Assembly (NCBI RefSeq): GCF_030253575.1
Contig: NC_080564.1
Location: 3,392,501 to 3,456,500, forward strand
Source of the DNA: Rhododendron vialii
Lineage: Eukaryota; Streptophyta; Magnoliopsida; Ericales; Ericaceae
DNA length: 64,000 nt
Reading direction: 5' to 3'
The translations under genes were made by a program, and so were the position numbers. How positions within the stretch are numbered: position 1 is the stretch's first letter; every line of letters starts with the position of its first letter. The notes below the pieces were generated by a model. The model saw only the letters and a program-made list of their open reading frames with translations. It made no database searches and was not told the DNA's origin. Below, piece after piece: positions 1 through 64,000 of the stretch.

Positions 1-709
1 TTAATCACAGCTATTCTTAAGTGCAGAGGCACCTTCCATGCGCATAATAGTTGTACCTACATTCCGAAAGGATAACATCCTAAGGTCCTACAATCCTCAT
101 TACCTCCTCTTTCTTTCCTTTATTTCTTTCAGTGTTTTACCCAACAAACAGAACTTCATAATCATTATTTGGAGCATCAAAACCCCAATGACCCCCGACC
201 GAGATGAAACACAGTTGAGTTGGTTTTATCTTGTGTAATGGAAAAGCCCGCACATAAATGGTTGCCCATCCAGCATGTGCTCCGCGTGCCATTGATGCTT
301 TGCTCCCATAAAGCCAGCCCGAGCCATGGTAAGTACAGACCAAACATGGTAAAAAATTTATGCTTTAAATCTGGGTGAGTTCTTTTGTTGGTTGTGTACT
401 AAAATCCTTGTGACAGCCTTCAAACTCCACACACGTGTTACCAAAGGACTCAATTCAAAGCCTCATCGACCAGCTGGGATAATAAAGCCCTGTATTCTTG
501 TTCCTCCACCTCTCTCTAAGGTCCTGTCTTCAATGCAGATAATTTATCCTGCCTCCAAAAGTCTCGACCAACCTTGACAAAAAATCTTTTCTACGCTCCT
601 CAGGAATTCACGACCTTTGAGTTACACCCAATAAGTTCAGAGAGAGAGGGAACTTTCCCCGTGTTGCTAATGTGAAATAAAAGCACTTCAAAACAACATC
701 ATTACATAC
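1..709. other. Probable last visible intron of the FREE1-like gene
   Basis: The final visible FREE1 exon ends in a donor at 709/708 on the minus strand, so this stretch is most simply intron. I looked for the coiled-coil and C-terminal finger exons expected next and found none convincing. A short open stretch on the minus strand (137-343) matches nothing I know. Confidence 0.45.
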
Positions 710-3502
710 CATGCACTGGTCGCAGACTCTAACCGTTGCAGCCTCATCAGCTGTGAGGGCGATTCTACCTTGGGTGCATTTGTCACAGAAAATACCCCCA
801 CAATTTCTGCAGTGATGCTGAAAATGGAGACAACAACATCAAAAAAAGCAAACAGAAGGACAATCAAATCAAAGGAGACATGAATCACGCCCCAATCAAG
901 CTGTGCCACTTACGAAAATAAAATTATAATATCACTTCTTACCCTTCGCACAAAAGCTCCGAAATCTGTCCCACAAGACTTGCACTTGGCAACTGCTTCA
1001 TCAGGAATCTACATAAGGAAAACATTAATAAAAATTTGGAATTCATGAGAGACAATTGATTATTTGTAAAATGCAAACAACACAAGAAAACCTTTACTAA
1101 ATCAACACAATGGCATTAGAAATCTCACCCAGTGATCTTTCTCCTCAGTGCTTGGCTTCATCAAGTTCACCCAATCAACAAAGCCTTTCTTCTTCTCAGA
1201 TGGTTGCTCAGAGACCTTGGAAATATCCGAGGGTTTATTTCTTCCACCCATCTCTTTGATCTGTTTACCAATGAAAGAACAAGGAGTTGTTTAAAACATC
1301 AGCAGATGGAAAAAAAAACGCCATAATGTGCCGCAAGAAAGATCCATGCAACAAGCCATGTATAATCATCCCTTCTTCTTGTCCCTGTGGTGCATACCTA
1401 TAAAGCATGGACACCTCGGTAGAGGTCAAGTACCAGTGTCAGACACTCTTCCAACGTGTCCAACACCCACATCAAAAATGTCCCATTTCTTTCAAAATTT
1501 TCATTTTGTATGATTGATTGTGATTGGTAGAATCTGTTACGACATGTGAATGATATGACCTGTGAATGATTAAACATCCTGTTAACAGAACTGTGTATAA
1601 CAGTTGGTTAGCCACCTCCTTAAGATGGGAGCTCTCGAGGATAGTTATTATGCTGTCCACTATGATTTAAATCTATAAAGCTCATCCTACTCACTTGTTC
1701 TTAAATCAACATGCATCTATCAACGAGATGCATCGGGTATCCTATACATAATCTGCTTGGTTTTGGCAGATTACCATGCCTCAGAACTAGAAACTGTGCC
1801 AAACTCAAAAAAGCCTAATTGTTTCTGTGAGACACCAAAAACAATCCCAGCATCGCATAAAAACAATTCAAAGCAGTACAAAACGGGTTCCAAGATTGGA
1901 AGCAGTACAACACGGCTTTCCAAGATTGGAAATTAGCTTTCAAGGAGGGAACTACAGCATTTGCATTTTAGCACATTTAGTAGCCGCACCCTTCCAATAC
2001 CCAGTATGTTCCAATACCCAAAAGTCCAACAAAATTGAAAACCCTGAACCTGCAAACAATAATACAACATCCCCTACCTGAAAAGTTGCTGCTGTCACCG
2101 TGTCTAGAATGTTGTTTGCGGTATAACTGTTAGATTTAAGCCTGATACGCCTCGGTTCAACGTCAATGGACGTTTTGGCCCAAAAGGCAAATATATACGA
2201 ATCTAGCACCTGAAAGAGAGTTGGGGAAATTCCTCAATCATCATTTCTACAAGTTGGTTGCAGTTCAAATCATGAACACCAAAAGACAAATAAGGGAGCT
2301 TACTTCACATCTTATCACTGTCTCTAGTGGATATATTCGTAGTGTTCGACTAGTTGCTAAATCAAGTATTCTGATCCCATCCAATCCAATCTGGAATCAA
2401 CTCAGAAAACAAAACCCTCATAACAGATTCACCAAAAACGAAATGCAAAACCACTTATGGCAGCAGACAAAACACTAGAAACCATCATTCCAAGAATCAT
2501 GACATCAAAATACAGGGAATCCTTAAACTCACAAACCTGGCAAAGAACATCAACATCACTCTGACCCACCCCTTCCGACAATAACTTGACGCGAAACTTC
2601 TGCACACCACTATATACATCCTCCTGTGCCACACTCTTCGGGATCGCCTTCTCGACCTTACCCGAAATTCCAGACCCATTTTTCTCTTTCCCATTTGCCA
2701 AACCAATTGGCCTCCCATAATCATCAAAAATCACACCAGAAGAATTCAAACCTGGACCCGAACCAGACCCGCTTCCTCCAGCACCATAAGGTGCAACCTT
2801 TCCCCCCTTATATGCATACACACCATCCATTCCATAATCATACCCTGATCCAATCTCCGCCCTCTGCTTACCCTCATCTCCATAACCTGTATTTGTTCCT
2901 TCCAGATTTATGAAATCCGATAAATGAGAAATAAATCATTAAGAAATGAAAACAAGAAAGGACATTTAAAAAAACAAAGTTCTATCCCTGGATGGAGGGT
3001 AGAACTATATAAACTCCACGAAAGGTCGAAGTCAAGCAAAACGAATACCAAAATTTGAACTACTCCCGTACAAGTTACCGTAATCCGGGACCGATGAAAA
3101 CAAATTCGACGAAAATGACGAATTTTGATTGGAATCATTGTAGCTAGCGTTTGTATAATCGTAACTCGGAGCGGGTTGATCGTAATTCAGAGCCGGTTGA
3201 TCGTAATTCACAGCGGCTTGATTCTGATCATGCGGGTAATACGGCGTCGTCTGGGGATTGAGGTGAGGGAAATCATAGGGTTGAGGATTAGGATTTGGTG
3301 GGTAATTGGGGGCATGATCGGTGTATTGAGGATATGGAGGGTAAGTGGAAGGATTAGAATAAGGGGAGTAATCGGAGGGAGAGTAAGTGGAGGAAACCGG
3401 AGGGGCAGAAGCCAAGGAAGGATCGATGAGGTTAGGGTTAGGGTTTTGGAGGTGGGATTGGTAGTATTGGTAATAGGAAGAGGGTGTATCGCTTTGCTGC
3501 AT
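710..3502 (-). CDS. FREE1: FREE1/FYVE1-like ESCRT protein, partial (C-terminus not found)
   Basis: Plant-specific FYVE-domain ESCRT component that binds PI3P and ubiquitin on endosomes and acts in multivesicular body formation and vacuolar sorting. Seven exons join in phase: 3502-3049, 2886-2537, 2390-2304, 2209-2078, 1260-1129, 1008-943 and 817-710, giving 443 residues. The start is MQQSD at 3502. Residues 1-151 are a Pro/Tyr/Asn-rich low-complexity region. A conserved block with YAYKGGK and FRVKLL follows, then the FYVE finger split over the last two exons (CKSCGTDF, then RRHHCRNCGG and CDKC, ending VCDQCM). The last exon read ends in a good donor (gtatgt). From memory Arabidopsis FREE1 is about 600 residues, so roughly 150 C-terminal residues are missing; they are not evident in 1-709 and probably lie beyond the left edge. 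I see no clear P(T/S)AP motif in the N-terminal region. Family assignment is firm; exon limits are by eye. Confidence 0.93.
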
Positions 3503-3575
3503 ATTGGGATTCTCTTAGGGGATCGGTTGTTGGGTTGTGGTGATTGGGGGATTTGAGGATGTGAGAGGACGAAAT

Positions 3576-3602
3576 TTAGAGAGAGAGAGAGAGAGAGAGA
3601 GA
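3576..3602 (+). repeat. (GA)n microsatellite in the FREE1 5' leader
   Basis: About 13 GA units, reading as CT on the FREE1 sense strand, some 75 bp upstream of the FREE1 start codon. CT-rich leaders are common in plant 5' UTRs. A second short GA run lies at 3661-3675. Confidence 0.85.
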
Positions 3603-4008
3603 TGGTGGAGATTGAATCGGTGGAGGAAGGTGGTGGACAAGCTGCAGGGTGGGAAATGAAGAGAGAGAGAGAGAGAAGACGTCTGGTTGGCGTCAACCGA
3701 TGCCCGCCAAAGTCCGTCGACGGTTCGGATTGGGAATACTTGGGTCCGGATCTTAACAGTCGGTTTAAATTTTCGTCTTACTAAGGCCCATTTCAGTTGT
3801 TAGAAAGGAGAAAAAAAAATAGTTACAAGAAACGAACTTGTTCGCTTTGAGTCTAAACAACCCATTTTTCTGGGCTCGGTTCTTAATACGTTTTCTTTTC
3901 AATTATTATTATCATTTTTTTTTCTCTCTTCTCTTCATTTATTACCCCAAAACCTCTCTCAAAATTCAAACCATACAGGCTTAATTCTTATACGTTTTTA
4001 ATTATCGC

Positions 4009-4562
4009 ATGTTAGACCCTTTTTTTTTTTGATAAAAAAAAAACGCCTTGGGCTTTCATTAATATCCTTTTCCAAAACTGTTACTACAAGAGAAGTAGGG
4101 GGATTAAAAACCCAATTACAAGGTAGAGATTTTCTTAAAGCTAAAGATGCAACTTCATGGGCCACATTGTTCGCCGATCTCTTCACCCATTTGAGAAAGA
4201 GAGCACCCTCCTTTGCATAATCACGAATATCCATCACCACAGCTCTCACAAACCACGGGGGAACCAACTCAGAAATGCTAAGTGTAATCGCTTGCTTGTT
4301 ATTAGACTCAACTTCTACCTCTTTCAAGCCCAAGCTGTGAAGCATTTCACACGCCGCTCTAATGGCAAAACGCTCACCCCCTAGACTGGATGTAGTATGA
4401 ACTGACCTCGCTACGCCTTCCATCACCTTTCCCTTCTAGTTTCGAAGAACCGCGACAGCTTTACCCTTTTTTCCAGGCATTGGAAAAGCCACATCGCAAT
4501 TGGCTTTGAATTTGCCTATGTCTGGAGCCCTCCAGGTGGATATCTCCTCATGATGTTAGACC
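4009..4562 (-). mobile_element. 5'-truncated LINE (non-LTR) insertion, RNase H end only
   Basis: On the minus strand this encodes the C-terminal RNase H-like domain typical of plant LINE ORF2 proteins: GKFKANCDVAF near 4530, then RAACEMLHSLGLKEVEVES, then WVKRSANNVAHEVASLA. The 3' end, in minus orientation, runs into an A-rich tail (poly-T on the plus strand, 4020-4042). A 10-bp direct repeat ATGTTAGACC flanks it at 4009-4018 and 4553-4562 and looks like a target-site duplication. The RNase H frame holds one internal stop (near 4437), so it is dead. The insert is about 534 bp, a heavily 5'-truncated copy. The intact duplication suggests moderate age. Confidence 0.85.
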
Positions 4563-5468
4563 GTTCAATTAACAAAAAAAGTTGTAGAAATCGAGTCTTC
4601 AACTATCCTATCAGAATTAGTTTTTCATCAAAATTTGTCCCGAAAAACACGTAAAATTTAACAATAAACATTTTTCTCAAAAGTTTACCACACAATAAAC
4701 TAGTGTTACCTTTTTTTAACTTTCTCACAAATTCGTTTATCAAATGAATACAGAAAGGAAAATTGTTTTCCAAATTCGTTTATAAGTGGTTCAAAATCCA
4801 AATTTATTACAAATCCCCTGATTACCAAACCCTAATACTCAATCCTATTACAAATCAATCCCACTTCTAATCCTGGCCATATCCTTCGACCTTGTAAATA
4901 GAAAACAGAAAAGTAATTAATAGAAAATTAAAATCAGTTAGAGTAATAAAAATGCTTTAAAAATACTAATTGCTACACCCTTATGACCCACATCATCAGC
5001 AGCATTTGCTATCACATTCACAGGCAATACCTTAAAAAAAAAATTAAGACCAAAACCAAGTTGAAAATTAGTGTTACCTTTTTTTAACTTTCTCACAAAT
5101 TCGTTTATCAAATGAATATACAAAGAAAATTATTTTTCAAATTTGTTTATAAGTGGTTCGAAAATTTCTTTATCTCTGTCTCTGGGCGGGTTCTAAAATA
5201 TGGATTGAGATTGCCACTTTTACTTAATTCAAAACAAAGACAATAGAAATCTAAACGCATGTCCCTAATACAAAAGGGGCAGAATGAAAGTATATGCTGT
5301 TAACAATTTTAAACTCCTCAATCAGGAAATAAACCAACAGTCTTTTGGGAAGCTTTGAACTGTCGTTCTCGTGCAAGTAATACCCTCTCTCGCCTCATTT
5401 TATGCATTCTTAAATATGGAGGATCCCTAGAGTAAAGACCTTTAGGGGCCTTAATATTTGAACGAAAA
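4563..5468. other. Intergenic, AT-rich, no recognised gene
   Basis: Apart from the 95-bp direct repeat pair I see no coding region or RNA gene here. Homopolymer and AT-rich runs dominate. Confidence 0.6.
4697..5166. repeat. Pair of 95-bp direct repeats
   Basis: The segment at about 4697-4795 (starting TAGTGTTACC, ending TAAGTGGTTC) recurs at about 5070-5162 with a few changes. The copies are about 373 bp apart. The spacer is AT-rich and holds no gene I recognise. It may be a small segmental duplication or the ends of an unrecognised insertion. Confidence 0.7.
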
Positions 5469-6194
5469 CTATATCGAGCAGGCCACCTCACTTTGTGCTG
5501 AATTTTGCTTTACACCTTCGAAATTTTGCTTGTTATGTTCTGGGGCTATTTGTTCTTTTGGATGTTCTTCTTGATTTATTGAATTTTGCTCGGTATGTTT
5601 TGGCAGGGCCATTTGTTCTTCTGGATTTCGACGAGGTCGCTTCCGAAGCCTCCGGTATACATTGGTTCCTCTCCAAACCCGACCGACTGTAGATGGACCA
5701 TCTTGATTTACTGAATTTTGCTTGTTATGTTCTGGCAGGGCTATTTGTTCTTCTGGATTTGGACGGGGTCGCTTCCGAAACCTCCGGTATACAATGGTTC
5801 CTCTCCAAACCCGACCGACTGTAGATGGACCATAACCACCATCCAACCTTAATGGATCACCACCACCACCATCGCGCCTCGCATTATACACGTTAGTTTC
5901 GCCGCTCATCGCATCCACTTCAACATCTAGCCTTGTCTCTTCCACATCGAGCCTCACATTATCCACCACCAGCCTCGATGGATCACCACCACCACTATCG
6001 AGCCTCGCATTATCCACTTCTGTTTCACGACCATACAGCCTCATCACACCCACATCGAGCCTCACATTATCCACTTCCGTTTCGTTGCCATCTTGCCTCG
6101 TCGCATCCAGTTCATCTTCACCTTCATGCAACATTGCATCCACTTCCTCTTCATCATTCACAGAACCATCCATCCTTGTATTACTTGATACCAT
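5469..6194 (-). CDS. Unrecognised repetitive acidic/basic reading frame
   Basis: An open frame of about 241 codons from an ATG at 6194 (MVSSNTRMDGSVND). The first half is made of imperfect short repeats of the type EVDNARLDxG, with DATRQDG variants. The second half holds two copies, about 132 bp apart in DNA, of a basic block GRVWRGTxVYRRxRKRPR followed by NPEEQ. I do not recognise the protein. The YRR-RKRP block faintly recalls the start of an AP2/ERF domain (YRGVRxRPW), but the domain does not continue, so this is only a guess. The short repeats may simply be keeping the frame open. An upstream exon may lie at 7023-6969. Whether it is expressed is unknown. Confidence 0.35.
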   Translation of the reverse strand: MVSSNTRMDGSVNDEEEVDAMLHEGEDELDATRQDGNETEVDNVRLDVGVMRLYGRETEVDNARLDSGGGDPSRLVVDNVRLDVEETRLDVEVDAMSGETNVYNARRDGGGGDPLRLDGGYGPSTVGRVWRGTIVYRRFRKRPRPNPEEQIALPEHNKQNSVNQDGPSTVGRVWRGTNVYRRLRKRPRRNPEEQMALPKHTEQNSINQEEHPKEQIAPEHNKQNFEGVKQNSAQSEVACSI

Positions 6195-6601
6195 TGACAA
6201 AAGTGGTTAAAAGATATCCAAAAGATGTGCATATGTCCACAGACATGTACTTATATATGCTTGAATACTTGTTTGGATAACTTGTTTAACTGTTACTTGG
6301 ATGTAACATGCTTTCGTAGCCTGACCATATATACATGATAAAATTCTCACTTAGCAAGCCAAAGAGAACCATGTTCTCTGTACCAGGAGCCAAACCGAAT
6401 TTCTTTATCCCTTTGAAAGATCACATATTTTCCATTACCAATTCCCAGAGACCCTAGAATCAATTGAGGAGAAAACATGTGTATGTGAAACCTAACAAGA
6501 GGTGGGCAATACCCCAAACCGGTTTTGTGGAGGTTCCTTTGGTACACGTGGGTGGGCAATTTTAAATTGATAAGTTCTCTAAATTCTATTGATTTTTAAG
6601 G

Positions 6602-6859
6602 TTAGTTTGGTAAAATTGCCATACTAAAAAACGAAGCAGCTAGAGGGATTTTAGGCACATTACCATGCTCTTCCAGCCTCGTCGCATCCACTTCATCATC
6701 CAGCCCCGTCGCACCTACATTGAGCCTCGCATTGTCCACTTCTGTTTCACTGCCATCCTGCCTCGTCCCATCCACTTCATCCACACCATCCTGCATCATC
6801 TCATCCACTTCCTTTTCATCATTGACAGAACCATCCATCCTTGTATCACTTGATACCAT
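6602..6859 (-). pseudogene. Truncated duplicate of the repetitive frame at 5469-6194
   Basis: From an ATG at 6859 the frame reads MVSSDTRMDGSVNDEKEVD, nearly the same as the start at 6194. Identity continues upstream into non-coding DNA (about 6160-6270 against 6825-6920, including GACATGTACTTA). The copy diverges after about 65 codons. It is a partial tandem duplication, probably non-functional by itself. Confidence 0.5.
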
Positions 6860-6968
6860 TGACAAAAGTGGTTAAAAGATATCCAAAAGACGTGCATGTG
6901 TCCACAGACATGTACTTAGGATCTTGAAAAAAGACCAACATTACTAAACATAGGCAGAGAAAACTTAC

Positions 6969-7023
6969 CCATAAAATCCACAATAGAAGTTGGGTCTGTC
7001 CAATCAAACTCAGAATTCTCCAT
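6969..7023 (-). CDS. Possible first exon of the 5.5-7.0 kb locus
   Basis: Minus-strand ATG at 7023, 18 codons (MENSEFDWTDPTSIVDFM) and then a consensus donor GGTAAGT at 6969/6968. I could not find an acceptor that joins it in phase to the frames at 6859 or 6194, so the link is unproven. No family recognised. Confidence 0.3.
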
Positions 7024-7107
7024 ATCTATGAAAAAAAAAAAGCTTCGATTACCTTCGAGTACAAGAATTCTTACGAGTGTAAAGCTAGTGTTTGTTGTCT
7101 CTGTCAA

Positions 7108-8201
7108 AAATTACGTGCATTGATATGAAATTGTATCAACACGAAGAAAATACATTTGTCTTGAAAAAATTCAAAACGCCTATTGTAATTTTGAGAATAA
7201 ACTTCAAAACAAATGTACCAAAACCATACGACTACTACATCCAATCATATTTTTCACCTAATAAGGCCACCACCTCATGAAGTAGGTGCAAATTCATATA
7301 AACAAACTTCATATTTTCGTATGTTTTTTAAAATTCAAAGTAGGTGCAAATTTTTCCAATTAATATTAGGTGGACGAATACTTCTACAATAGTTTATACA
7401 CATGCACACACTTTCTTTTTATAGTCGTCCACCTCCTCAATAAATGACTAGGATTATTTTAATCTAACAACACATATTCTCCTTTTAGAATTCTCATAAA
7501 AAATATATTTTCTTGTTCACATCTCTAGAATATTTCAGAATTCTCCACGCAAGCCTAACATATAATAGAGATTTTACAACCGACATTCCAGAAGAAAAAT
7601 GTAAAGTAGTGCATTCTTATTTTCTATAAGTATTTTATTGAATAACATGGTCTTGCAAAAAAAAGTTAGATAGTTTGATTAAGCACTTAATTAGGAATGT
7701 CTAATAAACGATTAAAATGTTAAAAAATGACTTTGACTATTGAAGGGGGACCTAGTATGAATTCTAAATAAAATAGATAATTTTCACCATATTTTCAATT
7801 ATTGACAAGATTTCTTGATATATCCACGTATTGTAGTTAATTGTGTTAACTAGTTGGTTCAACTGTATAAAATCAATATGTTTGATTAAAGTAAAACTTA
7901 AACTACCAATAAAAAAAAAACTAAAACGGAAAGAATAAAATGCAGTGGCAGCCCGTGCCCCGGCAGACCTATGGTGGCTCCGCCCTTGCCCCTTCAAGTT
8001 AACTATTCTTTGCATTTGACTGTTTTCGGTTCCCCTTTTTCAATTTTTATTTTCATAAAGTTATTTGTGAATGCAAACTATTTGAAAAGTTGTGAGACCA
8101 AAAAGTAGGTAGAACAGACATTTCTCAAAAGAAAAAAAAAAAGGTCGGTTCAGAATAGACATTTCTAAATTCAACAGTTGGAGAGAGAGACGGTTGCCTT
8201 G
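7108..8201. other. Intergenic, AT-rich, no gene recognised
   Basis: No sustained coding signal on either strand and no recognisable element. A short GC-richer patch (about 7935-7995) lies inside an otherwise AT-rich stretch. Confidence 0.6.
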
Positions 8202-8641
8202 CTTTTCAAGGGAGGCGGGGGGCTGCTGGCCCAAGGGGGCAGCAGCGTGCTGCTGTCCCGGATTTCTGGGCCTACTCCGGTCTTGCTCTGATAATCGAGA
8301 ACGTTCACTTTGTAGAGCTCATCGAGTAGAACAACTATGCAAAAAATCAGCTTAATTGGATATCATTAAGTGCCTGATCAGAGCCCATATAACTCTCGAT
8401 CCATGGATTACAGTAGATTTGATCCAGTGTTTCGGATCTATTCTTTTTAAGATAAAAAGGGTTTGATCAGGTATTTAATGATATCCAATTAAGCTGATTT
8501 TTTGCACAGTTATTCCACTCAACGAGCTCTACAAAGTGAACGTTTCCGATTATTAAAGCAAGACCGGAGTGGGCACATAAACCCGAGACAGCAGCACGCT
8601 GCTGCCCAAAAGGGGCAGCAGCCCCCGCCTCCCTTTTCGAG
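8202..8641. mobile_element. Foldback MITE, copy 1 (440 bp palindromic element)
   Basis: The two halves are inverted copies of each other. The left half runs from CTTTTCAAGGGAGGCGGGG through GCAGCAGCG and GTTCACTTTGTAGAGCTC to GCAAAAAATCAGCTTAATTGG. The right half repeats this inverted, ending CAGCAGCCCCCGCCTCCC. A central A/T-rich spacer (about 8390-8470) separates the arms. No coding capacity. I could not define a target-site duplication. A close relative is at 9711-10127 and a more distant one at 54630-55020. Confidence 0.85.
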
Positions 8642-8818
8642 GGACCCATCACTAGATTATTTCCGTTCAAAATCAAATCTGAACAGACTTTTTTTTCCTT
8701 TTATTCATCTCTCACCCATTTTTGAGATTTCACATTCAATCACATGTTTTTACATTTTAACTTAAAATTTTCACTCCAAAACTGTGAACCAAACACGGTG
8801 AAAACTATTGCCCTTGCA

Positions 8819-9214
8819 GAAAGGAATGGAGAGAGATAAAGGCTTGGGACTTTCCAGTAGGTGCTGGAGAATTAATGATGACGTGGGTACCCTTACTTGC
8901 CACGCGTACAAACCAGCTTTCCAGACGGTGACACGTACAACTTGCTGAATAGCTTAGCTAGCCTTTATACCACTTCTGTACAAAATACGCACATGAACTC
9001 GATCTATATACTGTATAAAGTATATAATGCATATATAATCACTCAATCCCCTTCATTTTCATTTTCATTTTGGAAAAGAATTACCCCTTTGGAACAATAT
9101 TCAAAACATTGCAATATTCAAGCGGTGGTGGAGATGGGTGCACTCTCTGATATCATACACTGTCGTTCAAGTTATGAAAGCAATAATAAGCTCAAGAGAA
9201 ACAAGCAACTGCAG
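8819..9214 (+). pseudogene. Duplicated promoter and first exon of the HIPP gene (orphan or alternative exon 1)
   Basis: Exon 9134-9214 encodes MGALSDIIHCRSS, then a tail ending KLKRNKQLQ, with an intact donor (CAG/GTATTA) in phase 0. It matches exon 1 of the downstream gene (10503-10586). The upstream 300 bp is also alike (GGTACCCTTACTTGCCAC, ACAAACCAG, GCAATATTCAAG). No exon 2 copy follows before the next duplicate. Either it is the leftover of a tandem duplication, or it is an alternative first exon that could splice to 11661 and replace the N-terminus without changing the frame. The reading frame itself is undamaged. Confidence 0.75.
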
Positions 9215-9710
9215 GTATTATTATCACATATTTACTTCTACGGCTAAAAATTAGTCGATTTGAAATATACGTCACATCATCAGCCATATCACCCTCTAGC
9301 TTAAGTTATTTTGAATGAATGATTAAACGCGGACATACGTAATCAAATGAATAGATAATTAAAGTTTAGAACTTTTGAGGTTTAAAATTAAGTTACAAAA
9401 AAGCTTAGTAGAGTTGGAGAAATTTAATTGGGTGGCTCTACGGTGGGGTAGGTTGCACGCACGCACGAGCTGGGGTCCGAGAGTGTAAGCACATTTTTTC
9501 AAATTATTCCAAGATACAAAATTTACGAGAGCGAGAACTGATTGAGAGGGAAAGTGCAGAGCTAACGAAAGCGAATGATTCATCTCTGAAGAATTACGTG
9601 GCGCGCGGCGTAGGTTTTACAACACTGTCATGCGACGTTGTGATCCACTTTAACACACAATTACAATATATGACTCCATCGCAACTAAATGTAAAACACT
9701 AGATAATCAA

Positions 9711-10127
9711 TCTCTCGGGGGGAGGGAGGGGGGCTGCTGCACCCCATTTTGGGGTCCACCTCGATCTCGCTCCGATGATCTGAATCGTTCACTTTGTAGA
9801 GCTTGTCGAGTAGATCAATTATGTAAAAAATTAGCTTAATTGGATATTATTAAGTATCTGATCGGAACCTTTTTATCTTAAAAAGAATGGATCCGAAACA
9901 CTGGATCAAATCCACTGTAACCCACTGAGAGTTATATGGGCTCCGATCAAGTATTTAATGATATTCAATTAAGCTGATTTTTTGCATAGTTGTTCTACTC
10001 GACGAGCTCTACAAAATGAACGATTCAGATTATCGGAGCGAGACCGAAGTAAACCCCAAAATTGATTTTGGGCAGCATCACGCTGCTGTCCCCTACGGGA
10101 CAGCAGCCCCCCGCGTCCCTCTCGGGG
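9711..10127. mobile_element. Foldback MITE, copy 2 (about 417 bp)
   Basis: Same family and same position relative to the HIPP promoter copy as the element at 8202-8641: CTCGGGG outer ends, CAGCAGC blocks, GTTCACTTTGTAGAGCTTG and ATTAGCTTAATTGGATAT arms, and the same central motif with AAAAAGAATGGATCCGAAACA inverted. The left arm lacks one of the CAGCAGC blocks. Non-coding. It probably moved with the promoter/exon duplication rather than inserting twice. Confidence 0.85.
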
Positions 10128-10388
10128 CGGTGGCCATATTCCCATAGGAGCCCCGAAGACATTAAACACACGAGTCAATAATTGAGTTGTTAGTGTTTGA
10201 CCCACACTTGTCCTGAAACCCCAAAGAATGGATAATAGATAAGGCTCGGACTTCCAGTAAGTGCTGGATGATCATGATGACTTCATTGACTTGGGTACCC
10301 CTTACTTGCCACACGTACAAACCAGATTCAGAAGCCTTTTGACACAACAGCTTAGCTAATACTCCGCTAGCCTGCCAATTTCCATCAC

Positions 10389-10396
10389 TATATATA
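10389..10396 (+). promoter_or_regulatory. Likely TATA box of the HIPP gene
   Basis: TATATATA lies about 107 bp upstream of the start codon at 10503, a normal spacing for a plant TATA box plus a short leader. The duplicate copy has a similar CTATATACTGTATAAAG near 9003-9019. Confidence 0.5.
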
Positions 10397-10502
10397 CACA
10401 TGAACTCTTGAAGCATGTGTACCTAAATCCCAATTCATTTCATTTGTACCAAAAGCCCGTTTGGGACATTCAATATTTTGCAATATTCAAGGGGTGGTGG
10501 AG

Positions 10503-12053
10503 ATGGGTGTTCTTGACGATATTCTAAAACACTGCCCTCCTAGTTATTATGGAAGGAAAAAGCTCAAGAGAAACAAACAACTGCAGGTACTACTACGTAC
10601 ATATACATATATACTTTCTGCGCTCCTATTTGTTGGTCTCAGTTAGTATTTTTTGTTGTCCCGAAAAGATTATTTCGCTCCAAAATTAAATGGGCAATAG
10701 TTATTGAGTTTCCACTTTTTCCCTTCCATTCATTGATGGGTAAAATGGAAAATCAAGTGATTAAAAAGGAAAGCTTGTGTTCCCTTATTATATTGGAATC
10801 TCGCATTATTATATTTATTATATTGGAATCTCCAAAAGGAACCAACAAATGGGGAAGAATGGAGTGTGGTATTAGATCCTAGCTAGCTGTTGTGCTTTGT
10901 ATTCCTTCCGTTTCTTTTTTAAAGTTCAGTATTTCATTTTGCGTTATCCCTTAATAAATGTCTATTTTGTAAAGTTAGTGGGTAAAAGTTAGTACATTTT
11001 TTATTTTGCTTATTTTGCCTCTAAAAGTAGATTTCATTTTGAAAAGTTAGTAAAAATATAATGATGATGCTTCCATAGAGGTTTAATAGAGAAAGTGAAG
11101 GTAAAAGTTGATTTGAAAGGTGTAATGATGATATTTTTTTAATAAGTTGGAGTTACAAAGCGGGACATTTAAAAAGGGACGGAAGCAGTAGTTGGTTTGT
11201 TACCAGGAAAACCATTTAGGCTTGTGTATTATACGGCCTCGTTTGGTGTGTGGTAGAGGTTGCAAGAGATTGATAGCGAAGAAGGAACTCGAATCGGGAT
11301 TAAGATTGAAACTGGTAGAGAGTAAGAATTAGTAGTAAAGTTGCAAGTCCACTCAGGTGTGTTCGATTTGCACCGAATTGTAGGTTGGATTGTTAAACAG
11401 GCCTATATACAACCATAACAATTCAAGTCATGCCTCACAATTCGCATCGAACAAGGCATATGAACGGACAAAAATTACCGGAATAATTATAATGAATCTA
11501 CCGTAATTTTCTTCAGAAGAATGGATGTGTAAATATAGTAAAAAAAATTTTTTTTGATTATGTGTAAATTCATTAATTGATAGTAGTATTTTTGCTCACA
11601 AAATATATGTAACTCAAAGTTTGTAATAGCAATTGTATATTTGATTTGTGATGGTATCAGACAGTGGAAATAAGGATTAAAATGGACTGCCATGGGTGCG
11701 AGAGGAAGGTGAGGAAATCAGTGGAAGGCATGAAAGGAGTATCCCGGATAGAAGTGGACCCAAAGCAGCACAAACTCACGGTGATCGGTTACGTCGACCC
11801 GAAGAAGGTGTTGATGAGGGTGCGGCACAAGACGGGGAAGAATGCCGAGATGTGGCCGTACGTGCCGTACGACGTGGTGGACCACCCGTACGTGCAGGGG
11901 GTCTACGACAGGAAGGCGCCGCCGGGGTACGTGAGGAACGTCGAGCTTGTGCCGGATCCTCAGATCACCCGCCTTGCAAGGGCTAGCTCTACTGAAGTGA
12001 AGTATATTACTGCGTTCAGTGATGACAATCCAACTGGTTGCTCAGTGATGTGA
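10503..12053 (+). CDS. HIPP: Heavy metal-associated isoprenylated plant protein (HIPP)
   Basis: Small metallochaperone-like protein with one HMA domain and a C-terminal farnesylation box; family members bind heavy metals and sit at membranes or in the nucleus. Two exons join in phase 0: 10503-10586 (MGVLDDILKHCPPSYYGRKK, ending NKQLQ) and 11661-12053. The product is 158 residues. Residues 29-41 read TVEIRIKMDCHGC, with the metal-binding CxxC at 38 and 41. GYVDPKKV, WPYVPYDVVDHPY and YDRKAPPGYVR follow, then ASSTEVKYITAFSDDNP and the CaaX box CSVM at the end. This matches the HIPP20-27 clade in length and layout. The 1.07-kb intron holds a Stowaway-like MITE (10902-11188). A second, upstream exon 1 lies at 9134-9214. 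Exon 2 is distinctly GC-richer than its surroundings. Confidence 0.95.
10902..11188. mobile_element. Stowaway-like MITE in the HIPP intron
   Basis: Terminal inverted repeats TTCCTTCCGTTTCTTTTT and, at the other end, AAAAAGGGACGGAAG, with TA at both flanks (10900-10901 and 11189-11190). About 287 bp, AT-rich inside, non-coding. The ends fit the Tc1/mariner-derived Stowaway consensus (CTCCGTCC type). Confidence 0.75.
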
Positions 12054-13427
12054 TTATATGTATCTGTGTAATAGGTGTATACAAATAAGCAGACATGGTT
12101 TGTGTTGTGGTGGCTGAATGGTAGCTTGTAAAATATGCCAGAAGATTGTCTTGTAAGCAGGGTTCCTGTAAAGAGATTTTTGTTTGATAGTGTTGTTATT
12201 ATTACCTCTTATAAGATTGATAATCTTACCAGATTCACAGTAAATTGATTAATTTCAAGGTATTTTACATGCTTTATTTTATGAGGTATGATACAACATG
12301 CACAACATAGTTAGGTGGCACTGTATCATTGAGTAAGGGACGAGATGCTATTTTACGGTGCCGAATGATACAATGTCACGTAAGCATGTTACGTATATTG
12401 TTGTGCAAAAGTGTTGTGTTAATAGACTTTTCCTTGGGGCATCTCTAACCCACCTTCTATTTCTTCAAATATAGAGGAAGAGCAACTCCAACCCATCCTC
12501 TATTTCACCTTAATCGTGGAAGGAGGATGTCAATCTTAATTGCAGATGTTCTAAATCTATGCAGTTCTACTTGGATTTCTGAAAACGAAGTACCTGAAAG
12601 AGCAACTCCAACCTATCCTCTATTTCACCTTACTCGTGGAAAGTGGATGTCAATCTTAATTGTAGATGTTCTAAATCTATGCAGTTCTACTTGGATTTCT
12701 GAAAACGAAGTAACTATAAGAGCAACTCCAACCCATCCTCTATTTCGCCTTTAATCGTGAAAAGCGGATGTCAATCTTAAATACAAATGTTCCCACTTGT
12801 ATTTCTGAAAACGAAGTAACTGTACTTACCAGGCTAGATAGTTTCGGAACTTCTTATGCTCGAATGAATTATGCAGGAAAATGCTGGGTATGTGTGCAGC
12901 TAAGAGGTGTTTGGCCTAATACATTTGTTTTTGTAGTCCTTTTTTAAATTGTCTTTTTGTTAATTTCACGTCAATACAAAGAAACAGTTATCAAACTGTT
13001 CTCGAGACCTTCTGACATTACAAGCATCAAACGGTTCTGGACAGATCTGAAATTCTGGATCCGGTGCATTGGTTAAAGTTTCGGTTTCCATTTTTACAGT
13101 TAATTGCGGGACTCTGTAAAGTGCAACAAATAGAAATGCATCATTGGAAATGGCAAAGACAAACTCGTTATCACAACTTCGATTTTCCTCACTACCAATA
13201 AAGAGAACAAATCAAAACCGGGTGGGGAGAAAAATGAAGTGAATCAAACATAATGTGGCTCTAGAAATACAGAACACAATAGCACAAAATACTGCTTCCA
13301 CCCCCACAGCTGAAGGAGATCGATCCCCGGTCCATAGCATTGGACAAAAGGGGTCAACAAGAGGATACAAAGGGGATTAAATGGAATGGATGGGAGGGTG
13401 ATCATCTCTTCTGTCCTGTTATATTGT
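12054..13427. other. Spacer between HIPP and ROP genes
   Basis: The convergent 3' ends of HIPP (plus) and ROP (minus) flank this stretch. It holds the 120-bp tandem repeat and presumably both 3' UTRs and polyadenylation sites. Nothing else recognised. Confidence 0.6.
12479..12840. repeat. Three-copy tandem repeat, about 120-bp unit
   Basis: Units start near 12479, 12599 and 12719 with AGAGCAACTCCAACC and contain CCTCTATTTC, GGATGTCAATCTTAAT and TGGATTTCTGAAAACGAAG. The third unit has lost an internal block. The start resembles the AGCAACTCCAACCC motif found at the ends of many plant MITEs, so the array may derive from such an element. Its open frames are by-products of the repeat. Confidence 0.85.
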
Positions 13428-16716
<3,289 letters not shown>

Positions 16717-16832
16717 TCAGAAGACCTGATCACAAGAATTCACACCAATGTGCGTTCCGTTATCTCCCCCTTCCGTTCAGCAACTCCGATCACACGTGCA
16801 CAGAGAACGGCAGAGCATTACGCGCTTAACGC

Positions 16833-16848
16833 CAACCCTAACCCTAAT
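16833..16848 (+). promoter_or_regulatory. Telobox-like motif upstream of ROP
   Basis: CCAACCCTAACCCTAA about 155-170 bp upstream of the ROP start. AAACCCTAA-type teloboxes occur in promoters of plant growth-linked genes. A GA microsatellite (about 16896-16914) sits just further upstream. Confidence 0.4.
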
Positions 16849-16919
16849 GGGCAATAAACTGGAAATGGAGAAGGGAAAATGATGAATTTGTGGAGAGAGA
16901 GAGAGAGAGAGAGAGGTGT

Positions 16920-19090
16920 ATGTGTTTGTGTGTTGTATGTATAGTTGTTGTGTGGTGTGATTTTTAAGCCGGGAAAGAATGCCGTTGAAGCGTTCGTTGG
17001 GGGCAGACCAACTCCCTGCCCAACGAAACCGCACTCTTACTGGCTCTCATTGGCTGTCTTCGCGCATTTTCCGTAATCTCAGCGACTTTGCTTTTTTTTC
17101 CCTTTCAATAACAATAATACTACGGACACGACTACCGATTAATCCCCTCTCATATATAGTGGGATTCATTTTACAATTAAATGTGTGGAGCCGACACATA
17201 TGTGAGAGAGAAGTGGTCGGTAAAAGTGTACGTAGTATTATTGTTTTTCTTTATAATTAGAGCGTTTGGTTTGAGATTAGTCGGATTAGTTGGTGGGTTT
17301 GCTCCCGCACGATTAAACTAAAGTTCGATTATTGGTGTCAGACCGCAATAACATAATTTCTTGTCAATTCGGTGGTCTTAGCGTGGATGACGTACATTTG
17401 AACAGACTAGGGAGAGAATTAGTTAAAGTGCGGTAAATCGATTCAGACACCCTTAACAATCGAATACCGGAAAAAAAGAGAGCAGGTTTTTTTTTTAATT
17501 ACCAGGGTGTCCGGACTAGCCCATCTTGACGAATTTTGAAGAACCAACTCCATCGATCATTAGGGAAGCTGAACTAAAATTGAAGCAAAATTCCATACGG
17601 ATTGAGACTGAGCAAAATTTATAGCTTTTGGTGGAGTACCAAATTTTGAACATCAGGCCAACCGTTAGGTTATAGCACGATTCATAAATAGGGCCTGTTT
17701 GGTTTTAGTCTTATTTGTAACCAGGGTTCATGCAGTGTAGGGGTGCATCACAATTCACAGGGTTGAGATGAAACCTAAACTATTAATAGTCGAGATAGAT
17801 GGCTTGGATTATGCACTACACCCAGACCCCGGTTTCTTTCGGAAATGGAACTAGCTAAGTTGTGTAAATAATTTCTCAAACCTGATTTACCTGAGTTAAG
17901 TTGCTTAACTACTTAATACTTCAAATATTGACATTTTCTCTTCTATACAAGCAAACAATCAAAATAGGTTTCAAATGGTTTTGCTTGTTCTTATATTGTT
18001 TTTGTGCTTATTTTAAGCTCTTTCCGAATAAGCAAAGTAAAAGACAACAACAACAAAAAATGCACACTCCAGTATACTTTTTACACTTTTTAATCCTAAC
18101 CGACAGCCCATTGAGTTGTCTTTAGCATTTAACATAAACAAATAAGAAAACGGCCCTTCGCATTATCCGATGTAAACCTTCTCTCTTGGCTTCATAGAAT
18201 TTAAACACGATTTATAGCCGTTGAAAACTAATGTTGCATGCAGCTAACCAATTGAACTTGCAGTTATGAGAGATGCACCATGATCAGCAAAAGCATATGG
18301 TCCGCACATCATTCGATTTCAGAAACATTGACCAAAAAGGGGAAAACTAGCTCCTGAGGGTTTGCTTTGAGAATACTTGAAACTTACAGGTTTACTCCCT
18401 CCAAAGGTTTAAGGTTCGAAATCTTACACGTGTGTTATCAATCCATATGAAACGTTGCACTGACTTTAATCAGACCCCCGTAGTAGACAGCGGGATTGGC
18501 CCATTGGGCCGCTAGGGATTAATTGAGCGGCGCTTAACAAGTGAAAACAAAAACACAGAGAAAAGGAAAGCCTATATTTCCAGAAGGGAGACTGACCGCA
18601 GGGAAAATGTTGCAGTCCTTTTAACACAAAACAATGCTACAGAAAATTCAAAGTAGTAGTGACATCTGTGGGGCTTCCATGAAAATGCAGAAAATAGTGC
18701 TGATATTTCTGAGATTGTCACTTTAGAGTTTAGAGACGCAAATTTCAGCATGGTTCCCCTTCAATTTTCTCATTTCTGCACCGTGTTTGAAACCAACCAT
18801 GACTACAATAGATCGGAGAAGAAGAAAACAAAGACAAGGTACGGATGAACAGAAGGTGAAGATGCAAAAATCATGTCAAATCTTTTATTGATAAAGGCCA
18901 ATGCTTAACAAGTAGCAGCGTGGCTAATTGGCCATAGAATACAATGTGGTAGGCAGGCTTCGTACCATTGGGACACAAGGAAGCCGGAAAAAAACTGCTT
19001 AAAATACACGGGAAACTTGATAATGCAACGATGTAACTACATAAACGAAGATTTGGTACAAAATCTAATATAGTTGCTAAAGCTTAGGTT
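16920..19090. other. Intergenic stretch between ROP and DHQS
   Basis: No coding gene recognised. About 17690-17830 shows imperfect inverted similarity (GGGTTCATGCAGTGTAGGGG against CACTACACCCAGACCCCGG), perhaps a small foldback MITE. The DHQS 3' UTR should occupy the right end. Confidence 0.55.
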
Positions 19091-22000
19091 TCAAGACTTG
19101 CAGAAAGCATGGAGGGTTTCATCAAGAGCCTTTCTATCATACTCCCCTGTGAACACACAATTGCCTAATGGACCTTTCAAGAGGATGAGCCTTAATAGCC
19201 CATCAGCTACCTTCTTATCAACCTGCGATCCAAAATATATAAATGGGTATATATCTATGCAGATAAACAATCGTGAGAGACAATTAAAGTTCATAGGGGT
19301 ATATTAAGACCTAAATCTACTCCCTCTGTCCCTTGATTTTAGTCCATTATACCATTTTGTTTGTTCACTTTGAAAAATCAATGACTGGATGGGCAACTCT
19401 TGACAGTGTTTTCGTTTCAAACTCACAATGGGTTACAGAAGGGTATTTATGAAATGTTGTAACTTTTAAAGTGCAACAATTTTGTCTAATTAAATAGTAG
19501 AATACCCTGCTGATCAAAAAAATACAAGTAGAATACCCCAAGATGGCCAAAATTAAGGGACACAGGGAGTATTTGTTTTTAGCTTCCAAACAACTTAGTT
19601 TATCTTACCGCCATGACAGACTTGAACATCTCAACTGTCATTGTATCAGGAGGAGCAGTGGGTAGCTTAGCCTGCTTCAAGATATTGCTAGCTCGCTTCA
19701 TGATGGATTCGTCGATCCAGCCGAGGCGGTATGACATGTCAATAGCCATAACCTGCAAAAATGCACTCAACCACCTTCAGCATAAACACGCTGCATGTCA
19801 AAACAACTATTTTATCTCTCTCCCTGCATGGTGATGAAAATATTGAACACATTACCATGCCAGCAGCAACAGCTTCTCCATGAAGCCACACTCCGTAGCC
19901 ATAACCCGTTTCTATAGCCTGTAAAATAGCACGTCCCGTACGATAACAAAAGAACAGCTAAAAATTCCTTTAAAGGAAAAAAAAAAGAACGTATAATGAC
20001 AAAATAACCAAAATAAAGAGAGTATGCCCACAATCAGGCATTGTGCCTGAAGTTAGAAAAGAGAGAGGTATGATAAAATAGCAGCAGACGCTACAAGCTA
20101 ACCATGGCGTTTCAGCCTCACTCTTCTTTTTTTCCTTCATCTCTTTTGGGCGGAGTGGGGTTGGTGGGCGTGGGTGCCAATCTCAACGGGTAAGTTCATG
20201 AGTCAAAGTACTGGTGTAGCAATAGTGTCAGGTATATACTTGCAAACATTTCTTAGATGTTGGCCACACCAATTGTAGCTCAAATTTTAGTTCTGACAAC
20301 CTACTAAGCAGCCCACAAATTTTCTAATATTGCAGCTTTCATCATCTAAAAACAAGGAATGTATACTAGGAAAAATAATGAGATGAACAAAGATTATCCA
20401 ACAAAGGTACTAACCAAAAACCAAGCTAAATTGTGTACATCTGCTAGAACAATACGAATGATGTTCAATGTCTTCTACAAGATTTAGGAACCAAATTTTC
20501 TTATGAAGTTGTTGAAGCACTTCAAAGTTCTTCAAACTCAACATAACGAATGACAAATTGCTCATGCAGCGGTGCCAAAAATTTACATAAACAAGCACAT
20601 TTCCCTATCCAGAACATTGATCTATGCAATTCCAAAGAACACACAACTTACATGTCCAAAAGTGTGACCCAAGTTCAATGTTGCCCTCAGCCCACTTTCC
20701 TTCTCATCAAGGGATACAACTTCAGCCTTGTTTTCACATGATCGCTTGATAGCATAAGCCAGTGCATTGGGGTCCCTGCAAAGGAGCAAGCCAGTGAGTT
20801 CTGCATAAGATTCATATAGAAATCCATAATAAACATGAATGCACCTGGGCACCATTTTTTCCCTTTCTAGGGATAAACCCCCACACAACCTCTTCCTGCA
20901 ACCAGAATACTTCAACCTTGGACAAGTTCATGTCCTTTTTGTGTCATCTTGAGATTACATGGGCGCTTTTAAAGGTGACAAGATTTGGGTATAGATCATG
21001 GGATACAGGTTGGCCATACACCAAACAAACCTTTTTGCCAATTCGAGTTTACTACACAAGTGCACAACTATGTTTAAAGCTCACAAATTAGGTATGCAAT
21101 TCTCTTTATTAGGCATTATTTACAAATACCATTTTATATTAGATAATAAAAACAAATAGCAATTTAACGCTTGCGGGGTACCCTGCCTTAGAAATCAAAA
21201 TTAGATGAATCTAGTAATGCACACCCACAGTCCCACACCCCATACCGGAACCAAAGTCTATGTAGGCCCCAATGCGTGTTATAAACGCACACCACATTGA
21301 AAGCAATGACATCAAGTTTGCTTCTAAAAGGAACAATAGAAACTAATAGTTTCTACTTTCTAACTTCATTTCTAACAAGTAGTCCTTTTGGTTTGATTAC
21401 ATCTATGCGTCAGGTCACCACAAGGAACCTTCATAATGTTCTTTCCATTTCTTTTTGGATATGCAAAGAGATCCCATCAATTCGCAACAAAAGACAGTGA
21501 CTCCAAGGGAGAGAGATCATGCTATAGAAATATTGATCACTTTCACAATCAACAAAAAGCCAGGCATAAGAGCAAATGTATAATTCACCTGGACATCAAT
21601 GCCTTCATATTCTTCTCTTGCCACTCAAAAAACTCAGCATCTCTAATGAGCCCATATTTTATAACCTCAGCAAATCCTGATGCTAATTCTCTCTCCGGCA
21701 AAGTACTCAATGTGTTGGTATCTATAAGCACACATTGAGGTTGATAGAAAGCACCAATCAAATTTTTCCCAAGACGATGATTTATGCCAGTTTTTCCCCC
21801 AACAGAAGAATCGACCTGGAACAGAAGAAATATTCAACGATGAAGTGGCCTTTGCAAACAAAAGCGTACAAGATGATAGGTTTTGCAAATGGTGACATAC
21901 CTGCGCCATAACAGTTGTGGGAATCTGAATGAAATTAACTCCTCTGAGGAAGGAGGCAGAAGCATATCCGCACATGTCGCCGATGACACCACCACCAAGG

Positions 22001-23670
22001 GCAACAAACGTGCAACGTCTATCTAACCGTGACTCGATTGCCTTGTCAAACACTTTCATTAGAACGTCCTATCATGGTATAACATTCATGTCAACCCCAA
22101 CTTCTCCACAAAAATCCACAGAAATACCATAAAACAAAACCTCATGAGACATACCATATTCTTGTACTTTTCACCATCTGGTAGAATCACACTCTCAACC
22201 GAAATATTTGGGTTCTGATGTGTTATGGCACTAACAACTTTATCCAAGTATATCGGTGCAATGGTGGTGTTAGTGACCACAAGGACTCTTTTTCCATGAA
22301 TATGCCTACACAATAATGAATTGAATCAATTTCAAACTCAATCAAAGCAAAAGACCATGGTGTTTAGAAAGCTGCTCAAGTAGTTTAATGCTAGTTCTGT
22401 CGCTTGAAGAGTTAGACTAAGTTTGACCTAACTTTATTCTCGGATTATTTCTTCTTATCCCTTTTTTTTAACCTTATTGTTAGTTTTGCTTGAACTTTTT
22501 TTATCAGACAGTTAGTTCATCCTGACGAGAGGAAAAAAAAAATATGAACCAACTCATCGAAAGACTTTTGTGGACTTTCGTAAGAGCATCATCATCTGCC
22601 TCTTTACTTACCTCTTCAATAAATTAAAGAGTCAAAACAGGAGAAAAAAAAAACCACAAACCCTTCATCAGGCTCTCTTCCTCCCTCTCTACTTTGAAAA
22701 AATTCTAACTTTGCTACAGTAACTCGTTTATTCCCACGAGTTACTGTTCATCAAGTGTCATCCATTATTTTAATCAGCTTTCAAACAGAACGGCGGTAAT
22801 GGTTGCACGGAATGGGCGGTGATGTATTCCAAACAGAAAGCTGAAGATGATGAAGACGAGAGAGAGAGAGTGATTTTTTAATGGGAAGGCTTTCGATGTC
22901 TTTTTCTTTTTCTTTTTTTATCAGAGTTTTTGGGAATTTCAGTCTGTTGCTTTTGAAGCCCAGAGAGAGAGAGGCGGGGGGTTTTGGTTCCAACGTACTG
23001 GTTTTCTCTTCTTCTTTTTCGGTTTTGGTTCTGCGGGTTTGGGTTTTTTTAGTATGAATATTTAATTGAATAAAAAGTGAGCGTAAAAAACGTCACATAG
23101 TAGATATTTTAAAAATAAGTAGCTAAATAATGTGACTTTTTAAAAAGTAATTTAGTCTAAAACGGAGAGAGACGGTACGGATGCTCAAAAACTTTGGTCA
23201 TAACTTAACTCTTTATAATGCTATTGTCTAGTTGAACCAATTATCCACAGAAATGCAACGCAAAACGCTAAAGAAAGAAGGAAAAAAAAAAAAAGGAATG
23301 ACAGAAAAAAAAACATATTTTTATTTCGCCCAAATTGGGTCTTAGAGAGAGAAGCTGAATACCTTTGGAGAAGATCGGGTTGATCAAGAAGCCCAGACCC
23401 GATATAGATCGGGTAGCTCCGGTTACCCAAATCGACGTCTACAGTGGTCGGAACACTTGAACTCGCTTCCCTCGGCGATTGTTCCATCACCTGAGCAGTT
23501 GAACTGGCCGAAACCTTCAACTGCAATTTAGCAAATTTCAAACCGTTACGGGTCGAGGGCGCAGGGAGAGAAGGAAATCGAGCAGAGAGAGAATCGTGTC
23601 TTGGACAGAGAGAGGCGCGGTGGGTGGAGAGAGAAACAACATTTCTTGGACAGAGAGAGGAGGGATCCAT
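19091..23670 (-). CDS. DHQS: 3-dehydroquinate synthase, chloroplastic
   Basis: Second enzyme of the shikimate pathway: converts DAHP to 3-dehydroquinate using NAD+ and a divalent metal, in plastids. Eight exons join in phase: 23670-23363, 22305-22155, 22068-21901, 21815-21589, 20775-20652, 19918-19856, 19752-19609 and 19222-19091, giving 438 residues, the usual plant length. The first 65 or so residues, Ser/Arg-rich ([18 protein letters not shown]), look like a transit peptide. The mature part starts near [19 protein letters not shown]. Motifs: [38 protein letters not shown], the metal-binding Glu in AEVIKYG, and the His ligands in [11 protein letters not shown] and WLHGEAV. It ends FCKS. An open frame continues upstream of the chosen Met, but MDPSSL best fits the family. 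Intron 7 carries a Stowaway MITE. Confidence 0.97.
19320..19569. mobile_element. Stowaway MITE in DHQS intron 7
   Basis: Terminal inverted repeats CTCCCTCTGTCCCTTGATTT and AAATTAAGGGACACAGGGAG with TA on both sides (19318-19319, 19570-19571). About 250 bp, AT-rich, non-coding. Ends and target duplication are typical of Stowaway. Confidence 0.88.
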
Positions 23671-25178
23671 GGGGTTTGGTGCTAATTGGGCGCAGGGAGA
23701 GAGACAGAGAGAGATGGGTTGGGTTGGGTTGGGTTGGGTTGGTTTGGCTTTACATAATTGGGTTTGGGGAATTTGGGTTGGAGGAGGAGAGGAGAGGGAA
23801 GTGTTGGTGGTGGTAGGTGGAGAGTATACCTGTAGGTCCGGATACAGACTTGCCTGCCACAGCACCCAGCACAAAATCTAACCAGCTTAATTACTTCTTC
23901 CTAAACTTTTGTTAGATGGAGCATATACCATAGCGCAGTGAATGAGTTATTCACAAAATCGTGCAATCGTAATTGTCTATTTTGACAATCGATAGTTGAG
24001 ATATGTTTTAAAATTTTGATTGGTAAGAAATATCTTTTATCGGTAAAAATTAATTTTTAATTCAAATCATTCAAAACACTTTTGGACGCTCACCATTGAG
24101 TTCCGTAAAAACACATTTACGAAGTACTTCATAAATGAGTTTTTCTGTATACGATAAATGTTTTGGTTTGATATTAATTTCGTCTTTTTGGGATTTTTGT
24201 TCCACAACATAGAAAGAGACGTAATATGAAGGGCTTTATGGTCAAATGGTCACTCAGAATCTAATAGTAAGATGATTGTACTAATTCACACCTCTACTAA
24301 ACATTTTTCAAAGATTCTTATCATGAGATTTTTATAATTCAGAATCTATAATTCATTACCTGTGCCAAACACCCACTTATACTATTTATAATTTTTTGCT
24401 TATTTTTCATTTAAATTCCGACAGAAAATAAGCAAATAATACTGTTAACCAAATGAGCCCTCAGTCCCCTTTGGACTTACGATGGTTGGAAAATCTTACG
24501 AAACAGGTTAATGGGTAAAATTTTACTAATTGATTCACCGTGATTTAAACTCAAGTAAGTTGCACAGTCCAAGTAGAGTCTTGCAAGCAGCTTGAGCAGG
24601 CTCGTCTCGTTAGTAGTCGAGCTGAGCTCAAGCTTGAGGTGAATCTCGTGTAGTAAACAAATGAAGCTCAACTAGTTTGTATAAGCTCAGCTCAGCTCCT
24701 TCTACCCCTATACTGGACCCGTCCAATTGTCTTCCAACCGAAGAGAAGCTCCTTCCACTTGAATTTAACAGTAGTATCCAACTGCACAAAACAGAAGTCT
24801 GAATCCAAAACTATTTTCACATTAACTTTCTCAAAACTAGACTAAAAGCACTTAGAATATGTCACAACGCATCCACAGAACAAACTATAAAAGACATAAA
24901 TATATAAAGACTCTTACTTTCCTATCACCTACCATTTTGCAACCACTTTTATACCCGGCTAAATTAAGTTATGAGAGTCACCATCTGTTTCACCTTCCCA
25001 AAAAGACAGCATCAGGCTTCGCAGAGAGACCTGCTCGATTTGAAACCCTAACATTCGCAAAAATTTCCAGGGTTCGATTAGCCCATGCAAAAGGTGAATC
25101 CACAAACATCTATACAAAACCCTCAATTTCCAGATGCATGTGTTGTTTAATTACTGGAACTAGTTGCCGGGTTATTCT
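23671..25178. other. DHQS upstream region and spacer
   Basis: Contains the DHQS leader and promoter (with a GGTTG pentamer run at about 23718-23740, GGTTGGGTTGGGTTGGGTTG) and the 3' side of the DUF630/632 gene. About 24540-24700 is rich in alternating AGCTCGAGCT-like words (GTCGAGCTGAGCTCAAGC), a pattern seen in plant repeat elements; I could not assign it. Confidence 0.5.
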
Positions 25179-26760
25179 CTAAAAGAGTAATCTCTTTACG
25201 TCATGCATTCCGTGAGTATTTTTGGCCTCGTTGCATACTGACTCAAACACATGGATACAAACGTTTGCGAAACCCGTCACTGCCTCGAAAACATGAGGCA
25301 GCCCCATTTGAAGATTGTTCATCGTCATTGCCCTTGTCACACTCACAGCCTTCTCATGCTTACCCTTCTCTTCCTCGGCCTTGGCCCTCAAACACACCAC
25401 CTTTTCCCGTTTCGCCACAATCGGGTCCTTAGTCCTAGTAGAGGCTCCATGCATCGAGTATTGGCCATACTTGGCCTCGAGTGATCTGAGTTCAACCACC
25501 TTCTTCTCAAGCTCTTTAAACGCTGATTCCGACCTCTTCTTCTGCCTCTGCTCTTCCGTCTGTTGAACCACAATGGCATGGATCACCGTTAAGAAGCTCT
25601 TTATCCCTTCAGACGCCACTTTGTCAGGTAAACGGTCCATCGCAAGGTGCCACTCTTCGCAGAGAGAGTAAATTGCAGAATCCTCTAGGGTTTTGGGGAC
25701 TGGGGCGGTTTTGTTGAATTGGAAGAGGCTAAGGCGGAGCCAACCGGAGAGAGACTGGATGTAGTCGCGCTCGGACTTCACTAGATTGCAGAAGGCAAGG
25801 TGCCATTTTTGGAGTTCTAGTTCGAGTTGGAGAGTGGATTGGCGGTGAATTTCGGATGTTGGGTTGGTGGATGGAATGGTGTTGAGATATTTGAGCTGCT
25901 TTACTATGTGTGTCTGGACTTGGTGGCATTCGTATAGGGTTCTCCACATGCCCATCAATCTGTAAAATCAGACACATTAGAGCACAGAAAATTGCACTTC
26001 TCTCATAGCAATTGTGCAAGCTTCTTTACGAGTCCTAAGCTGATGAAAACGATGAACAGCTTCATTGTATATATTGAATAAAGACATTTTCTCCTGTAGC
26101 ACTGCGTTCATCATGCATCATTAAGGTGAGATATATCAGTTTCTTATTAGTCGATAGTAGTTTTCGTTCTACTTACTATCCCCGAGTACTGCTTCTACTT
26201 GCTAATTAGGAAAATTTTCATGCACGCTTCTCAATGATGTTTGCCGCCACACAACAAATTTTTTGAATCCGCCCTGATCAACTTAAAGGATAGATTAATC
26301 TTACAGAGTCACTCAACTCAATTTTCCTGTATGTTATAGAGTCTTTCTGATACTTTTTCATTCTCCTGAGTCTAACAGTGACTAAAAAGACAAACTTGGA
26401 GTAGTTAATTACAAAAGCTCAGCTGTCTGCAGTCATAATCTATGATTTAAGAATCTCCTTTCATTGGGTGGGGGTGCACTTAAAGCCATGTGAGTTGGTG
26501 AAGGAGTCACATGCAGTAAATTCACCAGTATAAGGTCACCTCTTGAAAAATGCGGACAAGGTGTCCCAGTAGTGCGCTACTACGCTAAAAAGTGTAGTGT
26601 ACCTCACCGAAATCCATAAAAATGAACAGTTCAGATCATCAAAATGGGATCTCGGTGGAACCCACCGAGATGCACCACTACCGCCGTTCATTAGCCAGCC
26701 CCCCGTTTGTCCCTCAATGCCTGCAAATGCCCAAATATGTGCGTGTGTGTGAATGCGTGC

Positions 26761-26812
<52 letters not shown>

Positions 26813-29686
26813 TAACCCTTTAACAAGGTCAACAAGTTGTGGGTATAGCTCAGATTCCCTCAATTTGATTATTTCAACAGTGGTAGTCTCAATCCCTTGG
26901 GAAGCCACCATAATTCTCGATTCTAGTTTTTCAACATCTTTCTTGGTTTTCTCTATCTTCACATAGTCCGCCCTCTTCAGTTCTAGCTTCCTCAGCTGCT
27001 CAGTCCTTTTCTCATGCTCCATTTTTAAAGTCTCAGCATTCTAAGACCCCACAAAAAACAAGAAGCAAAAGGACATAAATATCACTAAATCTCTCCATTG
27101 TTGGATACTTGTCCAATATTTTACTCGCATCAAAAAGTCGAGTGTTTGAATTTCACAATATAATACTGACACTAGCACAATTACATGTTCTCCTTAATTC
27201 ATGTCCATAATTTAAATATCACCAATCTTTTAGACAGGATAATACTTGAGACATTGATGTGCCGGAACCATTCAGTGTATGTGGGTTCCACGTGCATCAT
27301 GTGGGGCCCACATTTTATCGAAGCTCTGGCACATCTGAAACTTGTCCATATCAGTGTCCAGACATCTATTCCCATAGCACTGCTCTTTCAGATATTTTCT
27401 GTCCATATGGCATGTGCACGCGATGCTCTCCTAACCAACAAGGGTATCACAAAAAGGGATGGCTGGGCCAGTCTTACACCCTAGATAACAAAAAGTTGGG
27501 TTAGGTGTCCACTCATATTGGTTTGGGAGCACCATATTAGCATGATTAATAATGAATTGCAAATACAAATTTCCAAAAATCGCAATCGTATGAAGTTACG
27601 TGCCTCAAGGTTTGAAGTGTAAGAATTACAAAATGCCACATCATTCTATGTGTGTATAACTCGGGATGAAGATTAGGATTCATTTGCAAGGACTAAGGAG
27701 AGTGGCCACAGCCTAAGAATGAGACGAGGAGAAAAGTGAACAGACAATGGGAATTGAAAATTGTGAAAAGCAATTAGGAATAATACCTTGACTTCCAAAT
27801 ACAATTTCTTCTCCCAAGCATATAGTTTCTCCACAGTAGAACAGTGACTCCCGCGGACGAAATCTCCACCACCAAAATTGCTTCCACCACCCAGTTCCCC
27901 AAACCCCTCCAGTTTTTGACATGTACCCCATGACGTCCACAGCAATGGACTCAAACTCTTCCCATACCCATTAACCTTGGCTGCAAACAAAAGAAATGGA
28001 ATTGAGTAAAGAGGACATATAATTGTATATATACAATGAATCATACGTTTTCACGACGGTGTCCAAGGCTTTTTCGCTATCATCCATTACATGTAGCCCA
28101 TTCTACATATATACTAGCTTAAACCCCCTGAAATACTCTGTACCTAAATTTCTCTATACCCCTGTTTAGGTGCATTTTTATCCATTTTGTTGCATGAGAA
28201 TCTTAAAAGATTAAAAGGTTCCAACTTGATCCAACAGCCAGAAATACATCACAGCAGGTGTATAAAGAAATTTGGGTACAAAGGATTTTAACTCGAAATA
28301 ATGAGTGAATTTGACTATTGGTGGTGAAATTGAATTGAAACAGAATCAAGTTGGTTCATACATATATGTTACCGGTACAATACACCACAAGTTTTTATCA
28401 CCATTTTTCACTCCATTGCAATGTGATTCCTTTTCTCTATTCACAAAATCTGTGTCCAATATCGAATGTTAAGACATTCTTAGAGAAGGCGGGTCAATCC
28501 GCTATTCAGTTAAAAAACATTCCATTCATTATGCTTTCTTAACTGAAGCAATCTTCTGCATATACTGCCCTAAACGCATTAAAATCGCGAATAACGAAGT
28601 TCAGCCCTCGAAATTCAAAAGGAACCAAGTTGGTTCCCATGTGTGCATATATACAAGGGCTATTATATATCACCAAAATTTTATCACCGTTTAATTCCTT
28701 CCGATATGATCCGCCTTTCTCTAGTGATCTACAACGTTACATGGCCCTCCTCAATGCACAAAATAAGTATCAGTATCGGACACGCAATTTTGACATACAC
28801 CTAGTGAGCCTATTCTGTAATTTTAATCTACAATGAACTCTTATGAACACTATTTATTCAAGAAATAGCTACATGTTTTCGAGCATTCCACCGCTGCTCG
28901 GGCCGCAGCACGACGCCGATGTAACATAGAGAGACACACACACAGGTGTACGTATATGTTGGGGAGTAGACTACCTGGTGATCTTTGATCAGGAAAACCA
29001 CAAGTTGGAACTTCCAACAGTGATGAGAGATGGGCCCCAGCATCAGCTGCTCTCAGGAAATACTCGTCCAGCTCCTTGACGATCTCAACCAAATCTTTCG
29101 ACTTACTCGAAACCACCATCGCAAGTTCACTCGTCGTCGACGTGTCCTTCGAATACCCACTGACCACCGACAACGGCGCCGCCCTCGCCGCCCCAACCCT
29201 CGTCGTAACCGCCGCCTCCGACACCGTCACGGTCGTCGCCTCCCACTCCTCCTCCGCCACCGCCCTCGACGAAGACGGCATGAAAGGGTCCCAGAAGTCC
29301 CACCCCGACTCCGCCGCCGGTGGCGGCGGAGGAGGCGGCGGCGGCGGCGGAGGGAGAGCGGTAGAGGCGGTGGTCGAGGTGGTTGTCCACGTGGATGAAG
29401 TGGGGCTCATTGGAGGAGGAGGTGGCGGTGGCAGGGGAGTGATGGGTAGCGGCGGCGGGGAAGGGAAGAGCGGCGGCGCGTGGTGGTGGTCGTCGCGGTG
29501 GTGGTGGATTTCGGCGGTGGCGAATTGGAGGAGGGCGGAGCCGGTTGTTTTGAGGGATTTCAAGTACATGGAGTGAGAGGCGGAGAATGATTGTCTAGCC
29601 TTGACAAACTGTTTCATGTAACGCTTTCTTGCTTTGCATCTTGACACCATTTCTTCTCTCTCTATTCTTGAATAACAGCAACCCAT
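25179..29686 (-). CDS. DUF630/DUF632 protein (NRG2/bZIP-like family)
   Basis: Member of the plant family that includes NITRATE REGULATORY GENE 2 and leaf-rolling proteins, often labelled bZIP-like. Four exons join in phase: 29686-28975, 27980-27787, 27040-26817 and 25959-25179, giving 636 residues. The N-terminus MGCCYSRIEREEMVSRCKAR, then KQFVKARQ and SASHSMYLKSLKTTGSALL, is the DUF630 signature. The MGCCYS start suggests possible N-myristoylation and palmitoylation (inference). A low-complexity region with long Pro runs (about residues 80-125) follows. DUF632 begins near STVEKLYAWEKKLYLEVK (about 285), runs through coiled-coil-like Glu/Lys-rich helices and LVKGLMGMWRTLYECHQVQ, and ends near residue 560. 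A predicted coiled coil with KREKVVCLRAKAEEEKGKHE follows. Which paralogue it is cannot be told here. Confidence 0.95.
26756..26810 (+). repeat. Compound (GT)n(GA)n microsatellite
   Basis: GTGTGT run followed by about 15 GA units inside intron 3 of the DUF630/632 gene, only about 7 bp from the exon 3 donor (26816). On the sense strand it is TCTC...CACA immediately after the 5' splice site. Confidence 0.85.
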
Positions 29687-30633
29687 TTCCCCCTGTTTTC
29701 CTTTCTCTAAAAAAACTCCTTTCTCTCAGATTTCTTCAACCCCTCTCTCTAAAAACTCTTCTCAAAACCCAATGGGAAAACAAAAAGTAGTAGGAGTATT
29801 TTGGTTCTGTTGGTACTTTGACAGCAGAATAAGCATGGCTTTGACCTCTGATGCTTTCATCAATGGAGACCCCAGTACAACTGCAAGTACTCGTACTAGT
29901 AGTACTATTTTCCCATATACTCCTATATATATGTACTGATGATGGACTTACCTTTGCACAATTTCGGTCTTGAATCTTTTGTCAACAAGAATCTTAATTT
30001 GAGAAAGAGCACCCTTTCAAAACACCCTTGAAATTTCTTGCAACTTCAAGAAACCTCTCTCCTGTATTTCTATCTCTTATCTCTGAATGTGTGTTTCTCT
30101 CTCTAGATGTGGTGGGGGGAGATGAATAGTACAGCACAACTTTGGAGAGAGGTACATACACGGAGCACTGGGTTTTGGGCAGAGTGCCAAAAAATTTATA
30201 TTTGAAATACGATGACGATATTACCCTTCTGGTTGACTGGAATTTACAGCGTAGGCTTCTATGCAGGAACAAGACAACACAGGCTTGGAGTGGTAGTACA
30301 TCCAGTTGGGTCAAAGGAGTGGAAAGTGGTACGAGAACAGTGCTTGATATGGGAAGCTGCGAGGGTACTTTGGTAACTCCAAGTTTCAACGGCCATGACC
30401 AGCTTGTTACGGTAAGTAGTGAAATTCTTCAAAAGAGAGGGGGTCATAAATGATACTATTTGAAGAATGTAACTGACATTGCCAAGGCATATTTATAAGG
30501 AGTAGGGAGTAATTTTTTTTCCCATCTTAAAAGGAGGGGAGGTAATTTTTTGAAAATCAAATAGTACATGTTTGGTAGGAAAAGAGAAAATTGAATGTTG
30601 CAGGGAAAAAAATTGGGAGGAGGTAAACAAAAA

Positions 30634-30747
30634 ATACATAAGAAAGTTACCCTTTTTCTACTATTTTTTTTATTAAGTTTCCTAATAAAAAAAGGTATGT
30701 ATTTAATAAAAAAAATAGTAGAAAAAGGGTAACTTTCTTATGTATTT
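30634..30747. repeat. Small perfect-arm hairpin
   Basis: Left arm TACATAAGAAAGTTACCCTT and onward through TTTCTACTATTTTTT; the right arm carries the inverse (AATAGTAGAAAAAGGGTAAC, then TTTCTTATGTA). Arms are about 42 bp with almost no mismatch, with an AT-rich loop of about 28 bp. A third partial copy (TATGTATTTACCATTTTTCTACTATTTAAT) follows at about 30740-30768. Probably a tiny MITE remnant. Confidence 0.75.
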
Positions 30748-31756
30748 ACCATTTTTCTACTATTTAATTAATATGTTTTTTACCCGTGTCTCAAGTGTGA
30801 AAAAAAAAGTCAAACAAAAAAAAGAGTCAAACAAACTGACTACTGAGTAGTCAATTAAAAACTCATGTGTTTATATGAATGTTTAAGTTTGGTTTTCCAT
30901 ATAAAGAGTTGAACTCAAACGAGATTTAGAGCCCGTTCTAGAACACCTTCTTAAAAAATAAGTACTTATTTCATATTTTCAAACTAAAAAATAGCGTAAA
31001 TGAAAAATAATTGTTCAATTTTTTTTACACCGTATTAAAGATCTCATTGAGATCTTTCAAACAAGATCCATATTGTATATTTTTATATTTCAATAAACCC
31101 ATCATTTTTGAGCTTAAAATTGCCTTCTTTCAAAATAAGTACTTATTTCGCGTTCCGGAACGGAGCCTTAATCAGATAAATTATGCAGTATAAGGGTCAT
31201 ACCCGTGTTATGCACGGCAGCAAGAAAAAAAAATACGTACAATATATTATGGAGTATGTTTAATGTTATTTATAGTTGCGGATGAAGTCTTGTTATTTCA
31301 TTTTTCCTCATTATTTATGATTTAACATTAAACGTAAAGATTTTAATGAGAGTATGTTTGAGCATAGAAGAAAATTTGTAAGTTTTTTTTTTTTTGGTTC
31401 TAACGTGTGATATTTGAGAAGTTTAGGAAAAAGAGAACATGAATTTTTTTAAAAGAATGCCACACTGGGGAGAGAACTAAAGAGAGAACTTGATTTTATT
31501 TTTTGGAAGCTAGATTTTCTTATTATATACTAGCATAGATGAATATTTTACACACTGTAAGCCGAGCGAACTAAGTAGTACGTAATTTATTGAGCTTAGT
31601 TTAAAAGCTTAACAAATTTTAGAAAATGTTAACTTTTTAACAGTTGAGCACGAGCTCGACCTCGATACCCATTCGATGCCCAAATTAAATTTGGGATTAT
31701 GGCGATGGAGTATTTGTTTCCTTGGAAATTTTCCTGTGTGCGAGACTTATCTAACA

Positions 31757-31862
31757 AGGGACACAAGGGAGCTATTGTGCTGTGCACGGCGCTGTAAAAA
31801 TCTGGACCGTTAATTTCTGAGATCAATGGTCCAAAGGCACAAAACACGGTGCTGTGCACCCA
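31757..31862. repeat. Short imperfect inverted repeat
   Basis: TGCTGTGCACGGCGCTGT on the left and ACACGGTGCTGTGCACC on the right, with inner GGACCGTTAATTTCTGAGATC and its inverse GATCAATGGTCC. About 105 bp, non-coding. Resembles a small foldback MITE. Confidence 0.5.
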
Positions 31863-33007
31863 TGCATTAGCCGATTTCCAAAAAGTACAACAAACCAAAA
31901 ATTGAAAGTGAAGTGATATTGCCAAGCTATAATTGCAGTACTAGGCAAGTTGGCGGGCCTGGAAGTTTTGTACCCCATTATTACCCTTGAGTTGGCAGAA
32001 TTTGGATGTTACTACTAGGAGGCCCAGGTGCAAATTTGTACTCATTGAATAGTTGCAATTTTAATTGCAGACCTTTCTTAGGGAAGGAATGGGTAAAGGC
32101 AACAGAGAGCATTTCAGGGCAACTGCCACATTATCCAGTATTCTGACAAAATTACCTTCCTCAAAATTGCAAAATAGTGAGTTTGTGATGGGAAGCCATT
32201 CAATTTCTGCGGCCTGCCAATCACAAGGAGGGTAAACAAAATTATTCTCGAGAGTATACGTGAGCTTTTTTAAATCCATAACAATATCCGTTATTTTCTA
32301 TTTATGCTATGTCACCTTTGTAGATCGAAAACGGCTCACAACATTTCATTCGAAGCGTGACTCTGACATGAGGCTTTCGACTTGAACTAGAAATAGGCCA
32401 TGCACCTGACATGAGGCTTCTCAACTTGAAAGAGAATCCAGAGAATCCTCATAGAGCATCCGAATCCATGCAGCATACGCCGACCTTAACTTTGCATATT
32501 CATTTCGGAAAAAAAAAAAAGAGAAATTTTTATCCGTCTTCTTACCTTAGATAAGAGAGTAACAACTATTACTCCAGCCTTCCCAGACGGAACTATTTGA
32601 GGTTTAACTTCAAATATTCACCGTTTTGAAGCATGGGACATTTGTCCCAAATGTTTTGAGATTTCAACAGCAAAATTTTACTTTTCTGATTTCTTAGAAA
32701 AATACGGCTAGGGATCCTTGGTACCAATATTCCCATTTACATTTGGGATCCTTACATTTGACTCGATATACTTTACCACGCACAATGTAATTATAGTAGT
32801 AAACCGAGTCTAGCCGGAAAAAACAAGTTGTTCACGCTTAGTTTGAAAAACTAATACTCCGTAAATCTGAGCACATGAATGCCATATAATACACCACAAA
32901 TCCGAGAAAAGTACTACTGTAGATGCGTAGGGGGCCTAAGAAAGGGGATGGAGGTCAAGCATATTAATTACATGCTGAAAATATGCTTCAGACTACTCAA
33001 AAACCAT

Positions 33008-35168
33008 CTACTTCAGCAATTCTGGAAGATATGAGCTTGATGACTCGCCTGCTCTTTGGGACGACTCCTTCCTCAGAGAAGTTGGCAAACCTGAAATCTC
33101 CTGACGAAATTTGGGAAAAAAAAAATCAAGGCAAAAATCTGATATCGTGATCATTTTAGGAGTTGCGTCTTCTAATTCTCCTCCAAGAAGTACAATATAA
33201 TCACCGTTATCTTTTCAGACAAAAGAAGTGGCAATTGACAGATTCGGAAATCAAACCATGTTTTGGTTGATTCCCATACTGCATGATCCATTACACCTTC
33301 CAACATTCCAGACGAAAAACTCAAGTCACAGGGTCACCACCTGACATAGTAGTTACCAATACCACCTACAGCCGAGCATACTCAAAAGGTAAAGATTTGA
33401 CTTTTACCTTAAATTTAGATGGAAGTAAGAATACAAAATGAGCATGAATATCAGATTACCTTCATTACATGCAACCTCAAGTCACAGGGCGGAACTTGAT
33501 TTCCCATACATGCCATCACGAATTGTGAGTATTGATACAAAACATCGGCAGCAGCCTGCTTCTTTTCTTCAATCTGCGTAATTTATGAACAATGAGTACA
33601 GAAATTGAGAAAGACTACCAACCCATAAAAGGGAACTAAGATGATTTTTCTCCGAACAGAAAGTAACAAGTGCAGCCGGTTCACAATCAATTCTCACACC
33701 AAAAGTAAGTTACATTCAGTAAGGCCACAAAATTACCAAGTTTAGACTCAATAGCCCTATTATGAATTTTCCATCTCCCACGTTCAATTTGAATGTGATT
33801 AATCAGATGGATATGGCAACAAAATCTCGACACACATAAGGGTTGATTGCTAGATGTTACAAGGAGCATATATTTCCATGGGAAGCAACAGTGTTCAACA
33901 CTATTTTGGTGACTTAGAGAGACATTTCCGCTTCATTTCACCAAAATTTTCTCTTTCTGTGTGCTGGTAAGAACACAGGTTACAGATTACATTAATGGAA
34001 AAGGATGTGTTCCTTATTGAAGGAACCACTATAATGAACACTAGCTGGGTCCGATAACAAAACTTGCACTGTCTTTTCGCATGAGCCTCACACCTACCAG
34101 TTACTCAAGCCGCTGGTACATGTGTAGTCACAATCAGGTTCTCTTACACATTTTCAAGCACAATTACATCTAGGAAGAATGTATAAGCAGATAGTGCCCG
34201 CAGCTACAAAACCATGTATGGTATTCCATTGTTCACAAGAAGCACAAGATATCCAAACATAGCGTATAATGGTTGAAGCATCCAAGTGGGAAGTAGCAAG
34301 TTGCACTTTCAGAATGAGAGGCATAAAGTACTGAAACAAAAGCACCTAAGGAATGAGAAATATCGTGGAAGAAGAAAACTCTCACAAAAGCAGTCACAAA
34401 TAAATCTGCACCATGACACTCCTTGGGAACCAAAAGATATGAAGATTCAAAACTTTTTGTTTCTCAGCAACCCAAAGGTCCATTCAGGAATTACATCCCA
34501 ATTCACAAACCTTGCAGAAACATGGAACCACATTGTGGTGTCCCCAACTCCTTAACAGGAACAAGAAGATGCATTAAACATTTTTAGTTTTTACACATGA
34601 GAATATAGTCACAGACTCACAGTACTTCTTCTCAATCGTGACTCCATATTTTGGCGCATAAACAATATCCCAAAAGTAAACTGAACAAGCCTTTTTACTA
34701 GTGACAGTTTCTTAGTCAGCCAAAAGGGTGGAGTCATCGATCAACTATAGCAACCTCTCCTTGACGTGACCATAGGAACCCTAAGTTCGCAGCAGGCCCC
34801 ATGAGGGACCAATCACTTCCTGATCCCAAACCCACAAGGGAGTGAGAGTCGTTTACCGCTTGGCTACCGCCACTACACAAACATATCCAAACCATGAATG
34901 TTACAACTATATGTTGATGAACACACGCTCTAGCACAAGACCACCACTGGTCAATCCAAAGGCATTGCTTTAATACTCGTTGATTACTCATCTTAATAAT
35001 ATGCCATGAACATCTTTTTAAGACTCGTTGATTACTCAACCTAACAACACTCCATGAACATCTACACATGAAAAGAACAATCCGATTAATTGGAATAAAA
35101 ATTGGAATCATTCAGAAGGAGAAAATGGTGCGGGAAAAGTTCACCTCGCAATCTTCTTTCATGGTGGT
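33008..35168 (-). CDS. Unrecognised conserved gene, last two exons clear
   Basis: Two 3'-terminal exons are well supported: 33573-33460 (IEEKKQAAADVLYQYSQFVM then ACMGNQVPPCDLRLHVMK) and 33100-33008 (EISGLPTSLRKESS and onward to PELLK and a stop). Both are phase 0 with clean acceptors and donors. A likely first exon is MKEDCE from 35168 to 35151, ending in GAG/GTGAAC. A weak middle exon may be near 34549-34510. The C-terminal sequence feels like a conserved plant coiled-coil protein, but I cannot name it. Middle exons remain unresolved, so total length is unknown. Confidence 0.6.
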
Positions 35169-35324
35169 GTCGTCCGATTGATGGTCCAAAAGAATTTCAG
35201 CTTCAAAATCTCTCCCTCTCGCTTGGCGGGATTTCCCAAAGACTTCTATCTCTTTGAAGGCTTAGGTTAATGGGCCAGATTTATTGAGAGTAGAGTATTT
35301 CTAAATCGTAAGAACAGAACAAGC

Positions 35325-35398
35325 GGCCCATTAGCTCAGTTGGTTAGAGCGTCGTGCTAATAACGCGAAGGTCGCAGGTTCGAGACCTGCATGGGCCA
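35325..35398 (+). tRNA. tRNA-Ile (anticodon AAU)
   Basis: A 74-nt cloverleaf: acceptor GGCCCAT pairs with ATGGGCC plus discriminator A; the D arm contains TAGCTCAGTTGGTTAGAGC (A box); the anticodon loop is CTAATAA with anticodon AAT; the T arm is GCAGGTTCGAGACCTGC (B box). It is a nuclear-type gene without an encoded CCA tail beyond chance. A pol III T-run terminator follows at about 35415-35420. Confidence 0.96.
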
Positions 35399-35413
35399 AC
35401 CACTCCTTTGATT

Positions 35414-35420
35414 CTTTTTA
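35414..35420 (+). terminator. Pol III terminator of tRNA-Ile
   Basis: A run of five T within GATTCTTTTTAC, about 16 bp past the tRNA 3' end, fits a standard pol III stop. Confidence 0.6.
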
Positions 35421-36508
35421 CAAACTAAATTAAAAACACACCCAGAAACAATGGTTATTTATTATATTGTGATAATGCCTAAACATAACAAAAACAGTTT
35501 TGACATTATCATTTTCCTTTAATATTTATTGTCAGTAATTTTTTTTCCAATCCAATTGATATTCTTTGTTTTCGATCAGTAAACTTTTTTTTTGAGCGGC
35601 AAAAAGAAAATTTTATAATCTTTGAAATTGATACAAAGATTAAAGGAACAAGGGTTGATGGCATCGTACTCTTAAATCTAAGAACAAAAATTCCTTAATC
35701 TAGGTGTAATGCTGTGCCCAAGGACCCGAGATCTAATCACTTAATTGACAAGAAGCCAATCAAGGAGCACCCATTGAGACTAAGCTCACACCTCTAATTT
35801 CGATAAGTAAACTAATTGACACTGGAGTGACGGTAAATTTTTTTACACTTGTAACGAAGGACTTGGCATTGTTGGATTTTTTATTTTATTTTATTTTTCG
35901 ATAGCTCAAGAGTTTTTGGCCCAACTTATGCCCCAATCAATTCCCAGGGCCAATTGCATTGCCACTAGCAATTTGTTTAAAGTCCGAAGACTCGGGAAAA
36001 AGTCCCACATGAACCGACCCATAGTGATTTCGATCATGAAGTCTAAGAGGGAGCAAATCCTTAAGTCCTAGACATTGAGTTAAATTTTCAGTTAAGAGAG
36101 CGAACCCTTAACTTTTCAGATTTCGGACATGAAGCATGAGTATTTTGGAGAAAATATAAAGGTACCGACTCAGATTAAAGAGATAAACATATCAATCAAA
36201 TGACCACATCATTGTTGGAACTTTCCCCAGGAAAAAATAAAAAACCCCATGCTTACACATCCGGTTTGCTACAACTTCCACCATTAAGTATGATTCGAAA
36301 GAAAAAAGATCAGTTCGTAGAGTTCAAGCCATTCAGAGGGGAAGAGTTGTAGTACAAAATGGACAGGAATACTTCGGCACAAAAATGCCGACCGACATCA
36401 GTCTAATCCACATCAACCAGAAAATAATAGAAATTTAACTCAAACAAGTCGCAAAATCATCAGAATGGAGAACAATCCACTAAAGGAACAAGGCGAAAAT
36501 GAAGTAAA
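35421..36508. other. Intergenic between tRNA-Ile and PAD1
   Basis: AT-rich, no gene recognised. The right end should include the PAD1 3' UTR. Confidence 0.6.
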
Positions 36509-39500
36509 TTATGTGTCCTTGGGAGGTCCCTTCTTCGCTGCCTCAGCGGCTGCTTTCTCCGCTTCGATCTCAGCAACAACTGCATCGATTTCAGCCTCAT
36601 CGAGCTGGTGCAGGCCATCCTTGGTCATCACAGCAACTTCAATGTTCTTTCCCCCACTCTCAACAACCTGAAGGCAACTAAGATATTCCAGTTGAGAAGA
36701 TGTCGGAAACACAAGGGCAACTAGTCGTCTTCTTTTAGCCTTGCAGTGTTGTGCTTGTGGCATCCATCAGGTAGAATTTAACTCACATGAAGTTGTTAAT
36801 TGTGCATACATCAGACACTCATTTAGCATATAACTGAAGGAAAGCAATAGGTTAGATGCAGAATCTACATGGCAACTTTTTTTTTTGTGATAAGTAACTA
36901 CATGGCAACTTATTCCTTCTAGATGGCTATAGGTTAAACTGATCAGAGCACCAATTGAGAATATCCAAGCTACAGTATCCTCTATAATCTTATACTAAGT
37001 TTTTAATTCGTACTCGTCATCAATTCGCTAATATGCACTTGCAAACATCTACTTGAATCTGACGAACTCAAAAACACAAGTCAAATGTATTACAAATCTA
37101 TCATACCTAATGGCTATTACAAATTTATTACACCTACCGAGTAACGGCTATTACAAATATAGCATTGCGGTTACACAGTCTATTCTACGATTTTAGGTCA
37201 CTGTCCAAAAAGTTTGAATGGAGTCCGCCAGTCTGAATAGGTGTTCCATGAGCTCATAAATAAATCCGAAGATACAAGAGTGTTAATATTAGACGCAATA
37301 TTTTGGCACTAGAAGCGTGGTTATAAAGCGCATTATCAAGATACAGTGTAATCGCAGTTGTGACTTAATTAAAGTCATCAGCAGCAAAAAAAGAGCTTTA
37401 AAGCAGCCAAATTGGCCATATTGGTCAAGAATCACCATATCACTAGTGAATCAGCCAATACATATCCAGAACTAGCTAATATGCAAGCAAATGAAGCGAT
37501 TAGCAAACTTGGAATAGCAGACACAGAAAATTGGGGTATTCTGTCCAAACCTACAGCAATTATCTACTAGGATAGCACTTCCCTCATTGAATTGATCCGA
37601 GACAATATCATATGTAACTATGCAAGTACTTTACGGAATGCCATTTCAAAAAGGCATCACAGCTTTCACTTTGGGGTGCATTGACCATCATGGGCAGAAG
37701 TATCATCCAATTTTATCTGCACACAATGGCTTCTGGCCAGATTTGAGTTTTAACGATTGCACAAGCAATGGCCCCTCAGGAAAAAAGACTTTGCATCCTA
37801 CAGAAATCTGCAAAGTTCCTCCAATAAAGGAAACATAAACTCACATTCATTCTAATGTACGTGACATGGTACAAAAATACTCTGGACAGGAGAAAAATAT
37901 TAGCACTGACCGCAGATGTATGAAGATGAGATTCCAAACAAAAAGGCACATCATAAACTCACATTCATTCTAATGTACGTGACATGGTACAAAAAATACT
38001 CTGGACAGGAGAAATTTATTAGCACAGACCGCAGATAGATGAGATTCCAAACAAAAAGGCACATCATAAGTTGGAACTTGGAAGAAATAATAAGAGTCAT
38101 GAAATTCTGCAGGGCAGGAAATTTTCGAACAAATGTGTAAAAAGATGAGCCAAAAGATACCTACTTCGAGCAAGGCTCGGATTGCAAGCTTCACAGTTTC
38201 TTGCCCAGAGGTTTCTTTATAATTTTTCTCCAGAAATTCTCGCATTGAATTAGAGTTTCTCCCAGTTGCATTAGCCTTCCATGCAGAAAATGTACCTGAT
38301 GGGTCTGTCTGATATAGAGATGGTACCCCAGTATGAGGGTCAAAGCCCACAATCAAAGTTGAAAGACCAAATGGTCTCACACCACCACTTTGTGTGTACT
38401 TCTGTTGAAGCCCAGCTATGTAACGCGTAATATACTCGACAGTTACTGGATCCTCAACAGTAAGCCTGTGGCTTTGACATTCAATACGAGCCCTGTTGAT
38501 AAGAACACGAGCATCGGCTTTAAGCCCAGCACACGCCAATGCAATGTGGTCATCAAGGTTTACAATTTTCCTAACTGATCTGCAACACAAAGTAAGCGAG
38601 TTAGTAACAATACGATCATTCTGAAAAAACATTCAGTGTTCATATCATGCCACAATGGGCGAAAAAGGCATAGCACAAATGCATCCGCATATAGGGAAAC
38701 GGAACTTAATCAGCAGTTCCATGAGGGGACATGTCTGGATTGGATAGTGTGTAAGAACTCTCGTGGTGAAAGAAACATGACCCTCCGGCTCATCGTGGAA
38801 CTCATTTTCGAGAGACACAACTTTTGATACTTAAGGGTGCTTTCCATATTAACGTTGAAAAACTACAAGCACTCCCATGGAATTCTAAAATTTTACAGCA
38901 TGCATAGCAGCCCAGGTAATTCAAATATAGAGATTCTTCAGGTTTTGCATCTCTGAAGGAATTTTCTAGTCCACTGTGATCCCATTCCCAGCAACATCTC
39001 GAATGATTTGTCTTTCTCTATTCTAATATCCTTTTTTGCTAATAAAAAATAAGTCCTGCTGTTAACAGCATACAAGGAGCCTAAAACAGTTTGTTCGTAC
39101 ACAATGGTTTCCAAAGGAAGGCACTTTTGAAATGTTAAGTGTGAGATTGTTATTCCAATGAATTCATTTCTTTGTATACAATGCAATTAGGTATCTCTAG
39201 TTCTTTTGGAATGGAATCATCAATGATTTAAAGCGGATAGATAAAAATAAAAAAGAAAACGTGACCAATTAACCAACCAACAAAACTATATATTACAAAA
39301 AAGATCTTATTCTCATAACTAATTGATTGAGCAGCAGCCCGTACACCACCTAAAAAGGAATATTTCTTATTTGATTCCATTTTCATAGACGAATTCCGCA
39401 TATTTTCATATAAAGGATTTACATATACAACATATATCACTGTCAAGAAGGAATTTCTTATGAGAAGGCCATTAAATCACAACACGCTAACAAAATATGC

Positions 39501-40841
39501 CCAACAGATAGAATCGTCCTCATGTGGCAGCACCGGAACATTATAAGAGAGCAGAACATCAGTGATAGTAATGATGAAACAGATAGGACCCTCTTCGCCA
39601 ATTTGCAGTATAAGAGTAAGTTTCTACCCCCGTTAATACCATCTTGCCTGCCTACTAAATACATGGATGAGTCTTCAAAAAATTGTTACTTGCCAACCAA
39701 CTTCAACATCAGAAAAAGAAATTCACTTCTCCAATAGTAATCAATCTACTGCAACCTTTCAAGTCAAGAGCTACCAAGGAAAAAACAGAGCTTTTGCACA
39801 GAATTAGGCCATTAACTGAAAATGCTCATGACAAAGCCATTTAAGTTTAAATCTCAAACGTATTCCCTTATTTATTTCCTTAACATTTGCCACGGACTAA
39901 AGTAATCAGCTGTGATAAACTGGAAACAAGGGAAGTGGAGAGTTAGGCACCCTATTAAAGAATTCGTCAAAATGCTCTAGAAAAAAGTTTTAAATGAATC
40001 ATTTTGCAATAATACGCTGTTTTTGCTAGATGTTTCTGGATTGAAGATCAGTATTCTATATTGAATTGCATTATACCAGTTCTAAGAGAGAATTCTAATC
40101 AAGAGAGCTAATAGGAGAAAGTAAGTAACGCTAAGCAAAACAACCCAACGAATTTGAAAAGCGAAACGAACCTAACAACTCTGTAATGAGATCGTCAAGG
40201 CAACTATTTCAAACATATAAGGGGCGGTCCAAGGGGGGACCCGGCCCCTGCACAACTCCAAATACTCTCGCGTATTTTATAGGGGATTGGCCCTTGCTAG
40301 TCCTATTGAGTAAAAAAAATTCTTGAAATTTCTACATGTGGTAAAAATCCCCCAAACTTCCAAGTTATCAATCCTTTTTTTAGATTGTACGAATGGTGGC
40401 TGCGCACATACACACAATATCATCTCTTCTTCAGACTCCGCGGGTAGCAATATATACCTATAAAATTAAATTTGGATTGCCAACATGAAAATACACGTGA
40501 TTCAGGCCCATGCTAGACACAAATCCTGCGTCCGCCTCTGGAAACATTTAATTGCTTCCCCGAATTCCATTTGAACACAATCTCAAAAGATCAAATCTAG
40601 GTTTACGAAGGCTTTCAAAACCCTAACCCTAACAACTTAAAACATCACAATTCAACCACAGCGTTAACCTGGAGTCTTGGAGTTTGGCGGTGGACTTCTT
40701 CTCGACGCCGAGGACGATGGTGTCGGTGCCTCTGACGCCGACGGCGGCGTTACCCTTTCGGACGGCTTCGAGGGCGTATTCTACTTGGAAGAGGTGGCCG
40801 TCGGGAGAGAACACCGTTATTGCTCTGTCGTATCTTGCCAT
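36509..40841 (-). CDS. PAD1: 20S proteasome subunit alpha type-7 (PAD1)
   Basis: Alpha-ring subunit of the 20S core particle, in cytosol and nucleus. Three exons join in phase: 40841-40669, 38579-38165 and 36667-36509, giving 248 residues. The N-terminus [20 protein letters not shown], then [10 protein letters not shown], is the proteasome alpha signature. Further motifs: [56 protein letters not shown] and the C-terminal Lys/Glu-rich tail [18 protein letters not shown]. Alpha subunits are non-catalytic and none of the catalytic Thr features is expected. Intron 1 is 2.1 kb and holds a short plastid-like piece. Intron 2 holds a 118-bp tandem duplication. RPN10 is the next gene upstream in the same orientation. 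Confidence 0.97.
37834..38069. repeat. 118-bp tandem duplication in PAD1 intron 2
   Basis: CATAAACTCACATTCATTCT starts at 37834 and again at 37952; the units run through GTGACATGGTACAAAAA and end GAGATTCCAAACAAAAAGGC. The copies differ by a few substitutions and a small gap, so the duplication is recent. The second copy ends about 95 bp from exon 2. Confidence 0.9.
39312..39380 (-). other. Plastid DNA fragment (ndhA) in PAD1 intron 1
   Basis: On the minus strand about 69 bp read [20 protein letters not shown], nearly the segment of plastid NdhA just before its group II intron (remembered as [21 protein letters not shown]). Nucleotide words such as CGGGCTGCTGCTCAATCAAT fit plastid ndhA. The similarity stops abruptly on both sides. 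It looks like a small nuclear plastid insertion (NUPT). Mitochondrial nad1 has a related motif but fits less well. Confidence 0.65.
40615..40632 (+). promoter_or_regulatory. Telobox-like repeat at the start of PAD1 intron 1
   Basis: AAAACCCTAACCCTAAC lies about 40 bp inside intron 1, some 210 bp from the start codon. Teloboxes near the start are known for plant translation and proteasome genes; a role here is inferred. Confidence 0.4.
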
Positions 40842-42758
40842 TGCTTCGTTTTTAGCTACTGATCGATGTTGCTGTATTTATTTGAATCGCCTGGTTTGGA
40901 CCACTTCTACTGAGGTTTTCTTCGTAGTGAAGGTGAAGACGATTTTTGGGCTTGGGGGAGAAGACACCCAAATCATCTAGGACCATTTTGCCATTATGGA
41001 GCTCATTAGTGGCAATCTATAAAATTAGTCGAGAAATTTTTGGGTGCATGGTGGGTATCACGTGGTGTCCGCTCAGCACATTCGGGCTGTCCATTTCTGT
41101 TTTGGACAGCTCAGATTTGGAAAGAGAAAAAAAAAGTGGTGGGATGAGAGAGTTTCAATCTGGACCGTCCAACACACTTTTGGACGGCCTAGATGAGCTG
41201 GCACCACATGGGTTAGAAGTAATTATTTGCCGGCCACGTGTAATTCTTTGCGGCCATGAATAATTCTTCGAGGTCACGTGTAATTATTTGCAGCCATGAG
41301 TAATTCTTCGCACCGGGTGTAATTCTTTGCAGCCGCGTGTAATTCTTTGCGGCCAAAAGTAATTCTTCGTGTCAGGTGTAATTCTTTGCGGCCATGAATA
41401 ATTTTTCGCACAAGGTGTAATTCTTCACGGCCACGTGTAATTCTTTACGGCCAAGAGTAATTTTTCACGCCAAGTGTAATTCTTCGGGGCCATGTGTAAT
41501 TTTTTGCGGCCAAGAATAATTCTTCGCGGCCACGTGTAATTCTTTGCGGCTGAAAATAATTCTTTGCGGCCACGTGTAATTCTTTACGGACAAGAGTAAT
41601 TCTTATTCACTAATGACTGGGAGCTGCTATTTTCACGCACCTTTTATCTCATCCCGTGTATTTGGGCTTCTTGTAGTTACTCCCACCTTCCAATTTTGTT
41701 TGCTCATTACGACAGCCATTAAAACAACACAATTACTTTAATGTACGAGTCCTTCTTGGTATTGTGCCGAAGACCAGTTGTGTTTTGGACAATCGTCGCT
41801 TGGTATCAGCATTCATCAAACAAGCACATCTGCAATAATGCAAATGCCAAGTTTTACCATCTTTGTTACCAGTTCTATCCTCATTGAATGACGTGATGTA
41901 ACATTGAATGTAGAAAAAATTACTATATATTTACACTTGTAAGCACGCTTTCGTACTGGGTTTGAAGGAAGTACTTTGGAGGAGGATATAAGTTCTTTTT
42001 GTTTTGGTGGTTAATTTCGTCTCAAATTTATAGCACCTCCAACCCATATGTCGAAAGTGAATTGACATTGCCAACGTCAAAATAGGCAAACTTTCTTGCC
42101 ATAAAAAGGCAAAGTGTCCATCGAAGAAGGAGACGGTAAGGCTTTGTGAGTTTGGAGCCATGTTCATAGAAACCAGTGCTAAAGCAGGATTCAGTATCAA
42201 GACAAAAGTAACATCCGTAGATGCTCGTTCGAGGATATAATCAGACGTGCTTCATGTCTAGATACAGACAAAAAACAAGAAAAAAGACAATAAACGTACA
42301 GGATTTTATACCAAATGGGCCCTTAATGCATGCAACTGAGAATCAAGCATGAAGATGTGGATCAAAGTAAAAAAATGCACAAATCCAAAAGCCACTACAC
42401 CATTTCATTAGAAAGACGCAGGAAATCAATATGAAAACCAAGGTTTTATAATGAAGGCAGTACAGAAGAAACATCCATGCTCGAGGACAATCTATTCTAC
42501 AGTCTCCTTTCTATAGAGTAAAGTAACATCCCCATGCACTGTTCCCTCGCATCACTAGTCAGAGGAGCACAGCCTGATCTGCATGACAAAAGTAGAAACG
42601 AAGAATGAGTTTAGGTGCCAAATCTCCCAACAAAATTAGTATTACGATGGCATTTTTTTGGGCATCAAATTCAACATTTTCTGTAACGCATCTGCAGAGA
42701 TTCCCAACTTAGGAGGTTGAGAAATTACGAGTGACTTTAGGCATCAACACACCAAGCA
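40842..42758. other. PAD1 promoter region and RPN10 3' side
   Basis: Besides the minisatellite, 41040-41215 looks like part of an unassigned repeat, with GGACAGCTCAGAT and the inverse-like GGACCGTCC and GGACGGCC. No gene recognised. Confidence 0.5.
41218..41610. repeat. 20-bp minisatellite, about 19-20 units, with CACGTG boxes
   Basis: Units follow GTAATTCTTTGCGGCCACGT, alternating with a variant closer to GTAATTCTTCGCGGCCAAGA, which suggests a 40-bp higher-order unit. Five units contain the palindrome CACGTG (41234, 41274, 41429, 41549 and 41574, each approximate). The array lies about 380-770 bp upstream of the PAD1 start codon and downstream of RPN10. No coding frame of its own. Confidence 0.9.
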
Positions 42759-45700
42759 TCATTTACTGTCCTCTTCCTTTGGTGCCTTGTCTTCGTCATC
42801 CTTCTTCTGCTCGGACTGCAGAAATTACAAGTGACATTAGATATCAATTTACATTGGCTAATTTGCATGTAACAAACAGCTCTCTCATCACATAATCACA
42901 TAAATCAAATACTCATTTGGACAATAGTCCTTGAATCGGCATTCACCAAGGTCACAACTCACAAGTGAAGCACAAAATAAAATGCATCCAGTTCTACAAG
43001 CAAGGACCTAACTAAAATACAAGTAGATACAATTAGGGGCTATAGTTAAAAGCTAGATACACGTCAAAACATAGAATAAGAATCCCATACTAATGAAGGG
43101 CAACCAAGGATGAGCAAACAAAGAGTTTTTTTTTTTTGTTTTTCTTCCCTAAACTATGCTCCGTTTTTCTACTTCATCATTGAACTACAAAAATCACCTA
43201 TTTCACCCCTCAACTTCCTGATTTGAACCATTTTGGTCCAATGTTAACGGAATAGACAAACGGTGCATAGTTTAAGAACGAAGTAGACAAACGGAGAATA
43301 GTTGAAGGAAGGGAAGCCTTTAACATTGGACCAAATTGGTTCCAATGAGAAAGTTAAGGGATGAAATAGGTGATTATTGTAGTTTAAGGATGAAGTAGAC
43401 AAACAGAGCATAGTTCAGGGGATAAAAACATAAAAAAACTCGCAAAAAAAAATACTCACAGTTGACAGCAATCAAATCCAAAGTCTGAGTCCAACTCTAC
43501 CACAAAGGAGTCAGTTAAAACATTTTGTGGTAGGGACAAGCTACTGACATGCCCAACTTCAGGTAATGCCACAATAGAAACAAGACTTTGCTGCTTGCAT
43601 TATTTCTCTTTCTATTTTGGGTGATAATTATTCAAATACATATCTCAAAACAAAGCAAGGGGGAGCAATGCCTGTATGCACAGAAATTCCAAAGGGAAGC
43701 AACCCAGAATGAATGCATAAGAAAACAAGCACCCTATGTAATTTCAATCCTAAGAAGGTGTTTTCTTTTTTGCTGAGTGGACAAGGGTTAGCAGCGGACA
43801 AGGGTTAGCAGCGGGCACTGCTTGCAGTACAATTCCCTGGGTGTAACCGAACCATCCCCTATCCGCTAGAAAGCTAGACAAGAGGGAGGATGGCTCCCTC
43901 ACAAGTGTGAACCGTAGCCTGAACCAGCCCCGCTGAAAGCATAATGGTAAGAAGGCGGTGCCTAAGATTTAATGGGTATGAGCCACGTCCACAAGCATCA
44001 CCCAAGGGACTCCAACTCATGGTATTATAAGAAACTTAAAAAGAAAATCGGATTTACTAACTTTTGAGATTTCACGTCATTCTCCTAATATTATTCCCAA
44101 CCTTTCAAGGCCGGAGACAATCATAGGGGGCTAAGATTAACTAGGATAAATTGGAAGTAGAAGAATGCTTGAATTCAAATGCCTCAACCAATTAACATGA
44201 AGGAAAGAAAGAGCTTAATATTGTTGAGAAATGACCTTAACCCGTGGACTTAAATACAAAGAAGAATGCACCATGGTCAAATCCATAGTACACTAAGCAG
44301 AATAAACCTTGGTCAAACCCACAATACACTTGATAATGATGATTGACACAAGTGGGGAAGGCCGCAATCAGAACAAATGTTTTTGTAATGCATAAGAAAT
44401 ATAAAAATGACAAATGTATCATTGGAGAGGTGAAGCAAATCAGTCACCGGGAGGCATAAGTGACATTCAAGACAAGGAAGGTACCATATAACTAAGGATT
44501 GAAGAAAGGTCAAGGAAATAAAATCAGAGGTAATATGCAGATCTCAACATAAACAAGAATTTGGAGCGTCTCCATGATGAACTTAAAAGATAATTTCACT
44601 CACCTCAGACTGGCTTTGCATGGATGCGAGCAAATCTTTGACCGAAGGGTCATTTGGATCAACTCCAGGAAGCTGCGAAACAAAAAATAATAATATCATT
44701 GAAACATAACAAAGCTCTCTGAGAAAGTCTTTTCTTTTTGGTGAGGGAAAAGAAAGTAATGAATCCGCCACAAGGAATGAAACCACCACATTAATATCTG
44801 ATGCCATTGGTGCAGAAAAAATTACCGAAGCAAGGATTGAAGACACAAACGACTGATCGGCCAACAGCTGACTCATATCTGTCTGGCTTGCTTGATCTTT
44901 TGAACCGTCCTGAACAGACAACTGTAGAGCTGCATGTTCCCCATCAGCGGAAAAAATTAAGCATAGACGTACAAGCGGAATCTTGATCTCAGTGAGAAAT
45001 TAAATTAGATGCAGAATGCTATAGTGGCATGGTCCTCCCTAAATGAAAGCAAAATGACAATTCCTTTCTGTGATAGTAACTCCTTTCTGTGATAGAAACC
45101 ACTTGGAGATGAAGAAAGTGATGTTTTCTACAGCTTCTCTGATGAGTAAATTTTAAACCACAGCATGGCAGTTTCAGCTCGTAAAAGGAAAATAACAACA
45201 ATAGCATCACACTTTTCAAAAGCTCAAAACATCATGTCCCAGTGTAGCCTCAGGGTAGGGCACAAGAAGCTATACATGCTTGGTAGGATTGGTCCCCAGG
45301 ATTCGTTGGTCCCATAGACTAATACCGAGTTACAATGACAAAACAAAAAAGAACAACGCCTAGACACTGACAACGACACAAACTAGATGGTCTATAGCAA
45401 TAAGGACGTCACTAAACATCACGCTAGAGTCTAAAGGGGAAAAGATAGTTTTTATTAACTTTAGATGTGGATGTCTATGAGACTCAACACACCATACAAT
45501 CCTACATAAACTAAATGATGATAAAACAAATGTAAGTGATTACCAAGAGCTAAGTCTTCATCCTCTGCGGCTGCCTCTGACATATCCGTATCTCGCGTAA
45601 CAACGCTAGCAACAGGGTCATCCATTGACATGGCAAGGGCCTGCTGTAGCAGAGCATTCTCGTCATCCTGTGAACAATTCAAGGAAGATAACATGAGTAC

Positions 45701-48700
45701 CAATGCTGCCAACTGTCGGCTGTAAACCAAAAGGGCTAAGTGAGGAGACAAAGAGCTCAACAACTAGATGGTTAAAAATATTGTGAAATTCTTTCACTGC
45801 AATTACCACCCCGATAGAGGAAGTAATGGTTGCGCAAGACCGTAAGAGAGAGCGTTCAAAGGCGGCGACGCGACAATATCACACAAAGCTAAGAGGTACA
45901 CAACTTTCATGGGACATCACTAACAAGATAGAATGGAGTTAAAACCTTAATCTCTATTCCTCTCCCCTTTACTTTTTTTGGAAAATGAATGGTAGGAGCA
46001 AACCATAAGTGATTTTTCTATGAGGAAAATGCATGTTATAATTACTGCCTATACATAAAATTACACAAGACAATTACGGTTCCTGCAAATATTAACAGAA
46101 AAAGGAGAAAGAAAAGAAATGTGTACATTCAGGTTACATTCAACACCAAGAAGTTCATGGTGGAACATTTACCACACAAATTTAAGTCTACGGCAAACTG
46201 AAGCAGTTGATGGGATGACAACTAGCCGACCAGGCTCAGATGTAAAACCACCGGAAGGATGGATCAAATTTCAAAAAGTCAAAACCAGAACATAAAAGCT
46301 ATTATTCCCGACTAAATATTGGCAAGTAAACAGATAATAAGTCGGAGAATGGATTGAATTGTGATAGTAGATCATAATAAAACAGAAACTGAGTTGTAAT
46401 GCGTAGATAATGCATGTACAAAAAACATAGCTGGAGATATTTTATGAGTTCTCATAAGTACTAAGTGTACACATAATAATTATAGCTATCAAGCTATGTG
46501 ATCAAGGAATTTGCAAGATCAGTATTTGTTTCCTTTGGCGGGGTGGAGAAGCTCGTCTAACAGTTCAAACTAACACTACCAGATATCAGAAGCAAAAGTT
46601 TTACAAATCTGTGAACCAAAGTTACACATTCTTTCTCACCCTTTCTCAAAGTCAAACTTATATAAATGACCATAAGACACCAGAAATCCAACTTTTCTAG
46701 TAATATACCACATTAGAAAGAGGAGCCAACTTTGGCAGCTCAATTGAATAGTTGATGGACATGTGATGCCGAAAGATGGCAGCTCAGACTGAATAGAACG
46801 AGGAGCCACCTTTGGCAACTTAAAAGTAAGTTTTTCGATTGAATAGTTGATAGGTTGATAGGCATGTGATGCCTAAACTCTGTGCCCGTTTCTCAACAGG
46901 GTAGTTGATAAAACACATGGAAAATTCCAAACAACAGCTTCAGTGGAAGCTTCTCCCTCCTTACTCTGGCACTTTCCACACCCTATGATATTCATTCAAG
47001 CATATACCTCTGGCTGTGATACTCAACTGGCATATTCAATACAAACCTTTTAAACATTTAAGTAGTTTGGCACAGGCCAAATTGTATCAAGAACGTCACT
47101 TAAGAAGGGGGATTGTGAAAATAAATAAGTGGAACAGCACTCAGAAAGGGGAATTACGAAAGTAAATAAGAGGAACAGGATACCTACCATTAGATCACTT
47201 GTCTTATCTTCAGCTCCAGGAGCCGCAGCATTGACATTCTCAGTCATAGTGGCATCTTGTGATGCAGACGGCTGTTCCCCTCCCTTTTCCTGTTTCGAAG
47301 CTTCCTCTGCAGCCTTTTTAGCAGCTGCTTCTTGCCTTGCTCTCTCCTCTTCCATTGAAACGCGAAGAGCAAGAGCCAGTTCAGGATCCAGATTTGGATC
47401 CACACCAAAATCAAAGCCAGACACACCACCGGCTGCAGCTGCAGCAGCAGCTGCTGCAAAACTACTTCCACCTTCGCCATCCCCAGTGAAAATAGGAGTA
47501 CTGCCATATGGAATAGGAAATTAGTAACTCCTATAGAATACAATTTCAACTCAAGCAAATAAGAGAAGCCAAGGCCAGCAACCTTATAAGGACATCAGAG
47601 AGAGCACTTGAATCAGAAGGAACATGAACAATGTGACTGCTGTCGTTGTTGTTTACAGCAGCAAGAAGGGCCTCGAGCTTTTCTGCTTTTCCCTCATCTT
47701 CTTCACCGAAATTAACAATATCAAGCGCTACACTGTTCTTTTTTAATTTCCTTCCAATCATTTCCAGTACTTTCTTGTCATATTTGACAGGACTAAAAGA
47801 CAACATTTAAAAGCTGAGTGAAAAAGAATAATAAACTCAAAACAGAAATGCAAAAAAGACAAAGGGTCAAGGAGCACTTACCTCCCCACAAATACTATAA
47901 TCCTTTGCTGCTGCTTTTTATTTTGGCGATGCTTGAGAGCCAACTGTGCCACTTGTATCCCTGCTGCCAAGTTACACTCACCGCCAACTTCTAGACCTGA
48001 ACTCAGACAGAATGAAATTCTAGCAAATAGGAACAACACTAGACACACTTAGGGTGAAAGATACCAATCATATCATATTGTTAGACTATCAAAAAAATTG
48101 TGCTTGAACCAACATTAAGCCACCAAGGCATACTGGGTATATACCTACATACAATCTCTCACCGCAGTTTGACTGACAACATCAATAAACTCAGTCAAAA
48201 CCTTTATGCTCAGGACTCAGAGTGAAATAACACAAATTCAACTCTTGTAGATGGATTATCTAAATCATTACTCAAGGAGAATGTGCAAGTATGACCACAG
48301 AAACTAATATGTTACGGACGAAACCAGCAGTTTCATACTCCAAAAGAGTACCTAATGATTTGTACAAATCTTTTAAGCTTGTCAAGTCCAAGATGCATTG
48401 AAAATAAAGGAAAGGCTTTGTTTGGTTTAATTTTTGAGGGAGGTTTTTAGGTAACGAGTGGAGAGAGATAGAAAGAAGAATGAGAGTAATAATTGGAAAG
48501 ATAGCTCCTTGGGGACTGTGCGCAGAGGGAGGGGTTGAGTCTAGAGACCCAAAGCGAACATAGTCCTAGTGAGCACGGACTTGGAGACCCAGATATAAAT
48601 ATTAAGTACCAGGTGTGTCTGCAGCCGTGTATCCAAGGGTCAACCGTCCTAAACTTCAATTTTGAGATATTAAGATTTGTGCAAAACTTGGGTATTGGAG

Positions 48701-50085
48701 CAAGGCACATTCTAAACACTTCAGAAATCAAACTTGGGGTAAAGGAAAACCATTGGAATTCTATCGCAAATGCAGTTGAACGGTATAAACGTTTATTTCT
48801 ATCTAAGTGAGCTGCTTTTTCTTCAAATAAATAAAAATTAGAGGATCCAAGTGTTTAAATTAGGTAAGTGGGTTGGACACATGTAACAAACTCACACCCG
48901 TGCGTTGTATCAGTCGGACATGGGTACTGAGGAAAAAGACACGAGTCCCATTAAACTGTTTGTGATCGTGCCAAGGGGACGAACAAACAAACTTGACCCA
49001 TGGCAGCACTTAAATTATCATTCTTGTATGAAACAATTCTAATCAATCTACAAAGCATAGCCAAGTGAAGAAGCTGACCATGCATGCAAGCTAAGATCTT
49101 GCCAAGATCACTAGTAGGAGTGACCAAAACGCGAACCCCTTTGCCTGCCATTGTCAGAACTCCAACAGTATTCTCTGGATTAGACTGCAAATCACATTCC
49201 AATCAGTCACATTCAGATACAAACCCTAGAACCACAACACACAGGAAGCAAAAGGGAATATATATATTAAACCAAAAAAAAAAAAACATCAGACTGTGAA
49301 ACAGTTAATACTTTATCACTAATTTAACTTAATTGCTAAACATAAATTGTCTCCGCAAATTACAAACCCTAGAACACAGATTTACTAAAGATGCAAAACG
49401 AATACTACTATAGAACTAAAACACTGGATAGTAAAACAACAGTGTCTCCATCTTAACTTGAATTCTAAACACATATGGTGTGTGCAACTGTAAAACAACC
49501 ATATACAAACCCTAAAATACAACTTACTAAAAATGCAAAAAGAATACAGCTTTGAAACTAAAACATCGGATAGTGAATCAGTGGTCTCCATTTTAAAGTG
49601 AATTCTAAACATCTAGGGCGTGTGTGAGCATAAATCAAGCTAATAACGTGAATTCTCCATTCTTCAGAACACCCTAAGTATTCTCTGGTTGAGACTGCAA
49701 ATCACATTCCACTTACTTACATTCAGCTACAAACCCTAAAAACACACCACACAGGAAGTAAAAGGAAACATGTACATCAAAAATCCTATTAAAACAATGG
49801 GATTGTAAATCGAGCTACTGAGATCGGTGACCTGAGTTTTGGCCCCACAGATCAGATTAACGGCGTCGGCTTGAGCTTGAAACCTTGTCGGGGGGTAATC
49901 GCCGTTCCGCATCCATTCGGAATTATCAACGCAAATCATCGTCGCCTGAACAAGAAAACATGGCAAAGAAAAAGGATCAATCAGGAACCCTAGAATTCGT
50001 ACAATACGCAACGGAACGAGGAAAGTTAGAGAGAGAAACTAGGAGGAGGGAACAGATGGATTGAAGAGGTTACCTCGAGCACCAT
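42759..50085 (-). CDS. RPN10: 26S proteasome non-ATPase subunit RPN10
   Basis: Ubiquitin receptor at the 19S base-lid joint. Ten exons join in phase: 50085-50074, 49945-49832, 49184-49079, 47996-47882, 47792-47583, 47500-47188, 45667-45544, 44929-44826, 44672-44604 and 42815-42759, giving 407 residues. Exon 1 encodes only MVLE. Residues 1-190 form the VWA domain ([37 protein letters not shown]). A nine-Ala run follows near 201-209. UIM1 is about 224-243 ([20 protein letters not shown]). A second UIM-like helix is about 291-307 ([15 protein letters not shown]); in Arabidopsis the equivalent region binds ATG8 during proteaphagy. The tail is Lys/Glu-rich, ending KAPKEEDSK. Intron 9 carries a foldback element. 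The promoter carries a palindromic MITE. Confidence 0.97.
43119..43446. mobile_element. Foldback MITE in RPN10 intron 9
   Basis: Two inverted arms of about 130 bp: the left arm has CCCTAAACTATGCTCCGTTT, CTACTTCATCATTGAACTAC and ACCATTTTGGTCCAATGTTAA; the right arm carries the inverse (TTTAACATTGGACCAAATTGG, GTAGTTTAAGGATGAAGTAG, AGCATAGTTCAGGGG). Poly-T/poly-A ends. About 328 bp, non-coding. Confidence 0.82.
43775..44020. other. Unassigned insertion-like segment in RPN10 intron 9
   Basis: A GC-richer stretch with a short direct repeat GGACAAGGGTTAGCAGCG in tandem (about 43780-43818), followed by GTGTGAACCGTAGCCTGAACC and CATCACCCAAGGGACTCC. Unlike the AT-rich intron around it. It may be a repeat fragment; family not recognised. 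Confidence 0.35.
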
Positions 50086-50123
50086 GATTGGAAATTGAAG
50101 AATGAGCGAAAGGATTTGGAGGC

Positions 50124-50127
<4 letters not shown>

Positions 50128-50154
<27 letters not shown>
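50128..50154 (+). repeat. (CT)n microsatellite in the RPN10 leader
   Basis: About 13 CT units on the plus strand, (GA)n on the RPN10 sense strand, some 45 bp upstream of the RPN10 start codon and probably in the 5' UTR. Confidence 0.85.
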
Positions 50155-50158
<4 letters not shown>

Positions 50159-50321
50159 TTTCTCTCTGTGTTTTGTATGACGACGGAGTGAGAAGAAGTA
50201 TATGTTTACTTGTAGAGGAGGCTTAGAAAGGGTTAAACTTCACGAATACCCCGTAAGTAGTATCAAATTCACAAGTTCTACCCAGTTTACTTGTGTTTGA
50301 TCCACTTGAATATATATTGAC

Positions 50322-50719
50322 CAGAGTGGTGCTATTTGCACCGATGAATAGTGTAAGGAAATGGTACCGACCGCCGCGCGCGGCCGTCTCCGGCCACCGG
50401 ACGGCCCATCCGAGCCGTCCAAAAATTTTAAAAAAAAAACCGAGGGGCCTAACGCGGGAATCAACGGCATCCGATGTGTGTAGGGTGCTTGATCTAGACA
50501 CTCTATTTTTCGTGTATGCACACATATATACACGAAAAATAGGGTGTCTAGATCAAGCACCCTACGCACATCGGATGCCGTTGATTCCCGCGCTAGGCCC
50601 CTCGGTTTTTTTTTTTTAATTTTTGGACGGCTCGGATCGGCCGTCCGGTGGCCGGAGACGGCCGCGCGCGGCGGTCGGTACCGTTTCCCTACACTATTCA
50701 TCGATGCAAATAGGATTTC
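50322..50719. mobile_element. Near-perfect palindromic MITE, 9-bp target duplication (MULE-like), upstream of RPN10
   Basis: A 398-bp insert flanked by TATATTGAC at 50313-50321 and 50720-50728; a 9-bp duplication is the hallmark of Mutator-like elements. Inside, two arms of about 185-190 bp are inverted copies with only a few mismatches, sharing GAATAGTGTA, GACGGCCGCGCGCGGCGGTC, CGAGGGGCCTA, GGCATCCGATGTG and GATCTAGACAC. They meet at a centre around GTGTATGCACACATATATACAC (50515-50536). No coding capacity; the open frames on both strands merely mirror the palindrome. It begins 237 bp upstream of the RPN10 ATG. The high arm identity suggests a young copy. Confidence 0.92.
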
Positions 50720-50728
50720 TATATTGAC

Positions 50729-51896
50729 TAATAGGACAATGAGAATGACATTGTATTTCTAACAAAACTAAGAATAATTTTTTGCCTAATTTGAGACCCA
50801 ATTCCTTGATTGGTAAGGAACCAACCAAGGACAACACCTATGGGCTGAAGCCCAAACACCTAAAAGGGCCGAAGCTCGAACACCTAGATGGGCTAAGCCC
50901 AAACCCAAGGAAATCAAAAAACCCTAACCCTATTCCAATGTCAGTTGCCGAACCGCTGGAGTTGAAAACCGTTGGCACCGTTGACCGATCAACCACACCA
51001 CTCCCTAGTGTAGGAAACCAAGCATGATGAGCAGAAGCACCAAGGGCACCAAGTTTGATCCACTTATGTAGTGGAATTCAATTTTCATTATTGACCTATT
51101 CAATTCGATTGTTGTTTGGCTTGGTTTTACCATTATTTTGATTGACGGGGTTGATTGTTTTCTAATTATTTGTCAATTTTGGTGGATATGAAGGCTATTA
51201 AGATGTTGATACCATTAGGTGAGTATATATATGGATGGATGGAAAGATGGGTTTTGTCTTTAGGGTTTTTTTTTTTTTTTTGGTTATGTTTGGAAACTTC
51301 TATAGGTGCAGAACATGCCTGCGGTGATTAAGAAAAAAAAGAAAGAAAATGAGGAAAAAGTTGGTATTTTGAAAATTGTTTTGCTGAAAAGGTGGCTTCA
51401 AGTGCTAAATGATTACACAAAAATAAAGAGACGCAATGTGATTTTAGATGATAAAAAGTATACAATATAATTTGAGTGAAATCTAGGGGTGCTAATGAAG
51501 TTTACCCTTAGTTGGAGGTCCTGTATTGAACCCGCGAGGTTCCCTCTCCCCGACGAAAACTCGCTAGTTTTCTTGGATTTGTTCCAATGTAGTCTAACCC
51601 AAGATTATAAATGTAAAATTTTTATTTTACTTCCCGATGAGATTTTGATTCGTATCCGATTAATATGATTTTTAATACCGTCAATGTTCTATACAATATA
51701 TACAAAATGGACGATTTCGATTTATGAAATAATCTTAATATAAACCATATTCAGTTCTCAATGTGGTATGCATGAACTTGTACTATCTTCGCATCTTCAA
51801 TCTGTGAAGTTAATATACATCAAATTCGCACTTAACAAACGCGCTTTATTTGTAAATAAAAGCCCCCCGACATTTTCAGTTCTTGCACATGTGTCC
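50729..51896. other. Intergenic, no gene recognised
   Basis: A plus-strand open frame (50782-51027, Pro/Lys-rich) has no family resemblance that I can see. The rest is AT-rich. Confidence 0.55.
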
Positions 51897-52232
51897 ATGG
51901 CGATTGCTTCGATTTTCCTCAACCCCCCTCAATCACCACCTATCAAATACTTTGATCCTCAATTCTCCATTTCCAAATATATCCCCAACGAAATCCAACT
52001 CAATTCGCTAATTTCACTAGAGGCCAACTCTTCAAAAAGAAGAAGAAGAAGAAGGATTCGAACGGGAGTCGGTAATTCCAACGCTGAAGCCGAAGCTCAT
52101 CATGACATGGCCAACCTCAATGGTAATTTTTTGTTTTGGGTAATGCAGGGTGCCCTTTCGATTTTCCTACTTTTTTCTTCCATATTGTATGTATCTTTTC
52201 ACTTGATTCTTGGGTTGTGGACTTGTATCTGA
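51897..52232 (+). CDS. Small hypothetical reading frame
   Basis: From ATG 51897 the frame gives about 111 codons: MAIASIFLNPPQSPPIKYFD, a six-Arg run in the middle, then a hydrophobic C-terminal stretch (WVMQGALSIFLLFSSILYV). I recognise no family. The hydrophobic end may be read-through into an intron after MANLNG, where a GTAATT donor stands. Expression is uncertain. Confidence 0.25.
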   Translation: MAIASIFLNPPQSPPIKYFDPQFSISKYIPNEIQLNSLISLEANSSKRRRRRRIRTGVGNSNAEAEAHHDMANLNGNFLFWVMQGALSIFLLFSSILYVSFHLILGLWTCI

Positions 52233-52739
52233 AATTTGGTTAATTGTAAGGCTAATGCCAGTTCATGTCTCTCTAGGAACTAATTTTCTTGAGTTCTATA
52301 TCAGTTACATTGGTATTTGAAGTCTCCTTTCACGATTAGGAGGATACTTTGGTACTGGGTATGGTGTAACTAAGAGGTTGAATCCATGGTACTCTGAGTA
52401 TTAAGAGAATAATAGGAACATGAATTACTATTAAGGCAGGATATGCTTTACAAAATGGATTTGGATTATTGTTGACTGAATAATGATTACTATGCATTCG
52501 CATTTTCTAGGCCATCACTGTATGCTTTCTGTTTCCTCGACTGGAATGCACCGGAAAAGGTGTGACTGGAATAGGTGTTGGAAGAGGTGGTCAAGCTTCA
52601 TCATCAAAACTAGTTGGAGGACCTTCTTTGGCAACAGTGCTTCAGAACATAAGGGCAAAAAGCAAGCTGGAGTCACTGGGATGTAGTGGCTTAGGCTTTG
52701 CTATGTATCTGTTATTTTTTTGGTTTCTGCTACTTATGG

Positions 52740-53170
52740 TAACTGTTAAGTAATGTTGGTTGCTGCTATGTAGTCTTTTTGACATTGGTGGTGTAGTTGC
52801 CAATGGTTAATTATGTACAAACTGAATTATGTGGCTGCTATGCAATCTTTTTGACATTACGAATGTTTGTGTGCCTGCTAGGTAGGTTGCTACTTCATTA
52901 GGAACTCTTTGTGTGGCTGTTATGTAGTCTTTTTGGCGTTAGGAACTGTGAACTAATGCTGGCTGCTGCTATGCAGTCTTTTTGGCAATGGAATTCCAAT
53001 TATTATTGGCAATGGAATGTGTGTTTGCAATGGAACTGCTATGCGTATGATTTTATAAGTTAGAACTGTATGTTAGAATTATATTCTACCCAGCTTTTTT
53101 TATGTTAGAACTATAATGTGCAATGTGAGTTTGTATGTTAGAACTGTAATGCAAAACATTAGAATAACAT
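52740..53170. repeat. Degenerate tandem repeats
   Basis: The phrase GCTGCTATGTAGTCTTTTTG with variants recurs at about 52763, 52833, 52917 and 52965, followed by repeated TATGTTAGAACTGTAATG words (53045-53160). Units are roughly 60-80 bp and poorly conserved. No coding potential. Confidence 0.65.
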
Positions 53171-53399
53171 GCTGCACTATTACGATTCAATCACATAAGT
53201 TCAATACAAAGACTCATTCGCGTGGAACATTGGCTTTCAATTTTGCATTACACCAAAACACTCACAGTCCCCAACTACTTCCCTAGCTACGTACACCAAA
53301 CCCAACAAAAAAAACCCCAAAAAAAACCTAATCCCCTTCCAAACCCTACTTGCTGCTCAGCTTCATTCATTATCAACACCAAAATTGTGCAAAGCACGC

Positions 53400-53782
53400 A
53401 CAATGCAGATGTCCACCAGATTCACTTCATCATCGTCTTGAATGCTTCCACATTTGCTTCCACCATCACCAGTCTAGCCATTAAATGTGGGTCTTCATGA
53501 ACCACCCTAGGGCTTTCTTCCACCCTTGGCCTCTCTTCCACCATTAGGCTCTCTTCTACCATCTTGTCTCCTACATGAATGATTTGAACAGGTTTGCACC
53601 AAGCCCAGGTATTACAAACCCCTTGGTTCAGAATCATAGACGTAATAGAGCTTCCCCTTCGATGGCTTCTCGGACTCCACCACTCGAATTGCAGCTCTCT
53701 TCCCACATCAACACTTCTTTGGTACGTACCTTAAGTCTAGAGCATCACAACCCTTAGAGCTGGTTGTGGATGAGGAAGCCAT
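53400..53782 (-). pseudogene. Small GRF-zinc-finger-like gene, apparently disrupted
   Basis: From ATG 53782 the minus strand reads MASSSTTSSKGCDALDLRYV and PKKC, then stops. A shifted frame goes on CDVGRELQFEWWSPRSHRRG and later MVEANVEAFKTMMK. Small plant GRF-type zinc-finger proteins have this layout: a short Ser-rich start, a CxCG-like finger, an acidic stretch and a C-terminal helix. At least one frameshift after codon 24 breaks it. Family call is tentative. Confidence 0.35.
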
Positions 53783-54109
53783 GGCTGGATTGCAGAAGAT
53801 GAACGAAGAATGAGAGACGTATGGGAAAGGTACCAAATGGATTGATAGGGTTTTGTTCTTATATTTGTTATTAATTAAGGGCATTTTGGTAATCCATAGT
53901 AGGAAAAAGTTGATCCAATTGCTGAAAAAGAGCGTGTACACCATGATCTGTTATTGTGGATGGAAATGCTCACTGTGCACATTAGTTCAGAAACCAGGAG
54001 CTGTTATGTGTTGATATTCAAAGGAGGAGGGTGTGTATCCGCACCCGGTGCAAACCATGAGGGGTCAAAGTGAAAATTTCCTTTAATTATTCGTCTTTCT
54101 ATTTAGCCA

Positions 54110-54550
54110 TGCAAGTTAGGTGCAGTCGAAATGATATGGAAATTCTAAGAGAGTTGGCAAGTTTGGACGATGCTTTAGCCAGGTTTGCAGCCTTGCGAAT
54201 AGGTTTTCATCAAGACAAGAAGAAGCAAGTGAGGGTTTTGGAGAATTCTAAGGTCTCAACAATGACTAAAAGTTATACAGGGAAGGATTCTGAGACTTCG
54301 TGCATTTTCAACTTGCTGAATGAGGAGGTGATCTTGAATGAAGCTTGGCACTTCATTATGGATGAGGCTTGGGATGCTGAGTCAATGCGTGGAGTTGCTC
54401 CTTGGGTTAAAAGGAGGGGTCAAGACATCGAGGCAGCTCAGCAAGTGAGGGAATTTCAAGCTAGTTCCGCGGTTTTGGGTGGAAGTTAAAGCAGGTATAT
54501 TGGCTTTGCAATGGGTTAACAACAAAGAAGTGACGAAGGTTTGCCAATAG
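54110..54550 (+). mobile_element. LINE-like RNase H fragment, tentative
   Basis: A 140-codon open frame without a good ATG ends ASSAVLG, and a neighbouring frame continues VEVKAGILALQWVNNKEVTK, similar to the AExxAIxxGLxxA helix of LINE-type RNase H domains. The first part (ILRELASLDDALARFAALRI) is not recognised. At least one frame break. Weak call. Confidence 0.3.
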
Positions 54551-54629
54551 CATGGATTTTGTCGAGAGGCTTATCAATCCAGTAGCAGCTCCCACTTTGC
54601 TCCCTCCTCTCTTGGATTTCTGCTATGAG

Positions 54630-55020
54630 ATTAAATTCTTCGCACCGGCGGTGGAAAATCCTACTATTCCACCACCATCTTTTTCGGTCTTATCGCGTGT
54701 GTTTATTGTTGATCTGAACCGTTCATCTTGTAGATTCCATATAGCAGTGTGTCCCTGCAAAAAAAACTTGATCGGACATCGATAGGAGTATCAAGAATTG
54801 ATTTTTGCTTTGTAAAATAGATAGTTTATCTTTATTATTATTAACAAAAATCAGATTGTCTATTTTAAAAATCAAAATCCAAATTTTGATATATCTATCA
54901 ACTTCCGATCAAATTGATTTTTTGCATGGCAATACTATATTGTGTGTCTTAAAATATGAACGGTTCATATCACAATAATAGACACTCGCTGAGGCCTATA
55001 ATAGGCGGTGGTTGGAAAAA
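54630..55020. mobile_element. Foldback MITE, distant relative of the HIPP-linked elements
   Basis: Inverted arms share TTGATCTGAACCGTTCAT, CCTGCAAAAAA, TTGATCGGA and GTAAAATAGA on the left with their inverses on the right (TTTTAAAAATC, TCCGATCAAATTGATTTTTT, ATATGAACGGTTCATATCAC). The centre is ATTATTATTAAC near 54835. The order and content of arm motifs (GATCTGAA-CGTTCA, then GCAAAAAATCA) resemble the pair at 8.2-10.1 kb. Non-coding; no clear target duplication. Confidence 0.75.
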
Positions 55021-55488
55021 TAGAATTTTACACTGACGGTGGAAAAAATTTATTCTGTTATATTATTTGTGTACCAGTGTACTACCACTACCAGTTTTGA
55101 GGTTGTAAAATTTAAGTTCCTAGCTCTGAAGTTGTAGCAACCCAAAAACTTGCTAAGGCAGCCATGGCCAATGTGTAATGCTCTTATCATCTATGGAATT
55201 TGCTTGGTTTCAAAAACAAATAAAAATTGCCAAAAAATTGGGAACTCTGTGATAATTCGTGCTACCATGTTTTAAAAGTTTATGTTAAAAACGTTTTGTG
55301 AAAAAAATATGAACAAACTTTTGTTCTCATTTTTTTTTTTTTTTGGTAAGCATTTTTTTCCAAACCAAATATATATTAAATTTGGGTTAAAACCAAATGG
55401 GCCCCACCTTAATTATGGTAAAACCAATATGACCAGTAACATTCCAACATCAAGCAGGAAACCATTTCAATTCGGCTTTGAAGATTCG

Positions 55489-55491
<3 letters not shown>

Positions 55492-55541
<50 letters not shown>
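55492..55541. repeat. (TA)n microsatellite
   Basis: About 25 uninterrupted TA units, 200 bp upstream of the F-box gene. Likely polymorphic in length. Confidence 0.95.
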
Positions 55542-55544
<3 letters not shown>

Positions 55545-55739
55545 TACCTATGAGGGGTGCAGATTTTAAATCTCAGCCGTTGAATTTCATTCAATGGCCG
55601 ACAGTCGAGATTGTCGTCCGTCGGATGAGATTCAACTGTCCGTGAGGAAAAAAATCCATTCTAAATTAGGACTTGAAGATTAGTAGGGATTATCAGGATA
55701 TAAATAGAGCAAGAGAGGGGAACAAGAAAAAGGAAAGAC

Positions 55740-57026
55740 ATGCCAATGCTCATACAGATATCGAAGAAACCCCGAGAGAGAGAGAGCCATGGCGGTGGAT
55801 CAGTTTCGGCAGTTCTCCCTCGCGAGTTGGTGGCCGAAGAGTTGCTCACGAGGCTTCCGGCCAATTCCCTGATGCGATTCAAGTGTGTTTCAAAGCTGTG
55901 GCGTTCAACCATCACCGATCCTTCCTTTTGCAAAGCCCACCGCGCTCGTTCCTGTTCCCGCCGTGGCTTATTAATGGTACGTCCGGACGTCAACCCCCCT
56001 GTCTCAGGATTAGGCTTCTTCCTCTACGCAAATTACGGAGCATCTGTGTTAGAATCGCTTCACCCTTTTACAGTAGGAGGAGGAGGAGGACTAGTTAAGA
56101 AGAAGAGGAATAAGGTAGGTGTATTAGAGTTGCTTCACCAGTTTAACGTACGAGGAGATGGTGTTACGGAGGTGGTTAACGGCCTCTTTTGCATGTACAC
56201 GGATTGTCGGGCGAGGATTTGCAACGTCTCTACCGGTGAAATTATGGAGCTTCCTAGTCCTCCCCCGAAGAAACATAAATCTTTCAAACACTGCAAGTGC
56301 CATCTAGGTTTTGATTCGGCTCGCAACCAATACAAGTTGCTTAAAGCTTGCTAGTTTCAAACAATTAACGATTGTATTCGGTGTATCTCAGAATGTGAGA
56401 TTCTTACTTTGGGCAAGGACGCGGCGTGGAGAAGCATCCAATTAGTTGATCGGAGAATGGATACGCGGCGGCTCCAAAGCGTTTATATCCATGCCCATGG
56501 TGCTCTCTATTGGTGGAATGCTATCGGACACGGTATCATTGCTTTCTCTTTTAAAGATGAGATTTTTCTACCGCTGGTTCCCCAACCACCAATTCTGCGC
56601 TACACGGGTTCATTACTTCAATTTGGAGACTATCTGGCCGTGGCAACTGGGTTAGTTGATCGAAAACTACAGCTATGGGTATTAGATAAACCCCTAACAC
56701 TGTCAGTCTGTCCATGGACTCTTCACCTCATCCACATTCCGTATGATTTCGCTGACCACGGATGTTGCTTGCTTGGGAACCTCCCTACTGGTGAGATGTT
56801 AATGACTAGTACTGAAGAAGAAAGAGAGATTAATTCTCGTTCTTCATCACCCAATCACATTTGTGTTTATTCATACAATCATACTCGACGGAAGTTTGAA
56901 AAGTTGGTTACGAGCAACAAGTTCCCATCTTTCCTAGCTTCGGTCAGAAAGAATGACAAGAAGTTCCGCATCTACTATCATGAGGAAGACATCACACTAC
57001 TTGATCATTTGATTAGAAACAAATAA
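55740..57026 (+). pseudogene. F-box protein gene interrupted by one in-frame TAG
   Basis: F-box proteins recruit substrates to SCF ubiquitin ligases. One frame runs for 429 codons from MPMLIQISKK at 55740 to a stop at 57024-57026, broken only by a TAG at 56352-56354 after YKLLKAC. The F-box is at residues 26-70 (LPRELVAEELLTRLPANSLM, then RFKCVSKLWRS). After the stop the same frame goes on at once with ECEILTLGKDAAWR and later typical F-box-associated motifs (LYWWNAIGH, IIAFSFKDE). No intron signal would remove the TAG neatly. The site could be CAG or TGG-type changed to TAG. It is either a young pseudogene, a truncated F-box-only protein of 204 residues, or a sequence error. No intron, as in many plant F-box genes. 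Confidence 0.85.
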
Positions 57027-57721
57027 TTTATTTCTCAGGAACCCCAATGGGGGCTTCTAGTAGGATGACTATTCTAGGATTATGATAATTATATTTGGTT
57101 TATTAGGTTGCCTCCTATGAGGTAGACTAAATTGAATGTACATTTCAATATGGTTTGCTTGCACTTCTGATTAATTAAGTCATCTGAACATGTGGTAGTT
57201 TTACAAGAGACTAGACTACATCACTTAGAGCATCAGCACAAGGCTCAACAAATTTTGGACTAAGTTAAACATCAAGACACTATCCACAATACATCAGACT
57301 CTTTATTATAACTCCGGTCTGTTATATTCTTCTTCTTTTATCTTCTCCTTTCCTTTTTGTATGTTGTAAAATGAATAAGTCATGCAGTTATATTTGTTAT
57401 GTGCATTCTATTGCTTGGACATATAATATAGAATATCGACAGCTGAGTGAACAATGCCTCTCTTAAGAAAGAGACTAAGAGAGTGACTGTTGCAATTGCA
57501 AATTGTGGCGAGCCACTTGGGATGATACCTGAGCTTGATGCAAGGCTCTTTTGAACCAATTGCTAACTAGAGTAGCATACAGAGCAATATAGATTACATT
57601 TAGCTGCTGCTCTTTAGTTTTGTGGTCACGCTCAATGAGCAGCTTAGACAATCATCCATTGCTATACTGAAGTTGATGTGACATGTTGACACACGCGGCA
57701 TGGCATAATTTTATTTTACTG
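57027..57721. other. Spacer downstream of the F-box gene
   Basis: No gene recognised. The phrase TTAGAGCATCAGCACAAGGCTC near 57226 resembles ends of plant MITEs but no partner end was found. Confidence 0.5.
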
Positions 57722-57814
57722 TCTTCCTGGAATTTCTCAACCTCAGCCATTATGGAAAGAATTCCAAGTAGATGGCCACGTCCTGTTTGGCATCCACCAT
57801 GGAAAAACTACAGG
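57722..57814 (+). pseudogene. Isolated PRL1-like exon
   Basis: Reads SSWNFSTSAIMERIPSRWPR then PVWHPPWKNYR and ends in a consensus donor (AGG/GTAAGA). This matches the segment of PLEIOTROPIC REGULATORY LOCUS 1 (PRP46-type spliceosome protein) just before its WD40 repeats (remembered as NLSTAALMERIPSRWPRPEW). No WD40 exon follows anywhere in the next 6 kb. The kept splice site points to copying of genomic DNA rather than a retrocopy. Fragment of a gene duplicated or captured from elsewhere. Confidence 0.8.
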
Positions 57815-58654
57815 GTAAGAGAACTCTTGTCTGTGAGGCTCTTCTATTCTAGTTCTTGGGAAGGATTTTGTGGTTGACAGTTCGGAGTTCCATTTTCATT
57901 CAATACCTAAAATGTTAGGGATAGAGAATCAAGGTTGCATTTGAGTGGCAATCATTTTGAACTTCAGCAGGTAGCATTTAGCAACCTATTTTCTGTTATA
58001 TTTCACCAATGTGGCTCATCTGATTCAACTATATTTTGAAAACTGCACTCCTGCCCTTTCGTTATGTTAGCATGAAGTGGTATGGTTAAGCTGTTTCAAA
58101 AACTTCATCTCTGATTCTGCTGCTAGGAACCGGGATTAGAGTTTACCGACTAGCTAGTATTTATATAAAGTGTATAAGAAGTTGTCGATGCTCACTATCG
58201 ATTAGCTGATTTTTATTTTTTATTTTATTTTTTGTGTTTCATGATCTGCAGAGTTTAGGGTTCTCTATATTCTTTAGCTTAATGAACCCTCCTCCAAATT
58301 CAAGGGTCAAAGACTTCTATAAAAACTGCCTTTGTGAAAACAAAAAATGTGAATGAAAGGTCTTTTCTTTGGCAAGGCAACCAAAGGCTAGGAGTGTTCC
58401 ATATCAATAGGATAGGAATGTGCTTCGTGTGCATCATTGGAACAATGGATTCTCAATACCAAGTTTGCATTCGCTGTGTTGTTTTCACATCCTATCTGTT
58501 AGTCTACGGAGGTGTGGCAAAACCATATGATACTGGGCATTTTATCCTTTCATTCTATTTTTTTTTTTTGTATCCCACTTTTGATGCAGTAGGTTTAAGG
58601 GTATGTATGTCATTTGGAGTCCTTTGTAGTAGAGGGTCTATAAATAGGAGTCTA
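57815..58654. other. Spacer between the PRL1-like exon and the exon array
   Basis: No coding signal I can support; the longest open frame (58334-58732) has no recognisable features. Confidence 0.5.
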
Positions 58655-59065
58655 TGGGTTAATGCACATAGTTGTCAATTGATAGAGAGCTCATTTGTAT
58701 ATATAGCTTGGTATGCATTTGCATCAGTCTAGGACAAGGTGCATGCTTTTTCTACGAGGTACACACAAGTATGGGTTGCTCAGTTGCCATTGTTTTAGGG
58801 CAGTTTATGAGAGAATCTCCAACAGTATCCTATTCCTCATGCTGCTGTTGTAATATAGTAACCATGTTCAAAAATCATAATCTGAGGTATACGAAGTGCT
58901 ATATACTATATAGGTATTCGTGGTGCTATATTTGGCACGAGTTTTGCCTATGCGTACTTGGTATTAACACCACTTGCTCATTGCTCATTACTCATTGTTA
59001 CTTGTGCATTACTTGTCATTTTCATATTACTCATGGATTAAAGAAATATTTGTTCTGGTTTACAG

Positions 59066-59294
59066 CCAAGAGTTGATGTGGGACAGCAAGGCCGCGTGGT
59101 CAGAGATACAAGTCTGATCCATCTCCAGTCTAAGGTGAGTTGAATTGTCTATGAGACCTGCATATTACATTACTTGTCATTTCATATTACTCATGGATTA
59201 CAGAAATATTTGTTCTGGTTTACAGTCGAGAGTTGATGTGGGACAGCAAGGCCGCGTTGTCAGAGATACAAGTCAGATCCATAGCCAGTCTAAG
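59066..59294 (+). CDS. Exon pair A1/B1 of the array
   Basis: Exon A1 59066-59134 and exon B1 59226-59294, each 69 bp, phase 0, with TTTACAG acceptors and AAG/GTGAGT donors. A1 encodes PRVDVGQQGRVVRDTSLIHL plus QSK; B1 encodes SRVDVGQQGRVVRDTSQIHS plus QSK. The two exons are themselves a duplication. Spliced together they give a 23-residue protein repeat. I do not recognise the family. Confidence 0.6.
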
Positions 59295-59888
59295 GTGAGT
59301 TGAATTGTCTAGGCATTAGGGGAACCCTTGTTTTAAGTTTATGGTTATTTAACATTTTTCGTTTGTTTGCAATCCAGGAGTGACTGAGGTTCAATTTATG
59401 GACAGCTTTTTTGTTGTAATACATAACTTATGGGTTAATGCACATAGTTGTCAATTGATAGAGAGCTCATGCCAAATATAGCACCACGAATACCTATATA
59501 GTATATAGCACTTCGTATACCTCAGATTATGATTTTTGAACATGGCTACTATATTACAACAGCAGCATGAGGAATAGGATACCGTTGGAGATTCTCTCAT
59601 AAACTGCCCTAAAACAATGGCAACTGAGCAACCCATTTTTGTGTGTACCTCGTAGAAAAAGCATGCACCTTGTCCAAGACTGATGCAAATGCATACCAAG
59701 CTATATATACAAATGAGCTCTCTATCAATTGACAACTATGTGCATTAACCCATAAGTTATGGGTTACAACAAAAGAGTTGTCCATAAATTGAACCTCAGT
59801 CACTCCTGGATTGCAAACAAACGAAAAATGTTAAATAACCATAAACTTAAAACAAGGGTTCCCCTAGTGCCTAGACAATTCAACTCAC

Positions 59889-60117
59889 CTTAGACTGGCT
59901 ATGGATCTGACTTGTATCTCTGACAATGCGGCCTTGCTGTCCCACATCAACTATCGACTATAAACCAGAACAAATATTTCTGTAATCCACGAGTAATATG
60001 AAATGACAAGTAATGTAATATGCAAGTCTCAAAGACGATTCAACTCACCTTAGACTGGACATGGATCTGACTTGTATCTCTGACCACGCGGCCTTGCTGT
60101 CCCACATCAACTCTCGG
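59889..60117 (-). CDS. Inverted exon pair A2/B2 of the array
   Basis: On the minus strand exon A2 is 60117-60049 and exon B2 59957-59889, again 69 bp each, with AG acceptors and GTGAGT donors intact. B2 differs slightly (SIVDVGQQGRIVRDTSQIHS). They point away from the flanking copies, so they cannot be part of the same plus-strand message except as antisense. Confidence 0.55.
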
Positions 60118-60594
60118 CTGTAAACCAGAACAAATATTTCTTTAATCCACGAGTAATATGAAAATGACAAGTAATGCACAGGTAACAATGAGCAATGAGC
60201 AAGTGGTGTTAATACCAAGAATGCATAGGCAAAAATCGTGCCAAATATAGCAACACGAATACCTATATAGTATATAGCACTTGGTATACCTCAGATTGTG
60301 ATTTTTGAACATGGCTACTATATTACAACAGCAGCATGAGGAATAGGATACCGTTGGAGATTCTCTCATAAACTGCCCTAAAACAATGGCAACTGAGCAA
60401 CCCATATTTGTGTGTACCTCGTAGAAAAATCATGCACCTTGTCCTAGACTGATGCAAATGCATAACAAGCTATATGTACTTGGTATTAACACCACTTGCT
60501 CATTGCTCATTGCTCATTGCTCATTGTTACTTGTGCATTACTTGTCATTTTCATATTACTCGTGGATTAAAGAAATATTTGTTTTGGTTTACAG

Positions 60595-61065
60595 CCGAAA
60601 GTTGATGTGGGGCAGCAAGGCCGCGTGGTCAGAGATACAAGTCAGATCCATCTCCAGTCTAAGGTGAGTTGAATTCTCTCTGAGACCTGCATATTACATT
60701 ACTTGTCATTTTCATATTTCTCGTGGATTACAGAAATATTTGTTTTGGTTTACAGTCAAGAGTTGATGTGGGCCAGCAAGGCCGCGTTGTCAGAGATACA
60801 AGTCAGATCCATAGCCAGTCTAAGGTGAGTTGAATTGTCTTTGTGACCTGCATTGCTGCATATTACATTACTTGTGGATTACAGATATATTTGTTCTGGT
60901 TTACAGCCAACATTTGATTTTGGACAGTAGGCCCGCGCCCCTGCCCACACAGATCTTTCGGCAAAAGCCGAGGAGGAGGATGAAAAAGTTGGATTGGCAC
61001 ACTTCCTGGGCAAGTCAGAAGCCCTGGAGGGGCTTGCTGAGCTGTATGGATTTATTGAAGACTGA
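60595..61065 (+). pseudogene. Exon pair A3/B3 and last exon of the array gene
   Basis: Exons A3 60595-60663 (PKVDVGQQGRVVRDTSQIHL, then QSK) and B3 60756-60824 are followed by a last exon 60907-61065 with acceptor TTTACAG. It reads PTFDFGQ, a TAG, then in the same frame ARAPAHTDLSAKAEEEDEKV, GLAHFLGKSEALEGLAELYG and FIED before TGA. FDFGQ echoes VDVGQQG of the repeat. The single in-frame TAG (60928-60930), at a place where the repeat has Gln, suggests a CAG-to-TAG change. Without it the C-terminus would be 53 codons. The family is not recognised; upstream exons were not found. Confidence 0.55.
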
Positions 61066-61557
61066 AAGAATGGGGGGCTATTAATTTCTCATTTACTACA
61101 TGTTCTGTTCAATATTTTCTGACTTTCTGTGGAGTGGAGTTCCTGTAAAATGACTACTACTAGTGGAGGTTCGTTTGGACTTTTGATTTGCTACTATTTT
61201 GCTTTTCATTTTCGTTTGATTTTGCCATTAGTTTTGTGCTAAGACCTTGAATTTGATGCAACAAGGGTCTAAGATTTAAGCGGGAATGATATATTTTCCC
61301 TTTTCATTTTCTTATTAGTAGTTTGTTTACTTTTTTTGAACACAGAAGGTTAGGATTATCCTGAAGGGATTTGCTCCCTTTCTATTTCTTTGCGAAATGG
61401 AGATCTTCACCTCATGGTTTGAAGAACATTGACTGATTGGATTCGATGAAGCAAAAAGTTCAATCTTATTGCTATAATTAGTCTAATTGTGTTGTAGCTT
61501 GAGTAAAAAGCTGCGATGGATCTGAGTTTGGACTCGCATTTTCCATAACCGGCGACC

Positions 61558-61842
61558 TCTGCCGCCATCAGCGCCGCCCCTTCACGACTACGAGAAACCT
61601 CTGCTAGTACCCGTTTGAAATTGAATTCGGTGCTTAAACGAATTAGGGCTCGGAACAACAAAGTCGATGGCGTTCTCCGCCTCCTCCTGTTCTTCTACAC
61701 CTCTGCTCCATTGGCCTTCTACGTCAAAATCAATGGCTTAAACGAATTAGGGCTCGGTCTGAGCCCGACGGCAAAATCACTGGCATTTTCTTTGGTGATT
61801 TCAACCCCTGTTTCATTGGCCTTCTACATCACGGATATATAG
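61558..61842 (+). CDS. Small hypothetical hydrophobic frame
   Basis: Frame open through TSAAISAAPSRLRETSASTR, RIRARNNKVDGVLRLLLFFY and ending FSLVISTPVSLAFYITDI; two hydrophobic stretches. It contains an internal echo (LNELGLG, and LAFYVK against LAFYIT), coming from a repeated CTTAAACGAATTAGGGCTCGG. No clear ATG at its start. Not recognised. Confidence 0.25.
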   Translation, partial: SAAISAAPSRLRETSASTRLKLNSVLKRIRARNNKVDGVLRLLLFFYTSAPLAFYVKINGLNELGLGLSPTAKSLAFSLVISTPVSLAFYITDI

Positions 61843-62880
61843 ATATAGTTGGAAAAATTAGTCTTTGGGTTTTAATTTGCCAATATTTCCATGTTTCTCT
61901 GAATCTCTCCGATTGTTAAGGAAAAGCTGAGTATAAGTGTGTCTTTGTTGTTCATTTGGGTAGATGTTCAGTGTTGGAGTGGGAAAGCAAGTGTCTTTTG
62001 CTCGATGTCGGTGGTGGTGATGGCAGTGGAGGTCGCCGATGGTTATGGTGTTGGCCGGTTAGGGTTTGGTGGTGGTCGCTGTCCTCCTCCTCTTTCTACG
62101 TTGTGTTTAGGCGTGGGGGAGAAGAGCGGATTTCAATTTTGAGTTGGGTTTTTTTTTAGTAGGCTCAGCTGCCACCTCAGCTGATGTGGTTGGAGTGTGG
62201 TAAAAAATGATGTGCCTATAGCACTTCCGATGTATAAAATTCCATGAATATAAATTTTATAGTCCTATCCCATAGGCTTTTTTGGTTGTTATTTTGTAGG
62301 AGTATTTATTTTGTGTAAACACTAGTATACTAATTATTGTACTTGTATTTCTTTTGTGTCTAAATATAAATTATGAAAAGTAACTTAAATCAACAAATAT
62401 GTAGTCAATAACCCAATGGATTGACTTAGTGGGCATGTGAATACTTGATATTAAGGATTGCTTCCTTTAAGTTCTCAGATTCGAACTAGTAAAAGTTCTA
62501 TTACTTCATTTGGTCAGGACCATTTTAAGTGGGGCCCTCGCCAATGTACAGTGAGTTTATAGTCCTCACTCTCAAAATTAGTCGAAGTGGACAGCAATTG
62601 GTTCGGACACCTAATTAAGAATATATATTTTTAGAGTCGATACACTATCTTGTTGTCGTACTTTTTTTTGGGATCATTTTTCTTGGTGTACTTGGATTTC
62701 AAAAAATGCCCTCTCTACAAATTTATGGTCCAATCTTGTTATTGCTTCTTTTCTTCTTCTTTTTTTTCGTTTAATTATTCCTTTGTCTAATTTAGACACC
62801 ATGTGTGCCCAGATTCATATCAAAATAGCATATTCTAATTTAGACACAATCTGTGCCTAGATTCATATTCAAAATACTAG

Positions 62881-63112
62881 TAATCCCTCCGTCCAAAAAT
62901 GTTTGTCTGGTTCGCAAAACGAGAACTAAAAATATATTAAAAAATAATGTATTTTTTGAAGACAAAGTTCAAACTTTTTTCATAAATTAAAAAAACTCAT
63001 CGATATCTATTAAAAATGATTATTATTTTTTGAATTTTTCTTGTAAGAATTATATTATTTTTACGTTATTATTTTGCATACCGAAAAACAATATGTGACG
63101 GAGGAGAGTTTA
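62881..63112. mobile_element. Stowaway-like MITE
   Basis: Ends CCCTCCGTCCAAAAATG on the left and GTGACGGAGGAGAG on the right, both next to TA. About 230 bp, very AT-rich between. Ends fit the Stowaway consensus; the right end is more diverged. Confidence 0.65.
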
Positions 63113-63630
63113 AGTGTGTAAAAACTAAGGCTCTGTTTGGAACTTGTGGAAAAGAAAAGAAAAAGAAAAGAAAGGGAAAGAAAATAAAATGGGAGGAAAA
63201 TGAGAGGAAAAAGGAAAGGAAAATTTACTATTCTCAAAATTTAAAATTATTATTTTCTTCTCTTTTTCTCTTCCAACCAAACAATAGGAGGAAATTTTTT
63301 TTTGTTTTCCTTTCCTTTCTTCAAGTTTCAAAGAGAGCCTAAAAGAGGGGTAGTGTATAAACTGGAGTAAAAGAAGTAGAGAATCACAACCAACCACGCC
63401 CTCGCTTTCATGTGCATAGTAGTATAATTTTGTCCATACGTATGAATTTTATACCCCGGAATTTTCTCACCTAAACGTTTTCTCGAGTTTGACAGCTCAA
63501 AGCTGCTATCGAGATTTGAGACAAGTAAAGTTGGAAAGAAAAAAAAACACCAGAGCGAGAAAATTCAGCTTCGGAATTCAAATGGAAATGCAAGAGAGAG
63601 AAACTTCAAACTCCTAGCAGAGAGAGAGAG

Positions 63631-64000
63631 ATGACATCCGCTGCTCGAGAAATCTCAGCTCCACTAAGTAAGAACTTAACCCAATTCAATTCAGCTTCTA
63701 CTTTACTAAACTTATTATCCAATTCGGCTTCTAATTTGTTACAATTTCCGCAGTTCAGAAGGAAGCCGAGCAACACGATGCCTCCGGCTCCACCACGCCA
63801 CCACCGTACGAACCGTACGAGGAGGAAAACTCTCCGATCGAGCAAGTAGCTCTCACAGTCCCGGTCACCGACGACCGGACCTTGCCGGCGGTGACATTCC
63901 GCATGTGGACGCTCGGAACCCTAGCCTGCGTCCTCCTCTCGTTCCTCAACCAGTTCTTCTGGTACCGCCGAGAACCTCTCTCGATCACCTCCATCTCCGC
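63631..64000 (+). CDS. Oligopeptide transporter (OPT family), N-terminal part
   Basis: Proton-coupled transporter of small peptides or metal chelates in plant membranes. Exon 1 is 63631-63667 ([12 protein letters not shown] plus one base), then an 86-bp intron, then exon 2 from 63754 to the window edge. Read together: [13 protein letters not shown], an acidic stretch ending [18 protein letters not shown], then [37 protein letters not shown]. The [15 protein letters not shown] and TFRMWxLG motifs and the first membrane segment are characteristic of OPT proteins. 94 residues are visible of a family usually around 740. The exact member cannot be told. Confidence 0.93.

Follow-up and report, generated by a model that had tools for sequence, protein, structure and literature searches.

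A tandem array of duplicated exon-like pairs in Rhododendron vialii, probably rearranged by a single inversion in a decayed gene end

Transposons that carry fragments of genes are known as Pack-type transposons. Clusters of mutually exclusive exons, according to a published model, arise from duplications that include the arms of intronic stem-loops (PMC6071210); the words inversion and inverted do not occur in its text. Long endogenous hairpins of Arabidopsis feed Dicer-like enzymes, as described in PMC4687873; for soybean, PMC3534067 describes siRNAs that stem from larger inverted duplications. Here we compare with such systems a locus from a 64,000-nucleotide stretch of the Rhododendron vialii genome (hereafter the window, to which all positions given without a contig refer), where exon-like segments are both duplicated and inverted. 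A literature search, which was not exhaustive, found no report of this locus.

The array at 58653-60840 consists of three copies of a two-exon module (A and B, 69 bp each) in the order forward, inverted, forward. Exons A1 (59066-59134) and B1 (59226-59294) lie on the plus strand, followed by the inverted copies B2 (59889-59957) and A2 (60049-60117) on the minus strand and by A3 (60595-60663) and B3 (60756-60824), again on the plus strand; four of the six homologous tandem exons of 69 bp are thus plus-stranded. All six are open in phase 0 and keep the AG and GT splice sites (6/6), TTTACAG precedes each of them except B2 (TTTATAG), and GTGAGTTGAAT follows directly after each of the six. Furthermore, A and B are copies of one another that recur every 160/161 bp, a period that includes the preceding intron, the short introns measuring 82-92 bp as calculated from the exon coordinates. 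The inverted arms, 58697-59470 and 59713-60479, are 95.3% identical over 774 bp, and the BLAST E value of 0 between them places the arrangement far beyond chance. The first-pass annotation had described precisely this order of modules, six open phase-0 exons with both splice sites, and the kinship of A and B, all of which is borne out; of the 23-residue repeat that it reported, the peptide it quoted holds 20 residues.

How this order came about is best seen when one segment is turned around. In native order, TRF finds no period above 161 and a best score of 554, while under the same settings reversal of 59471-60474 yields a period of 769 with 2.8 copies, 93% matches and a score of 3841. Control reversals of other 1004-bp segments (n=29) gave no period above 300 in 22 cases; the remaining seven gave a long period with scores of 1154-2668, the best being the control nearest to the proposed joints. 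Hence, head-to-tail units appear once one segment is reversed (score 3841 vs 2668 for the best control). By repeat comparison, unit 1 (58653-59428, plus strand) comprises spacer S, exons A1 and B1 and spacer T. To the left of the first inversion joint lies the start of unit 2 (59429-59470, plus strand), whose 42 bp are identical to 58653-58694. The inverted segment (59471-60474, minus strand) contains, from left to right, the S part of unit 3 and then T, B2, A2 and S of unit 2, and the remainder of unit 3, which includes exons A3 and B3 and is again defined by repeat comparison, occupies 60475-60840 on the plus strand. At the joints, 7 bp and 16 bp are missing relative to the other units and nothing is duplicated. 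Since the un-inversion restores the 769-bp period and leaves such small joint losses, we read the array as a tandem repeat with one later inversion.

The divergence of the units is informative as to the order of events. In the part shared by all units, which leaves out the stretch after B3, pairwise comparisons give 24/644, 20/642 and 26/628 substitutions (3.1-4.1%); the intron following B3 shares no homology with spacer T. As the units are about equidistant, the inverted unit should be of roughly the same age as its neighbors, and a tandem duplication with a subsequent inversion offers the simplest history. Given these near-equal distances, we reject a fresh copy of a neighbor as the origin of the inverted unit. 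Templated repair by replication template switching, in which an inverted copy is added and no existing unit is flipped, could explain why a 73-bp fragment of a high-copy repeat (58582-58654, no strand assigned) adjoins the array, overlapping it by 2 bp at 58654, like possible filler DNA, and would agree with the short and imperfect homologies that were read by eye at the joints; yet no extra sequence is left after un-inversion, and the inverted unit is no nearer to either neighbor than the neighbors are to each other, which makes this reading unlikely. The joint homologies also fit end joining, and it is this repair route that we infer for the inversion. The 73-bp fragment itself has at least 31 further places in the genome at 93-99% identity, among them five same-strand pairs 2.4-3.1 kb apart, a spacing as found for the LTRs of short retrotransposons, and is probably LTR-derived.

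An array of this kind also raises the question of assembly. Units that are 96-97% alike and an inverted piece of about 1.3 units in length are what one would expect if the assembly had placed ~1 kb of a tandem array in reverse. On the other hand, the window is free of N, the joints carry small, specific losses with no duplicated overlap, the contigs are tens of megabases long, and HiFi reads, if the assembly is based on them, should span the whole array, so that we accord an artefact next to no probability.

Do the exon-like segments still belong to a working gene? Over the six copies, exons differ at 74/1035 sites (7.1%, a value that includes the differences between classes A and B) vs 56/1132 (4.9%) in the flanks, and the variable exon sites are distributed 3/3/3 over the codon positions. 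No coding constraint was detected on the A and B exons, for which few sites are available. The nine changes within class A or B, again few, include four synonymous ones (expected fraction 0.28; P(>=4) = 0.23), which leans toward weak constraint. In neutral simulations, the probability that all six frames stay open and none of the 24 splice bases is lost was 0.42 at 2% change per branch, which is close to the value implied by the unit comparison, and 0.22 at 3.5%. The intact exons therefore need no selection and are not telling, being compatible with selection as well.

Downstream of B3, a terminal exon-like segment (60907-61065, plus strand) begins with a diverged copy of A/B, the stretch 60859-60937 being 81% like the B1 unit. 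Read in phase 0, it encodes PTFDFGQ*, that is, an in-frame TAG at 60928-60930 terminates the frame after seven codons. Beyond the TAG, the same frame continues for 44 codons to a TGA; these codons look to us like coding sequence, and the gene end may thus have worked recently. In Pfam, neither the A/B peptide nor the terminal 44-codon frame matched a family above its cut-off, and the two in PDB had no relative at E up to 10; Rfam gave no match for 55000-63500. Two candidates from the Pfam search, RNase P p29 (E 0.015, 15.6 bits vs a cut-off of 27) and a ubiquitin-like family (E 0.13), were rejected.

If the gene were nevertheless working with a repeated-exon array, the plus-strand exons A1, B1, A3 and B3 would be used and the inverted unit would reside inside a 1.3-kb intron. 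Phase-0 exons with consensus-like splice sites and introns as short as 82-92 bp would suit such a gene, as would the PRL1-like exon upstream, whose end at a GTAAG donor is likewise in phase 0. The coding constraint that should accompany it was not detected, however, the terminal exon is stopped early by the TAG, and the searches yielded no Pfam family above cut-off, no PDB relative and no second copy in the genome. The evidence leans against a working gene, and we consider one with a repeated-exon array very improbable.

Among the best candidates scored in the genome (532,647,506 bases in 13 contigs), no copy elsewhere was found for the A/B unit or for the terminal exon. According to the first-pass annotation, the ancestral state would be shown by a functional paralogue that has one A/B pair only; none turned up in the genome at the sensitivity used. 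In tblastn searches of the A/B and terminal-exon peptides against 13 loci at E up to 100, the weak and scattered matches (best E 0.32) were not accepted, in contrast to the PRL1-like exon, which in the same run gave four matches at E 1.9e-13 or better. The spacer does have a second copy, ~87% alike, at C8:3381367-3381886 (C8 and similar labels denote contigs). Its order, T then S, agrees with the reconstructed order of the units. This copy begins about 0.2 kb past the last codon of a NAT10-like frame (frame end C8:3381178; PF13725, E 4.2e-6, 27.1 bits vs a cut-off of 27), and the 3′ end of the NAT10-like gene, with the T-S spacer copy behind it, occupies L009:6780-7890 (C8:3380780-3381890), 70 kb from the array. 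NAT10 helicase pieces (PF05127) at C8:3367962-3369718 would belong to the same gene; more such pieces are present at C8:3331518-3333166 and C8:751191-752548. A distant relative of part of the spacer, 75% alike, is found on C13. The tandem order of the units, the TAG in the terminal exon, the kinship of that exon with A/B and the spacer copy 70 kb away are all new beyond the first-pass annotation.

Altogether, we consider the forward/inverted/forward array to be mostly the product of ordinary rearrangement in a decaying gene end, and a duplicated exon pair that became a tandem array and then underwent a ~1.0-kb inversion in a decayed gene end is very likely the best explanation overall. A simple rearrangement in a dying gene had been named in the first-pass annotation as the alternative to a hairpin source, and it is this alternative that fits best, given the un-inverted tandem order, an exon divergence that is not below that of the flanks, and the terminal stop. 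In the mechanism that we propose, a 160-bp piece of intron plus exon at the end of a now-decayed gene would first have been duplicated to give A and B, and the A/B pair with ~0.45 kb of spacer would then have been expanded into a tandem array of 769-bp period with nearly three units. Later, a two-break inversion of ~1.0 kb, sealed by end joining with small losses, would have reversed one unit. The plus strand, if transcribed, is predicted to form a hairpin of ~780 bp that Dicer-like enzymes could cut.

The consequences of the inversion for RNA structure are indeed large. For 58653-60480, the predicted fold has an energy of -1400 kcal/mol vs -486 kcal/mol for the un-inverted order; six stretches of the same length from the window gave -395 to -735 and four mononucleotide shuffles -417 to -446. 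In the native fold, 756 of the 825 pairs span more than 200 nt, and the predicted hairpin of ~780 bp, which the inversion has created, pairs a 5′ arm at 58697-59482 with a 3′ arm at 59700-60479 (both on the plus strand). The self-complementarity proposed in the first-pass annotation is thereby supported, while the arms it had placed at 58655-59470 and 59471-60474 differ slightly from those of the fold. Such long-range pairing is, at the same time, the automatic outcome of any inversion within a tandem array.

A more demanding reading holds that the array is an endogenous inverted-repeat siRNA locus, in which a plus-strand transcript would fold into the near-perfect ~780-bp hairpin and be cut by Dicer-like enzymes into siRNAs of 21-24 nt that would target either the locus itself (in cis) or the matching 3′ flank of the NAT10-like gene. 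The long, near-perfect inverted repeat that such a model presupposes is present (774 bp at 95.3%, with a minimum free energy of -1400 kcal/mol), and comparable loci exist in Arabidopsis according to PMC4687873. In addition, exact matches to the NAT10-like 3′ flank comprise 48 positions with 21-mers, shared with L009:7385-7795, and 32 positions with 24-mers; the C13 relative, the other of the two loci examined, has none. Since any tandem array with an inverted segment would show such pairing, and since no second copy of the A/B exons that could serve as target turned up among the best genome candidates, we regard an siRNA locus as unlikely. That the inversion-born hairpin might go so far as to make small RNAs that silence the NAT10-like RNA acetyltransferase gene 70 kb away in trans, which would make it a young RNA-interference gene, is a conjecture from sequence matches to which we attach an extremely low probability.

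The surroundings of the preferred tandem array with one inversion are rich in sequence shared with other parts of the genome. Upstream, 57616-58566 matches several other genome places, with related stretches on C4, C6, C8, C9 and C12. It includes the PRL1-like exon (57740-57814, TSAIMERIPSRWPRPVWHPPWKNYR), which has a GTAAG donor at its phase-0 end and is flanked by intron-like sequence; its peptide is found at four other genome places (E 1.5e-8 or better) and matches pleiotropic regulator 1 chains in PDB (best E 3.3e-6). To the right of the array, 61543-62229 has two near-copies (96-97% identity) on C7 and C9 and is possibly a recent non-autonomous DNA transposon of the foldback type. In the C7 and C9 copies, the arms are inverted repeats of each other; most of one arm is absent from the window copy. 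Farther away, 55704-57026 holds an F-box frame (PF00646, E 1.7e-6) with an in-frame TAG at 56352-56354 followed by 223 codons in the same frame, a probable F-box pseudogene. Similar peptides, as judged by eye, are encoded on both strands of 50240-50758, and the stretch from 50000 folds at a low -734.5; this is probably a further inverted repeat. At 41218-41604, a degenerate unit of ~20 bp forms a tandem array of ~19.5 copies.

Two points of wider relevance emerge. It takes no more than one small inversion for an ordinary tandem array to yield a long RNA hairpin, a single step that is a possible birth route for small-RNA loci. Unless transcription or small RNAs are found, the main lesson is that function can hardly be read from splice sites and open frames that are still intact in young duplicates.

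Compared with the systems described so far, the locus shares features with several. As in Pack-type transposons, fragments that resemble other loci lie side by side (the PRL1-like exon and the NAT10-like 3′ flank); within 57-63 kb, however, inverted pairs of >=25 bp number 14, and none of them encloses the array as terminal inverted repeats would. With tandem exon duplications and clusters of mutually exclusive exons it has in common exons of equal length and phase that were duplicated together with their introns, and complementary segments that could compete for pairing, as in the model outlined in PMC6071210. The complementary segment, however, is here the whole inverted unit, in contrast to the short docking site of mutually exclusive clusters, and, again unlike these clusters, the array displays no detected coding constraint and a terminal stop; judged by its sequence, we would not file it among them. 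Like Arabidopsis IR71 and IR2039, as these are described in PMC4687873, it is a long inverted repeat on a single strand that could give double-stranded RNA without an RNA-dependent RNA polymerase, but its arms derive from a tandem array with one inversion, and what we know of it comes from sequence and a predicted fold. The closest likeness is to local tandem segmental duplications with an internal small inversion, with which the array shares head-to-tail units, similar divergence among them, one reversed segment and small joint losses. From these it does not differ in kind: the exon-like pieces are incidental, and apart from them the array is of a known type, a tandem duplication with an inversion.
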